Source: Parvularcula sp. LCG005 (lineage in GTDB: Bacteria > Pseudomonadota > Alphaproteobacteria > Caulobacterales > Parvularculaceae). Taken from it: a stretch of DNA of 64,000 bases. The stretch covers positions 1,689,001 through 1,753,000 of the forward strand of contig NZ_CP136758.1 in assembly GCF_032930845.1 (NCBI RefSeq), given 5' to 3'. The notes beneath the pieces are model-generated. The model saw nothing but the letters and a program-made list of their open reading frames with translations, was not told the origin of the DNA and made no database searches. A program made the translations under genes and the position numbers. Below, piece by piece: positions 1 through 64,000 of this stretch; the stretch's first letter is position 1, and every line of letters begins with the position of its first letter.

Positions 1-1
1 A

Positions 2-1585
2 ACGGCCATCGGCCGGTCCGGCTGTATCTCCATCGACGACTGCCTGCGCTCCCCCGCCAACCCGTATCGGGACCTAGAGGATGAGACCCTCTGGCTCGGT
101 GACTGTACCGACATGGTCTATGTCCTGCGCGGCTATTATGCCTGGAAGAATGGCCTGCCCTTCTCGTTCCAGGATGGGGTGATGGCGCGCCAGGCGAAGG
201 AACGGGGCGGCGATATCCGCTACACCTCCGGCGGTAACAAGGTCACGAGCCGCTATGATGTCACCCATCCGTCAGGCCGCCCGGCAAGAAATGCGCCGGA
301 CCTTCTGACCGGTCTTTTCAACATTGTATCGACGGCCATGCTGCGCACCGATCCGCGGGATGATGATGCGCTCTTCAGCGACTTTTACCCGGTGACGATC
401 AGTCGTGACGGGGTGCGCCCGGGTGTCGTGGCCTATGACATCTATGGGCATGTCAGCATCGTCTATGATGTTCTGCCCGACGGCCGTATCCTGATGATTT
501 CATCGCACCCGGATTACACCGTCTCCCGCGATACCTACGGCGCCAACATTCTGCGCACCGGCCCGGAACTGGGCGGCGGTCTGAAGGCCTGGCGGCCCGT
601 GACTCTGGTCGGCGCCAAGAAGACCGAGCGCGGCACCTATATCGGTGGGCGGATCGTCGGCGCCAAGAATAGTGAGCTGCCACAATTCTCCCTCGCCCAG
701 TATTTTGGCACCCATCCCGACAGCAGCGGCGACTGGGACAAGGGTCGGTTCATTATCGATGGCCGGACTCTGCCCTATTATGATTTCGTGCGCGCCGCCC
801 TGCGCAAGCCCGGCGTTCCGTTTGATCCGCTGGAGGACATGGCCACTGCCACCAATGCGCTTTGCTCCGGCTTCCGCGCACGCAAGACCGCGGTGAAGAT
901 GGCGATCTATGCCGGCATCCCTAATCAGCCAGCGCCCGAAAAACTGCCGCCCAACATCTACGGCACCTATGGCGACTGGGAACGCTATGCTTCTCCGTCA
1001 CGGGATGCTCGCCTGAAAACCGAGGCGGTCGAATTGCGCGAGATGGTCGCCGACCTGATCGACCGCGCGGCGAGTGGCGATGAGTCCGTTGCCTATGTCA
1101 GCGAGGACCTGGCCGCGGCACTGCTCGATGTTTACGACCGCCACGCCGAGGCCTGCAAAATCACCTATGAGCGCAGTGACGGAAGCAGGGTTCGCATGAC
1201 CCTGCACCATGTCATGGATCGACTTTTCGACCTGTCCTTTGACCCTTTCCAGTGCGCGGAACGCCGCTGGGGCGCCAAGGGGGCGGAACTGTCGACCTGC
1301 ACAGATACGCCGGACAAAACCCGCTGGTACGAGGCGCAGCGCTGGCTGCGTAATGATCCTGGTCGGACCTATGATCTGCGCACCGATTTCCGTGCCGAAC
1401 AGCTGCGGGACCCCGCCCGGGCCAGACCGCAGGAAGGTGGTCTGGGGCTGAGTTCCCCGCCCGACGTTGATGTGCTCGGCTATCTGACGGCGCGAGCCGG
1501 CGCGCACGCCCTCGCCGGGCCTGACCTTCCTGTCAAAATCATCAGGGGTTCAGACGCCGTGAACGCGGGCGGCGGCAGCAAATAG
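2..1585 (+). CDS. conserved protein of unknown function, 5' end outside the window
   Basis: The frame is open from base 2, so the start lies upstream; 527 residues are visible. I do not recognise the family with confidence. A conserved-looking segment with GDCTDMVYVLR (Cys about visible residue 35) is followed by YGHVSIVYDV (His about 150). A Cys-then-His spacing of this sort occurs in papain-like folds such as NlpC/P60 or transglutaminases, but that is only a guess. The C-terminal part is rich in charged residues. No membrane segment is visible. It ends TAG and is followed after 82 bases by a small membrane protein gene on the same strand. Confidence 0.75.
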   Translation, partial: TAIGRSGCISIDDCLRSPANPYRDLEDETLWLGDCTDMVYVLRGYYAWKNGLPFSFQDGVMARQAKERGGDIRYTSGGNKVTSRYDVTHPSGRPARNAPDLLTGLFNIVSTAMLRTDPRDDDALFSDFYPVTISRDGVRPGVVAYDIYGHVSIVYDVLPDGRILMISSHPDYTVSRDTYGANILRTGPELGGGLKAWRPVTLVGAKKTERGTYIGGRIVGAKNSELPQFSLAQYFGTHPDSSGDWDKGRFIIDGRTLPYYDFVRAALRKPGVPFDPLEDMATATNALCSGFRARKTAVKMAIYAGIPNQPAPEKLPPNIYGTYGDWERYASPSRDARLKTEAVELREMVADLIDRAASGDESVAYVSEDLAAALLDVYDRHAEACKITYERSDGSRVRMTLHHVMDRLFDLSFDPFQCAERRWGAKGAELSTCTDTPDKTRWYEAQRWLRNDPGRTYDLRTDFRAEQLRDPARARPQEGGLGLSSPPDVDVLGYLTARAGAHALAGPDLPVKIIRGSDAVNAGGGSK

Positions 1586-1667
1586 CACGGCCGCCGCGCC
1601 TAACTGCCGCGCCCGCATTCCACTGGGGGGCGACCCGGCCTAGATAAGGATCAGAAAGTGAGGTCCG

Positions 1668-1877
1668 ATGGCTGGTGTATTCCTGTATTTCCTGATTCCC
1701 GTGGCACTGCTGGCGACCGCAATCATCCTCGGCGTCGGCATTTATTCCCTTGCCAAGGGCGGCGACTTTGCCAAAGCCAACTCAAACAAACTCATGCGGA
1801 TGCGCGTCACCGCTCAGGCGATTGCGATTGTGATCCTGATGCTGTTCGTGGTCATCCTCAAAAACAGTGGGAATTAG
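1668..1877 (+). CDS. twin-transmembrane small protein, HIG1 domain
   Basis: A 69-residue protein with two hydrophobic helices (about 4-26 and 46-64) joined by a basic loop containing YSLAKGGDF and NKLMRMRV. This matches the HIG1 (hypoxia-induced protein) N-terminal family, whose members associate with cytochrome oxidase or respiratory supercomplexes; the role in this organism is inferred. It sits directly before the cobalamin adenosyltransferase and etfBA, an order I associate with alphaproteobacteria. Its TAG stop is followed by one codon and then the TTG start of the next gene in the same frame. Confidence 0.85.
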   Translation: MAGVFLYFLIPVALLATAIILGVGIYSLAKGGDFAKANSNKLMRMRVTAQAIAIVILMLFVVILKNSGN

Positions 1878-1880
1878 GCC

Positions 1881-2465
1881 TTGGTCACTCTGAACAAGAT
1901 TTATACGCGCACCGGCGACAAGGGCACGACCGGGGTCGTGACCGGCGAGCGGCTGTCCAAGACCCATCCGCGTATCGTCGCCATCGGCGAAGTGGATGAG
2001 CTGAACGCCGCTGTTGGCGTGGCGTTCGCTGCGGTTCAACATAACTCGGTCAAGGGAGCGCTCCTCGCCATTCAGAATGATCTCTTTGATGTGGGGGCTG
2101 ACCTTGCCACGCCCGCGACATTGAAAGGGGAACTCCGCCTCTCCGCCAATCGTATTCAGAAACTTGAGCAGGCGATTGACGAGCTGAACGAAGATCTGCC
2201 GGCGCTGCAGTCTTTCGTCCTGCCGTCAGGGCCCGGAGGCGCAGGCCTAATCCATCTCGCCCGCGCCATGGCGCGCCGTGCGGAACGCCAGGTGTGGTCG
2301 ATTGTTGAACTCGATGACGGCTCCTTCGTTAATCCCGATGTGCCGAGATATTTGAACCGATTGTCCGACTATCTGTTTGTCGCAGCGCGCACTGTAAGCC
2401 GTGAAGCGGGTGGCGAAGTCCTATGGGTCCCCGGCGGCGGTGACGAACCGCAAGCCCAGCATTGA
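1881..2465 (+). CDS. PduO-type cob(I)yrinic acid a,c-diamide adenosyltransferase
   Basis: A 194-residue protein opening with NKIYTRTGDKGTTG, the ATP-binding signature of PduO-type corrinoid adenosyltransferases, which transfer the 5'-deoxyadenosyl group of ATP to cob(I)alamin. A second conserved block, LPSGPGGAGLIHLARAMARR, holds the usual R-x-x-R region near the active site. The start is TTG: an in-frame TAG lies only one codon upstream and the ATP motif begins four residues in, so no other start fits. It forms a run with the HIG1 gene before and etfBA after it. No other B12 genes are in the window. Confidence 0.92.
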   Translation: MVTLNKIYTRTGDKGTTGVVTGERLSKTHPRIVAIGEVDELNAAVGVAFAAVQHNSVKGALLAIQNDLFDVGADLATPATLKGELRLSANRIQKLEQAIDELNEDLPALQSFVLPSGPGGAGLIHLARAMARRAERQVWSIVELDDGSFVNPDVPRYLNRLSDYLFVAARTVSREAGGEVLWVPGGGDEPQAQH

Positions 2466-2580
2466 CGCGACCCGCCCTGATCCGGCATGAACAGTGCTCA
2501 TTTTCGTGGCGACCTTGCTTGCAGGGTCGTCGCCAGACTTCTAGGTGTTCAGAGAAACACCGACTCACAGGGAGTGCCCC

Positions 2581-3330
2581 ATGAAGATCCTCGTCCCCGT
2601 CAAGCGGGTGGTCGACTATAACGTCAAGGTTCGGGTGAAGCCGGACCAGACGGGTGTCGATCTTGCCAACGTCAAAATGTCCATGAACCCCTTTGACGAA
2701 ATCGCCGTCGAAGAGGCTGTTCGCCTGAAGGAAGCCGGTGCCGCTGATGACGTCCTCGTCGTCTCCATTGGCCCTGACAAGGCGCAGGACCAGATCCGTC
2801 AGGCGCTGGCCATGGGAGCTGATCGCGGCCTCCTCGTCACGACCGATGATGACCTCGACAGCCTGGCCGTGGCCAAAATCCTTCAGGCCATCTGTCAGGA
2901 AGAAAAACCTGATCTCGTTTTCCTGGGCAAACAGGCCATCGACGATGATCGTAGCCAGACCGGCCAGATGCTCGGCGCGCTTCTTGGCTGGGGTCAGGGG
3001 ACCTTCGCCTCGAAAGTCGAACATGATGGCGACAAGGTTCTTGTCACCCGTGAAATCGATGGCGGCCTGCAGACAGTGTCCCTCACCCTGCCCGCCATTG
3101 TGACGGCAGACCTGCGGCTGAACGAGCCGCGTTATGCGTCATTGCCCAACATCATGAAGGCCAAGAAGAAGCCGCTCGATAAGAAGGCGGCCGCCGATTA
3201 CGGCGTGGACCTGACGCCGAGGCTGAAGACCCTGAAAGTGACCGAGCCGCCGAAACGCGAGGCGGGCATCAAGGTCGAGAGTGTCGAGCAGCTGGTCGAC
3301 AAACTGAAAAACGAAGCGGGAGTCCTGTAA
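2581..3330 (+). CDS. etfB: electron transfer flavoprotein subunit beta
   Basis: A 249-residue EtfB opening with [19 protein letters not shown] and carrying the adenine-nucleotide-binding core ([20 protein letters not shown]) and the conserved [20 protein letters not shown] segment. With EtfA it carries electrons from acyl-CoA and related dehydrogenases to ETF-ubiquinone oxidoreductase. The ATG at 2581 was chosen over one 36 bases upstream because it has an AGGGAG-like ribosome site and the family's usual N-terminus. etfA follows after three bases. Confidence 0.96.
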
Positions 3331-3333
3331 GCC

Positions 3334-4263
3334 ATGGCCATTCTTGTTATTGCCGATCACGACAATGCCGCGCTTTCCGATGCGACGGGCAAGACGGTGA
3401 CAGCCGCCGCGAAAATGGGCGGTGACATCGACGTTCTCGTCGCGGGCACCAATGCCGGTGACGTTGCCAATGCTGCTGCAAAAATCAGCGGTGTCCGGAA
3501 GGTCCTGCACGCGGACGACGCGGTCTATGAAAAGCAGCTCGCCGAACCCATGGCGGCACTGGCGGTTTCCCTCGCCGACAAATATGATGCCATCCTGACC
3601 CCGGCCGGCACCAATGGGCGCAACTATATGCCCCGTATTGCCGCCCTCCTCGACGTCATGCAGATCTCGGCGATCACTGGCGTGGAGAGCGCGGACACCT
3701 TCGTGCGTCCGATCTATGCGGGCAACGCACTCGCCACCGTCCAGTCCTCCGACAAGATCAAGATCGTCACGGTACAGCCAACCGCCTTCGAAGCCCCGTC
3801 CATGGATGGCAGTGCCTCTGTTGAATCGGTCAGCAAGGCTGATTTCCCGAACGTTTCGTCCTTCATCAATGAAGAACTGACCAAATCGGACCGTCCTGAG
3901 TTGCAGGGCGCGAAGATCGTCATCTCCGGCGGTCGTGCGCTGGGGTCGACCGAGAATTTCGAGAAGTACATCTATCCGCTGGCGGACAAGATGGGCGCTG
4001 CCGTTGGTGCATCCCGCGCCGCCGTCGACGCAGGGTACGTCCCGAATGACTATCAGGTCGGGCAGACCGGTAAGGTCGTGGCGCCTGAGCTCTATATCGC
4101 CGTGGGGATCTCCGGCGCGATCCAGCACCTTGCCGGCATGAAGGATTCCAAGGTGATTGTTGCGATCAACAAGGATGAAGAAGCGCCGATCTTCCAGGTC
4201 GCCGATTACGGCCTCGTCGCCGACCTGTTCGAGGTACTGCCCAAACTGCAGGAAGCCCTCTAG
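3334..4263 (+). CDS. etfA: electron transfer flavoprotein subunit alpha
   Basis: A 309-residue EtfA, normal length for the family. The C-terminal FAD domain is complete: [51 protein letters not shown], with split checks on the usual ligands all present, and a final [20 protein letters not shown]. It pairs with EtfB to form the soluble FAD- and AMP-containing electron carrier. Translation is probably coupled to etfB across a three-base gap. An intrinsic terminator begins 10 bases after the stop. Confidence 0.96.
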
Positions 4264-4273
4264 AAACAGATCA

Positions 4274-4301
4274 GCCCGCTGAGCGATCAGCGGGCTTTTT
4301 T
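4274..4301 (+). terminator. intrinsic terminator after etfA
   Basis: A perfect 7-bp stem (GCCCGCT / AGCGGGC) with an 8-base loop is followed by six T on the plus strand. It ends the HIG1-PduO-etfBA unit. There is no T run on the minus-strand side. Confidence 0.85.
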
Positions 4302-4308
4302 CTTGCGC

Positions 4309-5004
4309 CTACATCATGCGCTGTTCGTCGTCGGTCGCCCAGCGCTTGGCGAGTAGTTCGTATTCCTTGTAGGCTGCGGGATTGGGGCGACTAAGTCGAT
4401 GCCCATTTACGTATTCACGTAGCAGGATCCAATGTCGAACATATGCAGTTCGCCACCACTGCTTGAGAATATACTCGTCATACGCTCCAGATTGCACTCC
4501 AACAGCCCACGCCTCGTAATAGTTCAGTAAACCTACGATGACGGCCCGATCATCGACGGAGAAATTGTTTCCATGGGACTCATTCTCTGTGATACTTGCC
4601 TCATTGAATGTCAGACCATCCTTTTCGAGACGGTCATGCAATTGTCCGAACGCTCTGAATAATTCAACAAGCCGGGTGTCGCGCGTTTGAGAATTTACCT
4701 CCATCATAGCCGCGCTTTTAGGAATCATTTTTGCCTGGTGTCGAAGTCCAATGGCAAATGTCACGCAGATTGCGATCGCCGAGGCGAAAGTAGCGTAGGC
4801 TGTCAACGCCAAAACCGTTGATTGGTCAAAGACGGCGGTCGAGCACTGTCTGAGAGTTTGCGAGGTTGGCAATACCTCACACAACAAAATCGCCGCACTT
4901 AAAAAAATTGGCAGCAAGACAAGACAAACAGAAATGAGCGCGGACAGCACGCCAAACGGTATAATCCAGGCTGCTGAACGAAATTTTTTGATCCCACCAA
5001 ACAC
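4309..5004 (-). CDS. membrane protein, DUF4760-like
   Basis: A roughly 231-residue protein with two hydrophobic helices near the N-terminus (about 12-42 and 65-85 from the chosen start) and a soluble helical C-terminal part containing LLNYYEAWAVGVQSGAYDEYILKQWW, split here across a region typical of DUF4760 proteins. The function is unknown. GTG at 5004 has GAGG eight bases upstream; a TTG at 5022 would lie in the T tract of the preceding terminator. The gene looks richer in A+T than its neighbours and stands alone between two terminators, which suggests an acquired gene. Confidence 0.7.
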   Translation of the reverse strand: MFGGIKKFRSAAWIIPFGVLSALISVCLVLLPIFLSAAILLCEVLPTSQTLRQCSTAVFDQSTVLALTAYATFASAIAICVTFAIGLRHQAKMIPKSAAMMEVNSQTRDTRLVELFRAFGQLHDRLEKDGLTFNEASITENESHGNNFSVDDRAVIVGLLNYYEAWAVGVQSGAYDEYILKQWWRTAYVRHWILLREYVNGHRLSRPNPAAYKEYELLAKRWATDDEQRMM

Positions 5005-5020
5005 AAAGTCATCCTCAAAC

Positions 5021-5054
5021 AAAAAAAAGCCGCGCTCAAATGAAGCGCGGCTTT
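5021..5054 (-). terminator. intrinsic terminator after the SapC gene
   Basis: On the minus strand an 11-bp stem (AAAGCCGCGCT / AGCGCGGCTTT, loop of 7) is followed by a run of eight T. It sits 27 bases beyond the SapC stop and its T tract abuts the start of the DUF4760-like gene. Confidence 0.88.
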
Positions 5055-5080
5055 CGTTCCAAATTCAGCGTGAACGGATA

Positions 5081-5890
5081 TTATGAAACCGTCCGTTGCT
5101 TCAGGACAGCATCGCCCTGCAGATTGTGACGGCGCGCGCGGCGCTCCATCAGTACGCGCCAGTTCCCCATGGACAGCATCTGTGCATAGATCAGTGGCAG
5201 GATGTTCGACTTGCGAAGACCCAGGAACTCATTGTCCGACAGTTCCTGCAGGCGCTTTTCTTCCACGGCGAAATACTTCGCGAATGGCATCGGCGTTGCG
5301 CTGCCTTCTGGGGTGAACTGCGCAATCTGCTCAGACAGCAACTTGTACTTGGGCAGTTCTTTCGCAAGCTGCATGGTCAGAACACGGTCGCGCTCATAGT
5401 TCTGGCAATATTCCATGGTCTGCTTCATCTCGGCCGAAGGCTCACCGTCGGTGAAGAAAGGCAGCTCACCGCCCTCTTTCATGCCTTCATAGCCTTCGTC
5501 GACAATCATCGCCATGCGCTGGTTGTCGCCTACGGAATCCCGGTCATTGGCGAGAGCAAACGGATAGCGGCGCAGATAGCCCGGGATGTAGGTGTTGACT
5601 TCCCAGTCGCCTTTTTCGTCAACGAAGAGGTTTTCCTCGTCGATGATACCGACCACGGCCAGCGGCAGCGGATTGGCTTCATCCGAGAAAATGATCGGGT
5701 AGTGACGACCAGCCGAAGCGATTTCGGACAGGGTCAGCGGGATCGCACGGACGTTCTCCGCATAGGCGAATGGGCGCTCTGGACGGCTGATGCCCATCGA
5801 ACCGTGGGTTTCCTTGTTGAGAAGCGCTGGCTTCTTGAAAAGGAACATCGACCCTTCGAGTTGTGGGGCGGCTGGAGGCGTTGAGCTCAT
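5081..5890 (-). CDS. SapC family protein
   Basis: A 269-residue protein matching the SapC family: the block FAYAENVRAIPLTLSEI, then HYPIIFSDEANPLPLAVVGI, ENLFVDEKGDWEVNTYIPGY and LRRYPFALA are characteristic. SapC was named from a Campylobacter surface-layer locus, but alphaproteobacterial members are mostly uncharacterised and often lie near TonB receptors or tryptophan halogenases; neither is adjacent here. No signal peptide is visible. ATG at 5890 is used; MFLFKK at residue 15 is a possible later start. A strong terminator follows. Confidence 0.88.
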   Translation of the reverse strand: MSSTPPAAPQLEGSMFLFKKPALLNKETHGSMGISRPERPFAYAENVRAIPLTLSEIASAGRHYPIIFSDEANPLPLAVVGIIDEENLFVDEKGDWEVNTYIPGYLRRYPFALANDRDSVGDNQRMAMIVDEGYEGMKEGGELPFFTDGEPSAEMKQTMEYCQNYERDRVLTMQLAKELPKYKLLSEQIAQFTPEGSATPMPFAKYFAVEEKRLQELSDNEFLGLRKSNILPLIYAQMLSMGNWRVLMERRARRHNLQGDAVLKQRTVS

Positions 5891-5952
5891 GGAACTGTCT
5901 TTTCCGAGTTAAATGAAACGTAGTCGAGGCCCTAGCAAATGACGCGCCAGCG

Positions 5953-6525
5953 TCAAACCCTGGACCCCTTGCTTCGCGCCAATCTGTCGGATTCGGCGCG
6001 TTCACGGGCGATGCGATACATGGTCTGCAGATGGCGTACATCGTCGGCCGCCCGGTGAATGTGCGGCGCCGTTTTCGATGCCTCTTCGACGAGCTTCTTC
6101 GGCTCGTCGGGCCAGATCGGCCGCAACAGGTCGCCGAGGTCATGCAGGCGATAGTTCGGCTTGATGCCCGCTGCGTCATAGAGCCTGAAGAGCCAGAAAC
6201 TGTCATAGTCGGGCGCATCGGAATAAACCATCGCATTGCCCAGAGCGGCATTCAGCACCAGCGCGGTTTCAAGCGGCGTCTTGCCGGAGGTGACAAGCTG
6301 TATCGGGCTGATTCCATGCAGGATCTCGGCCGTCTTCTCCCACGCTGTCATGCTCCATTTGTCCGCCGGTCGGATCAGGACGGATCGTGGATCGCCCGTG
6401 GCGAAAGACCAGCCAACCTCGATCGGCCAGGAATGGGGACCCAGTCCGGATGCTTCAACGTCGATAAAGGCCGTAATGCTAACGGTATCCTCTGCCGACT
6501 GCCCGGTGTCCGTCGGACCTTGCAT
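5953..6525 (-). CDS. DEDDh-type 3'-5' exonuclease-like protein
   Basis: A 190-residue RNase H-fold protein. Motif I is FIDVEASGLG (Asp-x-Glu, residues about 21-23), motif II lies around YSDAPDYDSFW, and motif III is HRAADDV (His and Asp spaced as in DEDDh enzymes). Such domains remove nucleotides from 3' ends of DNA or RNA, or serve as stand-alone trimming enzymes; the substrate cannot be told. GAGG lies five bases before the ATG at 6525. It is shorter than DnaQ and lacks its extra domains. Confidence 0.8.
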   Translation of the reverse strand: MQGPTDTGQSAEDTVSITAFIDVEASGLGPHSWPIEVGWSFATGDPRSVLIRPADKWSMTAWEKTAEILHGISPIQLVTSGKTPLETALVLNAALGNAMVYSDAPDYDSFWLFRLYDAAGIKPNYRLHDLGDLLRPIWPDEPKKLVEEASKTAPHIHRAADDVRHLQTMYRIARERAESDRLARSKGSRV

Positions 6526-6640
6526 AGAGCCTCTGTTATATTTTTATGGCTGTACTTTGCCGTTATGGCGTCTCCGGCCGGCATTTTGCTCACGCCGCCC
6601 TTCCGGCGCAACACCAAAACCGGTCTGCGGCTCAACTAAT

Positions 6641-6847
6641 CTAGGACGGGTCCGCCTCAGTGCGTCCCGGCACGCGCCAGATCCCCGATTGGGTGTCGGC
6701 TTCGAGATCAATGACGGGCGACTGTGCCTCATCACTATCCGTCATACGACGCCAATGCCGGGAGGCCCTGCGCTTCACGCGCTTGGCTACGGCGACGGCT
6801 CCCATGGTGATGGCAGCTGTCGCGAGCAGTGTGCTGATACCGTCCAT
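6641..6847 (-). CDS. small protein with N-terminal membrane helix, unknown function
   Basis: A 68-residue protein: one hydrophobic helix (about 4-20), then a basic stretch (KRVKRRASRHWRR) and an acidic tail ending in a GIWRVPG motif. The layout resembles small single-pass proteins seen in Caulobacter-type bacteria, but I cannot assign a family. It lies 75 bases beyond the S49 peptidase gene on the same strand and may be cotranscribed with it. No clear ribosome-binding site is visible. Confidence 0.5.
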   Translation of the reverse strand: MDGISTLLATAAITMGAVAVAKRVKRRASRHWRRMTDSDEAQSPVIDLEADTQSGIWRVPGRTEADPS

Positions 6848-6922
6848 TGCGACAGCGTATCACAGGAAAGGCGGGCCGCCCATGGGGTTCCGGCACCGCC
6901 CTTCATGTTAGGTCGTGCCGAG

Positions 6923-7762
6923 TTACCGGCCGAACCGTGCCCAGGCGGCGTGATCATCCGCAGCGGTCATCATAGCCTGCGGATCAAGGAGCGGTCCCTT
7001 CAGCCCGAGAAGCTTGGATACGAGTGATTTCTTCTCGATCTCGATCCGGCGGATTTTCACATCCTTCCCGAAACGGGCCTGCAGCACTTCGCGCAGATCG
7101 CCGGTCCCGTCGATCAGTCCGAGCGCCTGCGCATCACCGGCGATCCAGAACTTGCCGTCGAAAAGTGTCTCTTCGCCGGGCGTCAGTTTCTCGCCACGGC
7201 GACGCTGCACCATGTCGATGAACAGCGTGTGCGATTTGCCGAGCAGCGTTTCGAGCCGGGCAACGTCTGCCGGATCTTCGGGCTGGAAGGGATCAAGCTG
7301 GGACTTGTTCTCCCCCGCCGTGTAGACACGGCGCTGGATCCCCAAGCGGTGCATGGCTTCCGTGAACCCGAAACCGCCGGCGATCACGCCGATGGACCCG
7401 ACGATGGCAAACGGGTCCGCGTAGACATCATCCCCTGCAATCGCGAGCATATAGCCGCCTGACGCGCCGACATCTTCGATATAGGTGATGACCGGGACCT
7501 TATGCTCAGCCGACAGCGACCGGATGCGGTCGTGGATCATGCGGGACTGAGCCGGTGACCCGCCTGGAGAATTGATCGAGATCACCACCGCCTGAACACC
7601 TGATGTGGTGAAGGCCGAGGTCAGCGGCTTCTGCACGCTGTCAAAGCTGATGGAGCGACCGGATCGGCCTTCTGGCGCGAGGACGCCCGTCAGGGGAACC
7701 ACGGCCACGGTGGGCTTGGAACCGCCCGTGAAGGGCAATTTGTGCCAGAGTTTTTTCAACAC
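6923..7762 (-). CDS. S49 family serine peptidase (SppA/SohB-like)
   Basis: A 279-residue S49 peptidase, the short form with a single protease domain. The nucleophile is Ser101 in GASGGYMLA and the general base Lys153 in AGENKSQLDPF; INSPGGSP (64-70) is the oxyanion-loop motif. Such enzymes degrade cleaved signal peptides or membrane-protein fragments. The usual N-terminal anchor is weak here, so membrane attachment is unclear. The start is GTG at 7762 with AAAGGA about nine bases upstream. It is divergent from the polyprenyl synthase gene over a roughly 220-base gap. Confidence 0.92.
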   Translation of the reverse strand: MLKKLWHKLPFTGGSKPTVAVVPLTGVLAPEGRSGRSISFDSVQKPLTSAFTTSGVQAVVISINSPGGSPAQSRMIHDRIRSLSAEHKVPVITYIEDVGASGGYMLAIAGDDVYADPFAIVGSIGVIAGGFGFTEAMHRLGIQRRVYTAGENKSQLDPFQPEDPADVARLETLLGKSHTLFIDMVQRRRGEKLTPGEETLFDGKFWIAGDAQALGLIDGTGDLREVLQARFGKDVKIRRIEIEKKSLVSKLLGLKGPLLDPQAMMTAADDHAAWARFGR

Positions 7763-7988
7763 TCGAAAATCCTTTCAAAGACAATGAAATTGGCGGCGAA
7801 GTCATGGACGCGGCGGCAAAACTGTGGCTTCACCATCGCGACATTGAATTGTGGGACCTAGGGCGGCAGATAGTGGTGTTCAACCAATGGCGCCCCAGAT
7901 GCCGTTGAGCATCTTGCCACACTCGGCAATATAACCGCCTTGTCCTACATGAGTTGGGTAAAGGGACGCGATGAAAGGATTACGGGAC

Positions 7989-9008
7989 ATGGCCGTTGCA
8001 GCCGAAGTACAGGCACCGCCACGCTTTTCCGCTGTCGCCACCGAGCTGAAAGACAAGCTGTCGGGTGAGTTGACCAAGGTCAATGATGTCATTCTCGACA
8101 ATCTGTCTTCCTCCGTTCCGCTGATCCCTCAAGTTGCCAAGCATCTGATCGCGGCCGGCGGTAAACGCCTGCGCCCTCTCCTCACCCTCGCCGCAGCCGA
8201 TCTTGCCGGATCATCAGCGCAGGCACCCAAGCTTCTGGCAGCAGCGGTTGAGCTGATTCATGCCGCCACCCTGCTGCATGATGACGTGGTCGACGACAGC
8301 GCCCTGCGCCGTGGCCTGAAGACGGCGAATGTGGTCTTCGGCAACAAGGAATCGATCCTCGTTGGCGACTTCCTTTTCGCCCGGGCCTTTGAGCTGATGG
8401 TGAAGACGGACTCCCTGAGGGCCCTCGATATTCTCAGTCGTGCCGCGTGCACGATTTCCGAAGGCGAAGTGCTGCAGCTGGAAACCCAGTCCAATGTAAC
8501 GACCCAGCGCGATACGTATATTCGGGTGGTGTCGGCCAAGACCGCTGCCCTGTTTGCCGCCGCCACCCATGCAGGCGCCGTGGTCGCGAACGCCGATGCC
8601 ACTGCCGAGAAGGCCCTGGCAGATTACGGGCTGAATTTCGGGATCGCCTATCAGCTCGTGGACGATGCACTCGACTATGCAGGTGAAGCGGGATCGCTGG
8701 GCAAGACAGCCGGCGATGACTTCCGCGAAGGCAAGATGACCCTGCCCGTCATTCTGGCCATCGAGATGGCACGCAATGACGATGAACGTGCCTTCTGGGA
8801 GCGGACATTAGGCCAGGGTCAACAGCGCGATGGCGATTTTGAGCGGGCCTGCCAATTGATCGGCCGCGACGATCTGATCACACGCAGTCTTGAAGAAGCG
8901 CAGGCCTATGCCGAGAAGGCTGCTACGGCCTTGTCCGTGTTGCCGCCCTCACCGCTGCGCCAGACTCTCGAAGACCTCACGATCAGTTCGGTGATCCGCC
9001 GCTCCTGA
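7989..9008 (+). CDS. ispB: long-chain polyprenyl diphosphate synthase
   Basis: About 339 residues with both aspartate-rich Mg-binding motifs: LLHDDVVDD and QLVDDALDY, plus GGKRLRP near the N-terminus. It condenses isopentenyl units into the octa- or decaprenyl side chain of ubiquinone; the product length cannot be read from sequence. ATG at 7989 has AAGGA nine bases upstream; ATG at 7971, preceded by AAGGGA, is nearly as good. Its last 26 bases overlap the end of the opposite-strand WecA/MraY-like gene. Confidence 0.92.
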   Translation: MAVAAEVQAPPRFSAVATELKDKLSGELTKVNDVILDNLSSSVPLIPQVAKHLIAAGGKRLRPLLTLAAADLAGSSAQAPKLLAAAVELIHAATLLHDDVVDDSALRRGLKTANVVFGNKESILVGDFLFARAFELMVKTDSLRALDILSRAACTISEGEVLQLETQSNVTTQRDTYIRVVSAKTAALFAAATHAGAVVANADATAEKALADYGLNFGIAYQLVDDALDYAGEAGSLGKTAGDDFREGKMTLPVILAIEMARNDDERAFWERTLGQGQQRDGDFERACQLIGRDDLITRSLEEAQAYAEKAATALSVLPPSPLRQTLEDLTISSVIRRS

Positions 9009-10002
9009 ACCGGAACATCCAGAAGATCGCAGCACTGTAGGCCGCGATGCCGAGCACGCCAGCGAGCCATAGTCCCGTTGGCGACCGGCCAAGCGACAGC
9101 GCCAACGTCCCGCACAGAATGGTAAGAGCCGTATAGGCCGCCGACACGGCCTGATGCGACCACCCCTGCTCGCGCAGGCGCTGATAAAGATGCTCCTTAT
9201 GCGCATCGAGAACCGATTTTCCCTCGCGCGCGCGGCGCAGCAGGGTGAAGGCTGTGTCGATGATCAGAGGCAGCATGCCGATCGCGAAAATATAGAAATA
9301 GGACGCATCCGCCTGCGACGACCAGAGGGCCGAGGCCGCGAGGAACAGGCCGACGGACAGACTGCCCGCATCACCAAGAAAAATTGAGCCCTTCATGACA
9401 TTGCGGATGGTGAAGCCGAACAGCACTGCGGCCAGAATGAGAGCAACGATGACGAGGCCGACGCTGCCCGCTGCGCCCGTTGCGACAATGAGGCCAATGC
9501 CCGCCATGCCGATCCCGCCCGCCATGCCATTGAGACCGTCCATGAAGTTGAACGCATTCACAAAGCCCAGAACGAAAAAGACAGCGAGCGGCCAGGCAAC
9601 AAGAGCAGGCAAGGCCACCATGCCCACAAACGGGATGGGAACGGCAAGCACGACGCCGGACACCAAAGTCGTCAGTATGCTCAGCGCCAATAGAACACCG
9701 AGCTTCAGCGTGGGAGCCAGCGGTGTTGCGTCGTCGAGGGCGCCCAGCGCGCCAGCACAAAGGGCCATGACCGCAACCGGTGGCGGCAGGGGAGCCCCCG
9801 CTGACCACGCAACGCCGCACAGCGTGATGGCCACGAACAGCACCACGAGGCCACCTGCCCGCGAGGTCGGCACAGTATGATTGGACCGTGCTGAAACCGG
9901 GTCCGACAGGAACCCGCTCTTCGCTACGACGCCAGTGATAATGTAGGACAGGACCGTCGCCCCAATGCATAGGGTCAACAGGCTCGACAGGGCAGTATTC
10001 AT
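8983..10002 (-). CDS. glycosyltransferase family 4, WecA/MraY-type phosphosugar transferase
   Basis: A 339-residue polytopic membrane protein of the polyprenyl-phosphate N-acetylhexosamine-1-phosphate transferase family. DD in GALDDATPLAP, NAFNFMDGLNGMAGG, FLGDAGSLSVG and the HKEHLYQRL cytoplasmic loop are all present. It would load a sugar phosphate onto undecaprenyl phosphate, starting an O-antigen, capsule or teichoic-like polymer. The separate mraY in the dcw cluster makes the WecA-like role more likely. The ATG overlaps the ispE stop by four bases (ATGA). It converges on and overlaps the polyprenyl synthase gene. Confidence 0.9.
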   Translation of the reverse strand: MNTALSSLLTLCIGATVLSYIITGVVAKSGFLSDPVSARSNHTVPTSRAGGLVVLFVAITLCGVAWSAGAPLPPPVAVMALCAGALGALDDATPLAPTLKLGVLLALSILTTLVSGVVLAVPIPFVGMVALPALVAWPLAVFFVLGFVNAFNFMDGLNGMAGGIGMAGIGLIVATGAAGSVGLVIVALILAAVLFGFTIRNVMKGSIFLGDAGSLSVGLFLAASALWSSQADASYFYIFAIGMLPLIIDTAFTLLRRAREGKSVLDAHKEHLYQRLREQGWSHQAVSAAYTALTILCGTLALSLGRSPTGLWLAGVLGIAAYSAAIFWMFRFRSGGSPN

Positions 10003-10901
10003 CCGTTGCCAGCCCCGGACTGTTGAGCCCCGCCCCATATTGGTCCGCCAACGGACCATAAGCCACGGCCCCTGAACTGGCGCGCGCGGCGCTCGGCCGC
10101 CGGCCCAGATGAGAAAAGCCCGAAGACCGTCGCACCGCTGCCGGACATACGCGCCGCAACACAGCCCGGTGAGGCGGCCATCTCGTCTACCAACCGACCA
10201 ATGGACGGCGCCAGCGCCATCGCGGGTGGGGCGAGGTCGTTTCTTGAATGTGTCATCCAGTCTCCCATACGGGAAACGGTGGTCACATTCGGCGGCCACG
10301 GCAAGTCCAGCTTTTCCGGGACAGGATGCGAATCGAACAGACGAAAGACTGTTGCCGTGGAAACGGCTTCACCCGGATTGACGAGACAGAGGCTGAGCGG
10401 CGGCAGGATCGGGCCGTCTGTCACCCGCTCGCCGACGCCGCGCGCGCGAAAACTGTTCCCGCGCGCCACAAGCGACGCCATGCAGACAGGACCGTCAGCC
10501 CCAAGGCACCGCGCGAAGCGGATCATCGCAGGGCCGTCGAGCGGTTTGGCCAGCTGCCTGTTCATGAGATACAGGGCACCGACGCCATTGGCCGTCCCTC
10601 CGCCAATGCCCGAGGCGGGCGGAACGGCTTTGTGCAGACGAAACCGCCCAGGTCCACCGCCAAAGGTCTCAGCAAACTGCCGTGCGCCCTTCAGGACTAG
10701 ATTATGCGCGGGCGGAACGGATGCGAGTGATGGTGCATAGTGGCCCGTCACCTCAAGGCTGAACGCCGTGTCTGGCCCGAGCCATTCCAGCCGGTCCCCC
10801 GCATCGATGAAAACGCACAAGGTGTCGACCGGGTGATAGCCACGGCCATCCACCGCCCCGACCTGCAAGGCCAGATTGATTTTTGCCGGGGTAGCGATCA
10901 C
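9999..10901 (-). CDS. ispE: 4-diphosphocytidyl-2-C-methyl-D-erythritol kinase
   Basis: A 300-residue GHMP kinase of the non-mevalonate isoprenoid pathway, phosphorylating CDP-methylerythritol. TPAKINLALQV at the N-terminus carries the substrate lysine, PPASGIGGGTANGVGAL is the ATP loop, and the catalytic aspartate is kept in GADGPVCM (usually GADVPVC). GTG at 10901 is the start, 15 bases after the TPR gene stop. Its position beside a polyprenyl-phosphate sugar transferase and opposite ispB groups isoprenoid and lipid-carrier functions. Confidence 0.94.
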   Translation of the reverse strand: MIATPAKINLALQVGAVDGRGYHPVDTLCVFIDAGDRLEWLGPDTAFSLEVTGHYAPSLASVPPAHNLVLKGARQFAETFGGGPGRFRLHKAVPPASGIGGGTANGVGALYLMNRQLAKPLDGPAMIRFARCLGADGPVCMASLVARGNSFRARGVGERVTDGPILPPLSLCLVNPGEAVSTATVFRLFDSHPVPEKLDLPWPPNVTTVSRMGDWMTHSRNDLAPPAMALAPSIGRLVDEMAASPGCVAARMSGSGATVFGLFSSGPAAERRARQFRGRGLWSVGGPIWGGAQQSGAGNG

Positions 10902-10916
10902 CGGACTCTGATCCAG

Positions 10917-12773
10917 TTATTCAGCAGGGGCGAGCGAGCCGGGTGCCGGAGGCTCCCCGGCCAGCTTGGCCTCGACCTTCGCCTTCATCTCATCAGAAAG
11001 ATTGTCCATCTCAAGGACCCGGCGCCATTCAAACCGCGCCTCGATCTTGCGACCGTCGCGCCAATAGGCATCGCCCAGATGGTCAGTGATCACATCATCG
11101 CCAGGCTCGAGCTCGACCGCCCGTTCCAGCAATTTGACAGCCTCGCTGTAATTGCCGCGCTGATAATGCGCCCAGCCAAGACTGTCTGTGATCGCGCCGG
11201 ACGCAGGACGCGCCTCAAGCGCACGCTCGATCATCCCGAACGCCTCATCCACATTCTCGCCACGTTCCACATAAGAGTAACCGAGGAAGTTCAGCAGCAT
11301 GGGCTCGTTTGGGGAAAGCGACAACGCTTGGCGCAGATCGGCCTCGCCATCCTCCCAGCGATCAGCCTCGACGCGAATGGCGCCGCGCGCGAAATAATAA
11401 CGCCAGAGATTGTCACTGCGCGTATCATCGGTCGACAGATTATTGGCGACCTCGATTCCCTTGGTGGCCGCTTCGTCAGCGCCGTCAAACTGGTCATTCT
11501 GTGCCAGCAGATTGGCAAGCGTCAGCAGCACGTCGGGCGCCAGGGCATCTTCCTTCAGATAATCGCGAATGAGCGCGATGGCGTCATCCTCGCGACCGAG
11601 GCTGAGATAGGCGTCGGCCTGGTCGATGGCGGCGTAATTATAGAGCCATGACTGACGCGACACGCGACCATTGGCGGCTGCAGCGACTTCATACTGGTCA
11701 TAGGCATTGGCAATGGCACCGATGACGTAATGCGCGGCGCCAAGATCAGAATCGACGGCCGCCGCCAGCTGGGCGAGCGCCAACGGAAAATCGAGCGCGA
11801 GATCCAGCCCCTGGAAGCCGGCCTGTTCAGCCGCCTCCTGGCGCTGCAGGGCCTGCTCATAGGCCGACCACGCAAAGTTCTGGAACACCAGTGCCGCGCC
11901 TTCGCGGCTATTGCTCACCAGCCGCAATGGCGCCTTGCGGGCCATACGGACGAATTCCTTGGTTTCACCGGGCAGCGGGTCGTCGAGCCGCGCCGCCCCC
12001 ATCCGGCCAAGCCGCCGCAGGAAGCCGCGATCAGCCGCCAGCTTGTGATAGAGCTCCAGCGCCTTGGCCCGGTCCTGTTCCCGCTCGACAAAGCCCGTAT
12101 AGGCGACAACGGCCGTATCGGCTGCCGGACCGACCAGCGCCTCACCATAGGCAAGTTCTGCCGTGCCGCCCTCACCCGCCCGATCATACATCAGCGCCAG
12201 GTGCAGAGCGTTGAACCCGGCAAAAGCGCCATTGGGTGGGTTGAGAAGGATCTCCGTACCCGCATCAACGCCTTTCAGGTCGTATGCCGCCCATCCTTTG
12301 AGGAGCTGGCTGATCGAAATGCCAAGGGGGCTTTCAAAGGGTTCAGCCAAAAGCGTGTCTGCCTTGGCGATGTCATTGGCCGCAAAGGCCTCGGCAACGA
12401 TGGTCAGACGCGGCAGGTCCGTTTCAATGAACGACCCCGTCGCCATCATGTGGCTCAGGTCCTGTTCCTCGGGCGCCGCCAGCATGGTGCGGGCGTAGTC
12501 GCTGGCCTTCGCAATATCGCCGGCAGCCAGCGCGTAGCGGAAGGCGCTGGCAATCAGGTCCGGATTGTTCTCGACCAGCGCCGCGCGATGAAAAGCGTCG
12601 GCAGCGACGCCATAGGCCTGCTGGCTGGCCGCAAAACGGCCCTGCAGATAATCACCGGCAACCGCATCAGGGTTTGCATCGGTCATCCCCACGCCTGGCG
12701 TCGTGGCACAGGCGCAAACCGACAGGACAACGGCCGCAGCGGCGGCTCTAGGCAAATTATGGGGCAAAACCAA
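10917..12773 (-). CDS. TPR-repeat lipoprotein
   Basis: About 618 residues. A short lipoprotein signal ends at LSVCAC (lipobox Cys about residue 21), so the protein is probably anchored to the outer or inner membrane from the periplasm. The body is helical with tetratricopeptide repeats; clear ones near the C-terminus include LNFLGYSYVERGENVDEAF, DSLGWAHYQRGNYSEAVKLL and HLGDAYWRDGRKIEARFEW. Such proteins act as assembly scaffolds. TTG at 12773 is used with GAGG just upstream; a TTG six bases later also fits. It leads the TPR-ispE-WecA-like unit. Confidence 0.85.
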   Translation of the reverse strand: MVLPHNLPRAAAAAVVLSVCACATTPGVGMTDANPDAVAGDYLQGRFAASQQAYGVAADAFHRAALVENNPDLIASAFRYALAAGDIAKASDYARTMLAAPEEQDLSHMMATGSFIETDLPRLTIVAEAFAANDIAKADTLLAEPFESPLGISISQLLKGWAAYDLKGVDAGTEILLNPPNGAFAGFNALHLALMYDRAGEGGTAELAYGEALVGPAADTAVVAYTGFVEREQDRAKALELYHKLAADRGFLRRLGRMGAARLDDPLPGETKEFVRMARKAPLRLVSNSREGAALVFQNFAWSAYEQALQRQEAAEQAGFQGLDLALDFPLALAQLAAAVDSDLGAAHYVIGAIANAYDQYEVAAAANGRVSRQSWLYNYAAIDQADAYLSLGREDDAIALIRDYLKEDALAPDVLLTLANLLAQNDQFDGADEAATKGIEVANNLSTDDTRSDNLWRYYFARGAIRVEADRWEDGEADLRQALSLSPNEPMLLNFLGYSYVERGENVDEAFGMIERALEARPASGAITDSLGWAHYQRGNYSEAVKLLERAVELEPGDDVITDHLGDAYWRDGRKIEARFEWRRVLEMDNLSDEMKAKVEAKLAGEPPAPGSLAPAE

Positions 12774-12859
12774 CTATCCTCGTCTGGTTCGAACGATGCC
12801 GCCCGGTTTCACCATTCCGCGCAGCAACTGGCAAGCGTCACCGGCGAGATATGGGGTCG

Positions 12860-14284
12860 TCAGGGAGAGCCGCCAGCGCCACTGGCATTGGCCTGACGCG
12901 CAGGCGTCGTGTCAAAATAGGTGTCAATCCCATCGGCGATCGAGGTCATGGCCATGTCCCGCCACGCTTCCGACGCCAGATTGGCTTCATCCTTGCGGTT
13001 CGACAGGAACGCCATCTCAACCAGCACAGCCGGGACATCCGGCGACAGCAGAACCTGCAGGCTCGCTTTGCGGTGGGTGTTGTTGACCATGGGCACACGT
13101 CCACGCATCTCCGCGATCATGGCCGATGCCAGGCGGGACGACTGGTTCTTGGTGTCCGTATTGGCCAGATCATAAAGGATCTTGCTGACGTCATCATTGG
13201 ACGAAACATCGACGTCAAAGACGCGGAAGTTGCCGTTGGAGGCCACTTCCTTGGCCATCTTGGCATTGCGATCTTCCGACAAAGTATAGACCGAAGCGCC
13301 GCGTGCGAGGGGTTCGGGATTCGCATCGGCGTGCAGCGAGATGAACAGATCCGCCTGCAGGTCGCGGGCGATTTCGATCCGGTCATGCACGTCGATGAAG
13401 GTATCATCATCGCGAATCAGGCTGACCGCATAGCCGCGCGCGCGCAGCTCGGTCGCCAGCGACTTGGCCGCGGCGATCGTGACCGTTTTTTCCTGCAGAC
13501 CCGTGCTGCCGATCGCGCCGGGATCATGACCACCATGTCCGGCGTCAATGACAACCATCGTTTTCCCCGCAGCGATCCTCTGGGCCGTAGGGGCTGCGGC
13601 GCGCGGCTTCACGCTCGGTGTAGGGGGCGCCTTCGCCGCCATGGCGAGAAGTTCGGCAGGCAGGGCCTCTTCAGCCTTGGAAGGCTCTTGAGCGCGGGGT
13701 TTTGGCGAGGGTGCAGGCGGCGTCTGGTCTTCCAGCGCTGCGATCGTCTTGGTTTCGGCTTCTGATTCGGCAAGCGCCTTTTCAAGGTCCGCCACAAGCG
13801 TATTGGCACTCGGAAGGGCTGCCATTTCCGTGGCCGCTGTTTCAGCCGCAGCGGTGAAGGTCCGCGCGGGCACATCCTTCAGGTCCACAACGAGGCGATA
13901 ATGGTCGACCTTCTTTGTAGGCTCGAGGACGAATGTTTTCACCGGCAAAGCCGGCCGCTGCAGCGCCACGACGACCTCGTTATCGTCCATGCTGACGCCG
14001 GCGACGACGCCCTTCCCGCTGGGAATACCGTTCGTAAGAGAGAACGAGGCGCGTGCCACCTCAACCCGCAAGATCCCCTGGCCGCCAGCCTGGGGAATCA
14101 CCTGGTAGATCGGCGCATCATCAAGATCCAGCACAAGACGAGTCTGCCCTGCACCGTCGACGCCGAGACGGATGTCCTGCACGACGGGCGCCGTCTGCCT
14201 TTCATTCGCGAGCGCCAGCACGCCGCAAAATGACAGGATACCAACAGACCAGAGTGTCAGGGCTCTTTTCATCAGCTGCTTCAT
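12860..14284 (-). CDS. N-acetylmuramoyl-L-alanine amidase, AmiC type
   Basis: A 474-residue periplasmic amidase that cuts the lactyl-amide bond between MurNAc and the stem peptide during septum splitting. A signal peptide (about 1-26) is followed by an AMIN targeting domain (about 35-135), a Pro/Ala/Glu-rich linker, and an Amidase_3 domain (about 245-460) with zinc-site motifs IDAGHGGHDPGAIG, SLHADANP and VEMAFLSN. It is divergent from rne across a roughly 600-base gap. The alphaproteobacterial norm of a PBP1A gene downstream is not seen; the TPR operon follows instead. Confidence 0.93.
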   Translation of the reverse strand: MKQLMKRALTLWSVGILSFCGVLALANERQTAPVVQDIRLGVDGAGQTRLVLDLDDAPIYQVIPQAGGQGILRVEVARASFSLTNGIPSGKGVVAGVSMDDNEVVVALQRPALPVKTFVLEPTKKVDHYRLVVDLKDVPARTFTAAAETAATEMAALPSANTLVADLEKALAESEAETKTIAALEDQTPPAPSPKPRAQEPSKAEEALPAELLAMAAKAPPTPSVKPRAAAPTAQRIAAGKTMVVIDAGHGGHDPGAIGSTGLQEKTVTIAAAKSLATELRARGYAVSLIRDDDTFIDVHDRIEIARDLQADLFISLHADANPEPLARGASVYTLSEDRNAKMAKEVASNGNFRVFDVDVSSNDDVSKILYDLANTDTKNQSSRLASAMIAEMRGRVPMVNNTHRKASLQVLLSPDVPAVLVEMAFLSNRKDEANLASEAWRDMAMTSIADGIDTYFDTTPARQANASGAGGSP

Positions 14285-14893
14285 CGAGGGGGCGTCCGTC
14301 CAAAACTGTTCACGACCTTATGCCGTGAATTGGGGCGCCCATGCCACCCCAAAAGCTGTATCGTCATCAGACTTAACGAGGGTTTAAGCGTCTGGCCGCT
14401 AACATCGTTTTGCGGGAGGTCAGCCATCAGATCGCCGATACCGGCTTGTGCCTAAGGCTGACATGCGCCACATACACTATCCAGGACGCGCGAGCTTTAC
14501 GCTGACGGCGTCCAGCAAGATTTCCAGAGCTGAACTTCATGTGAAGTTTCAGGGATTGGATTGCCGGTCCGGGTGCTTCCCCGGTCGGGCTGAGAGGACA
14601 CCGCGTCGGCGAGTTTTGCCTTGAGACGCGCCCCCCTCAGCTAGGTTTGAAGTGAGACATATCTGTCGGCGCGCGCCGTGGTCACATGCTGATTCGGTGG
14701 AGACGCGACATTCTAGAACAGGTGGTGCCCTTTCAGGGTGCCGTCAGGAAACCTGCCATGGCGTTGGCCACGTTGAATTTCTTTTTGGCGACGATCCTCG
14801 CCCGACTGTCTTCAGTCGGTGGTGCCGGATTGCGGCCGGCCATGGCTCTTACACATAGCGGCGTGACGTTGATCCGCCGCGGAGTCCCATTCC
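14285..14893 (+). promoter_or_regulatory. 609-base intergenic region with hairpins, probable rne leader
   Basis: No convincing gene was found here. Three clean hairpins are visible: AACTTCA-TG-TGAAGTT at 14533-14548, GGTGCCC-TTTCA-GGGTGCC (with GU pairs) at 14724-14742, and CCGACTG-TCTT-CAGTCGG at 14802-14819. They lie in the sense orientation of rne. In E. coli a structured rne 5' leader lets RNase E control its own mRNA; a like role here is inference. GGAG lies about ten bases before the rne ATG. The promoters of rne and of the divergent amidase must both be in this gap, but no hexamers stand out. Confidence 0.4.
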
Positions 14894-17800
14894 ATGTCCA
14901 AAAAAATGCTTATCGATGCGCGGCATCGGGAAGAGACCCGGGTTGCGCTGCTGTCCGGCGGCAAAGTCGAGGACTTCGACTTCGAATCGCTGGCCCGCAA
15001 ACCGCTACGGGGTAATATCTACCTCGCCCGGATTACCCGGGTCGAACCTTCACTTCAGGCCGCGTTCGTCGAATATGGCGGCAATCGCCATGGCTTTTTG
15101 GCCTTCAGCGAAATTCACCCTGACTATTACCAGATCCCTGTCAGCGACCGTCAGGTCCTGCGTGACGCCGAGGCGCTGGAAGCCGAGCTGGCCGAGAAAC
15201 TGGCCGAGTACGACCAGGCCCCAGCCGATCTCGACGATGACGACGACAGCGACGACGATAACGACACGCGCGATACCGCCGAGGCATCGTCGGATAATGA
15301 TGGCGACGAGACGGTAGAAGCGAAATCCGAACGCCCTCGCCGTGGCCGCCGCCGTCGTCGCCGTGGTGGACGAGGTCGCGACAGCGATGACAGCAGCAGC
15401 GCTAGTGACGATCAGGATGACAATGCCGACGAGGCTGTAACTGCCGAAGCGTCATCGTCTGATGAGGACGCGGGCGAAGACACAACCGCCAAGGCCGTCC
15501 CGCCAGATTATGCCGGCGAAGACTCCGCTGAAGAACCGGGCTGGCATGGCCTCGAGGAAGAGGTCTGCGACACCGTTGCTGAAGCCGACACCGGCGCCAG
15601 CGAAGGCGAAACGACTGATGGCGACGAGCCGACCGGCGATGATGACGACAAGCCGCGCAGCATCGGCCTTGAAGGCGAAGACGAGCCGACGGTCACCAAA
15701 GAGCTTGATGATGTTGAGCCGGTCGAAGGCTCGGCCACCGACATCGCCCTGCCCGACGGGTACGAAACAACAGCCGAAGATGCTGAAGCTGAGCGCAAAG
15801 AGCAGATCGAGGCCCGTGAAGACGACGCCGACGATGATGACAGCGCCGACGACAGCGACGAGTCCGACAGCGATAATGCCGTTGATGAAGCAACGGCCAA
15901 GGAACGCGCCAAGGAAATCGCTGACCTTGAACGCCGCTATAACGAGGCCAAACGCGCCCGGGACAAGGTCCTGCGTGACTACCGCATCCAGGAAGTCATC
16001 AAGCGTCGGCAGATCCTGCTTGTACAGGTCGTGAAAGAAGAGCGCGGCAATAAGGGCGCAGCACTGACCACCTACATGTCACTGGCGGGTCGCTATGGCG
16101 TCCTTATGCCGAACAATGCCCGTGGTGGCGGTGTATCGCGCAAGATCACGAATGCCGGTGACCGCAAGCGTCTGCGCAACGCCATCAAGGAACTGAAGGT
16201 CCCGCAGGGTCAGGGCCTGATCATCAGGACCGCCGGGGCCAAACGCACCAAGGCTGAAATCAAGCGGGACTACGACTATCTCGCTCGGCTGTGGGACACG
16301 ATTCGCGAACAGACCATGAAATCGATCGCGCCGGCCCTCATTTATGAAGAGGCCAGCCTGATCAAGCGCGCGATCCGCGACCTCTATGACAAGGACACCG
16401 GCGAGATCATCGTCGAGGGCGAAGAAGGCTATCGCGAAGCCAAAGACTTCATGAAAATGCTGATGCCGAGCCACGCCAAGAACGTGCAGCCGCATCGCGA
16501 TACAACGCCCCTGTTCCTGCGCTACGGTGTGGAACAGCAGCTGGATGAGATGTACCGGCCGACAGTCACGCTGAAATCCGGCGGCTATATCGTCATCCAG
16601 CAGACCGAAGCGCTGATCTCCATCGATGTGAACTCCGGCAAGGCGACCAAGGAACGCAATGTCGAAGCGACCGCGCTGAAGACAAACTCCGAGGCGGCTG
16701 TCGAAGTCGCACGCCAGTGTCGTCTTCGCGACCTCGCCGGGCTTGTGGTCGTCGACTTCATCGACATGGAAGAGAACCGGAACAATCGTGCCGTTGAGAA
16801 AAAGCTCAAGGATGCGATGAAGATTGACCGGGCCCGCACCCAGATCGGGTCGATCAGCAATTTCGGTCTTCTGGAGATGTCGCGCCAGCGTCGCCGCTCC
16901 GGCATTGTCGACGGTACCACCCGCCTCTGCCCGACCTGTGAAGGCGCCGGGGCCGTCAGGTCCGTGGAAATGGCTGCCCTGCGTATCCTGCGCTCCGTTG
17001 AAGAAGCCGCTGTTCGCGATCGCGCCGGGATGATCACAGTCACGACATCCCACGAAGTCGCAATCTATATCCTCAACCAGAAACGCAGCTGGCTGAACCG
17101 GATAGAAGATAATTATCAGATCGTCGTTGAGGTCATGAGCGATCACGACAAGTCCGGCGACCAGTTCGATATTACCAAGCGCGGCAAGGCGCCGGAGCTT
17201 GAAAGCCTGCGTCAGGAAACGATTGAGGAGCCGGTCTCTGACGATACGCCAGACGACACGGCCTCCAGTGATGATGACAGTGATGACGAGACGTCATCAA
17301 GTGACGAAGAGCAGGATGGGCGCGGGCGCAAACGCCGTCGTCGCCGTCGCGGTCGTCGGGACGATACCGAATCGCGCCGCGACGACCAGAGCGATGACAG
17401 CTCGGACAAGGCGTCCGATGATGACGATGGTGACGCCTCTTCTTCATCGGAGTCAGATGATGACAGCGGCGACGTCGATGATGAGGGCAAGCCCAAGAAG
17501 CGTCGTCGGCGGGGACGCCGTGGCGGTCGCCGCAGCCGCAAATCAGATCAGGACGGCAATAACGGTGATGATGCTGACGGCGAAACCGGGGACAGTGACC
17601 AGAAAGACGATAGCGAACCGGTAGAGAAAGCCGCTGCCGCTGACGCCTCAGAGGCACCTGTCGCCAAAGCCAAAACCGAAGACGATGCGGGCGACGCCAC
17701 CGAGGCCAAGAGTGCTGAGGCGGATGACGCATCCGCCGCGAAGAAGCCTGCGACACGCAAGCCTCGCAAGTCGCGCGCAAAGCCAAAACCGGCGGATGCT

Positions 17801-18034
17801 GGCGACGAGACGACGGCCGAAAAGCCGGCGGCCGTCGATGCCAAACCAGCCGAGAAACCGGCCCCGGAAAAGTCTGCCGAGGCACAGGTGGAGCCGCTGT
17901 TCGGGCAGTCCGAACCCGCGCCTGCCCCTGCTCGTCCGTCCATTCACGGGCCCGTGGAAGAGATCAAACCCAAACCGGCTTCCGAAAAACGTCGCGCTGG
18001 ATGGTGGTCTCGCGCACTCGGCAAAGGCGACTGA
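14894..18034 (+). CDS. rne: ribonuclease E/G family protein with large acidic insertion
   Basis: A 1046-residue RNase E. The S1 domain starts at KPLRGNIYLARITRVEPSLQ (about 36-56) and is split by an Asp/Glu/Ser-rich insertion (about 85-360, with one Arg-rich patch) before resuming at IQEVIKRRQILLVQV. The catalytic core has SIDVNSGKAT (Asp about 578) and VVVDFIDM; the zinc link is CPTCEGAG near 679. The tail (about 770-1046) alternates acidic and Arg-rich blocks and should scaffold a degradosome and bind RNA. Alphaproteobacterial RNase E enzymes carry an S1 insertion, but this one is very long. Confidence 0.95.
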   Translation: MSKKMLIDARHREETRVALLSGGKVEDFDFESLARKPLRGNIYLARITRVEPSLQAAFVEYGGNRHGFLAFSEIHPDYYQIPVSDRQVLRDAEALEAELAEKLAEYDQAPADLDDDDDSDDDNDTRDTAEASSDNDGDETVEAKSERPRRGRRRRRRGGRGRDSDDSSSASDDQDDNADEAVTAEASSSDEDAGEDTTAKAVPPDYAGEDSAEEPGWHGLEEEVCDTVAEADTGASEGETTDGDEPTGDDDDKPRSIGLEGEDEPTVTKELDDVEPVEGSATDIALPDGYETTAEDAEAERKEQIEAREDDADDDDSADDSDESDSDNAVDEATAKERAKEIADLERRYNEAKRARDKVLRDYRIQEVIKRRQILLVQVVKEERGNKGAALTTYMSLAGRYGVLMPNNARGGGVSRKITNAGDRKRLRNAIKELKVPQGQGLIIRTAGAKRTKAEIKRDYDYLARLWDTIREQTMKSIAPALIYEEASLIKRAIRDLYDKDTGEIIVEGEEGYREAKDFMKMLMPSHAKNVQPHRDTTPLFLRYGVEQQLDEMYRPTVTLKSGGYIVIQQTEALISIDVNSGKATKERNVEATALKTNSEAAVEVARQCRLRDLAGLVVVDFIDMEENRNNRAVEKKLKDAMKIDRARTQIGSISNFGLLEMSRQRRRSGIVDGTTRLCPTCEGAGAVRSVEMAALRILRSVEEAAVRDRAGMITVTTSHEVAIYILNQKRSWLNRIEDNYQIVVEVMSDHDKSGDQFDITKRGKAPELESLRQETIEEPVSDDTPDDTASSDDDSDDETSSSDEEQDGRGRKRRRRRRGRRDDTESRRDDQSDDSSDKASDDDDGDASSSSESDDDSGDVDDEGKPKKRRRRGRRGGRRSRKSDQDGNNGDDADGETGDSDQKDDSEPVEKAAAADASEAPVAKAKTEDDAGDATEAKSAEADDASAAKKPATRKPRKSRAKPKPADAGDETTAEKPAAVDAKPAEKPAPEKSAEAQVEPLFGQSEPAPAPARPSIHGPVEEIKPKPASEKRRAGWWSRALGKGD

Positions 18035-18036
18035 TC

Positions 18037-18062
18037 AAAGGGGCCCTGCGGGGCCCCTTTTT
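18037..18062 (+). terminator. intrinsic terminator after rne
   Basis: AAAGGGGCCC and GGGGCCCCTTT form a strong GC stem around a short loop and run straight into five T on the plus strand. Confidence 0.88.
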
Positions 18063-18190
18063 CGTCGCCAGGTCATCGCGGCACGCGGGCTCTTCCCAGC
18101 TTACGCGCTCTTCACCCGGCATGCCCTTTTCACCCCCCATCATTACTGCCAAGTTGGCGGGTAAGTTGAGATGAAGACAGGGCAGGATTT

Positions 18191-19558
18191 GTGAGACGCT
18201 TTTCTATCAGTGTTTACGCAGCGTTGGCTGTGTCCGTTCTCTCTGCGCTGGTGACCAGCGCGCATAGCCAGACCTTGCTGCGCGATGCCGAGATCGAGCA
18301 ATATCTTGAGGACTATGCGAACCCCCTCTTCGTTGCTGCCGGCCTCGATCCCAACGCTGTTGAGATCTACCTGATCGGCGACCAGTCTCTGAACGCGTTT
18401 GTCACCGCGGGCCTCAAAGTCTTCGTCCATACCGGGCTGATCACGGCTGCTGACAATCCCAACCAGATTGAAGGCGTGCTGGCCCACGAGACCGGGCACC
18501 TCGCCGGCGGCCACCAGCAGCGCGGCTCAGAGGCCATGGCACAGGCCAGCCGCCCTGCCATGCTCAGTCTGGTTCTCGGCGCCATCGCGGTCGCCGCCGG
18601 GTCGCCTGAAGCGGGCATGTCGATCATGGGACTGGGCCAGAACATCGCCCTTGGCGAGTTTCTCGCCTATAATCAGGGGCAGGAATCCGCCGCCGACCAG
18701 GCCGCCGTCACTTATCTCGAGCAGGTCGGTCACTCAGGCGAAGGGCTTGTCGAGTTCTTCAGCAAGCTGTCCAACCGTCAGTTGCTGACCGCCTACAAGA
18801 TCGATCCCTACCTGCAGACACACCCTCTCGCCATCAAGCGGATGAACCGCCTGCGCGATCGCGTGGCGTCGCAAACCCATGCTGAGGTCACCGACAGCGA
18901 AGAGGCGATGTTCCGCCTGAAAATGATCCAGGCGAAGATCCTGGGTTTTGTCAGCGACCCCTACACGACGCTGCGGCAGTACCCGCTGTCCGACCAGACA
19001 CCGCCGGCGCGCTATGCGCGTGCGGTCGCCTATTACCGCTCGTCGCGTCTCGAGGATGCTCTGAAAGAAACGAACCGCCTGATCGAATTCCAGCCGGAAA
19101 ACCCTTTCTTTCAGGAACTGAAGGGCCAGATGCTGTTCGAACACGGGAAGATTGCTGAATCGGTCGAGCCCCATCGTCGATCAGTCGAACTCGCCCCTCA
19201 ATATGCTCTTCTCAAGATCAACCTGGCCCGGGCGCTGGTTGCTCTTGAGAAGGAAGAAACCACCAATGAGGCGGTGACCATTCTTCGAACCGCCCTGCAG
19301 ATGGAGCCGCGCAACAGCTTCGGCTGGTCTGAGCTGGCCCGTGCCGAGGCGTTTCTCGGCGATGAAGCCGAAGCCAGCCTGGCCCAGGCGCAGGCCTATT
19401 TTGCAGTTGGTAACTATCCTGGTGCACACAGGTTTGCGAGCCGCGCCCGAGACCTCCTCGAAGTCGGTACGCCAGAGCACCTGCAGGCGCTGGACATCGT
19501 CGTCGCATCCGAAGAAGAGGCGTACGAGGCGATGAACCGCCGGGAAAGACGCCGATAG
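18191..19558 (+). CDS. M48 family metalloprotease with TPR region (BepA-like)
   Basis: A 455-residue protein with a signal peptide ending near SAHSQ, an M48 domain with zinc motif HETGH (99-103) and third-ligand region QGQESAADQAAV, and a C-terminal half of helical TPR-like repeats. BepA-type proteins degrade stalled outer-membrane proteins in the periplasm and help LPS-transport assembly; that role is inferred from domain order. The start is GTG at 18191, preceded by GCAGGA. A seven-codon mini-frame beginning ATG at 18171 ends in a TGA that overlaps this GTG. The DsbA-like gene follows after eight bases. Confidence 0.9.
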   Translation: MRRFSISVYAALAVSVLSALVTSAHSQTLLRDAEIEQYLEDYANPLFVAAGLDPNAVEIYLIGDQSLNAFVTAGLKVFVHTGLITAADNPNQIEGVLAHETGHLAGGHQQRGSEAMAQASRPAMLSLVLGAIAVAAGSPEAGMSIMGLGQNIALGEFLAYNQGQESAADQAAVTYLEQVGHSGEGLVEFFSKLSNRQLLTAYKIDPYLQTHPLAIKRMNRLRDRVASQTHAEVTDSEEAMFRLKMIQAKILGFVSDPYTTLRQYPLSDQTPPARYARAVAYYRSSRLEDALKETNRLIEFQPENPFFQELKGQMLFEHGKIAESVEPHRRSVELAPQYALLKINLARALVALEKEETTNEAVTILRTALQMEPRNSFGWSELARAEAFLGDEAEASLAQAQAYFAVGNYPGAHRFASRARDLLEVGTPEHLQALDIVVASEEEAYEAMNRRERRR

Positions 19559-19566
19559 GAACGAAG

Positions 19567-20352
19567 ATGACGTCCAGAATTCTGTTTGCCGCCGCCGGCG
19601 CAACCTTCATCGCCGCGCTGGCTGCCTCAAACCTGATGACGGCCGGCTCTGCCACGGCGGCACCGCCAGCGGACCGTGAAGAGATCGAGACAATCGTCCG
19701 GGAATATCTGCTTGAGCACCCGGAAGTTATTTTCGAGGCCGTCGAGCGCTACAGCGCCCGCGAATCAGAGCGGGCCAGAGCCATCGCTGAAGGCGAAATC
19801 CGGAACACACTGCCGACGCTTCTGTCCGGGGACACGGGTCACGTCATGGGCGCCGATGTGGCAGACACAGAAGTTCTGGTTGTCGAGTTTTATGACTATC
19901 ATTGCAGCTTCTGCCGCAACGCGGTCGACATGGTGATGGATCTTTCCGAGCAGAAAGGTGTCCGGGTTGTTCTTCAGGAACTGCCCGTGATCACCCAGCG
20001 TTCTCAGGAAGTGGCGATCGCATCATTGTCCGTAACCGATCCTGCTGCCTTCAAGAAGTTCCATCGGGCCCTGTTCGACATCAGCGGGCCGATCACAGAT
20101 CAGGCGCTAGCATCCGCCGCGCGCAAGGCCGGGCTGAAGCCCGCTGACCTGCAAAATACGATGACGGACAAAGCTTTGCGGCAGCCTCTTGAGCAAAAGC
20201 TTAATCTCTCTTTCGATATGGCCGCGTCCTTCGGCATTGACGGCACGCCGGCCTTTATCATTGCGTCTCCGGACGGCAAATTTGTCCGACTTATTAGCGG
20301 GATGGACGAATATGCTATCAAACAGGCTGTGGACGACGCCAAGCGCTCTTAG
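19567..20352 (+). CDS. DsbA family thiol:disulfide protein (Com1/ScsC-like)
   Basis: A 261-residue exported thioredoxin-fold protein. A signal peptide (about 1-32) leads into a helical N-terminal segment (REEIETIVREYLLEHPEVIF) typical of ScsC/Com1-type DsbA proteins, which can drive oligomerisation. The redox site is CSFC in YDYHCSFCRN and the cis-proline loop is GIDGTPAFI. It should form or reshuffle disulfides in the periplasm. AGGA lies six bases before the ATG, eight bases after the M48 protease stop, so the two are likely one unit for envelope protein quality control. Confidence 0.92.
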   Translation: MTSRILFAAAGATFIAALAASNLMTAGSATAAPPADREEIETIVREYLLEHPEVIFEAVERYSARESERARAIAEGEIRNTLPTLLSGDTGHVMGADVADTEVLVVEFYDYHCSFCRNAVDMVMDLSEQKGVRVVLQELPVITQRSQEVAIASLSVTDPAAFKKFHRALFDISGPITDQALASAARKAGLKPADLQNTMTDKALRQPLEQKLNLSFDMAASFGIDGTPAFIIASPDGKFVRLISGMDEYAIKQAVDDAKRS

Positions 20353-20491
20353 GTGCGCCGCAAAATAGCGCGGAGCTTTCTGCTGCGTCAAAGCGACACG
20401 TGAAACCCCTCAAAACTGTTGCCGAATTGCACCGCGCGGGCAAAAGTCGGCTTCGCACCCGCGAAAAGCGTCATCAAACCGTCGCTTTCAA

Positions 20492-20520
20492 TTGACACTT
20501 TTGTGTCCAGAACATTACGT
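20492..20520 (+). promoter_or_regulatory. candidate promoter of the TonB-receptor gene
   Basis: A perfect -35 hexamer TTGACA (20492-20497) is followed after 17 bases by TTACGT, a weak -10 match. The 277-base gap before the receptor gene holds no gene. The leader would be about 100 bases long. Confidence 0.35.
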
Positions 20521-20629
20521 TTTCTTGACGTTGCTGTCTGTCGGAGAGGTTCTCTTCGGAAGGCATGACGGTGGGCCTCTCGAAACGGGACGATAATCTC
20601 GTGCGAGTACATCTTTTAATGGGGTTACA

Positions 20630-23600
20630 ATGACTGACACAAGCAAGACTGACGACCTGGTTCGTCTGGCGCCGGGCCTTAAGGCTCTGCTGGTCGCTGG
20701 TGCTTCGGCACTCGCCATCTCCATGGCACCAGCCTATGCGCAAGACACATCTGACGACGATGACGTCGATGTTATCGAAGAAGCCGACGAATCCACTGAA
20801 GGCGATGCCATCGTCGTTACGGGTTCGCGCCTTCGCAAAGACACCTTCTCTTCCATCTCGCCTCTGCAGGTCATCAGCTCGGATGTCAGCCGCGAAGCCG
20901 GTCTGATCGATCCAGCATCGATCCTACAGAATTCGACCGCTGCTACCGGTCAGCAAATCGACGACACGTTCGCCGGTTTCGTGACCGATAACGGCCCAGG
21001 TTCGTCAACGGTTGACCTTCGCGGTCTGGGCGCCACGCGCACCCTGGTCCTGCTGAACGGCCGTCGCGTTGGCCCAGCCGGTGTTGAAGGCGCGCCACGC
21101 GCTCCTGACCTCAACCTGATCCCACGCGCTCTGGTTGACCAGTACGACCTGCTGCTCGACGGTGCATCGTCGATCTACGGTTCGGACGCTGTTGCCGGTG
21201 TGACGAACGTCATCCTGCGGAAAGACTTTGACGGTCTTGAGCTGGAATTCTTCGGCACCAAGCCTGTCCACGACAATGGTGAAAACTACACGGTTCGCGG
21301 TGCTTACGGCTTCAACACGGACCGCGGCTTTGCTGGTATCGGTGCTGAATACACCAAGATCAAATCGATGTCCTTTGCCGACCGTCCTTGGACGGATGGC
21401 TGTGACCAGCACTACGAAATCGACGAAAACGGCAACATCCGTACCGAAGGCGTCGGCACAAAAGGCTATCTGGAGCGTGACTTCGGTCTGACCGTCGCTT
21501 CTAGCCCTTGTAAAGTGGGCCGTCGGATCGGCAACGTCGACTTCTATCCAGTCGCTTCAACCACATATTACACACCGGGCACGACGAACATCGGCTTCCC
21601 GAACTACTCAGACACGTTTGCATTCAGCGTGCCGATCGATTTCGACGGCGACGGGGTGCTCGACGTCGATGCGACAGACTACTCAACCTACATTCAAGAC
21701 AACAAAGACTTCGATCTCATCCCAGAGAGCGACCGTTATTCTGTCATGGCCTACGGTGAGTACGTCCTCGAAGGTGAGATGAACATCACACCATATTTCG
21801 AGGCGCTGTTCTCCGGTCGCGAGACGACACAGAACTCGGCTCAGCCACAGTTCTTCCCTGTGGTCTCGGCTGATAACCCATTCAACCCTTGCGGCACATC
21901 TGCCTCGGTGGATTGCGGTCTGGAACTCGGCACACTGTTCAGCAACCCGAACTACCGGTCGGCCTTCTTCGACTATTACGGTGCGTATCCGGAAGACTTC
22001 GGCTACCCACGCGCAAGTGGTCCAGTTGACCTCCGGCCGGTTGTCGCTGTCACCGGTGACCGTCGTTCGGCCTACTCCAAAGTCGAGCAGTTCCGCTTCG
22101 TCGGTGGTGCCCGCGGCGACCTGCCGTTCATTTCGGCTGGCCCGATCGCCAACTGGAACTTCGACGTCTACGGTTCGTATCAGACCAGCACCGGTGAAGC
22201 CCGTCGTGACGGTATCCGTCAGGACCGCCTCGACCTGTCGCTCGGCAACTACTCCTCTGCCGGTACGCCGTGTGCCAACGATTCAGGCGTTACGCTCGAC
22301 GGTTCGGTAACGAACGGTTGTGTGCCTGTGAACCTGTTCGCGCCATCACTGTACAGCTCTGTTCGCGGCGAATTCGCGACACAGGCTGAGCGCGACTACC
22401 TGTTCGACAGCCGTGATTTCGATACAACCTACGACCAGACTGTTTTCTCTGCGTTCGTTTCCGGCGACGTTCTGAACCTGCCAGCAGGCTCAGTCGGCCT
22501 GGGTATCGGTGCGGAATGGCGCAAGGACGAGCTGGACTCCATGCCAGACGACATTGCGGCTGACGGTCTCTTCTTCGGCTTCTTCGCTGACGAAGGTGCG
22601 CAAGCAGAAAGCACGATCAAAGAGCTTTTCGCTGAAACTCGCGTTCCAATTCTGGCCAATAAGCCGCTGGCTTACGAGCTGACCTTGGAACTCTCCGGTC
22701 GTTACACGGAAGTGGAACTGACCAGCGATGAAAGCGGTACAGAAACGACTGACGACACCACTTACTCAGCAAAATTGGCTTACCGTCCGGTCAGCTCGCT
22801 TCTGCTGCGTGGTACCTACGGTACGTCGTTCCGTGCACCGAACCTGGGCGAGTACGGCCTGCGTTCGCAAACCGGCTTCCTGACTGTGTTCGACCCTTGT
22901 ATCGTTCCTGACGATGCGTACAGCCAGATCGACAACACCTATAACCCTGCTCTCGACGACCGTGAGGCTCAGACCATCACAGCCTGTCAGCGCGAAGGTG
23001 TTGATCCATTCACGCTGGGTCTTCCAGACACTGCCGGTGGCGCTCAACTGCCACAAAACCTCAGCACGGAAATCCAGTCCGGTGCAGGTACGGGTCTCCG
23101 TCCAGAGACGTCTGAATCCTACACAGCTGGCTTCTCGTTCGAACAGCCTTGGTTCGACGCGTTCGACCTGAGCCTCGGCATGACGTATTACGATATCGAG
23201 ATCACAGACACCATCATCGAGCCTACAGCTGGCTTCGTTGTGGCTGACTGTTTCCTCGTCGATGATGCGGCAACCCGTCGTTCAGCCTTCTGTGACCGGA
23301 TTACCCGTGCAGATGGCGGTTCTGGCACAATCGACCTGATCAACGTTGGCTTCATCAACCGTGACCTCGAAACGGCTGTTGGTATCGACTACAACATGGT
23401 CTTCCGTAAGGAACTGGAACTGTTCGAAACGCCAATGGACTTCACGTTCGATCTTCGCCTGAACCAGGTGAAAGAGCGTAACCTCGTGATCAGCCAGGCC
23501 GATGGTACCCTCGACGTCCAGGAATATGCTGGCGAGTGGGGCTTCCCTGAGTGGAATGGTATCGGTTCGTTCCGTCTGGACGTCGGTGACTATCGCTGGT

Positions 23601-23941
23601 CGTGGACAACGAACTACCTTGGCGCTGTCAGCCAGGATCCAGATGACGTCGATGAATTCGATGACGCCGTCGACGGTCTGTCCGACACCTGCCTTGGCCC
23701 AACACTGGGTGACGTTCTCTGCCGCGACTATGCCGAAGCAGACAACTACTTCACTCACACAGCGTCGCTCTACTACCGTGGCGACAGCTGGACCTTGGGT
23801 GCGGGTATCCGGAACGTGTTCGACACGGCTCCTCCAATGGTGGACTCGAGCGAAATTACTGCTCGGAACAACACACCACTTGGCTACGGTTACGACCTCA
23901 TGGGCCGGACCTACTACGTCAACATCGGCAAAGAGTTCTAA
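20630..23941 (+). CDS. TonB-dependent outer-membrane receptor
   Basis: A 1103-residue receptor. A signal peptide ends at APAYAQ, an acidic linker follows, then AIVVTGSRL (TonB box-like start of the plug), a plug domain with STVDLRGLGATRTLVLLNGR and SSIYGSDAVAGVTNVI, and a 22-strand-type barrel with LLRGTYGTSFRAPNLGE and a terminal Phe (NIGKEF) needed for BAM-mediated insertion. It belongs to the large receptors of the Oar/CirA-like type that import siderophores, peptides or saccharides; the ligand is unknown. The adjacent S9 peptidase hints at peptides. Pro codons are mostly CCA and CCT, unlike neighbouring genes, as in highly expressed genes. Confidence 0.95.
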   Translation: MTDTSKTDDLVRLAPGLKALLVAGASALAISMAPAYAQDTSDDDDVDVIEEADESTEGDAIVVTGSRLRKDTFSSISPLQVISSDVSREAGLIDPASILQNSTAATGQQIDDTFAGFVTDNGPGSSTVDLRGLGATRTLVLLNGRRVGPAGVEGAPRAPDLNLIPRALVDQYDLLLDGASSIYGSDAVAGVTNVILRKDFDGLELEFFGTKPVHDNGENYTVRGAYGFNTDRGFAGIGAEYTKIKSMSFADRPWTDGCDQHYEIDENGNIRTEGVGTKGYLERDFGLTVASSPCKVGRRIGNVDFYPVASTTYYTPGTTNIGFPNYSDTFAFSVPIDFDGDGVLDVDATDYSTYIQDNKDFDLIPESDRYSVMAYGEYVLEGEMNITPYFEALFSGRETTQNSAQPQFFPVVSADNPFNPCGTSASVDCGLELGTLFSNPNYRSAFFDYYGAYPEDFGYPRASGPVDLRPVVAVTGDRRSAYSKVEQFRFVGGARGDLPFISAGPIANWNFDVYGSYQTSTGEARRDGIRQDRLDLSLGNYSSAGTPCANDSGVTLDGSVTNGCVPVNLFAPSLYSSVRGEFATQAERDYLFDSRDFDTTYDQTVFSAFVSGDVLNLPAGSVGLGIGAEWRKDELDSMPDDIAADGLFFGFFADEGAQAESTIKELFAETRVPILANKPLAYELTLELSGRYTEVELTSDESGTETTDDTTYSAKLAYRPVSSLLLRGTYGTSFRAPNLGEYGLRSQTGFLTVFDPCIVPDDAYSQIDNTYNPALDDREAQTITACQREGVDPFTLGLPDTAGGAQLPQNLSTEIQSGAGTGLRPETSESYTAGFSFEQPWFDAFDLSLGMTYYDIEITDTIIEPTAGFVVADCFLVDDAATRRSAFCDRITRADGGSGTIDLINVGFINRDLETAVGIDYNMVFRKELELFETPMDFTFDLRLNQVKERNLVISQADGTLDVQEYAGEWGFPEWNGIGSFRLDVGDYRWSWTTNYLGAVSQDPDDVDEFDDAVDGLSDTCLGPTLGDVLCRDYAEADNYFTHTASLYYRGDSWTLGAGIRNVFDTAPPMVDSSEITARNNTPLGYGYDLMGRTYYVNIGKEF

Positions 23942-23966
23942 TTCGAACTCAATTGTCGCACTATTA

Positions 23967-23995
23967 TCCCCGGCGCTCGCGCCGGGGATTTTTGT
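23967..23995 (+). terminator. intrinsic terminator after the TonB receptor
   Basis: A perfect 10-bp stem (TCCCCGGCGC / GCGCCGGGGA) with a two-base apex, followed by a TTTTTG run, starts 26 bases beyond the receptor stop. Confidence 0.9.
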
Positions 23996-24111
23996 TTGTA
24001 TTTACCCTTTACGATTTGACGCAGTGAGATTTATGTTTTGGCCAAGTCGTTGATTTGGTGGCATAGTCACTTCTGTTACGATGGGTCGTGGGAACTCTCT
24101 GGAGGTTTTGA

Positions 24112-26061
24112 ATGTCAGTCATCCGACAGCTCGCTTTTGCTACAGCGGCGATCTCGGTCATGGCAGGTCAGGTTTCGGCGCAGGAAGAAATTCCGCTCGA
24201 ATACTTTGCCCTGCGGGAAGTGATCCAGAACGTCGAACTTTCGCCCGACGGGAAACATTTGTCCCTGATGAAGATCCAGGGTCGCGATGGCGATCCGATC
24301 ATCGAAATCTATGAGACCGACGATCTGTCCAAGGATCCTATCCGTCTCGCCGCCGACCCCATGGAATTCACCTCCCAGAGCTGGGTGAGTGATGACCTGC
24401 TGGTATTCTCCGCCCGCCAGCGTCTGTACAAGCGCATCAATGGCTTCAACCAGGGTGTGTTTGTCGGCCGGGTCGCGTCGTACAACATGAAGGAACGCAA
24501 GTTCCAGCAGTTCGGCGACAATACGAGCCTTGAGAACCTGCTGCCGAGCCAGCCTGACACCGTCCTGATTTCCGAATCACGGACAAACTCCAGTTTCGAT
24601 CAGGATGATCCGTTCGCGAACTTCCGCCCGCGGGCCTATTACGAGCTCAACCTGAATACCGGTGCCAAAAAACTGGTCTTCAAGGGCAATGAGAAAATCG
24701 CCTCCGCTCAATTCGATTCAGACGGCAACCCACGGAACGCCTTTGGTTACGATGCGCCGGCGAAGGAATTCGTCTATTACGGCCGTATGCCTGGCGACTC
24801 GAGCTGGGAAGAAGTCTATCGCCGCGACAGCTTCGATTATGAAGACTTCACGCCATCCGGGTTCAAGAAGGACGATCCGTCCACTGGCTATGTCATTGCG
24901 ACCAATGGTTATGACGTCTACGGCCTGTGGAACTTTGACTGGGAAAAGGGTGAGTTCGGCGATCTGGTGTTCCGCGACAAGGCGGCCGATGTCGGCGGCG
25001 TCCGGAACCACCCGAACACGTGGTCTCACCCGGAAGAAGTCGTTGGCTTCTATTATTACGGTGCCAAGCCGCAATGGGTTTATTTCGACAAGGAAGTCGA
25101 AGCGCTCTACCAGTCGCTCGAGAGCAACCTGCCAGATGCCTACAATGTCAGCATTCCGAGCATGTCGCGCGACGGCAAGAAATACATCGTCTATAACACA
25201 GGGCCTCACGATCCCGGTACATACTACCTGATCAACAATGGTCAGGCACAGGTGATCGGCAAACATATGCCGCTGATCCGTTCAGAGCAGCTGGCTGATG
25301 TGGAGTTTGTCGAATACACGGCCCGCGACGGCCGGACCATTCGCGGCTACATCACCATCCCGGCGCAGGGCGAGAAGCCTTATCCGGCCGTGATCATGCC
25401 ACACGGCGGACCGTTCGTGGGCGAGATGCCGGCCTATGATGAGTGGGCCCAAATGTTCGCCAGCCGCGGCTATCTGGTGTTCCAGCCACAGTTCCTGGCC
25501 TCTCGCGGCTGGGGTCAGTCGCAATACATCGATTTCTTGGGCCAAGGCGGCTACAAGATGCAGGACGACAAGGATGACGGTGCGCAATACCTGATTGATC
25601 AGGGGTGGACCGAGCCTGATCGCATCGCAATGTATGGCTGGTCCTATGGTGGCTATGCGTCTGCAGTTGCCGCCAGCCGGACACCGCAGATGTACCAGTG
25701 TGTCATGCCGGGTGCAGCTGTTCTGGATACGGATCTTCAGAAGAAGTACAACCAGCAGGGCGCCATCGACGCTTCGTATGACTTCGCTGAGCGTCGTTAT
25801 TCGGGCATCAATCCGATCGAAGAAATCGACAAGATCAACGTCCCCATGCTGTTGATCCACGGCGATGTCGATCAGCGCGTGCCATTTGAACATTTCAAAC
25901 GCTACACCAAAGAGCTGAAAGGCAAAGGCAAGGATGTGCAGGAGTTGGTGCTGAAAGAAGCCGACCACTTCTACAACACTCTTTACTATCGCCATCAGAT
26001 CGCTCTTTACACGAAGCTGATCGACTATCTTGAGAACGATTGCGGACCTGGGGGTCTGTAA
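24112..26061 (+). CDS. S9 family serine peptidase (prolyl oligopeptidase type)
   Basis: A 649-residue exported peptidase. A signal peptide ends near QVSAQ, a beta-propeller-like region fills about 30-370, and an alpha/beta-hydrolase domain holds the triad: Ser511 in GWSYGGYAS, Asp587 in HGDVDQRVP and His619 in EADHFYN. S9C-type enzymes release acylated or dipeptidyl residues from oligopeptides in the periplasm. GGAGG lies seven bases before the ATG. The gene has its own leader downstream of the receptor's terminator, so it is a neighbour rather than an operon partner, though joint peptide use is plausible. Confidence 0.94.
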   Translation: MSVIRQLAFATAAISVMAGQVSAQEEIPLEYFALREVIQNVELSPDGKHLSLMKIQGRDGDPIIEIYETDDLSKDPIRLAADPMEFTSQSWVSDDLLVFSARQRLYKRINGFNQGVFVGRVASYNMKERKFQQFGDNTSLENLLPSQPDTVLISESRTNSSFDQDDPFANFRPRAYYELNLNTGAKKLVFKGNEKIASAQFDSDGNPRNAFGYDAPAKEFVYYGRMPGDSSWEEVYRRDSFDYEDFTPSGFKKDDPSTGYVIATNGYDVYGLWNFDWEKGEFGDLVFRDKAADVGGVRNHPNTWSHPEEVVGFYYYGAKPQWVYFDKEVEALYQSLESNLPDAYNVSIPSMSRDGKKYIVYNTGPHDPGTYYLINNGQAQVIGKHMPLIRSEQLADVEFVEYTARDGRTIRGYITIPAQGEKPYPAVIMPHGGPFVGEMPAYDEWAQMFASRGYLVFQPQFLASRGWGQSQYIDFLGQGGYKMQDDKDDGAQYLIDQGWTEPDRIAMYGWSYGGYASAVAASRTPQMYQCVMPGAAVLDTDLQKKYNQQGAIDASYDFAERRYSGINPIEEIDKINVPMLLIHGDVDQRVPFEHFKRYTKELKGKGKDVQELVLKEADHFYNTLYYRHQIALYTKLIDYLENDCGPGGL

Positions 26062-26080
26062 TTCGTTGGATACGAAATGA

Positions 26081-26107
26081 AAAAGCCGCCCCTCGGGGCG
26101 GCTTTTT
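26081..26107. terminator. bidirectional terminator between the S9 peptidase and thiG genes
   Basis: AAAAGCCGCCCC-TC-GGGGCGGCTTTT forms a 12-bp symmetric stem with T on both outer sides, so it can end the S9 transcript on plus and the thiSG transcript on minus. Confidence 0.88.
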
Positions 26108-26128
26108 TGATGCACCTATGGGTGTCGA

Positions 26129-26902
26129 TCAGATCAGGCCGGCCAACGGGCTGGACGGATCAGCATACATCCGGCGCGGCATCCGGCCCGCCAGATAGGC
26201 CTCCCGCCCCGCAATGACCGCGTGCTTCATGGCGCTCGCCATCATGATCGGGTCTTTTGCTTCGGCGATCGCGGTGTTCATCAGCACGGCGTCGCACCCC
26301 AATTCCATGGCGATGGCGGCATCGGACGCGGTCCCCACGCCGGCATCAACCAGCACTGGTACCTTAGCGCCTTCGACGATCAGACGAATGTTCACCCGGT
26401 TCTGGATCCCAAGGCCCGATCCGATCGGCGCACCGAGCGGCATGATCGCGCAGGCCCCCGCCTCTTCCAGACGACGCGCCATGACAGGATCGTCAGAGCA
26501 ATAGACCATCACGTCAAAGCCGTCCTTGATCAGCAGCTCCAGCGCGTGCAGCGTTTCAATCATGTCCGGATAAAGCGTCTTGGGGTCTGACAGGACCTCA
26601 AGCTTCACCAGATTCCAGCCGCCGGCCTCGCGGGCCAGCCGAAGGGTCCGCACCGCGTCTTCGCCGGTAAAACACCCGGCTGTGTTGGGCAGAAAGGTGT
26701 ATTTTTCGGGAGAGACATAATCGACCAGCATAGGCTGATCGCGATCCGTCAGATTGACCCGCCGAACCGCCACTGTGACGATCTCAGCACCGGCCGCTTC
26801 TGCAGCGGCCGCGTTCTGAGCGTAATCCTTGTATTTTCCGGTGCCCACGATCAGCCGTGAGGTAAAATGCCGCCCTGCGACTGTGAATCCGTCGTCGGTC
26901 AT
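26129..26902 (-). CDS. thiG: thiazole synthase
   Basis: A 257-residue TIM-barrel enzyme that builds the thiazole phosphate of thiamine from deoxyxylulose phosphate, dehydroglycine and sulfur delivered by ThiS. The Schiff-base lysine is in [41 protein letters not shown] and [11 protein letters not shown] are family signatures. ATG at 26902 shares its A with the thiS stop (TGATG); a TTG one codon earlier is less likely. Only thiS accompanies it; thiE, thiD and thiO are not nearby. Confidence 0.95.
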
Positions 26903-27117
26903 CAACCGCCTCCTACAAACTGGACAATTTCAATTCGATCACCATCGGCAATCGCCGTGGAGGCGAACGCCGATTTCGGCACGATGGCGAGGTTATGTTC
27001 GACCGCGATCTTGGTCACGGGAAGTTCCATGACCTCAAGCAGGCCAAGAACCGTCGCGGCCTCGACCGTCGTCCCCTCACCATTCAGAATGATTTCAACC
27101 ATTTGGCTGCCTTTCAC
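26902..27117 (-). CDS. thiS: sulfur carrier protein ThiS
   Basis: A 71-residue ubiquitin-like protein ending in Gly-Gly (FVGGG), the site adenylated and converted to thiocarboxylate to give sulfur to ThiG. GTG at 27117 has a strong AGGAGAGG site six bases upstream; the inner ATG at 27102 would give a more usual 66 residues but has only a weak AAAGG. The stop overlaps the thiG start by one base, so the two are translated together. Confidence 0.9.
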
Positions 27118-27265
27118 TGCAGACCTCTCCTATTGGCATCTAAAGTCGTCGCAGAAGCATCGCAAGGGGCGGGTCGGCCATGCAAATTGCTGATTTTCTT
27201 GCTCTTGAACGCCATGACTTTGTTGCCGCCCGCTCCGCATCGGGTTAGATGCGTGCGTTATTTGC

Positions 27266-27280
27266 ACCGCAGGATGCGGT
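27266..27280 (+). promoter_or_regulatory. small inverted repeat before accB
   Basis: ACCGCA-GGA-TGCGGT is a perfect 6-3-6 inverted repeat about 30 bases before the accB start, in the 194-base gap between divergent thiS and accB. It may be a leader hairpin or an operator; nothing further supports either. Confidence 0.3.
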
Positions 27281-27311
27281 AGCGCCCATTTACCAGACGG
27301 CAGGAGGACGG

Positions 27312-27776
27312 ATGTCCGACCCCAAAGAGCTAGAAAAAGATTTGGCCGCTATACGGGCATTGGCCGAAGTATTGGACGAGACCGGCCTGTCAGAGGTCGA
27401 GATCGAGCGCGGCAATGTTCGTCTGCGTGTGTCAAAATCAGCACCCATGATGTCCTACGCCCCGCAGGCGGCGCCAGCCCTGCCGGCCGCTGCCTCATCC
27501 GGTGGAAATGACGCTTCGGCCCCGGTCGACGCGGCCAGCCATCCGGGCGCTGTTACCGCACCAATGGTCGGTACCGCCTATCTCGCACCATCACCGGGCG
27601 CCGCTGCTTTTATCTCCGAAGGCAAACAGGTGTCTGAAGGTCAGACGTTGCTCATCATCGAAGCGATGAAGACAATGAACGAAATCAAGGCGACACGCTC
27701 CGGCACCGTCGTCAAAATCCTCGCCCGTGACGCCGAGCCGGTGGAATATGGCGAGCCATTGCTGATCATCGAATAG
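27312..27776 (+). CDS. accB: biotin carboxyl carrier protein of acetyl-CoA carboxylase
   Basis: A 154-residue AccB. An N-terminal helical part is followed by an Ala/Pro linker and the biotinyl domain, with the biotinylated lysine in [11 protein letters not shown] and the conserved AITAPMVGT-like segment [17 protein letters not shown]. It carries CO2 from AccC to the carboxyltransferase in the first step of fatty-acid synthesis. AGGAGG lies five bases before the ATG at 27312, which decides the start over an upstream ATG at 27249. Its TAG overlaps the GTG of accC by one base. Confidence 0.95.
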
Positions 27777-29122
27777 TGTTCAAAAAAGTCCTCATCGCCA
27801 ACCGGGGCGAGATCGCCCTGCGGATTCACAGGGCCTGTAAAGAGCTCGGTATCCAGACGGTCGCAGTTCATTCGACCGCAGATGCCAATGCTATGCATGT
27901 CCGCCTGGCTGACGAAAGCGTGTGCATCGGTCCCCCGGCCGCCAAGGACAGCTATCTGAACATTGCAGCCGTCATTGCGGCTGCCGAGATTACAGAAGCT
28001 GACGCCATTCACCCCGGCTATGGCTTTCTGTCCGAGAATGCCCGCTTCGCGGAGATTGTCGCCGCCCACAACATCACGTTTATCGGTCCGTCTGCTGATC
28101 ACATTCGTGTAATGGGCGACAAGATCGCGGCCAAGGACACAATGGGCAAAGCGGGTATCCCGCTCGTGCCCGGATCCGACGGTGCGATTACGACAATCGA
28201 ACAGGGCGCAAAGGTGGCCGAAGAGATCGGTTATCCGGTTCTGGTCAAGGCGGCTTCGGGTGGCGGCGGCCGCGGCATGAAGCTGGCCCGGGTGCCTGAG
28301 GAACTGGAAAACGCCATCAACACGGCGGGTTCAGAAGCCAAGGCCGCTTTCGGCGACGCATCCGTCTATCTCGAAAAATACCTCGAGCTCCCGCGTCACA
28401 TCGAGATCCAGATTGCGGCCGACAGCCACGGCAATGTTATCCAGCTGGGTGAACGCGACTGCTCTCTGCAACGTCGTCACCAGAAGGTCCTGGAAGAGGC
28501 GCTATCCCCCGCCCTCACCCCTGAGCAGCGGGCCGAAATTGGCGAAGTCACGCGTGCCGCGATTGAAAAGCTTGGGTATCTCGGCGTCGGCACGATCGAA
28601 TATCTGTACGAAAACGGCCAATTCTATTTCATCGAGATGAATACCCGCCTGCAGGTGGAACATCCGATTACTGAGCAGGTGGCCAATATCGATCTGGTGC
28701 GGGAACAGATCCGCATCGCAGCCGGGCATCCGCTTTCGCTGAAGCAGTCCGATGTCAAATTCGCTGGTCACGCGATTGAGTGCCGGATCAATGCCGAAGA
28801 CCCGGTCAATTTCACGCCGAGCCCCGGCAAGATCAGTGATTTTCACGCGCCCGGCGGCCCCGGTATCCGTTTTGATTCGGCGGTCTATGACGGGTACACG
28901 ATCCCGCCATTCTACGATTCAATGATCGGCAAGCTGATCGTTTATGGTGATACGCGTGAATTGTGTATCGCACGTCTGCGCAGAGCCTTGGCGGAAACCG
29001 TTTTGACGGGGATCAAGACGACAATCCCGCTGTTTGAGAAGCTGATCGAAGAACCAGAGTTCCAGAGCGGCGACTACCATATCCACTGGCTGGAAGAATG
29101 GCTCAGCAAAGCCAACGCCTGA
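27776..29122 (+). CDS. accC: biotin carboxylase of acetyl-CoA carboxylase
   Basis: A 448-residue ATP-grasp enzyme that carboxylates biotin on AccB using ATP and bicarbonate. [27 protein letters not shown], the glycine-rich loop [28 protein letters not shown] and a final [14 protein letters not shown] are all present. The start is GTG in TAGTG, coupled to accB. Normal length for the family. pgsA follows after seven bases. Confidence 0.96.
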
Positions 29123-29129
29123 TTGTGGC

Positions 29130-29633
29130 ATGACACTCGCCACAGGCCTGACACTGGCGCGCATCGCCCTCACCCTGCCTGTGGTGCTCGCCATTCTTTT
29201 CGGGTTCGGCTTGCTGGCAGCGATCCTACTCGGCATGGCGGCCTTGACCGACTTTGCCGACGGGTGGGTTGCCCGTACCCGTAATCAGGTCACGCCAATC
29301 GGCGCCGTCCTTGATCCGATTGCCGACAAAATCCTGAATTTGAGCGTCATGGTCGGTCTGGTGGCTGCGGGCACGCTGTCCGGCCCTCACCTCATCCCTG
29401 TTTTTGCCATCGTCTTTCGCGAACTGTTCATCAGTGGACTGAGGGAAGGTGGTGCGCAGATTAAGCTGCCAGTCACTGCACTGGCCAAGGTCAAGACGAC
29501 CGTGCAATTCATCGCGCTGGTCGCGCTGTGTTTTGGACCATCAGTGATCGCGCTTGGCCTGTTCTGGCTGGCGGCGGTCCTCACCCTGTGGACCGGCGCT
29601 GACTATATGCGCCGCTGGCTCAATATCGAGTGA
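29130..29633 (+). CDS. pgsA: CDP-alcohol phosphatidyltransferase, likely phosphatidylglycerophosphate synthase
   Basis: A 167-residue integral membrane enzyme with the full CDP-alcohol motif DGWVARTRNQVTPIGAVLD plus PIAD. It fits PgsA, which makes phosphatidylglycerol phosphate from CDP-diacylglycerol and glycerol 3-phosphate; about five membrane segments are visible. It is slightly short against the 180-200 residues usual for PgsA, so another CDP-alcohol substrate cannot be excluded. It lies just after accBC (lipid supply) and its last 14 bases overlap the opposite-strand nitroreductase gene. Confidence 0.85.
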   Translation: MTLATGLTLARIALTLPVVLAILFGFGLLAAILLGMAALTDFADGWVARTRNQVTPIGAVLDPIADKILNLSVMVGLVAAGTLSGPHLIPVFAIVFRELFISGLREGGAQIKLPVTALAKVKTTVQFIALVALCFGPSVIALGLFWLAAVLTLWTGADYMRRWLNIE

Positions 29634-30273
29634 CAATGTCGCTGACGGCCGGGCGATCCCGTTCGATTGGCGCATCGATGGCGGTTCCCAGATAGATAAA
29701 TCCGGCAATTCGCTCATTGGCGCCAAGGCCGAGCGACTGGTGGAAATTCTGATCGAAGGCCAGCCATTCGGTCAGCCACTGGCCAGCAAATCCGCTGGCA
29801 TGGGAGGCAAGTAGCACGTTGTAGCAGACCGCACCGCAACACAGCTCCTGCTCCCACACGGGCGTCTTGTGCGCCGGGTCGACGCTGGAAATGACGGCCA
29901 CGACGGTCGGCGCCCGAAGGAAAAGCGAGCGGAGCTGATCATCCGACAGCTTGTCCTGCTTGGCATTGCCCGCGCGGGCCGCTGCGATAACCGCATCGCC
30001 AATACGCTCACGACCCTCACCATCAAAGACGATGAAGCGGAATGGCACCAACTTCCGGTGATCCGGTACCCGCGCAGCAAGCTGCAGGATAAGGTCCAGT
30101 TGCGCATTGTCAGGACCGGGATCCGCCAGCATAGCCGCGCTCGTGGAGCGCCGCTCTGCAAGAATGCGCAGCATTTCTTCGCTAGGATGGGCAGGCGCGG
30201 CACGGTCACCGGCCGCGGGCATTTTGATCGTCGTCATGGGCTTTATGATAGACCGATCACCGGCCAAGACCAT
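29620..30273 (-). CDS. nitroreductase family protein
   Basis: About 217 residues (205 if the ATG at 30237 is used). LAERRSTSAAML is the FMN phosphate-binding segment, ARVPDHRKLVPFRFIV the following conserved helix-strand, and ERIAGFIYLGTA the C-terminal signature of YdjA-like nitroreductases. It reduces nitro or quinone compounds with NAD(P)H; the natural substrate is unknown. The first ATG lies one base after the stop of the FtsA-like gene, so this protein closes the dcw cluster where ftsZ would be expected. No clear ribosome site precedes either start. Confidence 0.88.
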   Translation of the reverse strand: MVLAGDRSIIKPMTTIKMPAAGDRAAPAHPSEEMLRILAERRSTSAAMLADPGPDNAQLDLILQLAARVPDHRKLVPFRFIVFDGEGRERIGDAVIAAARAGNAKQDKLSDDQLRSLFLRAPTVVAVISSVDPAHKTPVWEQELCCGAVCYNVLLASHASGFAGQWLTEWLAFDQNFHQSLGLGANERIAGFIYLGTAIDAPIERDRPAVSDIVTRY

Positions 30274-30274
30274 C

Positions 30275-31354
30275 TTAGAAATGAGCCTGCAGCCACTTCA
30301 CGATCTCATTGCCCGGCTGCGCGTTGGCGGCGGGTGACCAGTGCGGCCGCTCATGCAGCCCCCAGGCATTGGTCAGAACTGTTGATGCGCCGAGTAGCAG
30401 GCCCGCTTCATCGAGGGGCGCCGATGCCATGGCAAAATCTGCGGCGGGTATGACATCGGCCCAAATCTCCGCAGCGCGGACGGAACGGGTAAGGCCCCCC
30501 GCGACGGACAACGGCTGGCGAATATGGGTGCGGTGACAAAGCTCTGCTGCCCGTTCACCCATTTCCTGCAGGCGGGCATCAAGCACTTCGCCGGGCAGAC
30601 CCTCAGTCCCCTTCTCCTCGCGCAGCAGACGGCTGACCATCGCCCGTGCCTCAACCGCCGACAGCCCGCACACGCGCATGATATCGCCAATCAGGTGCCG
30701 GCAGCCAAGTGGGATCGTTCCAGCACTGACCAGGCGCTGATCCTGAACCGAACACAGAACCGTTTCACCATGGCCAACATAGAGCGTCGCACCGTCATGG
30801 CGGGTGAAGGCGGCCGCCCCGATACTGGCCTGGGTCGAGACCACATCATCAAGCCGGGCACCAGCGGCGGAAATGGCGACTTCAAAGGCGGCGAGCCGTT
30901 TGACGGGCACGGACAGTACCGTCACATGAACGGACACGACACGCGCGCGCTGGCCCAGAGGATCAGCGACCTTGCGCTCACGATCAAGCGTGTAGTGGGA
31001 TGGCTGCCGGTAGAGAACGGCGACCGATGGCTGTTCGGTCTCAGTCTTGATGGCGCGGAATGCAGCATCGATATGGGTATCCCGGACCGTGCCATTGACC
31101 GGCACATCAACTGATACTGTTCGGCAGCGGACAATACGGGCCGGCAGAAGCAGCGTGACGCCGGGCGAGCGGGCACCCGCCTTCTCCAGCACTTCTGCAA
31201 TCAGGTCTGCGGCGCCTTCATGGGGATTACCATCCTGACCCAGCGCCCCGCGACTGAGCGAGAACGGGCCAACGGTCGTGCCGGCTGAGCGTCGTTCGGT
31301 CCGGATGCGGAGGGCTGAGGTCGATGTTTCAGCAAGATGCAAAAGGACGGTCAC
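30275..31354 (-). CDS. divergent FtsA-like protein with lost ATP-phosphate motifs
   Basis: A 359-residue protein at the ftsA position. Relationship to FtsA shows in the 1C-domain segment ADPLGQRARVVSVHV, in SAGTIPLGCRHLIGDIMRVC (FtsA: ADSIALGGANVTSDIA), AGGLTRS near 285 and a C-terminal amphipathic helix NEIVKWLQAHF like the FtsA membrane anchor. The first phosphate loop (LDxGTSK in FtsA) is LHLAETS at 5-11 and the second (DxGGG) is YVGHGET at 192-198; both catalytic-site Asp are gone. It is shorter than usual FtsA (about 410-440). GTG at 31354 with GAGAAAG upstream is preferred to an ATG at 31465 inside ftsQ. Confidence 0.75.
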   Translation of the reverse strand: MTVLLHLAETSTSALRIRTERRSAGTTVGPFSLSRGALGQDGNPHEGAADLIAEVLEKAGARSPGVTLLLPARIVRCRTVSVDVPVNGTVRDTHIDAAFRAIKTETEQPSVAVLYRQPSHYTLDRERKVADPLGQRARVVSVHVTVLSVPVKRLAAFEVAISAAGARLDDVVSTQASIGAAAFTRHDGATLYVGHGETVLCSVQDQRLVSAGTIPLGCRHLIGDIMRVCGLSAVEARAMVSRLLREEKGTEGLPGEVLDARLQEMGERAAELCHRTHIRQPLSVAGGLTRSVRAAEIWADVIPAADFAMASAPLDEAGLLLGASTVLTNAWGLHERPHWSPAANAQPGNEIVKWLQAHF

Positions 31355-31367
31355 GGATTGATCTTTC

Positions 31368-32258
31368 TCAGCTCGATTTTGGACGGAAATAGGCCCATTT
31401 GGGATCTCTAAGGTCAATATAGTCGAGGCTGCTGGCCAATTTGCCGGTACCCGCCCCAAGACCAATCAACCGGTCAAGCGCAGCGTCAACATCTTCGTCC
31501 GGCAGCTTGGCGGTGAAATTGTTTCTGAACCGCAGATCGTAGCGCCGATCGCTGACACTGATAATCGTTGCAACGCGCGCGTAAAGCTCCGGCCGCCGCT
31601 CAAGCGCCAGAAGAAGATCCTTGGCGTTGGCCGGGTTCTCTGTGCCCGACAGGACGGGGAGCGTGGTGTAGTCGGTCAGCGCGACCTGACGCAGCGGATG
31701 ACCGTCCCGGTCGATCAGGTGGAAGCGGTCATTGCGATCCTGCCACAGGGCCTGCGGCGCTCTCTCAATGACGGAAACATGGATGGTGTTTGGCCACAGC
31801 TTCTGAACGGCCGCGGCCTTGACCCAGCCGAGTTCTTCAATGCGCTGACGCGCGGCATTGGCGTCGACAGTGAGCAATGGTTGTCCGAGGACACTGCCCT
31901 TCTCGACGGTGCCAAGCGCATCCATGATCTCGCGGTCGGAAATTTCATCCGCGCCCTTCAGCGTGACGCGGCTGACAGAAAAGCCCATGGCCTTCGTCGC
32001 ACGACCGGTCAGCGTGTCGATCCGGTCACCAATGTTCCAGAAGTACCCACCAGCAAACAGCATGAAAAGGACGACGAGTGCCAGTGCGGTGATACCCACC
32101 ACGGAATAGGTGACGACACCCGACCAGAGCGCCTGCAGACGCCCGCCAAAACCTGTCGTGGCTGTCTTCGACCTGGTACGCGTCGTCTTCGACCGTGCAC
32201 TGCTCTTTTTCTTGGCAGCAGGTTTTTTGGCGCGCGTTTTCCCTTTTACCGGGGGCAT
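31368..32258 (-). CDS. ftsQ: cell division protein FtsQ
   Basis: A 296-residue bitopic divisome protein. A long Lys/Arg/Ala-rich cytoplasmic tail (about 1-38) precedes one membrane helix (about 47-70), then a POTRA domain (FSVSRVTLKGADEISDREIM) and a beta domain with WPNTIHVSVIERAPQALWQ and RRYDLRFRNNFTAKLP. It bridges FtsL/FtsB and early division proteins in the periplasm. ATG at 32258 has GGAGG seven bases upstream and overlaps the ddl stop by 13 bases. Sequence looks intact. Confidence 0.93.
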   Translation of the reverse strand: MPPVKGKTRAKKPAAKKKSSARSKTTRTRSKTATTGFGGRLQALWSGVVTYSVVGITALALVVLFMLFAGGYFWNIGDRIDTLTGRATKAMGFSVSRVTLKGADEISDREIMDALGTVEKGSVLGQPLLTVDANAARQRIEELGWVKAAAVQKLWPNTIHVSVIERAPQALWQDRNDRFHLIDRDGHPLRQVALTDYTTLPVLSGTENPANAKDLLLALERRPELYARVATIISVSDRRYDLRFRNNFTAKLPDEDVDAALDRLIGLGAGTGKLASSLDYIDLRDPKWAYFRPKSS

Positions 32259-33172
32259 GTTGCATCCTCCACCATCCACCTGACCAGCGCTCTGAAAGTA
32301 ATGCCCTCAGCCTGGGCCTGCTCTGGCGCTAGCGAAGTGGGAGTCAGTCCTGGTTGGGTATTCACCTCTAGAATGAACAGACCCTTAACGCCCGCTTCAT
32401 CGTCCCAGCGAAAATCGGTGCGTGATACCCCCCTGCAGCCCAGCGCCTGCGCCGCGCGGACGGCCAGATCGCGAGCCGCCTCGGCCACATCGGCGGGGAC
32501 ATCGGCAGGCAGGACATGCTTTGATCCGCCAGCGCTGTATTTGGACTGAAAATCATAGAAGCTGCCGTGCGGGATGATTTCCGTAATACCCAGCGGCCGG
32601 TCATGCATCACAGCGACTGTCAGCTCTCGGCCGCGGACATAGGGTTCGACCATGGCCAGACCGCCAAAGATCGCGTCATCGAGATCGTCCTTGTGCGGTG
32701 CGGCCTGATTGTCGCTGGTGATGATATAGACGCCAAAGGACGATCCATCGCCCACAGGCTTGAGCACATAGGGCAGTGGCAATGGGTGCTCACCGGTCAG
32801 GCTGTCCGTGCTGATTGTCCGGCCACCGGGCACGGGCAGGCCGGCGGCTGAGAGCACGGCCTTGGCGCGCGGCTTATCCATCGCCAAGGCCGAGGCCAGG
32901 ACACCGGAATGGGTATAGGGAATGCCCATGATCTCGAGCACAGACTGAATGCGGCCATCCTCACCGTAGGGGCCGTGGAGCGCGTTGAAGACGACATCGG
33001 GACCGCGACCATCGAAACTGTTGTTGAGCTGGTCGGCGATGTCACGCGTGGCATCGATCTCTTCGACGTCATACCCTTCTTCAAGCAATGCTTTGGCCGC
33101 TTCACGACCGGACACGAGGCTGACGTCACGTTCCGCACACCAACCGCCTTTGAGAACAACAATTCTGGTCAC
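32246..33172 (-). CDS. ddl: D-alanine--D-alanine ligase
   Basis: A 308-residue ATP-grasp ligase joining two D-Ala for the pentapeptide end. GGWCAERDVSL (normally GGxSAEREVSL; the key Glu is kept), ALHGPYGEDGRIQ, YVLKPVGDGSSFGV and ILEVNTQPGLTPTSL are the substrate and ATP motifs. GTG at 33172 overlaps the murB stop by four bases (GTGA); an ATG at 33202 lies inside murB. It looks functional. Confidence 0.94.
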   Translation of the reverse strand: MTRIVVLKGGWCAERDVSLVSGREAAKALLEEGYDVEEIDATRDIADQLNNSFDGRGPDVVFNALHGPYGEDGRIQSVLEIMGIPYTHSGVLASALAMDKPRAKAVLSAAGLPVPGGRTISTDSLTGEHPLPLPYVLKPVGDGSSFGVYIITSDNQAAPHKDDLDDAIFGGLAMVEPYVRGRELTVAVMHDRPLGITEIIPHGSFYDFQSKYSAGGSKHVLPADVPADVAEAARDLAVRAAQALGCRGVSRTDFRWDDEAGVKGLFILEVNTQPGLTPTSLAPEQAQAEGITFRALVRWMVEDATCPR

Positions 33173-34055
33173 AGGGCTTCCCCGATCCTTTTGATTTCCC
33201 ACTCAAGCTCAACCCCGGTGGCGGCCTTCACATCGGCGCGGATGCCCTCGCCCAGTCCCTCGAGATCCCGTGCTGTGGCCTGGCCGCGATTGATCATGAA
33301 ATTGCAGTGCAATTCTGACATCTGCGCATCGCCAACAACGCGGCCTCGACCGCCCACGGAATCGATCAGCTGCCACGAGGACCGCCCGTCCGATTGCGCA
33401 GGATCCGGGTTCTTGAATGTTGATCCACCGGTCCGTTCACGCACCGGCTGGCTGGCTTCGCGCTTGGCCATGATGTCGTCCATGCGCGCGGTCACATCAG
33501 TCGGCGTGTCTGGCGTTCCCTCAAATACCGCTTCCACAAAGATAAGATCTTCCGGTAGCGGACAATGGCGATAGGCATAGCCGATATCGATGGCGGGAAA
33601 AACGTGCCGTTCGCCGCGGCGGTCGATGGCGACGGCGTGCACGAGGACATCCTTCGTTTCCCGGCCATAGGCACCCGCGTTCATCCGCAGGGCGCCACCA
33701 ATCGTGCCGGGAATACCGCGATAGAACTCTAAGCCGGCAATACCTGCTGCTGCCGCACGCTTGGCCACCATGGCGTCGAGTGCGCCCGCCCCGGCTGTGA
33801 TATGTGTACCGACAACATCGATCTTGCCAAAAGCGGGCCCGAGGCGAATGACCGTCCCACGGATACCCCCGTCACGGACCAGAAGATTGGAGCCCACGCC
33901 GATGACCATGACCGGCTCGTCCTCTGGCAGGTCAGCCAGAAACGCCGCCAGGTCATCCTGATCGGCCGGAATGAACAGGCGATCGGCAGGACCGCCAACC
34001 CGAAACCAGGTGTATGGCGCAAGGTCAGTGCCTTCGATCAATTTGCCCCGAACCG

Positions 34056-34059
<4 letters not shown>
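33169..34059 (-). CDS. murB: UDP-N-acetylenolpyruvoylglucosamine reductase
   Basis: A 296-residue flavoenzyme reducing UDP-GlcNAc-enolpyruvate to UDP-MurNAc with [15 protein letters not shown]-type FAD motif appears as [31 protein letters not shown] holds the flavin loop, and the catalytic Ser and Glu are in GSTFKNPDP and [11 protein letters not shown]. It is of the type I family. The ATG overlaps the murC stop (ATGA). Confidence 0.95.
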
Positions 34060-35489
<1,430 letters not shown>

Positions 35490-35532
35490 GGGCACTCCTA
35501 CTCCAGGCTGGTCATGGACGCGTGAAAGACGC

Positions 35533-36630
35533 TCAGGCGCGCTGTTCTAGCAGAGCGTCGATGAGATCCGCCAGCGTTGCGGCTGCATTGGCGGGGACTT
35601 TCCCGCGGGCCGCTGCCGCGCGATTGCCAAGGTCTGATCCTGCAGACAAACGCGGCAGAAGAAGGGCGGCGGCCGCTTCGGGCGTGGCCTTGCCTTCGAG
35701 CAGGATATCCGCGGCGCCCGCCTCCACCAGTACCTCGGCATTGGCACGCTGATGATCATCCATCGCGATACCCAGCGGGACGAGAAGACTGGGCCGGCCA
35801 ATGACGGACAGTTCCGTCACGGTCGATGCACCAGACCGGGCCATCACAAAGTGCGACTGGGCAATCCGCCGAGGAAGATCGACGAAGAATGGCGCCAGCT
35901 CAGCCGTGATCCCAGCTGCCGCATAGGCCTGAGACACTGCATCATGGTCCGTCTCGCTGACCTGGTGCGTCACCTCAAGGCGCTCACGCAATGGTGACGG
36001 GAAACTGGCCAGCGCCTGTGGGAAGACCCTGCCGAACAGCGACGCCCCCTGGCTCCCACCGAAAATCAGCACCCGAATTTTATCGGCCTCAGACGGCGGC
36101 ACATACGGGATGCCAGCGGCGTCCTGTACCGCCTGGCGCACCGGGTTGCCCGTCTGCACAAGTTTGCCCTTGATCTTTGGCAGGCGATCGAGCCGGGCAA
36201 AACCATGGGCGACAAAGCGGGCGGAAGGTGCCGCACGGCGGTTGACCCGTCCCAGCACAGCGTTCTGTTCATGAACGCCATAGGGAACCTTCAGTGATGA
36301 GGCGGCAAAAAGACCGGGCGCGGAAGGATAGCCGCCAAAACCGACAACCATGTCGGCCTTGAACGCCGTCAGCGCACGACGCGCCGCCATCACCCCCTGC
36401 CCCATCGCCGATGCCATGGACAGTTTGGCCAGCGGGCCACGCACATTCGGATTGGCGGCCTTCAGTATGGCGGTCTGGTCGGCCGGGAAAGATTTGGCAT
36501 AGCGCATGCCCCGGTCATCCGTGAGCAGCAGAACAGACCAGCCGCGTTTCTTTGCCTCTTCGGCGAGCGCTTCCGCCGGGAACATGTGCCCCCCGGTCCC
36601 GCCCGCAGCGAGTGCCAGCCGACGCGTCAT
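35533..36630 (-). CDS. murG: lipid II synthase (UDP-GlcNAc transferase)
   Basis: A 365-residue GT28 enzyme that adds GlcNAc to lipid I at the inner face of the membrane. [12 protein letters not shown] at the N-terminus, [35 protein letters not shown] and [13 protein letters not shown] are the family motifs. ATG at 36630 overlaps the ftsW stop by four bases; longer frames upstream are shadows of ftsW. Intact. Confidence 0.95.
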
Positions 36631-37751
36631 TGGTGGGCCGCTGACCGGCGTGTCAGGGCCAGCAGAAGCCCGGCTGTCAGTCCCGTCGCGAGAAGGGACG
36701 ATCCGCCATAGGAGATGAACGGCAGCGTCATGCCTTTGGCAGGCAGGATGGCGAGGCTGACGCCGATATTCACCATGGCCTGAAACGCGAGCTGCGCCGT
36801 CAGCCCGGCGATGGCACATCGCACGAAAAGACTTTTCGTCTGCTCCGCATGCCGCAGGCTGCGATACACGATGGCGCCGAACAGGATGATGATCCCTGCA
36901 CCGAGGATAAAGCCGAACTCCTCCGCCGCGACGGCAAATATGAAGTCCGTGTGCGCGTCGGGAATATTGTCCTTCACGCTGGGCATGTCATTCAGATTGT
37001 GACCCAACAGCCCGCCACCGGCGATAGCTTCGATCGCACTGTCGACCTGATATGTGTCGCCAGACTCAGGGGCCAGAAAGCGATCGATCCGGCTGCGCAC
37101 ATGAGGCGCGAACTGATAGCCGAAGGTGATGATACCGGTCATGGCGGCACCAAGACCAAGGACCCAGCCCCAGCTCCAGCCCGCGATAAAGAACATGACA
37201 CCCCAGATCGCCGTCAGCAGGACAAGCTGTCCATAATCAGGCTGCATCAGCAGGGTGAACGCTCCCAAGGCGAAGAGCCCCAAGCTGAGCGCCCCGCCCG
37301 GAAAGCGCTTGTCTCGTTCTGCCTCTGCCAGCAGCCAGGCCGTCAGCATGACAAAGCCCGGCTTGAAAAATTCCGAAGGCTGAAGACTGAAACCCGCAAG
37401 GCTGAGCCAGCGATGTGCGCCCTTGATTTCCGGGCCGATAAACAGCGCGGCAATCATCAGAACGAGCGCCCCGCCACCAACGACCACGCCGACGCGCCGG
37501 GCCTGTGCCGGGGTCAGGAGCGAGCACCCGATCATGATGACCAGCGCCGGGCACAGGAACAGGAACTGGCGCTCCACAAAGTGCAGCGGATTGTCGATGT
37601 TCATCCGCATGGCCGCGACGGGACCCGCCGCCGTGCACATCACAATACCGATCAGAACGAGACCGAGGATCAGGTACAGCAGAGGCTTGTCCATTTCAGA
37701 CCACCATTGCCGCATCACCTGTCGTGGTGTTGGCGAGGACATATCAAGCAT
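36627..37751 (-). CDS. ftsW: SEDS glycosyltransferase FtsW
   Basis: A 374-residue polytopic protein that polymerises lipid II at the septum with FtsI. HRWLSLAGFSLQPSEFFKP, a long QLVLLTAIWGVMFF membrane part, DNIPDAHTDFIFAVAAEEFG and PFISYGGSSLLATG are SEDS signatures. ATG at 37751 has GAGG six bases upstream and overlaps the murD-like stop by eight bases. Confidence 0.95.
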   Translation of the reverse strand: MLDMSSPTPRQVMRQWWSEMDKPLLYLILGLVLIGIVMCTAAGPVAAMRMNIDNPLHFVERQFLFLCPALVIMIGCSLLTPAQARRVGVVVGGGALVLMIAALFIGPEIKGAHRWLSLAGFSLQPSEFFKPGFVMLTAWLLAEAERDKRFPGGALSLGLFALGAFTLLMQPDYGQLVLLTAIWGVMFFIAGWSWGWVLGLGAAMTGIITFGYQFAPHVRSRIDRFLAPESGDTYQVDSAIEAIAGGGLLGHNLNDMPSVKDNIPDAHTDFIFAVAAEEFGFILGAGIIILFGAIVYRSLRHAEQTKSLFVRCAIAGLTAQLAFQAMVNIGVSLAILPAKGMTLPFISYGGSSLLATGLTAGLLLALTRRSAAHQ

Positions 37752-39126
37752 AGCGGGCCTCGATATCCATATGTGACTGCACAACGGATCGGAAATCATT
37801 GGGACCGATGCCGGTCATTTCGAACGGCAGGCCGGGAGAATAGAGGATCACGGGCGCCGCACTGGGATCCTGTGCCGCAAGTTTTGTGGCGTCGCGATAG
37901 GCGGCTGCCACGGCATCGGCGAGACCGGTGTGACAGGTCACGCTGTCATCATCCGTGCTGTCGCCAATCAGATAGGCTCCGTGCACGGACGAGACTGATC
38001 CCGGGACCTGAGATCCCTTCTTTGGTGCATGGGCGTCGCTCCCGATCCAGAACACGTCCGGACAGGCGTGAATGGCGCGGGCCGCGGCCGCCGTCGAGCT
38101 GGCGAAGCTGTCATCGATGAACATCACCGGGCCAACGGATCCGAGACATTCAAACCGGCCTTTAAGCCCTTTATAGCTGTGCAGCGCCTTGATGATCAGC
38201 GCCGGCGCGATGTCAAAAGAAAGACAGGCGGCAATCGCTGCAGCCGCATCCTGATTGAGGTGCGATCCGACGAAGGCCGGTGCACGCGAGAAATTGCCCA
38301 ATGGCTGCGTCTTCCGTTTGTGGGCGGAATAGGCCGTTCCCCCCAGAACGAAGATCCCGTGGCTGAGAGCCGCCTCGCCGGACACGGGAATGATCGTCCC
38401 TGTCCCGGCGCCGGGGCACTGGCCCGACCGCAGCATGGTGCAGAGCTCCTGCCCCAAGGCGTCATCGACACCAATGATGGCGCGATCCTCGGGCCCTTGG
38501 GATTTGAACACTTTCAGAAGCGACCGGAGCGCCATCTGGATCTGGTCAGGGTCGAGGAGACCCGCGACGCTGAGCGAAATGGCAATGTTGGGCTTGAAAT
38601 CGCGAGCAATCGACAACCGCCGGACCGGCAGTTCCAGAATGTACGTCATCGCCTTTGAAGGGGCGGCCATATCCATGAACGGAGAGCCGATTGGCCCTCC
38701 AACAGACACAGGCCGGCCCAGCTCGGACAGAATATGGGCGATGATCGATACGGTGACGGATTTGCCCGCTGCCCCCGTGACGGCGATCACCGTTGGCCGT
38801 TCTTCCGGTGGCAGAGCGTCGATGCTCTGGGAGAAAAGGTCGAGATCCGTCAGGACCGCGACACCTGCGGCGGCGGCACGATCGACGAGGGTCAGGGCCA
38901 GACCACGACGATCACCATCGGCGATGACCACAGCCGACAACTGATCCATCGGCCAGTCCGTCGGCCGCCTCATCTGAACATCCGTATGCGCCCCTACCCC
39001 GCCCGAGCGATCAAATGCGATGACGGTCGCCCCGCTTTCGATCAGGGCCTCAGCTACGGCCAGGCCCTGTGGACCCAGTCCAAGGACGCCAACAGTCTGG
39101 CCACGATATGCGGGTAGAGGGAACAA
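37744..39126 (-). CDS. MurD-like Mur ligase homologue lacking the catalytic motifs
   Basis: A 460-residue protein of normal MurD length in the murD slot between mraY and ftsW, alignable end to end with MurD (YRGQTVGVLGLGPQGLAVAE at the start; GVDDALGQELC mid-protein). The catalytic motifs are eroded: P-loop TGAAGKSV (117-124; normally TGTNGKST), ELPVRRL (normally ELSSxQL), LSVAGLLDP (normally LxPDHLDRH), Leu where the carbamylated Lys should be (about 203), GSHLNQD (normally GxHNxxN), GLKGRFE (normally GLxHRxE) and DDSFASS (normally NDSKATN). It is unlikely to join D-Glu to UDP-MurNAc-L-Ala. The frame is uninterrupted and overlaps ftsW, so it is probably expressed. Confidence 0.85.
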   Translation of the reverse strand: MFPLPAYRGQTVGVLGLGPQGLAVAEALIESGATVIAFDRSGGVGAHTDVQMRRPTDWPMDQLSAVVIADGDRRGLALTLVDRAAAAGVAVLTDLDLFSQSIDALPPEERPTVIAVTGAAGKSVTVSIIAHILSELGRPVSVGGPIGSPFMDMAAPSKAMTYILELPVRRLSIARDFKPNIAISLSVAGLLDPDQIQMALRSLLKVFKSQGPEDRAIIGVDDALGQELCTMLRSGQCPGAGTGTIIPVSGEAALSHGIFVLGGTAYSAHKRKTQPLGNFSRAPAFVGSHLNQDAAAAIAACLSFDIAPALIIKALHSYKGLKGRFECLGSVGPVMFIDDSFASSTAAAARAIHACPDVFWIGSDAHAPKKGSQVPGSVSSVHGAYLIGDSTDDDSVTCHTGLADAVAAAYRDATKLAAQDPSAAPVILYSPGLPFEMTGIGPNDFRSVVQSHMDIEARYA

Positions 39127-39135
39127 GCGGGTATC

Positions 39136-40242
39136 CTATCGCAGTTTGAGAGAGCTGAGGCCAATCATCGCGAGGATGAAGGCGATGATCCAAAACCGGA
39201 TCACAATGGTGGATTCTTTCCAGCCCAATTGCTCGAAGTGGTGATGGACCGGCGCCATCTTGAAGACGCGCTTGCCGGTCAGCTTGAACGACGCAATCTG
39301 GATCATCACCGACAGGGCTTCGAACACGAAAAGACCGCCAATAATGGCCAACACCAGCTCGTGCTTGACGGCCACGGCCATGGCACCGAGCGCACCGCCC
39401 AGCGACAGAGACCCCGTATCGCCCATGAAGATCATGGCAGGCGGCGCATTGAACCAGAGGAACCCCAGCCCAGCGCCGACAATAGCCCCGCAAATCACAG
39501 CGAGTTCCCCCACATTGGGGACGTAGATCAGTCCAAGATATTCCGTGTAGTCCGCCCGGCCGACGAGATAGGCGATCAGCATGAAGCTGCCTGCCGCGAT
39601 CATGACAGGTACGATCGCAAGGCCATCAAGTCCGTCGGTCATATTCACCGCATTGGACGAGCCGACAATGACCAGCGCCGCGAACGGCACGATCAGCATC
39701 CCCATGGGGATCAGCAATCCCTTCACGAACGGAATGGGGACACCGGTTGCAATCCCCTCATCGATTCCGGGTGTCTGCTGCAGGACACTGACGCAGATCC
39801 AGCCAGCGACCAGCGCGGTCACGCATTGGACGATCAGCTTGCCTGACCCGACGACGCCGGTGGACGTCTGCTTTGTGACTTTGAGATAATCGTCCCAGAA
39901 ACCGAGCAGGCCGAAAACGACAGTGACGCCGAGCACGACCCAGACATAAGGATTGTTCAGCGGCGCCCAGAGCAGCGTCGAGATCACCAGGCTGAGCAGG
40001 ATAAGAACGCCGCCCATGGTGGGGGTGCCGGCTTTCTCGACAATATGGCTTTGCGGGCCATCGGCGCGGATCGGTTGCCCTTTGCCCTGCTTCTTGCGGA
40101 ACCAGCGGATCAGCCGCGGTCCGACGATAAAGCAGATGAGCATGGCGGTCATGGTCGCGCCACCGGTGCGGAAGGTGATGTAACGGAACACGTTGAAGAT
40201 CGTGAACTCGTCAGCAAGGGGGGTCAGGAGATGATAAAGCAT
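39136..40242 (-). CDS. mraY: phospho-N-acetylmuramoyl-pentapeptide transferase
   Basis: A 368-residue enzyme with ten membrane segments that makes lipid I from UDP-MurNAc-pentapeptide and undecaprenyl phosphate. [11 protein letters not shown], the DD motif in [34 protein letters not shown] and [13 protein letters not shown] are all there. Nine bases separate it from murF upstream and nine from the murD-like gene downstream. Confidence 0.96.
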
Positions 40243-40250
40243 GGCGCCCG

Positions 40251-41675
40251 CTACTCCCCCATTGTGGCGTTGGAAAGGAAAGCATCGAGCAAAGGTCCGA
40301 CGCGTGATGCGTTCGAGCCCTTGAAGAGGACGATATCGCCGTCCTGTAGATCCGCCAGCAGCGGCTCGATCAGATCAAGCGCCTGTTCGGCGTGAGCGCG
40401 GTGCACGCCAGAGCCGAGCGCATCGCGCAGCGGCACCATTCCTGGTCCGGCCGTGTACACCATGTCGACCCCTGCTTCAGCGATCGGGGTGGTCAATTGT
40501 CTGTGAAAGACGTCGCTGTCCTTGCCCAATTCCCGCATTTCACCAAGGACAGCGATCCGCCGCCCTTCCGTGCCCTGTCTCGTCGTGCCCAGCACCTTCA
40601 ACGCCGCCGCCATGGACGCCGGATTGGCGTTATAGCTTTCGTCGATAATGTGGACGGTTGCCCCGCGGATGGTCATGACATGAGTCGCGCCTCGGCCACT
40701 GCCCGCTGCAAACCGCTCAAGGCCTGCAATGACGGAGTCCACCGTTGCACCGCTCGCCAGGGCAGCGGCGATAACCGCACAGGCATTGCTCGCCTGATGA
40801 CGGCCGGGCGAATCGAGAGTGAAAATCTTCTTCTCGCCTTCAACCGATACCGTCAGTTTGGCCGGGCCGGCGCCATCAGGGTCATAGTCCAACAGGCGCA
40901 CCCCCCACTGCGCACGCGCGCTTTCCCCAAAGGGAATGATCGTGGTGACGCCATTTCGACCGGCCTCGTCGCACAGGAAATCATAATAGTCGCTATCCGC
41001 CGGCAGGACAGCCACACCACCCGGGCGAAGCCCGGTCAGAATCTCTGCTTTCGCCGCCGCAATACCATCGACGGAATCAAAAAACTCGAGGTGAGCCGCC
41101 GCTATGGTCGTGATGATCGCCACGTGCGGCCTGACCAGTCCGACCAGCGGCGTGATCTCGCCCGCATGGTTCATGCCGATCTCGAAAACGCCAAACCGGG
41201 CATTTGCCGGTAAAGCCGCGAGGGTCAGCGGTACGCCGATGTGATTGTTGAAGCTCTTCTGTGCCGCATGGACCTTGCCTGAAGGCGCCAGCGCAGCGCG
41301 CAGCATCTCCTTGGTGCTGGTCTTGCCCGCACTGCCAGTGACGGCGATCAGCTTGCCGAAATTCCGGTCACGCGCGGCCGCGGCCAGTGCCGACAGGCCC
41401 GTGAGTGTGTCCTCGACCATCAGGGCAGGACCATTGGCAGCGGCAGTAGCATCACTGGCCAGAGCAGCAGTAGCGCCCGCTTCCCGCGCTGCCTGAATGA
41501 AGTCGTGACCGTCCCGCGCATCCTTCAGCGCGACAAACATCTCGCCTGATCGCAGCGTTCGGGTATCGATCGACAGCCCACTGACGACCCACTCATCCCC
41601 ACCGGCAAGCTGTCCGCAGGTCGCTGCACGCGCTTCTAACGCAGTCCAGAGCGGCGTGGTCGACAATACACTCAT
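40251..41675 (-). CDS. murF: UDP-N-acetylmuramoyl-tripeptide--D-Ala-D-Ala ligase
   Basis: A 474-residue Mur ligase with intact motifs: P-loop [24 protein letters not shown], the AAHLEFF segment and [12 protein letters not shown]. It adds D-Ala-D-Ala to the UDP-MurNAc-tripeptide. The ATG overlaps the murE stop by four bases. Confidence 0.95.
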
Positions 41676-43120
41676 GCTTCACTCGCCTCAGCCATCAAAC
41701 GGCTGGTCGTGGCGACATCGTCAAAGGGATAGGTCACACCCTCTATCGTCTGTCCAAGTTCGTGACCTTTGCCCGCTACAAGAAGCACGTCGCCAGGCTT
41801 CAGTGCGGCAACGCCTGCGGCAATGGCGTCTGCGCGACCACCAATATTCAGGGCAGACGGCGCGCCGGTCTGCACTTCGGCCCGAATAGCCGCAGGGTCT
41901 TCCGAACGCGGATTGTCGTCAGTAATGATCAGATGCTGCGCGGCGCTGGCGGCCGCTTTGGCCATCAGCGGCCTCTTGGTTCGGTCCCTGTCACCGCCTG
42001 CGCCAAAGACGATATGAATATCACCATCAGCATGGGGACGGATCGCGGCGAGCGCCGTAGCGATAGCGTCAGGCGTGTGGGCATAGTCCACATAGGCCGT
42101 GGCCTCACCACCATCGGCGAAGCGCTTGATACCGGCCAGCTGCATACGTCCCGGCGCCGCTGAAATCGATGACAGCTGCTCAAACACCCGCTCGGCGGAC
42201 AGACCGCTAACAATGGCCAGCCCTGCAGCAACCAGCGCGTTGTCGGCCTGATACGCACCGATCAGCGGCAGTGCGATCTGATAGGACCGCCCCTGGTGCT
42301 GGATGTCCATGGACAGGCCATCAACCGTGGCCTCGAGTTGTTTGAGGACGATGTCCTTCCCCTTGCGCCCGACTGAGAAGACCTTTCGGCCCGCCGCCAC
42401 TGCGGCTTCCGCCGCACGGTCCGAGCCCGGACCATCGGCGTTGATGACCGCTGTTGCGCCGACAGGCAGCAATTCCGTCAGCAGGCGCATCTTTGCGCTG
42501 AAATAGTCCCGAAAGTCGGGGTGGTAGTCCAGATGATCCTGGGTGATGTTGGTGAATGCCGCATATTTGAAACTGACACCATCAGCCCGGTGCTGCGACA
42601 GACCGTGGGAGGACACCTCCATCGCAAGATGTGTGGTGCCCATCGCGGCCATGGTCGACAGAATCTGATGGATTTCGACGGGGTCCGGCGTCGTATGACG
42701 CAGTGCATAATCATAGCCAGGCGCAACGGCACCCAATGTGCCCAGCGATCCGGCCTTTTTGCCCAGCGCATTCCAGATCTGCGACGTGAAGCGCGCCACG
42801 GACGTTTTGCCGTTCGTGCCGGTAATGCCAGCGACGTGTTCAGGCTGGCCCGCGTGAAAGCGCATGGCAATCTGCGCGAGCGTCAGGCGCGGCTCTTCGC
42901 TTTCGATGACAGGAACGCTGGCCTTCGTGCCTGGCAGCGCTAGGACGGCAAATGCGCCATCTTCCACCGCCTGTTCAATGAATGCACGGCCGTCAATATT
43001 GCTGCCCGGCAGGGCGGCGAAAAGATAGCCAGCCTTGACCAGGCGACTGTCCGCCGTGATGCCCGTGATCTCAACGGGCGGCAAGCGTCTGGCCAGCGCC
43101 GTCAGTTCATTGAGCTTCAT
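41672..43120 (-). CDS. murE: UDP-MurNAc-L-Ala-D-Glu--meso-diaminopimelate ligase
   Basis: A 482-residue Mur ligase: P-loop ITGTNGKTSVARF, AMEVSSHGL, NITQDHLDYHP, YVDYAHTPDAI, and DNPRSEDP, the motif that selects meso-diaminopimelate. The substrate of this enzyme contains D-Glu, so the cell must still make UDP-MurNAc-L-Ala-D-Glu although the neighbouring murD product looks inactive. ATG at 43120 follows GGAG and overlaps the ftsI end by 14 bases. Confidence 0.96.
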   Translation of the reverse strand: MKLNELTALARRLPPVEITGITADSRLVKAGYLFAALPGSNIDGRAFIEQAVEDGAFAVLALPGTKASVPVIESEEPRLTLAQIAMRFHAGQPEHVAGITGTNGKTSVARFTSQIWNALGKKAGSLGTLGAVAPGYDYALRHTTPDPVEIHQILSTMAAMGTTHLAMEVSSHGLSQHRADGVSFKYAAFTNITQDHLDYHPDFRDYFSAKMRLLTELLPVGATAVINADGPGSDRAAEAAVAAGRKVFSVGRKGKDIVLKQLEATVDGLSMDIQHQGRSYQIALPLIGAYQADNALVAAGLAIVSGLSAERVFEQLSSISAAPGRMQLAGIKRFADGGEATAYVDYAHTPDAIATALAAIRPHADGDIHIVFGAGGDRDRTKRPLMAKAAASAAQHLIITDDNPRSEDPAAIRAEVQTGAPSALNIGGRADAIAAGVAALKPGDVLLVAGKGHELGQTIEGVTYPFDDVATTSRLMAEASEA

Positions 43121-44870
43121 CAATTTCCGTCTCCGTCAACAAGGCCGTCAGCGCATTATTGTCCGTCAACTGACGGTCCCCCTGCTCACGGCGCAACCCC
43201 ACAAACCCGTCAAAGGCAACATCATCGCCTACCGGCATCAGACCTAGAGCCGGCGCCACACGCTCCACCACCCGCTTGAAGACCGGCGCAGCCACGTATC
43301 CGGCTGTGGCATAGCCATAGGTGGATTCGATCCCTTGCGGCTCGTCGAACGACACCAGCAGCACATATTGAGGATCATATCCCGGGAAAGCGCCGATGAA
43401 GCTCGAGATCAGCTCGCCATGGTCGTCATAACCGCCGATGCCGGGCTTGTCTGCGGTCGACGTCTTACCGATCGGATAGAAGCCGGCCACTTCCGCCTTG
43501 CCGCCAGTTCCGTCGGTCACCGTCTTGCGCAGGACAATGCGCATCTGGTCGCTGGTCGCGCGGGAGAACGCCTGATGCTGTTTGCCTGCCCCGCCGTCAA
43601 TGAATGTTGGCGCGTAGTAAGTACCGCCATTGACCACCGCCGCGAAGGCCGCCGTCAACTGCAGCGGCGACACGGCGATCCCGTGACCGTAGGAAGATGA
43701 TGCCAGCTCCGACGGCCGCCACTCCTTGGACAGCATCGGTGTGCCCGCCTCCGCAAGCTCGGTGGCGAGTGGGCGGTCGAGGTTGAGGGTTTCCAGCACG
43801 GCACGAAAGCCGTCCACGCCCAACCGCTGGACGATCTGGATCGTGCCGATATTGGACGAGTACTGAACGACCTCTGCCGTCGTCATCGGCGATTTCTTGT
43901 GGCTGTAATCGTCAATCGTCCAGGCGCCGATCTTGAGCGGCGTCGCAACGTCAAACTGATCCGTCAGTTCAATCACGCCATTTTCGAGCGCAGCGGCCAC
44001 GGTGATCGGCTTGAAGGCTGACCCCATCTCGTAAACATCTGACATGGCGCGGTTCCGCCACGCCCCTGTGTCCGCTGAACCGGGCTGATTCGGATTGTAG
44101 TCGGGCAGGCTCGCCAGCGCGCGAACTTCCCCAGTATTGGCGTCGAGCAAGACACCCCAGGCGGCCTTGGCCGAGAACGTCTGCAACGCGCCAGCCAGCT
44201 CATCCTCCAGCACCTGCTGCGCCACAAGATCAATCGACAGGCGAACTGGGCCTTTCGCGCCAGGCTTCATGGTCAGATCAAGGGCCTTTTCCACGCCCAC
44301 AACGCCGCCGCGACCGGGAATCGTGTAGCCGACCACATGGGCGGCCAGATCCCGCTGCGGGTAGGCGCGCCCAGTGGTATCAGGGAAACGCAGGCCCGGC
44401 AGGCCAAGCGCGATCACGGCTTGGCGCTCTTCCGGCTGGATGGAATCCATCACCAGCGTGTACTGTTTTTTGGCCAAGCGGGTGCGCAGTCGGTCAGCAT
44501 CGATGGTCGGGAACAGGCCCTGCAGACCGGATACCGCCTCTTCCACATCCCAGATATCCCGGCCGTCGATGGCCAGGCCTTCGGCGGAGCTGTTCATGAT
44601 CAGTGGACGACCATTGCGGTCAACAACCTCCGGACGAATGGGGACAGCATTCTCTACACGGATAAGGCGAATCTCATCGTCCATGCCAAACGCAAGGTAG
44701 CCGAGCCGCAGGATCATCACGGCGAATGCGAACATGAAAAAGCCGCCACACAGCATCAGCCGGAATTGCCCATCTGACTTGGCCGCGGCGACCGGCGTGC
44801 GGTCGCGCGGGGCATGATCGTCGAAGACGGTCGTGACCGTGACAGGCTGTGAGAGGCCTTCCATCATCAT
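43107..44870 (-). CDS. ftsI: septal transpeptidase FtsI (PBP3) with KTS third motif
   Basis: A 587-residue class B penicillin-binding protein. One membrane helix (about 35-60), a pedestal domain (NAVPIRPEVVDRNGRPL), then the transpeptidase domain: Ser284 in GSAFKP, the SSN motif in YSSNIG, and GKTSTADKPG where Lys469-Thr470-Ser471 replaces the usual Lys-Thr-Gly. It crosslinks septal peptidoglycan. The first of three tandem ATGs shares bases with the ftsL TAA (TAATG). Confidence 0.94.
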   Translation of the reverse strand: MMMEGLSQPVTVTTVFDDHAPRDRTPVAAAKSDGQFRLMLCGGFFMFAFAVMILRLGYLAFGMDDEIRLIRVENAVPIRPEVVDRNGRPLIMNSSAEGLAIDGRDIWDVEEAVSGLQGLFPTIDADRLRTRLAKKQYTLVMDSIQPEERQAVIALGLPGLRFPDTTGRAYPQRDLAAHVVGYTIPGRGGVVGVEKALDLTMKPGAKGPVRLSIDLVAQQVLEDELAGALQTFSAKAAWGVLLDANTGEVRALASLPDYNPNQPGSADTGAWRNRAMSDVYEMGSAFKPITVAAALENGVIELTDQFDVATPLKIGAWTIDDYSHKKSPMTTAEVVQYSSNIGTIQIVQRLGVDGFRAVLETLNLDRPLATELAEAGTPMLSKEWRPSELASSSYGHGIAVSPLQLTAAFAAVVNGGTYYAPTFIDGGAGKQHQAFSRATSDQMRIVLRKTVTDGTGGKAEVAGFYPIGKTSTADKPGIGGYDDHGELISSFIGAFPGYDPQYVLLVSFDEPQGIESTYGYATAGYVAAPVFKRVVERVAPALGLMPVGDDVAFDGFVGLRREQGDRQLTDNNALTALLTETEIDEAQ

Positions 44871-45250
44871 TACTGAACAGCCCTTTCAGCGGCAGAGAGA
44901 TCATTCATCCCGATCGCATTGCCGATAATGTCGGCATTTTGAGGGACGGCAGATGGTTTTTCGGGGACCTTTATTCCCACGACTCGCGCAAAATCACGAT
45001 CATCGGCGATCTGCTCGGACCGGACGGTCCGCAAGGCCAGATGCTGGGCGTTCAGTTCGGACAATCGTCCGGCATTCTCGAGCACTTCCACGTCGAGGCG
45101 CACCCGATCCACGTCGCCCTGCAGCGCTTCGCGAGCGTCGGCGAGGCGCTGAAGCTCCCGCTCGCTCTGGCGCACATTGGCCTCCGCGTGGAATCGTCCT
45201 GCCGCAGCAAGAACCAGGAGAGCAGCCAAACTCATTGTCACAATCTTCAT
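44870..45250 (-). CDS. ftsL: cell division protein FtsL
   Basis: A 126-residue bitopic protein: a short cytoplasmic end, one membrane helix (about 6-20), then a coiled coil (about 28-80) rich in Arg, Glu and Leu heptads (RQSERELQRLADAREAL). It forms the FtsQLB complex that activates FtsWI. Sequence conservation is low in the family, so the call rests on size, topology and its place between rsmH and ftsI. Its ATG overlaps the rsmH stop (TAATG). Confidence 0.85.
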   Translation of the reverse strand: MKIVTMSLAALLVLAAAGRFHAEANVRQSERELQRLADAREALQGDVDRVRLDVEVLENAGRLSELNAQHLALRTVRSEQIADDRDFARVVGIKVPEKPSAVPQNADIIGNAIGMNDLSAAERAVQ

Positions 45251-46251
45251 TACACCGATACCCATGATTGTTGGAGTTGAGAAAATACAAGCGGAGGGAT
45301 GCCCAGCCCGGCCAGGCGAGCGTCATCCCATTGTCCTGCAGGCGCGGCATTCCGAACCGCCGCGCGCAGGGTGGCAGAGCGGGCGCGGACGTTTCGCTCG
45401 ACCTCGGCGGAACCGGGTGTGAGCGCCTTGCCGAGCGCCGAAAAGGTAGAGGCCGGACCGCTGACCTCTGGCATGTGCCGTGAGCCGCCACCGGTCCGCC
45501 CGGTCACCGAAGCAAGAAAACGCTTCACAATGCGGTCCTCCAGCGAGTGAAAAGACACCGCAACAAGGCGCCCCCCCTCTGCCAGCACAGCCTCCGCAGC
45601 GATAAGCGCACGGACAATCTGGCCCAGTTCATCATTGATGAAGATGCGCAGCGCCTGAAACGTCCGGGTGGCGGGATGGACCTTGCCACCGCGCCCCAAC
45701 GCCTTTTCCACTACCGCCGCCAGCTGGGCGGTTGTGGTCAGCGGCGCCTCGTCCCGCGCCGATCCGATCAGATTGGCGATGTGCCGCGCGCGGCGCTCCT
45801 CGCCATACTGATGAATGACATCAGCAATGTCGCCGGTCTTCGCGGTGTTGATGAAGTCCGCCACGGGACGCCCCTCACCCATCCGCATGTCGAGCGGGCC
45901 ATCCGCCATGAAGGAAAAGCCGCGCTCGGCCTGATCCAACTGCATGGAGGATACGCCAAAGTCGAAAACCGCCCCGTCGACCGGCACAAGACCGCGTTCG
46001 GTCAGCACCTGCCCGAGACGATCAAACGGCGCCTGAATGAGGCTCAGCGCATCTTCGCCGGCAAAATTTTTCTGGCCCGCTGCAATGGCAGTAGGGTCGC
46101 GATCAAAGGCAATGACGCTGGCCCCGGCCTTGAGGAACGCCCGCGTGTAGCCGCCCGCACCGAATGTGCCGTCGACAATCTTTTGTCCCGGCTCGATCGA
46201 CAGCGCACCGATCACTTCGTCAAGAAGAACGGAAATATGCGGCTCGCTCAT
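45250..46251 (-). CDS. rsmH: 16S rRNA (cytosine(1402)-N4)-methyltransferase
   Basis: A 333-residue SAM-dependent enzyme (formerly MraW). HISVLLDEVIGAL at the start, DGTFGAGGYTRAFL for SAM, DFGVSSMQLDQAERGFSF and VAVSFHSLEDRIVKRFL are family signatures. It methylates C1402 in the ribosomal P site. ATG overlaps the mraZ stop by four bases. Confidence 0.96.
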   Translation of the reverse strand: MSEPHISVLLDEVIGALSIEPGQKIVDGTFGAGGYTRAFLKAGASVIAFDRDPTAIAAGQKNFAGEDALSLIQAPFDRLGQVLTERGLVPVDGAVFDFGVSSMQLDQAERGFSFMADGPLDMRMGEGRPVADFINTAKTGDIADVIHQYGEERRARHIANLIGSARDEAPLTTTAQLAAVVEKALGRGGKVHPATRTFQALRIFINDELGQIVRALIAAEAVLAEGGRLVAVSFHSLEDRIVKRFLASVTGRTGGGSRHMPEVSGPASTFSALGKALTPGSAEVERNVRARSATLRAAVRNAAPAGQWDDARLAGLGIPPLVFSQLQQSWVSV

Positions 46252-46805
46252 TCGCCCCCTCCCGCCCGATTGCGGGCTGGTGACATGCGAGCCCGGAGGC
46301 GATTGCGCGTGTCCGGATCGAGACTGAGAAGACGTGATTGCTTGGCAGCAATGGCCGGCGCGTCCGCCATCACGAAAATATCGCCGCGGCCTACAAAGCT
46401 GACCGGACCAGACAATTGCGCGTGGTCACGCAGCGCCTTTGGCACCACGACACGGCCGGCCTCGTCGAAATAGAGGCGCTCGACAAGCCCGAGCACCATC
46501 TCTTCTGCATCCAGACGATCACCGGACATCGGATCGGTCAGATCCAGTCCGGCCACCATGTACAGAAGATAGTCCTTCAAATCGGCGCCACCGCACAGAA
46601 GTTCATCGGCGAGGATCGAGGGCGCACAGAACAGGACCGGCGCCGGATCATCACTGCCGGCATCGATCTGGCGGCGCATATCCGCCGGAATGGAGACGCG
46701 ACCCTTGGCATCGATCTTGTTGGTCGCATTGCCGACAAAACGGCGACGCTCGAGGGGGCGGCCCTCTTTCGTGCGTATCGCTTCGTTTTGCTCGGTCGCG
46801 GCCAT
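46248..46805 (-). CDS. mraZ: transcriptional regulator MraZ
   Basis: A 185-residue protein with two AbrB-like domains: FVGNATNKIDAKGRVSIPA and VERLYFDEAGRVVVPKALRD. MraZ forms rings, binds repeats in front of the dcw operon and represses it in E. coli. It is longer than the usual 145-165 residues: about 24 extra residues precede the first domain and a basic tail follows the second. The start has no strong ribosome site, so a shorter protein is possible. Confidence 0.93.
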   Translation of the reverse strand: MAATEQNEAIRTKEGRPLERRRFVGNATNKIDAKGRVSIPADMRRQIDAGSDDPAPVLFCAPSILADELLCGGADLKDYLLYMVAGLDLTDPMSGDRLDAEEMVLGLVERLYFDEAGRVVVPKALRDHAQLSGPVSFVGRGDIFVMADAPAIAAKQSRLLSLDPDTRNRLRARMSPARNRAGGGE

Positions 46806-46878
46806 TGCTCGTTATCACCCAAAGGAGCCTGTCGGCCCCGCCATGCTGATCGGTATTCCGCCCTGAAATGCCCAAACT

Positions 46879-46893
46879 TGGGATAACATGGGA
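46879..46893 (-). promoter_or_regulatory. candidate MraZ box pair before mraZ
   Basis: Two TGGGA pentamers start ten bases apart on the plus strand (46879 and 46889). Repeats of TGGGA with five-base spacers are the E. coli MraZ operator. They lie about 75 bases before the mraZ start. Here the pentamers are on the strand opposite to mraZ and only two are seen, so the assignment is tentative. Confidence 0.45.
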
Positions 46894-46921
46894 AACCCCA
46901 CCAAGCAACGTGAATGCGAAA

Positions 46922-46972
46922 CGGTGGATAACTTCTTAACGCACTATAGAAGTAATATCATGCATCGAACAA
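46922..46972 (-). promoter_or_regulatory. candidate dcw promoter with a DnaA-like box
   Basis: On the minus strand TTGTTC (46972-46967) is followed after 18 bases by TATAGT (46948-46943), a fair -35/-10 pair, in an A+T-rich stretch. Near the expected transcript start lies GTTATCCACC (46931-46922), one base off the DnaA box consensus TTATNCACA. It precedes the TGGGA pair and mraZ. Confidence 0.4.
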
Positions 46973-47032
46973 ATATAGAACAAGCAATGCGTTGCGATAG
47001 TGCATTGAAAATGAGGATGTGAACGGGCGAAG

Positions 47033-47436
47033 GTGTGTGTCAGAGGGCCTGTAAGCCGGGTTCTGTACCGCCTCCGAGAAGGCAGTGACGACCATTCCTC
47101 TAGCGACGAACTTGCGTCCGTCGTCCAGCAACCAACCCGAACAGCCTGGGGGTGGCGGCGCCCCTGCACCAGCCATAGGCGGTGCGCGCTGTTCCTATTC
47201 GGTCTTGCTCCGGGCGGGGCTTGCCGTGCCCGATCCGTTGCCGGACCGGCGGTGCGCTCTTACCGCACCGTTTCAGCCTCACCGAGCTCTCCTGCGAACA
47301 GGAGTGCAAGGCGGTTTGTTCTCTGTGGCGCTTTCCCTTGGATCGCTCCAGCCGGGCGTTACCCGGCACCCTGCCGCCATGGAGCCCGGACTTTCCTCTG
47401 AGTTGCCCCAGCGATCGCCCAGCCTTCTGACACACA
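47033..47436 (-). ncRNA. rnpB: RNase P RNA component
   Basis: Read on the minus strand, the 5' part contains GAGGAAAGTCCGGGCTCC and the 3' part ACAGAACCCGGCTTACAGG, the universal core of bacterial type A RNase P RNA. The ends pair as helix P1 (GTGTGTCAG with CTGACACAC), which sets the limits to within a few bases. The ribozyme cleaves the 5' leader from tRNA precursors. Protein-like frames across it are spurious. It lies between the divergent mpl-like gene and the dcw promoter. Confidence 0.95.
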
Positions 47437-47512
47437 GTCGGGTGTCTTGCCGTCTTTTACCGTCAAATCAACGGCTCATTGCCAAATCCGACGAATAGTC
47501 TAGGCGGTGGGC

Positions 47513-48949
47513 ATGATGAAAAATGCGCATCTGATTGGCCTTTGTGGTGCTGGCATGTCTGCCGTCGCCCGCCTGCTTCAGGAAACCGGATATATCGTGA
47601 CGGGGTCGGATGAAGGGTTTTATCCGCCGGTCAGCGACTACCTCACCCGCATCGGTCTTGGCTGCATGATCGGCCACCGCGCCAGCAACATTCCGCCCGA
47701 CCCGGACCTGATCGTGATCGGCAAGCACGCCAAGCTCGTGCCCGAAAGCAATGAAGAAGTCGCGGCCGCACTGGACCAGTACGCGGACAACGTTCACTCC
47801 TTCCCTCAGGTGCTGGCCCAGTTGACCGCCGATCGCGAACGGATGGTGGTCGCAGGATCCTACGGCAAGTCGACGTTGACCTCTCTGATTACCTGGTGCC
47901 TCGTTTCCACTGGCAAGGCGCCGGGCTGGTTTATCGGGGCCATCCCAAAAGGCCTGTCCCATTCGTCAGCCATGGGAGGTGCGGGGCCGTTTATCTTTGA
48001 AGGCGATGAGTATCCCAGTGCCAATTGGGACGACCGGCCCAAATTCGTCCATTATGATCCGGCGACGGTTCTGTTGACGTCTGCCACCCATGACCACGTC
48101 AATATCTATCCCACGTTGCAGAGCTATCATGCGCCATTTCATGCGCTCATGACCGGGCTGTCCGAACGCCAGGGCCACCTGATCGCGTGCACGGACGAGC
48201 AATATTCGTCGAACTTCTTCTACGCATTCCCCGGCCGCAAGACGTCCTACGGGCTTGAGCCCGGCGCAGATTACGGGGCGCAGATGATCGAACTGGGAGA
48301 TCCCATCGCTGGCACGCCGACCCGCTTTACCCTGACCGTGGACCGAACCCCTTATCCCGGCTTCGAGACCAGCCAGATGGGTCGACATGCGGTCCAGAAC
48401 ATTTGCGGCGCCGCCGCCTATCTTGTGGGCGAAGGCCATCTGACCATTGATGAGTTCCAGGCCGCGGTCGCAGCCTTTGCAGGGCTTGAGCGACGGCTCG
48501 ACCGCAAGGCACCGGGCAGCGCTCTGCCCGTCTATGAAGGGTTTGGCTCGTCCTACGAGAAAGCCCGCGCGGCGATTGATGCCATGCGGGCGCATTTTCC
48601 CCAGCGTCGCCTGATCGTGATGTTCGAACCGCACACTTTCACCTGGCGCAATCGCAATGCCCTGTCGCAATATGACAGCGCCTTTGCCGGTACCGACACC
48701 GTCTGGATGTTTGCACCGCCCGACCACGGTCAGGGCACGCATGATCAGGTATCCGGCGAAGAGATCGTCGAGCGCGCACGGCAAACCCATCGGGACGTGC
48801 GGATTTTCACCAAGGACGATGTGAGCCAGGTGCTGGACGATGCCTCTCCTTCAAACGACGTGTTGCTGATCCTGTCGTCGGGCAGCTTTGGCGGCAGCCT
48901 CGCGAGATTTCTCGCAGCGGTGGTCGACCGCCATCCGGCGACAAGCTGA
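47513..48949 (+). CDS. Mpl-like Mur ligase family protein
   Basis: A 478-residue homologue of Mpl (UDP-MurNAc:L-Ala-D-Glu-meso-DAP ligase), which recycles wall tripeptide. It keeps HLIGLCGAGMSAVARLL, GDEYPSANWDDRPKFVHY, the ATHDHVNIYPTL region and SSGSFGGSLARFL. Two motifs differ: the P-loop is AGSYGKSTLTS (normally AGTHGKTTT) and the YDDFAHHP motif is YEGFGSSY (about residue 340), with FEPHTFTWRNR following. These changes suggest a distinct subfamily that may use another substrate. ATG at 47513 is chosen over a GTG at 47507. It is divergent from rnpB. Confidence 0.85.
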   Translation: MMKNAHLIGLCGAGMSAVARLLQETGYIVTGSDEGFYPPVSDYLTRIGLGCMIGHRASNIPPDPDLIVIGKHAKLVPESNEEVAAALDQYADNVHSFPQVLAQLTADRERMVVAGSYGKSTLTSLITWCLVSTGKAPGWFIGAIPKGLSHSSAMGGAGPFIFEGDEYPSANWDDRPKFVHYDPATVLLTSATHDHVNIYPTLQSYHAPFHALMTGLSERQGHLIACTDEQYSSNFFYAFPGRKTSYGLEPGADYGAQMIELGDPIAGTPTRFTLTVDRTPYPGFETSQMGRHAVQNICGAAAYLVGEGHLTIDEFQAAVAAFAGLERRLDRKAPGSALPVYEGFGSSYEKARAAIDAMRAHFPQRRLIVMFEPHTFTWRNRNALSQYDSAFAGTDTVWMFAPPDHGQGTHDQVSGEEIVERARQTHRDVRIFTKDDVSQVLDDASPSNDVLLILSSGSFGGSLARFLAAVVDRHPATS

Positions 48950-49079
48950 AGCGGCAATCCCCTGAACAGGTGACGCGTTTGCGCCACGCCGGAGCGCTGG
49001 CAGCAGCCATGGCCCCAGCGCCCCATTGCCTCGGCGGTCAGGTCTCGTTAACGTCGAGGTCTAGTCGGGGATATGAGCT

Positions 49080-49721
49080 ATGAAATTCTTGTCGAGTCTT
49101 GCCGCAGCAGCCGCAGTCGTTCTCTCAGGGGCCGCCCTCGGGGGCGCCATGGCCCAGCCGGTTTCCCGGCCAACAGAGATGCTGCCGAGCGTGTCATTCA
49201 CTCACATCGAACCGGTCCTGCGCGAGGCGGGCTTCCAGACACTGATCCAGGAAGCGAATGGACAGAAGGTGATGTATGTACAGGCGAACAACCGTCGCCT
49301 GCAGCTGTTCCAGCGGGCCTGCAGCTCTGAAACGCAGTGCGCCGGCCTGTGGATGTTCGCGTTCATGACGAGCAGTGCGTCGTTGGATCAGATCAACCAG
49401 TTCAACATGGGCTCCAAGCCAGCCCGCGCCACGCTTATCAACGGCAAGGTAGCCCTCGACCGCTATCTGATTGCTGATTACGGCACAGCTCGCGGCTCGT
49501 TCGTGATTAACGCCGCTGTGTTCGTGAGCATGATCGATCAGTGGTTCGAGTTCGAAAAACAGACAGGCGCCGTGGCCGTCAGCTTTGAACCCCTGTTCGG
49601 CGAGACACCCAGTGCGGCCGGCATGGACCACGAAACGTACGACGTGTTCAAGACGCTGTCAGAAAACTCGGGCCTGACCAATTCCAACAACAGCATTGGC
49701 CTGCCTGGTTCGATCAACTGA
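49080..49721 (+). CDS. YbjN domain-containing exported protein
   Basis: A 213-residue protein with a signal peptide ending near GGAMAQ. The rest resembles alphaproteobacterial YbjN proteins: a type III secretion chaperone-like fold with LDQINQFNMGSKPARATLI-like and LDRYLIADYG segments. YbjN affects motility, stress and surface traits in enterics; here the function is unknown. Two Cys (ACSSETQC) may form a disulfide. It ends before a bidirectional terminator. Confidence 0.8.
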   Translation: MKFLSSLAAAAAVVLSGAALGGAMAQPVSRPTEMLPSVSFTHIEPVLREAGFQTLIQEANGQKVMYVQANNRRLQLFQRACSSETQCAGLWMFAFMTSSASLDQINQFNMGSKPARATLINGKVALDRYLIADYGTARGSFVINAAVFVSMIDQWFEFEKQTGAVAVSFEPLFGETPSAAGMDHETYDVFKTLSENSGLTNSNNSIGLPGSIN

Positions 49722-49747
49722 TCTTCCAAGCCTTTACTCAAAAGAAA

Positions 49748-49775
49748 AGCGGCCCCGCGAGGGCCGCTTTTTTTG
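49748..49775. terminator. terminator between the YbjN and ilvE genes
   Basis: AGCGGCCC-CGCGA-GGGCCGCT forms an 8-bp stem followed by seven T on plus; on minus it is followed by a TTTTCTTT run, so it may serve both converging genes. Confidence 0.88.
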
Positions 49776-49799
49776 TGGTGTGTGGTCTGATGAGTTGGC

Positions 49800-50720
49800 T
49801 CAGACCTTGTCGAGCCAGCCCCAGCGGTCCTCGGTCGTGCCATCGAACAGACCAAAGAACGTATCCTGCACCATCTTGGTGATCGGGTTATCGCCTTCCT
49901 TGCCAACGATAAGTCCGTCCACGGAGCGGATCGGCGTGACCTCAGCAGCTGTCCCTGTGAAGAACAGCTCGTCAGCGCCGTACATGGATTCCCGTGACAT
50001 CGACTGCTCGACCAGCTCCACGCCCTTGTCCTTCAGGATGGTGATGACGGAGTTGCGGGTGATGCCGCCAAGCAGCGAATTGGCCAGTGGCGGCGTCACA
50101 ACGCGGCCATCTTTGACCATGAAGATATTCTCGCCGCCGCCTTCAGACACGGTGCCGTCATGGGTCAGGCCAATACCTTCGGCGAGGCCCTGCTTCTTGG
50201 CTTCCATGGTGATCAGGCGGGACGACAGGTAGTTGCCAGCCATCTTCACGCCCGCAGGCTGCGTGCCCGGTGCGGCGCGACGCCAGCTCGACACGCCCAC
50301 ATCGATCCCCTTCTCCACGGCATCAGCGCCAAGATAGCGGCCAAATTCGAACGCGATGATGTCGAGTTCGTTCGGCGCGCCGGTGGCGGATGGCGACATC
50401 TCACCATAGCCGAGATAGGCGTTGGTACGGATATAGGCCGACTCCAGACCATTCTCCCGAACGGTGCGGCGCGTCGCTTCCATCAGCTCGTCCGCGGTGA
50501 AGTGGATGCCGATGCCGTAAATCCGCGCCGAGTAGAACAGGCGGTCGATATGGGCATCGTTGCGGAAGATGTAGGTGCCGGTTGGCGTCTTGTACGCCCG
50601 GCTGCCTTCGAAGGCGCAGGTGCCATAAAGCAGCGCATGCGTCATGACGTGGGTCGTCGCCTCTGCCCACGGTACCATCTCACCGCTTCTCCAGATGTAT
50701 TTGGATTCTTTGATGGGCAT
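49800..50720 (-). CDS. ilvE: branched-chain amino acid aminotransferase
   Basis: A 306-residue fold-type IV PLP enzyme that makes or breaks Leu, Ile and Val with 2-oxoglutarate. The PLP lysine is in VKMAGNYLSSR; HALLYGTCAFEGSRAY, SEGGGENIFMV and LFFTGTAAEVTPI are family motifs. ATG at 50720 has GGAG eight bases upstream, which favours it over a TTG at 50738. Divergent from mazG over 100 bases. Confidence 0.95.
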   Translation of the reverse strand: MPIKESKYIWRSGEMVPWAEATTHVMTHALLYGTCAFEGSRAYKTPTGTYIFRNDAHIDRLFYSARIYGIGIHFTADELMEATRRTVRENGLESAYIRTNAYLGYGEMSPSATGAPNELDIIAFEFGRYLGADAVEKGIDVGVSSWRRAAPGTQPAGVKMAGNYLSSRLITMEAKKQGLAEGIGLTHDGTVSEGGGENIFMVKDGRVVTPPLANSLLGGITRNSVITILKDKGVELVEQSMSRESMYGADELFFTGTAAEVTPIRSVDGLIVGKEGDNPITKMVQDTFFGLFDGTTEDRWGWLDKV

Positions 50721-50820
50721 AGGAAAACTCCGATTCAATTTCCGGGGGTTGTATCACCGCCCGCACGCCCTGCAAGAAGGTCGCGCAAGAAACAATAGTC
50801 CCAGTGCAACGGAGCCGAAG

Positions 50821-51624
50821 ATGGCCTTTTCGCCCCCCGAAGATAGACGTTCCCTCTCTGCACTCACCCAGATCATGGCCAATCTTCGCGCGCCCAATGG
50901 CGGCTGCCCATGGGACCTCGAGCAGGACCACCGGTCCATTGCGCGCTACACGATCGAAGAAGCCTATGAAGTCGTCGATGCGATCGAACAGGGCGACGAT
51001 CAGGATCTGCGCGACGAGCTTGGTGATCTGCTGCTGCAGGTGATCTTCCACTCCCAGATGGCCAGCGAGCGCGGCGCGTTCACTCTGTCGGACGTCATAG
51101 AGTCCATCGTCGACAAGATGGTCCGGCGTCACCCCCATGTCTTTGCCGATGCGGACCACCGCAATGCAGACGAACAGACCGCCGCATGGGAAGACATCAA
51201 GGCCGCAGAGCGCGCCGGCAAAGACAAGCTGCAGGGCGCCCTCGCCGATATTCCTGTCGGCATGCCCGCCCTGACGCGAGCGGAAAAGCTGGGCAAGCGC
51301 GCCGCTCGGATGGGCTTTGACTGGCCTGACGTTTCTGGGGTCACCGACAAGATCCGCGAGGAACTGGCCGAGACCGAAGAGGCGATCAGAACCGGAGACG
51401 AGAGCAAGGTCGTCGATGAGCTGGGCGACCTTCTGTTCAGCGTCGCCAACCTCACCCGCTATCTCGGCGTAGATGGTGAAACCGCTCTGCGCGGCACCAA
51501 CGCCAAGTTCATGCGGCGCTTCGCAGCCATTGAAGACGGCGTCGCTCGCAGCGGCCGACGGTTTGAGGATCACACCCTCGCTGAGCTTGAATCCTATTGG
51601 GATGCGGCGAAGCGGGCTGAATAA
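50821..51624 (+). CDS. mazG: nucleoside triphosphate pyrophosphohydrolase MazG
   Basis: A 267-residue protein with two MazG domains. The first has NGGCPWDLEQDH and the metal site EEAYEVVDAI with DELGDLLLQV; the second has EELAETEEAI and DELGDLLFSV. It hydrolyses NTPs to NMP and pyrophosphate, cleaning nucleotide pools and lowering ppGpp build-up in E. coli. ATG at 50821 follows GGAG by six bases; longer frames upstream run into the ilvE promoter region. Confidence 0.94.
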   Translation: MAFSPPEDRRSLSALTQIMANLRAPNGGCPWDLEQDHRSIARYTIEEAYEVVDAIEQGDDQDLRDELGDLLLQVIFHSQMASERGAFTLSDVIESIVDKMVRRHPHVFADADHRNADEQTAAWEDIKAAERAGKDKLQGALADIPVGMPALTRAEKLGKRAARMGFDWPDVSGVTDKIREELAETEEAIRTGDESKVVDELGDLLFSVANLTRYLGVDGETALRGTNAKFMRRFAAIEDGVARSGRRFEDHTLAELESYWDAAKRAE

Positions 51625-51654
51625 GTTGATCTTTTCGAACTGACAGCCAATTCA

Positions 51655-51673
51655 TTAAGGATTTCTTCCTTAA
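51655..51673 (+). promoter_or_regulatory. inverted repeat upstream of the outer-membrane protein gene
   Basis: TTAAGGA-TTTCT-TCCTTAA is a perfect 7-5-7 inverted repeat in the 86-base gap before the next gene. It is not followed by a T run, so it is more likely an operator or leader hairpin than a terminator of mazG. No regulator can be named. Confidence 0.35.
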
Positions 51674-51710
51674 GGTGCGGCCGGTCAATCAACTGCACGG
51701 AGAGACACGC

Positions 51711-52376
51711 ATGATTCGCACGCCCCTTATTCTGGCCGCCGCCCTCTGCGCCGCCACCGCCCTGCCCGCCGCGGCTCAGGATATTGCCGTCGACGGCAGT
51801 CTTGGGACCACCGGTATTGGCGCCCATGTCCAATGGAAGCCGATCAACCGGGTCGTTCTGCGCGGGGGCTACAGCTATCTCAACTTCACGCGTGACGATC
51901 AGGAATATGACGGTGTCGAATATGATGCCGAAATGGATTTCCAGATGCCAAGCGGCTTTGTCGACCTGCACCCGTTCGAGAACGGCTTCACTCTGACTGG
52001 CGGTGTTTATCTGGGGGAGAAGATGGCCGACCTGACGGCGAACCCGGACGAAAACGTCACGGTGGGTGATCTGACCTTCACGCCGGAGCAGATCGGCATC
52101 CTGAATGCACGGGCCGATTTTGAAGACACCGCGCCCTATCTCGGGGTCGGTTGGGACAACGCCCTGTACGGCGACGGCGGCATATCGCTGTTCGCCCGGT
52201 TGGGCGTCATGTTCACGGGCAGTCCGGAAGTCAGCATGACGGCAAGCGGCGGCACACTGAGCAATGAAGCCATTGTTCAGGAGGCCCTTGCCGATGAGGA
52301 GGCCGAACTGAAAGACGATATCGAGGACTACGACCTCTACCCCGTCATCAATGTCGGCGTGAGCTTCAGCTTCTAG
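51711..52376 (+). CDS. predicted outer-membrane beta-barrel protein
   Basis: A 221-residue protein with a signal peptide ending at PAAAQD, alternating polar/apolar strands (VVLRGGYSYLNFT, FTLTGGVYLGEK, ISLFARLGVMFTG) and a terminal Phe in NVGVSFSF, the BAM recognition end. It resembles small OmpW/OmpA-like eight-strand barrels. An acidic insertion (DEEAELKDDIEDYD) precedes the last strand. The role is unknown. GGAGA lies seven bases before the ATG at 51711. Confidence 0.8.
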   Translation: MIRTPLILAAALCAATALPAAAQDIAVDGSLGTTGIGAHVQWKPINRVVLRGGYSYLNFTRDDQEYDGVEYDAEMDFQMPSGFVDLHPFENGFTLTGGVYLGEKMADLTANPDENVTVGDLTFTPEQIGILNARADFEDTAPYLGVGWDNALYGDGGISLFARLGVMFTGSPEVSMTASGGTLSNEAIVQEALADEEAELKDDIEDYDLYPVINVGVSFSF

Positions 52377-52378
52377 TC

Positions 52379-52414
52379 AAAAAGCGATCCGCCTGATCAG
52401 TGCAGGCGGATCGC
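52379..52414 (-). terminator. intrinsic terminator after the VPLPA-CTERM gene
   Basis: A perfect 12-bp stem (GCGATCCGCCTG / CAGGCGGATCGC, loop of 7) is followed on the minus strand by five T. It starts ten bases past the stop of the minus-strand gene; on plus there is no T run. Confidence 0.85.
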
Positions 52415-52423
52415 CCATGATCG

Positions 52424-53056
52424 TCAGCGTTTGGCTTTGCGACGAGCAGCACCCGCGCCAAGCAGGCCTGATGCAAAGAGAACCGCGGCAGCAGGCACGG
52501 GAACGGCATCGGCTTCCAGTTCCAGGAAAGCGATATTGGCAATGCCGGTCACGGTGGGAGAGGTATTGTTCCAGCGCGTCTCGTCGATGACCACCTTGGA
52601 AATGCCAAGGGCACTTTCAAAACCGACGAACACACCGCTGAACAGGGTCGGCATGGTCAGCGACACCGTCTCGATCAGCGATCCGTCTGCGGTAAAATAG
52701 GAAATGTCATAGCTCGCACGCGAAGAGACAAGGTCGAAAGCGATAACGGCCTGCGCTTCGTCGAAGGACAATGTCAAATAAGACGTCGGCGCATTATCGG
52801 TCAGCAGGTTCGTGTATCCTGCAGTAGAAATATCTGTCCGCCAATTTGGACCTGCACTATCGGTCAAGGTGAATCCGTTGGCCGTGATGACAGGGTTGTT
52901 CTGCACCATCGTCGCTTTTGGATCGCCCAGCGTCTCAGCACCGCTCAAGTCGGCTCGGCTGATCACGGCGGCGTTTGCTGCGGCTGACATAGAAAGTAAT
53001 GCAGCGCAGGCTGCGATGGTAACTTTATACCCAGGTAAATCCCCACTTTGTTGCAC
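52424..53056 (-). CDS. exported protein with VPLPA-CTERM-type sorting signal
   Basis: About 210 residues. A signal peptide (ALLSMSAAANA) precedes a beta-rich domain (about 30-180) and a C-terminal tripartite tag: VPVPAAAVLFASGLLG then the basic tail ARRKAKR. This is the layout of PEP-CTERM/VPLPA-CTERM proteins, which an exosortase cuts and sends to the surface or exopolysaccharide. No exosortase gene is in the window. The start is uncertain; GTG at 53056 with GGTAGG upstream gives the best signal peptide, whereas a longer frame adds residues unlike an export signal. Confidence 0.8.
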   Translation of the reverse strand: MQQSGDLPGYKVTIAACAALLSMSAAANAAVISRADLSGAETLGDPKATMVQNNPVITANGFTLTDSAGPNWRTDISTAGYTNLLTDNAPTSYLTLSFDEAQAVIAFDLVSSRASYDISYFTADGSLIETVSLTMPTLFSGVFVGFESALGISKVVIDETRWNNTSPTVTGIANIAFLELEADAVPVPAAAVLFASGLLGAGAARRKAKR

Positions 53057-53221
53057 GCCTACCCCCGCAAATTTTCTGCCACATCGGTCCATCTTGGAAC
53101 GAAACGGCATCGCGGAGGCATCAGCATGCAATCGAGGCGGAACTGTCTTCCAGATCAATCGCCTATATAGGGGATAGCCGTGCCAAAATCGTCAGGCGCG
53201 CTGCCTGTGGATTGTATGGCC

Positions 53222-53605
53222 TCAAGCCTCATCTTCCAATGCGTGCATGTCGTCATCGGACAGGCCAAAATGATGGCCGATCTCGTGGACAAGGACGTGT
53301 GCGATGACTTTTTCAAGGCTGTCACTGCCCTCGCGCCAATAACGGATCATGGGCTTGCGATAGAGAAAGACCATGTCTGGCTGGGTGGCGACATCGAACA
53401 GGCTTTTCCGCGTGACATCAACACCGTGGTAGAGACCCAGCAACCCGTCCGGATGCGAGATGCCAAGGCGCGCCAGCGTCTCGTCATCGGCATAGTCGAC
53501 GACGCGGATATGGACATCCTTGCTCAGCGTTCGGAAGGCTTCCGGCAGGCTGTTATAGACCTCGCGCACCACACTCTCGAAATGATCGGCAGATAGATCA
53601 GTCAT
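53222..53605 (-). CDS. zincin-like metallopeptidase family protein
   Basis: A 127-residue protein with HVLVHEIGHHFGLSDDDM, the HExxH zinc motif of the small family (PF06262) of acidic zincin-like proteins. VEVPDEVWE-like conserved text is replaced here by family-typical GLLGLYHGVDVTRKS and DMVFLYRKPMIRYW. Substrate unknown; members sit in the cytoplasm. The ATG overlaps the IMPase stop by four bases (ATGA). Confidence 0.88.
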   Translation of the reverse strand: MTDLSADHFESVVREVYNSLPEAFRTLSKDVHIRVVDYADDETLARLGISHPDGLLGLYHGVDVTRKSLFDVATQPDMVFLYRKPMIRYWREGSDSLEKVIAHVLVHEIGHHFGLSDDDMHALEDEA

Positions 53606-54414
53606 GGCTTCAGTCTTTCGGCAAAGGTGGTCCATTGTGCCGCGTCGCCGATGGTCAGCATCGGCCGGTGCGGCTGGACGATCGGGCGATAGACGGTCGC
53701 GTCGTCCAGAAATCGGGACGCGCCCCCTGCTTCGCTGACAAGAAGCTCACCGGCCGCATGGTCCCAGGGGTTCATCATGTATTGCAGGACGAAATCGAGC
53801 TCCCCCCGCGCCGTGTCGAGATAGGCGTAGGCGGAGCAGTGCCCCTGCCGCGCCCCGCGTACTGTCCGCAGACAGTCATTGAGCAATGACCGGTAGGGCT
53901 CGGCCATATATTTGGACGAGTAATCCCCATAGGCGTCTTGAAATTTCACGCTCCGGTTCGTCTGCAGTCGGCGACCCTCGAGAAATGCGCCAGCTCCCGG
54001 GGCGGCCATGGCCATCCTGTTCTCAACAGGTGCAAATATCCAGGCACCACGGGTCTCCCCCTTGACCACAAGTGCGACCATCACAGCGAAATTGCTCTCT
54101 CCACGAACAAAATTTGCCGTACCGTCGACGGGGTCGACAAGCCAGACCGGCGCGTCTTCGGACAGCCGCTCAAGGACCGATCCATCGGCCGAGACCGCCT
54201 CCTCACCGACGACGACCGAGCCCGGCAGCAGGTCCATCAGACGCGGGGTGAGCGCCAGTTCAGCCTCCTGATCCGCAATTGTCACAAGATCACCCGGCCC
54301 GGATTTTTCGGTGATGTCAGCATCATTCAAGGACCGAAACCGCGGTAGGATCAGCGTCTCCGCGATCTCCCGCATCAGGTCAGCTGTCTGGTCGAAAAGC
54401 GTGTCATTGATCAT
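53602..54414 (-). CDS. inositol monophosphatase family protein, possibly histidinol-phosphatase
   Basis: A 270-residue Mg-dependent phosphatase: VVGEEAV (first metal Glu), WLVDPVDGTANFVRG (metal Asp residues) and WDHAAGELLVSEAGG. Members dephosphorylate inositol phosphate, PAP or histidinol phosphate; alphaproteobacteria often use one as HisN, but nothing nearby confirms that. ATG at 54414 is preferred; a GTG twelve codons earlier adds an unlikely N-terminus. Confidence 0.88.
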   Translation of the reverse strand: MINDTLFDQTADLMREIAETLILPRFRSLNDADITEKSGPGDLVTIADQEAELALTPRLMDLLPGSVVVGEEAVSADGSVLERLSEDAPVWLVDPVDGTANFVRGESNFAVMVALVVKGETRGAWIFAPVENRMAMAAPGAGAFLEGRRLQTNRSVKFQDAYGDYSSKYMAEPYRSLLNDCLRTVRGARQGHCSAYAYLDTARGELDFVLQYMMNPWDHAAGELLVSEAGGASRFLDDATVYRPIVQPHRPMLTIGDAAQWTTFAERLKP

Positions 54415-54459
54415 GCAGAGGACGTAGCGCGACCGTGCAGCAGGCGCCACTGTTGCCCG

Positions 54460-54840
54460 TCAATCGCCGGTTGAGGGCAGTGAAGACACATTGTCTTCCC
54501 AATTCTGACCGTCAAACGCGGTGATGGTGACGTCCAGCCCCGTGGTGTCGAGACAATTCAGATTGAGCGAGTATCCGTCGGGATGGGAGCGCGGGATATA
54601 ATGTGATTTTACCCCGCACACGGAACAGAAAAGATGTGTCGCCGTCCGCGTATTGAACTGATAGCGCGTCAGCGCATCGGCGCCGGCAAGAAGGCGAAAC
54701 CGCGCCTTTGGCACGATGACGTGGATGAAGCCGACGGCTGTGCAGATCGAGCAATTGCACCTCTGAGCTTCAATCGCAGCCGGCAGGTCGGCTTCCCAAC
54801 GCACAGCGCCGCAGTGACAGCCGCCCTGCCGCGCGCTCAT
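54460..54840 (-). CDS. GFA family (CENP-V/GFA zinc domain) protein
   Basis: A 126-residue protein with the zinc-cysteine pattern of the glutathione-dependent formaldehyde-activating enzyme family: GGCHCGAVRWE, RCNCSICTAVGF and HLFCSVCGVKSHY. Most members do not act on formaldehyde-glutathione and their substrates are unknown. ATG at 54840 lies just after the nucleoside transporter stop, so they may share a transcript. Confidence 0.88.
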   Translation of the reverse strand: MSARQGGCHCGAVRWEADLPAAIEAQRCNCSICTAVGFIHVIVPKARFRLLAGADALTRYQFNTRTATHLFCSVCGVKSHYIPRSHPDGYSLNLNCLDTTGLDVTITAFDGQNWEDNVSSLPSTGD

Positions 54841-54842
54841 TG

Positions 54843-56141
54843 TCACCAGATCAGCCCGACGGCCGCACCGGAGGACAAGGTCGCCAGTGTCCCGGCCATC
54901 AGGGCCTTTGGCGCCAGCTGAATGACTTCGTGGCGACGCCCTTCTTCGAGTGCAGAAAGGCCGCCAATGACGATGCCCAGCGACCCGATATTGGCAAAAC
55001 CGCACATGGCGTAGACCATGATCAAAGTCGCACGATCGTCCAGCGCTTCGGGCGCGAGCCCCGCGAGACGCTCATAGGCGATGACTTCGTTGAGGGCGGT
55101 CTTGATCCCCATCAGCTCACCGGCCGTGAACATCTGATCAGCGGGCACACCGGCGAGCCACACAAATGGCGCGAAGAACCAGCCCAGAAGACGTTCAAGC
55201 GTCAGGGGCGCACCAGCCACGTCCGGCGCCTGGCCCAGAATGATGTTGATGAGCGCAGCCAGGGCGATGAACGCCAGAATGGCAACGATGATATTAGCCC
55301 AAAGTTTGCCGCCTTCGCTGGCGCCGCGTGTGAAGGCATCCATCGTGTTCTGATAGTCAAAACCGTCGGCGGTCTGGTCGGCGGTCGTGGCCACCTCGCC
55401 CTTGGCCGGCGGCACCATGATCCGGGAGATCAGGAGCGCAGCAGGCACGGCAATGATGGACGCCACAAGGATGTGTCCGAGCATGGCCGGATCAAGCGGC
55501 GACAGGATGAAGGCATAAAGGGCCATCACGGTCCCCGCCACAGTGGCATAACCGCAGCTGATCACTGCAAACAGTTCCGACCGTGTCAGGCGACGCAAAT
55601 AGGGGCGGATCAGCAATGGCGCTTCGGTCTGGCCCAAGAGTACGTTGGCCGCCGCAGCAAGCGACACGGCGCCGCCCGTCCCGAGCAGTCTGGCGATGAT
55701 CATGGCGAACGCCCTGATGATCACTTTCAGAATGCCCCAGTGCCAGAGGACAGCGGCAAGCGCCGACACAAACACCAAGAGCGGCAAGGCCTGCAGCGCA
55801 AAGATGAAGAACGGACCGGGATTGCCGACAGCCTCATCGAAGGGGAGGTTCTGGGTCGACCCAAGATAGCCAAAGAGAAAGTTCGTGCCCGCCCAGGTCG
55901 CTTCCTGCAGCGCCGCCACAATGCCGTTCAGGCCATCAAGGCTGTTCCGGGCCACTGGCACACGAAGAAACACGGCCGCGATCGACAATTGCAACGCCAG
56001 GGTGACGAAGAACTGTCCAATGGGGAAGCGGGCTTTACGCTCGGAAAGGATGAAAGCGAGTGCGCTGAACGCCACAAGCCCGATCGCACTCTGCAAGCGC
56101 GGTGTGAGAACGAATTCGATGGGTTTGCCCTTCCCTGCCAA
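54843..56141 (-). CDS. NupC-type concentrative nucleoside transporter
   Basis: About 432 residues with a CNT-family layout: an N-terminal three-helix part, then a core with GQTEAPLLIRPYL (nucleoside-binding HP1/TM4 region), SCGYATVAGTVMALYA, the gate, KTALNEVIAYERLA and a final CGFANIGSLGIVIGGL. It takes up nucleosides with Na+ or H+. The first possible codon is TTG at 56141 without a clear ribosome site, so the exact start is unsure. Confidence 0.9.
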   Translation of the reverse strand: MAGKGKPIEFVLTPRLQSAIGLVAFSALAFILSERKARFPIGQFFVTLALQLSIAAVFLRVPVARNSLDGLNGIVAALQEATWAGTNFLFGYLGSTQNLPFDEAVGNPGPFFIFALQALPLLVFVSALAAVLWHWGILKVIIRAFAMIIARLLGTGGAVSLAAAANVLLGQTEAPLLIRPYLRRLTRSELFAVISCGYATVAGTVMALYAFILSPLDPAMLGHILVASIIAVPAALLISRIMVPPAKGEVATTADQTADGFDYQNTMDAFTRGASEGGKLWANIIVAILAFIALAALINIILGQAPDVAGAPLTLERLLGWFFAPFVWLAGVPADQMFTAGELMGIKTALNEVIAYERLAGLAPEALDDRATLIMVYAMCGFANIGSLGIVIGGLSALEEGRRHEVIQLAPKALMAGTLATLSSGAAVGLIW

Positions 56142-56163
56142 TGCCGGTCGGGAGAAAGGATTA

Positions 56164-56184
56164 GCCCTGAGTGCGCCTCAGGGC
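56164..56184 (-). other. hairpin between nuoD and the nucleoside transporter gene
   Basis: GCCCTGAG-TGCGC-CTCAGGGC is a perfect 8-bp stem in the 112-base gap after nuoD. There is no clear T run on the minus strand (CCTTTCTCCC follows), so it may be a weak terminator or an mRNA-stability hairpin. Confidence 0.4.
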
Positions 56185-56253
56185 AATGTACCGATTGGCC
56201 TTCTGCGCAACTCCTGAACACGGTCACATTTGCGCAACAGTTGCGGCTGCAAC

Positions 56254-57471
56254 CTAGCGGTCGATCTCGCCAAACACGATGTCGAGTGTCCCGATAATCG
56301 CCGACACATCAGCCAGCATGTGACCGCGGTTCATCCAGTCCATGGCCTGCAGGTGTGCATAGCCCGGCGCACGGATCTTGCAGCGGTAGGGTTTGTTCGA
56401 GCCGTCGGAAACGAGATAGACGCCGAACTCACCCTTGGGTGCCTCAACCGCCGTATAGACTTCACCGGCCGGGACTTTCGGACCTTCGGTGTACAGCTTG
56501 AAGTGATTGATCAGCGATTCCATCGACCCCTTCATCTCTTCGCGGCGAGGCGGCGAGACTTTGGTGTCCTGGGCCATCACGGGGCCGGGCTCAAGCTTTT
56601 CAATGCACTGCTTCATGATGCTGAGGGACTGCTTCATCTCCTCAACCCGCACGACATAGCGGTCATAGCAGTCGCCATGTTTGCCGATGCAGATGTCGAA
56701 ATCGAGCTCGTCATAGATTTCATAGGGCTGCGATTTCCGCAGGTCCCATTTCACGCCCGAGCCGCGCAGCATGACGCCGGAAAAGCCCCACTCGAATGCC
56801 TCTTCCTCAGTCACCACGCCAATATCGACATTGCGCTGCTTGAAGATCCGGTTGTCGGTGATCAGCGCTTCAATCTCGTCGAGCACTTTGGGGAAATGAT
56901 CGCACCAGACGCGGATGTCGTCGATCAGCGCCTGTGGCAGGTCCTGGTGGACGCCGCCGACACGGAAATACGCCGCGTGCATCCGGCTGCCGGACGCGCG
57001 CTCATAGAACACCATGAGCTTTTCACGCTCTTCAAAGCCCCAGAGCGGCGGGGTCAGCGCGCCAACGTCCATGGCCTGGGTCGTGATGTTGAGAATGTGG
57101 CTGAGAAGCCGACCGATTTCTGAATAGAGGACGCGGATGATGCTCGCCCGGCGTGGCACTTCGATGCCCAGCAGCTTTTCCGCTGCAAGGCAGAACGCAT
57201 GCTCCTGGTTCATCGGGGCTACATAGTCGAGGCGGTCAAAATACGGGATCGCCTGAAGATAGGTCTTGTATTCGATCAGCTTTTCAGTGCCCCGGTGCAG
57301 CAGCCCGATATGCGGATCGACCCGCTCCACCACTTCGCCGTCAAGTTCCAGCACAAGACGCAACACCCCGTGGGCCGCCGGGTGCTGTGGGCCAAAATTG
57401 ATGGTGAACGGCCGGTCGGCCGCCGCATCTGAGGGGCTGTCTTCGACGACGAGGGTACGGGTGTCGGCCAT
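56254..57471 (-). CDS. nuoD: NADH-quinone oxidoreductase subunit D
   Basis: A 405-residue 49-kDa-type subunit of complex I, which lines the quinone cavity. [59 protein letters not shown]-type ending as [18 protein letters not shown] are all as in alphaproteobacteria. It has its own gap of 119 bases upstream, separated from nuoC by three unrelated genes, and no nuoE follows. Confidence 0.96.
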
Positions 57472-57590
57472 GAAAGCTCTTCTCGTTCAGGAGCAGAAAT
57501 ATCTTGGCTAGTGACCCCAAACCGCACCGAAAGGCAAGGGGCTGGCGGTCACTCCGGACAATTTGTCAGGGCATGGCTACCGCCCTGCCG

Positions 57591-58238
57591 CTAATCAGCC
57601 GCAGCCGCCGCCTCGAGTGCGTTGATATCCGCGCCGCGGATGGCACCGACATTCCGGGTGATCTTTGCCGCGCTCCAGTTCCACCACGCGACGTCTTCCA
57701 GCCGCTTGACCATGTCGGACGCAAATCGCGTGCGGATCACCCTGGCTGAATTGCCCACGACGATGCCATAGGCGGGCACATCTTGCGCCACCACCGCATG
57801 GGCGCCGATGATGGCGCCGTTGCCGATGGTGATGCCGGGCATGATGACGGCCCCGCGCCCGATCCAGACATCGTGCCCGACAACGGTGTCGCCGCGTACG
57901 CCGCTCGACCAGTCAGCAGGGTCAAACCCCTCCTCCCAGCCCTGCCCGAACGCCGCAAAAGGAAAGGTCGAGAAGCCGTCCGTCAGGTGATTGGCGCCGT
58001 TCATGATGAACTGGCTCCCCTGCGCCAGCGCGCAGAACCGGCCGATCTTGAGCCGATCGCCGTGAAAATCGAAATGATAGAGGACATTCTTTTCCTCCCA
58101 CCGCTCCGCCCCGGCAGGATCGTCGTAGTAGGTGTAATCGCCCACCTCGATATTGGGCCGGGTGATGACATTCTTCAGGAAGACGGCCTGCGGGAATCCC
58201 CCCATCGGATATAAGGTATCTGGATCAGGGGCTGTCAT
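57591..58238 (-). CDS. CatB-related O-acetyltransferase (xenobiotic acyltransferase)
   Basis: A 215-residue left-handed beta-helix enzyme. [40 protein letters not shown] with the catalytic His, FSTFPF and the hexapeptides [20 protein letters not shown] match the Vat/CatB group that acetylates streptogramins or chloramphenicol. Many chromosomal members have other or unknown substrates, so resistance is not implied. GGGAG lies seven bases before the ATG. It shares a 94-base divergent gap with the cupin gene. Confidence 0.9.
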
Positions 58239-58280
58239 GAATTCTCTCCCTTCGCGGACGATTTTTGATGCGCGGGCTAG

Positions 58281-58295
58281 CGTTATCGAATAACG
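58281..58295. promoter_or_regulatory. candidate operator between acetyltransferase and cupin genes
   Basis: CGTTAT-CGA-ATAACG is a perfect 6-3-6 inverted repeat in the middle of the 94-base divergent gap. A dimeric repressor bound here could control both genes. No regulator gene is adjacent. Confidence 0.4.
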
Positions 58296-58332
58296 ATATT
58301 ACATGATAGTCGAACGAACGATGGAGGACAAA

Positions 58333-58812
58333 ATGGGCGTTCTTGTAAAAATTGCTGGCGTTGCGGGCGTGGCACTGATGGCGCAGGGCTGTGTGATCAT
58401 CGCCGATGGTGACGATGTGCAGATGCATCGCGGGTCAAGCTATGATGCGGATGATCCCATGCCGATGGTGATCATCGACGAGCGTGACGTCCAGCGCGAG
58501 GAAGCCCCGCCGCACGGCAAGATCGGGATGAGCACGGCCTACCGGATGTCCGAACTGGCGCCCCGCCGTGAGATGGAATTCACCAAGCGCACATTGCATG
58601 TCGGTGCCGCTGTGGGTCAGCACGTTCTTGACCACGACGAAGTCTATTACGTCCTGTCCGGGACGGGCCGCGTTTTCTCTGATGGTGAGAACGCCATCCT
58701 TCGTCCCGGCATGGCCGCCTACCTTTACGAAGGCGCCGATGTGGGGATTGAACAGACCGGCAGTGAACCACTGACGATCATCATCAGCTATCCATTGGAT
58801 CATCGGCGTTAA
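58333..58812 (+). CDS. cupin-domain lipoprotein
   Basis: A 159-residue protein. The N-terminus is a lipoprotein signal with lipobox MAQGC (Cys about residue 20), then a short acidic linker and a cupin barrel: HVLDHDEVYYVLSGTGRVF holds metal-type His/Glu and LRPGMAAYLYEGADVGIE the second strand pair. A lipid-anchored cupin outside the cytoplasm is uncommon; it may bind a small ligand or metal. ATG at 58333 has GGAGG five bases upstream, which rules against the two earlier ATGs. Confidence 0.85.
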   Translation: MGVLVKIAGVAGVALMAQGCVIIADGDDVQMHRGSSYDADDPMPMVIIDERDVQREEAPPHGKIGMSTAYRMSELAPRREMEFTKRTLHVGAAVGQHVLDHDEVYYVLSGTGRVFSDGENAILRPGMAAYLYEGADVGIEQTGSEPLTIIISYPLDHRR

Positions 58813-58820
58813 GCGGAATT

Positions 58821-58850
58821 TGTCGGGTTCGCGAGCATGCGTACCCGACA
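58821..58850. terminator. possible bidirectional hairpin between convergent cupin and HEAT genes
   Basis: TGTCGGGT and ACCCGACA pair over 8 bp around a 14-base loop in the 44-base convergent gap. No good T run follows on either strand, so termination is uncertain. Confidence 0.35.
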
Positions 58851-58856
58851 TCTGTG

Positions 58857-60632
58857 TCAGAAAGACAACTCACTGCCTTCTTCTGCACAGGGATAGACGT
58901 CAACAATTAGAGCGTTCTCGTCGACAATCTGTAGCATTCCTGCCCCCTCAATGCCGATCCTGTTTTCCGACAAGCGGAGGACCGCACCGGGGTTAGCAAG
59001 TAGACTGATGTGGCGTTCGACCTGCCAAGCTCCATCACTATTGCGAGCTAGCAAAGAAATGGAACCATCATGGTACCCCAAGTGTGCGATCCCGTGGATG
59101 CCAAGCACTCGATCGCCAATAGCTACCAGCCGCTTTGTCTGCTCGCGTACAAGTATTGTGCTTTCCGAGCCATCCGCCGGTTCAAACCGTAATTCGCCAC
59201 CAAATTCTCCATCGTCGGTGCCGACGATTGTACCGTCCGCATATTCTAGCCGATCAAGCCCTACCCTGGAAAAATTCTCTGTATTCAAAATATCCCAATT
59301 GGCGGCGCGATACTTATGAGTTTGACACTGTTCATATTGATCAAGGAGGCTCGTGTGGTTAACAAAAAGCATTGTATAAATATAGGGAAATCGCCCTCCC
59401 GTTTTGTCCGTTAACGGATGACCATACAGAATGGCGTCTTGTGAATATGATGCTATCAATCGCACTGGCCATGCCCAATGTTCATCTTGCAGCTTGTCAA
59501 TCGACTTCAATGCGGGTCGATAATTGAGCTGTGCAAGGCTCATGACGGCAAAATAAACTTCCCGCCAATCATCACTCTGCAGAAATGGCAAAATATCGGG
59601 CGCAACACTTTCATCCTGGAGTTTGCCCAAAAGGTCGATAATCGTTGCTCGTGTTTCGCGGTCACCGCTTTTCATCAAGGGCACAAGTTCGCGCGCAGCC
59701 TCTCTGCCTGCGCCGCCGAATTTGAGCAAATTCCTCCAGCACTGATGAACGTAGAAATAGTCCGTGTCAGCATTCTGATTTGAATAGAGTTGCACACATG
59801 ACCGTGCGTAATCAGCAGCAATCACCGGATCCCGCATTGCAACCCGAGTTTGAAGCATTTGATTACGCAGATCATCAGCTCTTAAATCGCGACTGAAGCG
59901 CCTCAACTGAGGCAAAGAAGTATCCGCATACGCCCCGATAGCTTGTAGGGAAGCAAGAGCAGCCATGCGTTCGTTATCTGATGTGGCTGGATCAATAGCA
60001 ATTTCCGTGATCGCCTCTACCCAGAGTGTGCTGCGATATCGGAGAGTGAGGCGGACAAGTTCGTGCAAGCGGCCGTGCAGAACGCCTACTCGCGCTTCAT
60101 CGGGGTATTTCAATGGATCTGCAAAAAGAAGCGGAACCTGTGACGCTAAGCTAGCAAAAACGTCGGGAGACAGCTCCACGAGTGCCTCTTCAGCTCCCAA
60201 CTGACCTCGCGCAGCTTCCACGAGGAGAAAGAGGCCTGCATCGTAACTTCCTGTCGCGGCAATCGCCGAGACGATATTCGAACCTTCCCCCCCCACCTCA
60301 TAGACCAATCGCAACGCAGGGAAGTGCTCCTGACGCCAGTCGCCCCAGAAACCGATAATCGTGTAGGCAATTTCTCTATCATGAGACGTTGTGTCTTCGT
60401 CTGCCGCAAGGCTGAGCACAACACGACGACCGTCCTCGCCGAAGCGACGCTTTAATTGCGCTGCCACCGCTTCGCCGTTGAGCGAAAGCCAATCGACGCG
60501 TCCTTTTAGAGGCTGGTTTTGTTCTGAGAGTAAATCGACGCACGCCTCTATTGGCGTACAATCGGACAGGAAGCTAACGTCAGGCGCAGGCTCTGCAGTT
60601 AATGCCACCGATGCCAAGATAGATAACAGCAT
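58857..60632 (-). CDS. exported HEAT-repeat-like protein of unknown function
   Basis: A 591-residue protein with a short signal peptide (LASVALTAEPA), a long helical middle (about 120-400) with HEAT-like repeats (RATIIDLLGKLQDESVAPDIL; REVYFAVMSLAQLNYRPAL) and a beta-rich C-terminal part (about 440-590). HEAT proteins are scaffolds; no function can be given. The gene looks richer in A+T than its neighbours and sits between nuoC and nuoD, which points to insertion by transfer. GAGGGG precedes the ATG. Confidence 0.75.
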   Translation of the reverse strand: MLLSILASVALTAEPAPDVSFLSDCTPIEACVDLLSEQNQPLKGRVDWLSLNGEAVAAQLKRRFGEDGRRVVLSLAADEDTTSHDREIAYTIIGFWGDWRQEHFPALRLVYEVGGEGSNIVSAIAATGSYDAGLFLLVEAARGQLGAEEALVELSPDVFASLASQVPLLFADPLKYPDEARVGVLHGRLHELVRLTLRYRSTLWVEAITEIAIDPATSDNERMAALASLQAIGAYADTSLPQLRRFSRDLRADDLRNQMLQTRVAMRDPVIAADYARSCVQLYSNQNADTDYFYVHQCWRNLLKFGGAGREAARELVPLMKSGDRETRATIIDLLGKLQDESVAPDILPFLQSDDWREVYFAVMSLAQLNYRPALKSIDKLQDEHWAWPVRLIASYSQDAILYGHPLTDKTGGRFPYIYTMLFVNHTSLLDQYEQCQTHKYRAANWDILNTENFSRVGLDRLEYADGTIVGTDDGEFGGELRFEPADGSESTILVREQTKRLVAIGDRVLGIHGIAHLGYHDGSISLLARNSDGAWQVERHISLLANPGAVLRLSENRIGIEGAGMLQIVDENALIVDVYPCAEEGSELSF

Positions 60633-60736
60633 AAAGCCCCTCGAACCATTGACGAGAGGCTATGCCAAATTTGTAATAGCGCCAACCGGCCATTAAGCGC
60701 GTAGCATTTAATGGACACCACGAAATCAGATGGCCC

Positions 60737-61333
60737 TCAAGCCTTCTCGTCACCCGGCAGGACATATTCCGCGCCCTTCCATGGGGAGAGGTAATCGAAA
60801 TTGCGGTAATCCTGGGTCAGGTTCACAGGCTCATAGACCACGCGCGACTGCTCATCATCCCAGCGCACTTCGGTGAAACCCGTCAGTGGGAAGTCCTTGC
60901 GAAGAGGATGGCCCTCAAACCCGTAATCCGTCAGAATACGGCGCAGGTCCGGGTGGCCTTCAAACACAATGCCGTACATGTCAAATGCCTCGCGCTCGAA
61001 CCAGTCGGCGCAAGGGTAGACATCGATCACCGTCGGGCATGTATCGCCATCGGCAACGCCGCATTTCACGCGGACGCGAATGTTATTGTGCAGGCTGAGC
61101 AGGTGATAGACGACTTCAAACCGCTTGCGGCGCTCTGGATAGTCGACACCGCAGAGATCAATTAGCTGAATGAACCGGCACAACGGATCGTCCCGCAGGA
61201 ACCGGAGCGTCTCAACAATCTTGGTCGCCGGAACGGTGATGTTCAGCTCCCGATAGGCGATGGCCGAGGACACGAGCGTATCGCCCAGCACGCTGTCGAT
61301 ATGGTCTTTGAGTTCAAGAAGTTCGTCGGTCAT
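60737..61333 (-). CDS. nuoC: NADH-quinone oxidoreductase subunit C
   Basis: A 198-residue 30-kDa-type subunit of complex I. The signature [20 protein letters not shown] and [17 protein letters not shown] are intact, and the tail [12 protein letters not shown] is usual for alphaproteobacteria. It forms part of the peripheral arm with NuoB and NuoD. Upstream it is separated from nuoB by two TonB-domain genes; downstream by a HEAT-protein gene. Confidence 0.96.
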
Positions 61334-61380
61334 CGAAACCCGCCTTGGCTGTACGCCGCTCTATCGCTTTAGCGGGCGCC

Positions 61381-61893
61381 TTAGCGCCCGTCGCCGTCAG
61401 TCTCAATACGCCGATACGCGCAATTTTCGTCGCCTGCCAACGGCTTGCCTGTCGCGTCGAGGCACGTTCCCCTCCCTGCCAGGGCCGAGGGCTCGTCTGT
61501 GGTTCGAAAGTTGAGCCGAATGGCAAACTCGGTCGGGGTCCCTGAAGGCCACTCCTCAAGTGGCGGAAATTGCCACTGCTCAATGGCTTTCACAGCGGCA
61601 CGATTGAAGCAGTCATCAGAGGTTTCGAGCACTGTTGCCCCTCCGACCCTACCGCTCTTGAGCACCCGGAAGCCAACCACGACGACCTTCTCGGCGCGCT
61701 CATCGACGTCATCCCAGCAGGCTGCAGGATAGGCCGGGGCCACCCGGCGCAAGGGGAGCGGTACAGCCTCATAAGGATAGGGGTAGACGCCCCCGGCACC
61801 CGTACTTGAAAACGCGGCGCTGCTGATGGACGGCGTGGAGCACGCCATCAGCACTGAGCCCGCGGCGACAACCAACCCAACAGCTCTGATCAA
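61381..61893 (-). CDS. lipoprotein with TonB C-terminal-like domain
   Basis: About 170 residues. A lipoprotein signal ends at VLMAC, then APAYPAACWDDVDERAEKVVV and VLETSDDCFNRAAVKAIEQW make a TonB C-terminal-type domain. The two Cys around this domain may form a disulfide. Lacking a TonB membrane anchor and Pro-rich rod, it is unlikely to be a normal energy transducer. It is paralogous to the next gene upstream. The start is TTG at 61893 or one soon after. Confidence 0.75.
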   Translation of the reverse strand: MIRAVGLVVAAGSVLMACSTPSISSAAFSSTGAGGVYPYPYEAVPLPLRRVAPAYPAACWDDVDERAEKVVVVGFRVLKSGRVGGATVLETSDDCFNRAAVKAIEQWQFPPLEEWPSGTPTEFAIRLNFRTTDEPSALAGRGTCLDATGKPLAGDENCAYRRIETDGDGR

Positions 61894-62035
61894 ATTGAAG
61901 ATGTCCCGACGAAGATCGGCCTCGAACGGCCAATGCTCAATTTACGACATCCACCCGTTTTTCGTCAATCGACCTTGGTGTTGCCGACGGATCGGCCCCG
62001 CGCGAACGCATCGATATCAGCTTGTCGTAAGATGC

Positions 62036-62464
62036 CTACTGTCGACGATATTCACTCCGACTGAAGTTGTAGTTCATCGTGCTTTTTCGGCCGGTCTCGA
62101 TCACGGCCATGCCGTTTTCAGTCTTCGGCGCATAGCGCCAAGATAAAATGGCAGCAACAGCGGAGGCATTGAAACAGACGTCTGAGGTCTCGATCACGAT
62201 TACGTTGTCTGTCGTCCCATCCGCTAAAATATCGTAAGTCATTGTCACCGACGCCTGCCCCTTTTTGCATGTTTGGGTGCCGCTGGGGCCACGCTCTGGC
62301 GGCGCGCACATTAAGACGGGAATGGCGTCATGGTCGCCTTCAGGCAAAGGCTCGGAATTGATTATCGGTGGCGCACTTGAGTATGCACAACGTGGCGCTT
62401 TCTCGGTTACTCCAATACCCGCCACAACGAGTATTGAAGCAAATAGCCACGTCGTTGCAATCAC
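62036..62464 (-). CDS. exported protein with TonB C-terminal-like domain, coupled to nuoB
   Basis: A 142-residue protein with an N-terminal signal or anchor ([13 protein letters not shown]) and a TonB-C-type domain ([29 protein letters not shown]). It shares the ETSDxCFNxxAVxAI core with the neighbouring lipoprotein, so the pair arose by duplication. Its GTG start overlaps the nuoB stop by four bases (GTGA), meaning it is translated from the nuo transcript. Confidence 0.75.
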
Positions 62465-63111
62465 CGACGGATCGTCCCCTCGCGGCGGATCTTCTTCTGC
62501 AGCTGCAGAAGACCATAGACCAACGCTTCGGCCGTTGGCGGGCAGCCTGGGACATAGACGTCCACAGGTACGATCCGGTCACAGCCGCGCACCACAGAAT
62601 AGCTGTAGTGATAGTAGCCACCGCCATTGGCGCAGGAGCCCATGGAGACCACATAGCGCGGCTCTGGCATCTGGTCGTAAACCTTGCGGAGGGCTGGGGC
62701 CATCTTGTTGGTCAACGTACCGGCGACGATCATCAGGTCGGACTGGCGCGGGGACGCCCGCGGCGCCATCCCAAACCGCTCCATGTCATAGCGCGGCATG
62801 GACGCCTGCATCATCTCAACGGCGCAACAGGCCAGACCGAACGTCATCCACATGAGCGAGCCGGTGCGCGCCCAGTTGATCACTGCATCGGCGGGTGCGG
62901 TCATGAAACCGCGGTCAGCCAGCTGGTCATTGAGGCCTTTGAAGAAAGGGTCTTCGTCCGTTGGATTGTATCCGGGCACATATGAGCGCGCGGCCGTACC
63001 GTAAGGCAGATCCGATGGTTTGATAATCGTCGGTGCCTGACCAGGTTTGGCGGTCTGTGGCATGTCCAGGCCGGTGACCGGCTTGGTTGTGGGTTTGTCT
63101 TTTAGCGCCAT
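62461..63111 (-). CDS. nuoB: NADH-quinone oxidoreductase subunit B
   Basis: A 216-residue subunit holding iron-sulfur cluster N2: [28 protein letters not shown] and [11 protein letters not shown] carry the cysteines. The N-terminal extension (about 55 residues) is rather long. AGGAG lies seven bases before ATG 63111, inside the end of nuoA. Confidence 0.96.
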
Positions 63112-63497
63112 TCGAGCGCTCCTTTCTTCCACTCATAGAGGAAGCCGATAAAGAACACTGCAATGAACACGAACATCGACCAGAAACTGAAAATCTGGAA
63201 ACTGCGATCCAGCCCAAGCTCCGGGTTGAACAGCGTCACGGCCCACGGAAACAGGAAGGCCACGTCGAGGTCGACGATGATGAACAGGATGGCGACGATG
63301 TAGAACTGCACGTCAAACTTCATCCGGGAATCTTCGAACGCTTCGAACCCGCATTCATAGGTCGATACTTTTTCAGGATCGGGGTTCGATGGCGCCAGGA
63401 CCATGGGCAGCACCATCAATAGGATGGTGATGACGGACGCCAGTCCGATGAAAATAAGGATCGGCAGATAATTCTGCAGAAATACGGGATCAGCCAT
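63102..63497 (-). CDS. nuoA: NADH-quinone oxidoreductase subunit A
   Basis: A 131-residue membrane subunit with three helices. [19 protein letters not shown] and [18 protein letters not shown] are the family signatures. ATG at 63497 gives the normal length; longer frames upstream are not supported. It leads the nuoAB part of the operon; the 223-base gap to the divergent glucosidase gene must hold its promoter, though no hexamers stand out. Confidence 0.96.
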
Positions 63498-63720
63498 GGG
63501 GCAGCAGCTCCGGTCATCGCGAGGGCCCGCCGGAATCGGCAGGCAGAATTGCTCCGCGCTATAGGCGCTTTTCGTCCCGTTTGGAAAGGCATAGGGCGCG
63601 GTAAAAAGGCGCGCTTTTCCATCCTTCTGCCTCAACATCGGCGAAAAATCGGCAAATCACGCTAATTGAGCAGTAACACCGGCGGGCTCAGAGTCAGCCA
63701 AAAGAGACGGAGGACAAGTT

Positions 63721-64000
63721 ATGACCGACCCCACCGCCGAGATCCTGCTGGGTCTGACAGAGGATTGGTGGCGCGGCGCCGTCATTTATCAGATTTACCC
63801 GCGCAGCTATCAGGACAGCGATGGCGACGGCATTGGTGACCTGCCCGGTATCATCGACCGGCTGGATCACGTGGCGAGCCTCGGGGTCGACGGGATCTGG
63901 CTGTCGCCCTTCTTCCCCTCGCCCATGGACGACTTTGGCTACGACATCTCTGACTATTGCGGCGTTGATCCCATGTTCGGGACCCTGGCGGATTTTGACC
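63721..64000 (+). CDS. GH13 alpha-glucosidase, 3' end outside the window
   Basis: The first 93 residues of a GH13 enzyme: WWRGAVIYQIYPRSYQDSD, GDGIGDLPGIIDRLDHVASL and GVDGIWLSPFFPSPMDDFGY match alpha-glucosidases of subfamily 23 in alphaproteobacteria. It would hydrolyse alpha-1,4-linked or sucrose-type glucosides. GGAGG lies seven bases before the ATG. No signal peptide, so it is probably cytoplasmic. The gene runs off the window. Confidence 0.92.
   Translation, partial: MTDPTAEILLGLTEDWWRGAVIYQIYPRSYQDSDGDGIGDLPGIIDRLDHVASLGVDGIWLSPFFPSPMDDFGYDISDYCGVDPMFGTLADFD

Follow-up and report, generated by a model that had tools for sequence, protein, structure and literature searches.

A probable MurD pseudoenzyme retained in the dcw cluster of Parvularcula and related lineages

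The MurD homolog encoded in the dcw cluster of Parvularcula sp. LCG005 is probably a retained pseudoenzyme, kept for a noncatalytic role while the chemistry of its step would be carried out by MurD2 and MurL. In the window (the whole 64,000-nucleotide stretch of DNA that was analyzed) and in related genomes, we observed the loss of active-site residues from this protein, the presence of replacement genes, the recurrence of such losses across lineages, and constraint on the degenerate gene in two lineages. An earlier note, made from the window's sequence without database searches, had proposed that a full-length MurD had lost its catalytic motifs and that another enzyme adds D-Glu.

The dcw locus and the MurD active site

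The pseudo-murD frame opens with a TTG start and runs for 460 codons without interruption, and its 3' end overlaps the start of ftsW (Table 1). On the minus strand, the order of the cluster is MurE, MurF, MraY, the MurD homolog, FtsW, MurG, and MurC, with MurG identified from its own sequence and the other neighbors by TIGR profiles; the pseudo-MurD lies in the normal MurD slot between MraY and FtsW. The alignment to the MurD model TIGR01087 covers residues 11 to 432 of 460, bearing out the description of a full-length MurD in the dcw cluster, at a score of 123 bits against a curated cutoff of 211.95. A Pfam scan of the protein reached no Mur domain, and the MurT models gave no match at a limit of 0.001. 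A sequencing error or frameshift is unlikely because all nine further genomes of the genus that were inspected (G001 to G009, among them P. oceani, G002; P. maris, G003; and P. lutaonensis, G004) show losses of the same kind, with the frame open.

Table 1. Features of the dcw locus and the MurD-type sites of the pseudo-MurD, in window coordinates; residue counts refer to the 17 degenerate MurDs of Parvularculaceae
Feature	Coordinates	Strand	Evidence
dcw-cluster MurD homolog, catalytically degenerate by its site residues (pseudo-MurD), 460 aa	37744..39126	-	ORF, TIGR01087, site residues
MraY, upstream neighbor	39136..40242	-	TIGR00445, 383.5 bits, over cutoff
FtsW, downstream neighbor (longest ORF), start overlapping the pseudo-murD end	36627..37799	-	TIGR02614, 315.3 bits, just under cutoff of 337.5
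MurF	40251..41675	-	exceeds TIGR01143 cutoff
MurE	41672..43123	-	exceeds TIGR01085 cutoff
MurC	34056..35495	-	exceeds TIGR01082 cutoff
GAAGKS P-loop	38758..38775	-	Lys115 kept in 17/17, Asn113 in 1/17
ELPVRRL for ELSSxQL	38614..38634	-	Glu157 kept here and in 13/17; Ser159 in 1/17; Gln162 in 2/17
Leu203 at the position of carbamylated Lys198	38518..38520	-	Lys in 2/17
GLKGRFE for GLxHRxE	38149..38169	-	His301 to Gly in 17/17; Arg302 kept in 15/17
DDSFASS for NDSKATN	38095..38115	-	Asn316 to Asp in 17/17; Asp317 kept in 17/17; Lys319 in 0/17

The six motif changes listed by the earlier note were each verified letter by letter: GAAGKSV in the P-loop, ELPVRRL, the missing DHxDRH, Leu for the carbamylated lysine, GLKGRFE, and DDSFASS. 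As intact controls we used 38 of the 79 MurL-negative genomes, those for which MurD was fetched, and each of the 21 tabulated site residues is kept in all 38. The degenerate set comprises 17 copies from Parvularculaceae, including two from metagenome-assembled genomes (MAGs) without a detected MurL (G001 and G007). Across these 17, Asn138 and Ser159 are each kept once, Lys198 twice, and His183 never; Asn268, Lys319, and Lys348 are kept in no copy, with Arg at position 348 in 5 of the 17. The pseudo-MurD of the window has none of Asn138, Ser159, His183, and Lys198, and Lys115 and Glu157 are present.

These losses differ in what they can say about activity. All 20 of the group's MurD2 proteins have Lys115, Asn138, Glu157, Ser159, His183, and Lys198, whereas Lys319 (present in 0 of 19), Asn316 (3 of 19), His301 (5 of 19, these three counted over proteins with a residue at the position), and Asn268 (3 of 20) are commonly missing. 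Because MurD2 is so often without them, the losses of His301, Lys319, Asn316, and Asn268 are not diagnostic on their own; given these shared losses and the Arg348 of five degenerate copies, the argument for inactivity depends on Asn138, Ser159, His183, and Lys198. Three of the motif changes of the earlier note, those at His301, Lys319, and Asn316, are weakened as signs of inactivity by this comparison. Carbamoylated Lys198 is described as required for activation of Escherichia coli MurD (PMC4816537). The earlier pseudoenzyme reading is well supported at the level of sequence, where residues invariant in all 38 controls are gone, and on this reading the pseudo-MurD would be without ligase activity. 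Again at the level of sequence, the retention of Lys115, Asp317, and other residues suggests that nucleotide binding may have outlived the chemistry.

The protein is also predicted to retain the three-domain Mur ligase fold. An AlphaFold2 model reached a pLDDT of 83.9 and a pTM of 0.87; the alignment behind it consisted solely of Mur ligases (the window protein, 55 MurD2 proteins, and the window's four other Mur ligases), which biases the prediction toward a Mur fold. When the model was compared with the PDB, ranks 1 to 32 were all MurD, with TM scores (query) of 0.50 to 0.69.

A replacement route and its distribution among relatives

The genome of Parvularcula sp. LCG005 consists of one contig of 3.08 Mb and is 99.99% complete. 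The whole-genome search that the earlier note had suggested turned up a second MurD at C1:2199257-2200534, over the MurD cutoff at 226 bits, and a MurL-like gene with which it shares a four-base overlap, near genome position 2.2 Mb and away from the dcw cluster. The MurL-like ORF matched MurL as its sole family, scoring 256.4 bits over profile positions 66 to 438 of 447 (373 positions) of NF041275; this is under the model's curated cutoff of 700 bits, the model being named for Xanthomonadales and the ORF start being probably too late. The second MurD has MurD-type site residues, carries Glu182 and Arg348, and adjoins murL, features that mark it as a MurD2. In the MurD2 proteins of the group, Arg348 occurs in all 19 that have a residue at that position and Glu182 in 15 of 20. 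Both residues have been tied to the L-Glu preference of Xanthomonas MurD2, and Parvularcula is listed among the genera with MurD2 and MurL in the same account (PMC8788868). The MurD2/MurL-type route that had been put forward for the MurD step is thus represented, judged by sequence, by a gene pair in the same genome.

As for the supply of D-Glu, no MurI was matched in this genome, and MurI was over the cutoff in 0 of 60 family members searched, MurL-positive or MurL-negative, on which ground we rejected a replacement of MurI by MurL within the family. A D-aminotransferase match of at least 200 bits was found in 0 of 19 MurL-positive and 18 of 18 MurL-negative family members searched, where the 200-bit line was chosen after the scores had been seen (none falls between 161 and 223 bits) and the curated cutoff was passed by 1 of 61 genomes. 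The best match in the LCG005 genome, at 109 bits, is an aminotransferase at about 49.8 to 50.7 kb of the window. From this complementarity, and by our own 200-bit line, MurL and MurD2 appear to have replaced D-aminotransferase and MurD in the family.

We surveyed 100 relatives, the LCG005 genome included, and found MurL in 21. Of these 21, 16 have a degenerate dcw MurD, 1 has a partly inactivated copy, and 1 has an intact copy; in the other 3 no dcw MurD was found. The partly inactivated copy (G013) still scores 309 bits and has Glu157 replaced by Lys, Asp182 by Val, Lys198 by Met, Lys319 by Ser, and Lys348 by Gln. The intact copy belongs to Marinicaulis sp. OFTM304 (G049), which has a MurL of another branch. 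The three genomes in which no dcw MurD was found belong to the Aquisalinus group (G022, G030, which is Aquisalinus sp. CC_bin25, and G036) and have both MurL and MurD2, so MurD would be dispensable there. The two fragmented MAGs mentioned above have a degenerate MurD and a D-aminotransferase-like gene; neither MurL nor an above-cutoff MurD or MurD2 turned up in their assemblies, and contigs missing from these are the likely cause of the absent MurL. One of them, G007, is 6% contaminated, and the MurD of a further genome, G025, ends at a contig edge. Three MurL-negative genomes (G017, G052, and G053) lacked any full MurD match. In Maricaulaceae, ORFs of 432 to 450 aa fill the slot, score only 21 to 26 bits, and have lost the P-loop lysine.

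A dead MurD is not a general trait of genomes with MurL. A wider contig scan returned 46 MurL-positive genomes, and we inspected 20 of their regions by MraY-MurC spacing (all 11 wide and 9 narrow). The slot lacks MurD in 18 of the 20, and a degenerate MurD was found in 2, those of Alkalicaulis satelles and of a neighboring MAG. Nine of the 18 loci without MurD have FtsW directly after MraY, and six, from the Devosia group, have a DUF4394 gene; in Pelagibacterium montanilacus the slot holds a 406-aa ORF unrelated to MurD (hhalign probability 0.1), and two further slots hold short ORFs of no family. A plasmid search gave no match.

Recurrence and selection

We placed the losses on a quick tree that covers 43 genomes, was made from MraY, FtsW, MurG, and MurC, and has SH-aLRT as its only branch support; G025 and G036 were omitted because genes were lacking. 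Four genera on this tree, Parvularcula, Aquisalinus, and two others, have a degenerate MurD, and so, apart from them, do the Maricaulaceae members G087, Alkalicaulis satelles, and a MAG, while the partly inactivated G013 falls inside the intact group. If an intact MurD is ancestral, this placement would mean that MurD has been inactivated at least three times. The basal fork of the family lacks resolution, so that more than one inactivation event could lie within the four genera. On a MurL tree, also quick and made with a simple model, the MurLs of the window's order, except that of G049, form one supported group, so that it is the losses of MurD, rather than acquisitions of MurL, for which separate events are shown. 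The expectation that related species share the motif losses is thus borne out by the nine other genomes of the genus and by further lineages.

Two pairs of degenerate copies are under strong purifying selection. For G012-G020, the NG86 dN/dS is 0.075 (bootstrap 0.050 to 0.107) and the YN00 value 0.102; for G015-G033, which includes Aquisalinus luteolus (G015), the values are 0.063 (0.040 to 0.095) and 0.042. The dS of these pairs is 0.55 to 0.63, and with the last 25 codons excluded all three domains have a dN/dS below 0.1 in both. Four intact MurD pairs gave 0.059, 0.097, 0.113, and 0.200, a range that includes both degenerate pairs, and the neighboring genes in the same two pairs gave 0.015 to 0.125. 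Within the window's genus, dS is 0.89 to 1.9 and dN/dS 0.20 to 0.41, a ratio that in each pair exceeds those of all measured neighboring genes (by a factor of 1.1 to 6.4). The degenerate MurDs of Maricaulaceae gave 0.38 to 0.50. Constraint looks looser in these two groups, although we are unsure of this with dS near saturation. The dN/dS comparison proposed by the earlier note hence speaks for purifying selection and retention in two sister lineages and for weaker selection in the window's own genus. Site residues lost, a predicted fold kept, and purifying selection together make up the pattern of a retained pseudoenzyme, with the strong constraint coming from the sister lineages, and selection in those lineages suggests that the pseudo-MurD still does something.

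Possible roles and comparison with known systems

The MurD step is most likely performed by MurD2, which would add L-Glu, followed by MurL, which would convert the L-Glu to D-Glu. With catalysis no longer required of it, the old MurD would have shed residues at the sites for UDP-MurNAc, magnesium/carbamate, and D-Glu. The predicted three-domain fold and the location between MraY and FtsW stayed, and so, in Parvularculaceae, did the P-loop lysine, Asp317, and mostly Arg302. Most likely the protein now holds or regulates partners in the cytoplasmic Mur machinery (MurG, MreB, or further Mur proteins), much as the earlier note had suggested with its scaffold or regulator of the Mur complex, and nucleotide binding may serve as a switch. 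In Thermotoga, both MurG and MreB reportedly interact with MurD (PMC6420597), and these two are regarded as scaffolding the Mur enzymes of the cytoplasm (PMC6420597, PMC4929429); by analogy, contacts of this type are what the dead MurD would most likely retain. A more specific proposal, offered tentatively and as one we would sooner doubt than assume, is that a nucleotide-dependent, noncatalytic role of MurD, beyond the reach of MurD2, kept the old protein in at least three lineages, and that the pseudoligase binds ATP in Parvularculaceae.

Alternatively, the protein could be a neofunctionalized ligase or ATPase that still binds ATP and acts on another substrate. The persistence of Lys115 and Asp317 in all 17 Parvularculaceae copies, of Arg302 in 15, and of Glu157 in 13 would fit, as would the fixation of Gly301 and Asp316 in all 17 and the strong constraint in two pairs. 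We nevertheless consider this unlikely: at most 2 of the 17 retain Lys198 and none retains His183, the Maricaulaceae copies lack the P-loop lysine as well, and the substrate-side positions vary from subclade to subclade among the degenerate MurDs, unlike what one new fixed active site would give.

Less probable still is that the dead MurD acts like a prozyme, binding and activating MurD2 or MurL. Dead paralogs that activate their partner enzymes reportedly exist in other enzyme families, and a degenerate MurD accompanies MurL in most of the MurL-positive relatives (16 of 21), but the three Aquisalinus-group genomes have MurL and MurD2 and no MurD that we could find, the slot is without MurD in 18 of the 20 regions of the wider scan, and MurD is a monomer. 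Prozymes resemble the pseudo-MurD in being a dead copy under selection with an active relative in the same genome; they differ in that no Mur-ligase case was found in the literature searched.

The gene could also be a neutral relic, decaying and awaiting deletion, which we judge highly improbable. It outpaces its neighbors in the window's genus and in Maricaulaceae and is absent from part of Aquisalinus, as a relic might. Against this stand the low dN/dS of the two pairs at substantial dS, which disfavors a relic for g4 and Aquisalinus, and the frames, which are open and full-length except where a contig end cuts them; in substitution-only simulations of neutral drift to similar divergence, an open frame was left in 0 of 2,000 runs for each of three genes.

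That the frame is kept solely to couple translation of ftsW to mraY, as the overlap with the ftsW start might suggest, is hardly credible, since coupling predicts no amino acid constraint over the whole protein, whereas in two pairs constraint extends to all three domains, and in G022, where MurD is absent, 166 bases separate the MraY and FtsW ORFs. Equally hard to credit is a MurD still active with an unusual active site: the fold, Glu157, and the P-loop lysine are there, and several of the lost residues are lost in MurD2 too, but the four residues kept in every control and every MurD2 are all gone, among them Lys198, whose carbamoylated form E. coli MurD is described as requiring for activation (PMC4816537), and the genome has a MurD2/MurL pair and no recognized source of D-Glu.

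Retention as a pseudoenzyme with a noncatalytic role would imply, for this marine bacterium, that MurD has a role independent of catalysis. Such duties of Mur ligases are hard to test because their chemistry makes the genes essential. Evolution appears to have split the two here, leaving the chemistry with MurD2 and MurL and the dead MurD in place, so that Parvularcula and Aquisalinus would permit a clean deletion of MurD that probes the structural role only. The series from intact (G049) through first losses (G013) to dead (Parvularcula) and missing (G022) may trace a path by which an essential enzyme is retired. In titles and abstracts of the open-access literature we found no report of a Mur-ligase pseudoenzyme, of a dead MurD alongside MurL, or of a dead MurD in Parvularcula. 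Dead enzymes kept for other roles are well known; a Mur-ligase case, recurring after replacement of the pathway, is to our knowledge new.

An inactivated dcw MurD left behind is not mentioned in the parts consulted of the account of the Xanthomonas MurD2/MurL pathway (PMC8788868), which otherwise resembles the present case in having an overlapping murL-murD2 pair outside the dcw cluster with the residues of an L-Glu signature. With MurT and other Mur-ligase-fold relatives, the pseudo-MurD shares a Mur ligase fold with a P-loop, but it is unmatched by the MurT models and its neighbors are mraY and ftsW. It is closest to MurD itself (TIGR01087): although it falls under the equivalog cutoff and lacks Asn138, Ser159, His183, Lys198, and other site residues, it has the same position between mraY and ftsW, the same length and predicted three-domain fold, and the same P-loop lysine and Asp317.

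MurD loss and its possible starting state

An intact MurD in the dcw cluster and a MurL/MurD2 pair occur together in Marinicaulis sp. OFTM304 (G049; loci L081 and L119), whose MurL clusters with Rhizobiales-type MurL. It is possible that this gene set represents the starting state of MurD replacement. Among the degenerate MurDs, Gly301 and Asp316 are found in all three Maricaulaceae copies (L082, from genome G087; L232; and L233) and in 17 of 17 Parvularculaceae copies. Despite these common substitutions, the losses in the two groups look separate on the tree.

Occupants of the murD slot

The usual place of murD, between mraY and ftsW, is taken by a DUF4394 gene in six MurL-positive Devosia-group genomes. 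In MurD-less Aquisalinus-group genomes, the old slot is filled by unrelated genes or by just 166 bases. One of these slot genes encodes a 714-aa protein that, by eye, resembles an OLD-type ATPase/nuclease. For the slot ORF of Pelagibacterium montanilacus, profile comparison ruled out MurD.

Slot occupants and the second ligase
Feature	Location	Strand	Remark
DUF4394 gene in murD slot, Devosia group	L235, L236, L237, L238, L239, L240		
MurD-less slots, Aquisalinus group	L078 1109-6883; L080 1109-3330; L075 6336-6503		
406-aa ORF, murD slot of P. montanilacus	L234 3698-4918	-	matches no known family
Second MurC/Mpl-like ligase	window 47507-48949	+	bits under both cut-offs

MurI, D-aminotransferase, and a second MurC/Mpl-like ligase

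None of the 60 family members (G000 to G059), whether MurL-positive or MurL-negative, gave a MurI match that exceeded the cut-off. A D-aminotransferase-like gene goes with MurL-negative genomes among the 37 family members searched for it.

The second MurC/Mpl-like ligase of the window scored 206 bits (cut-off, 335) and 187 bits (cut-off, 389), and comparison by eye placed YEGFGSSYEKA where MurC carries a motif of 10 residues. Judged from its sequence, the predicted product is a divergent Mpl-type protein encoded close to the dcw cluster.
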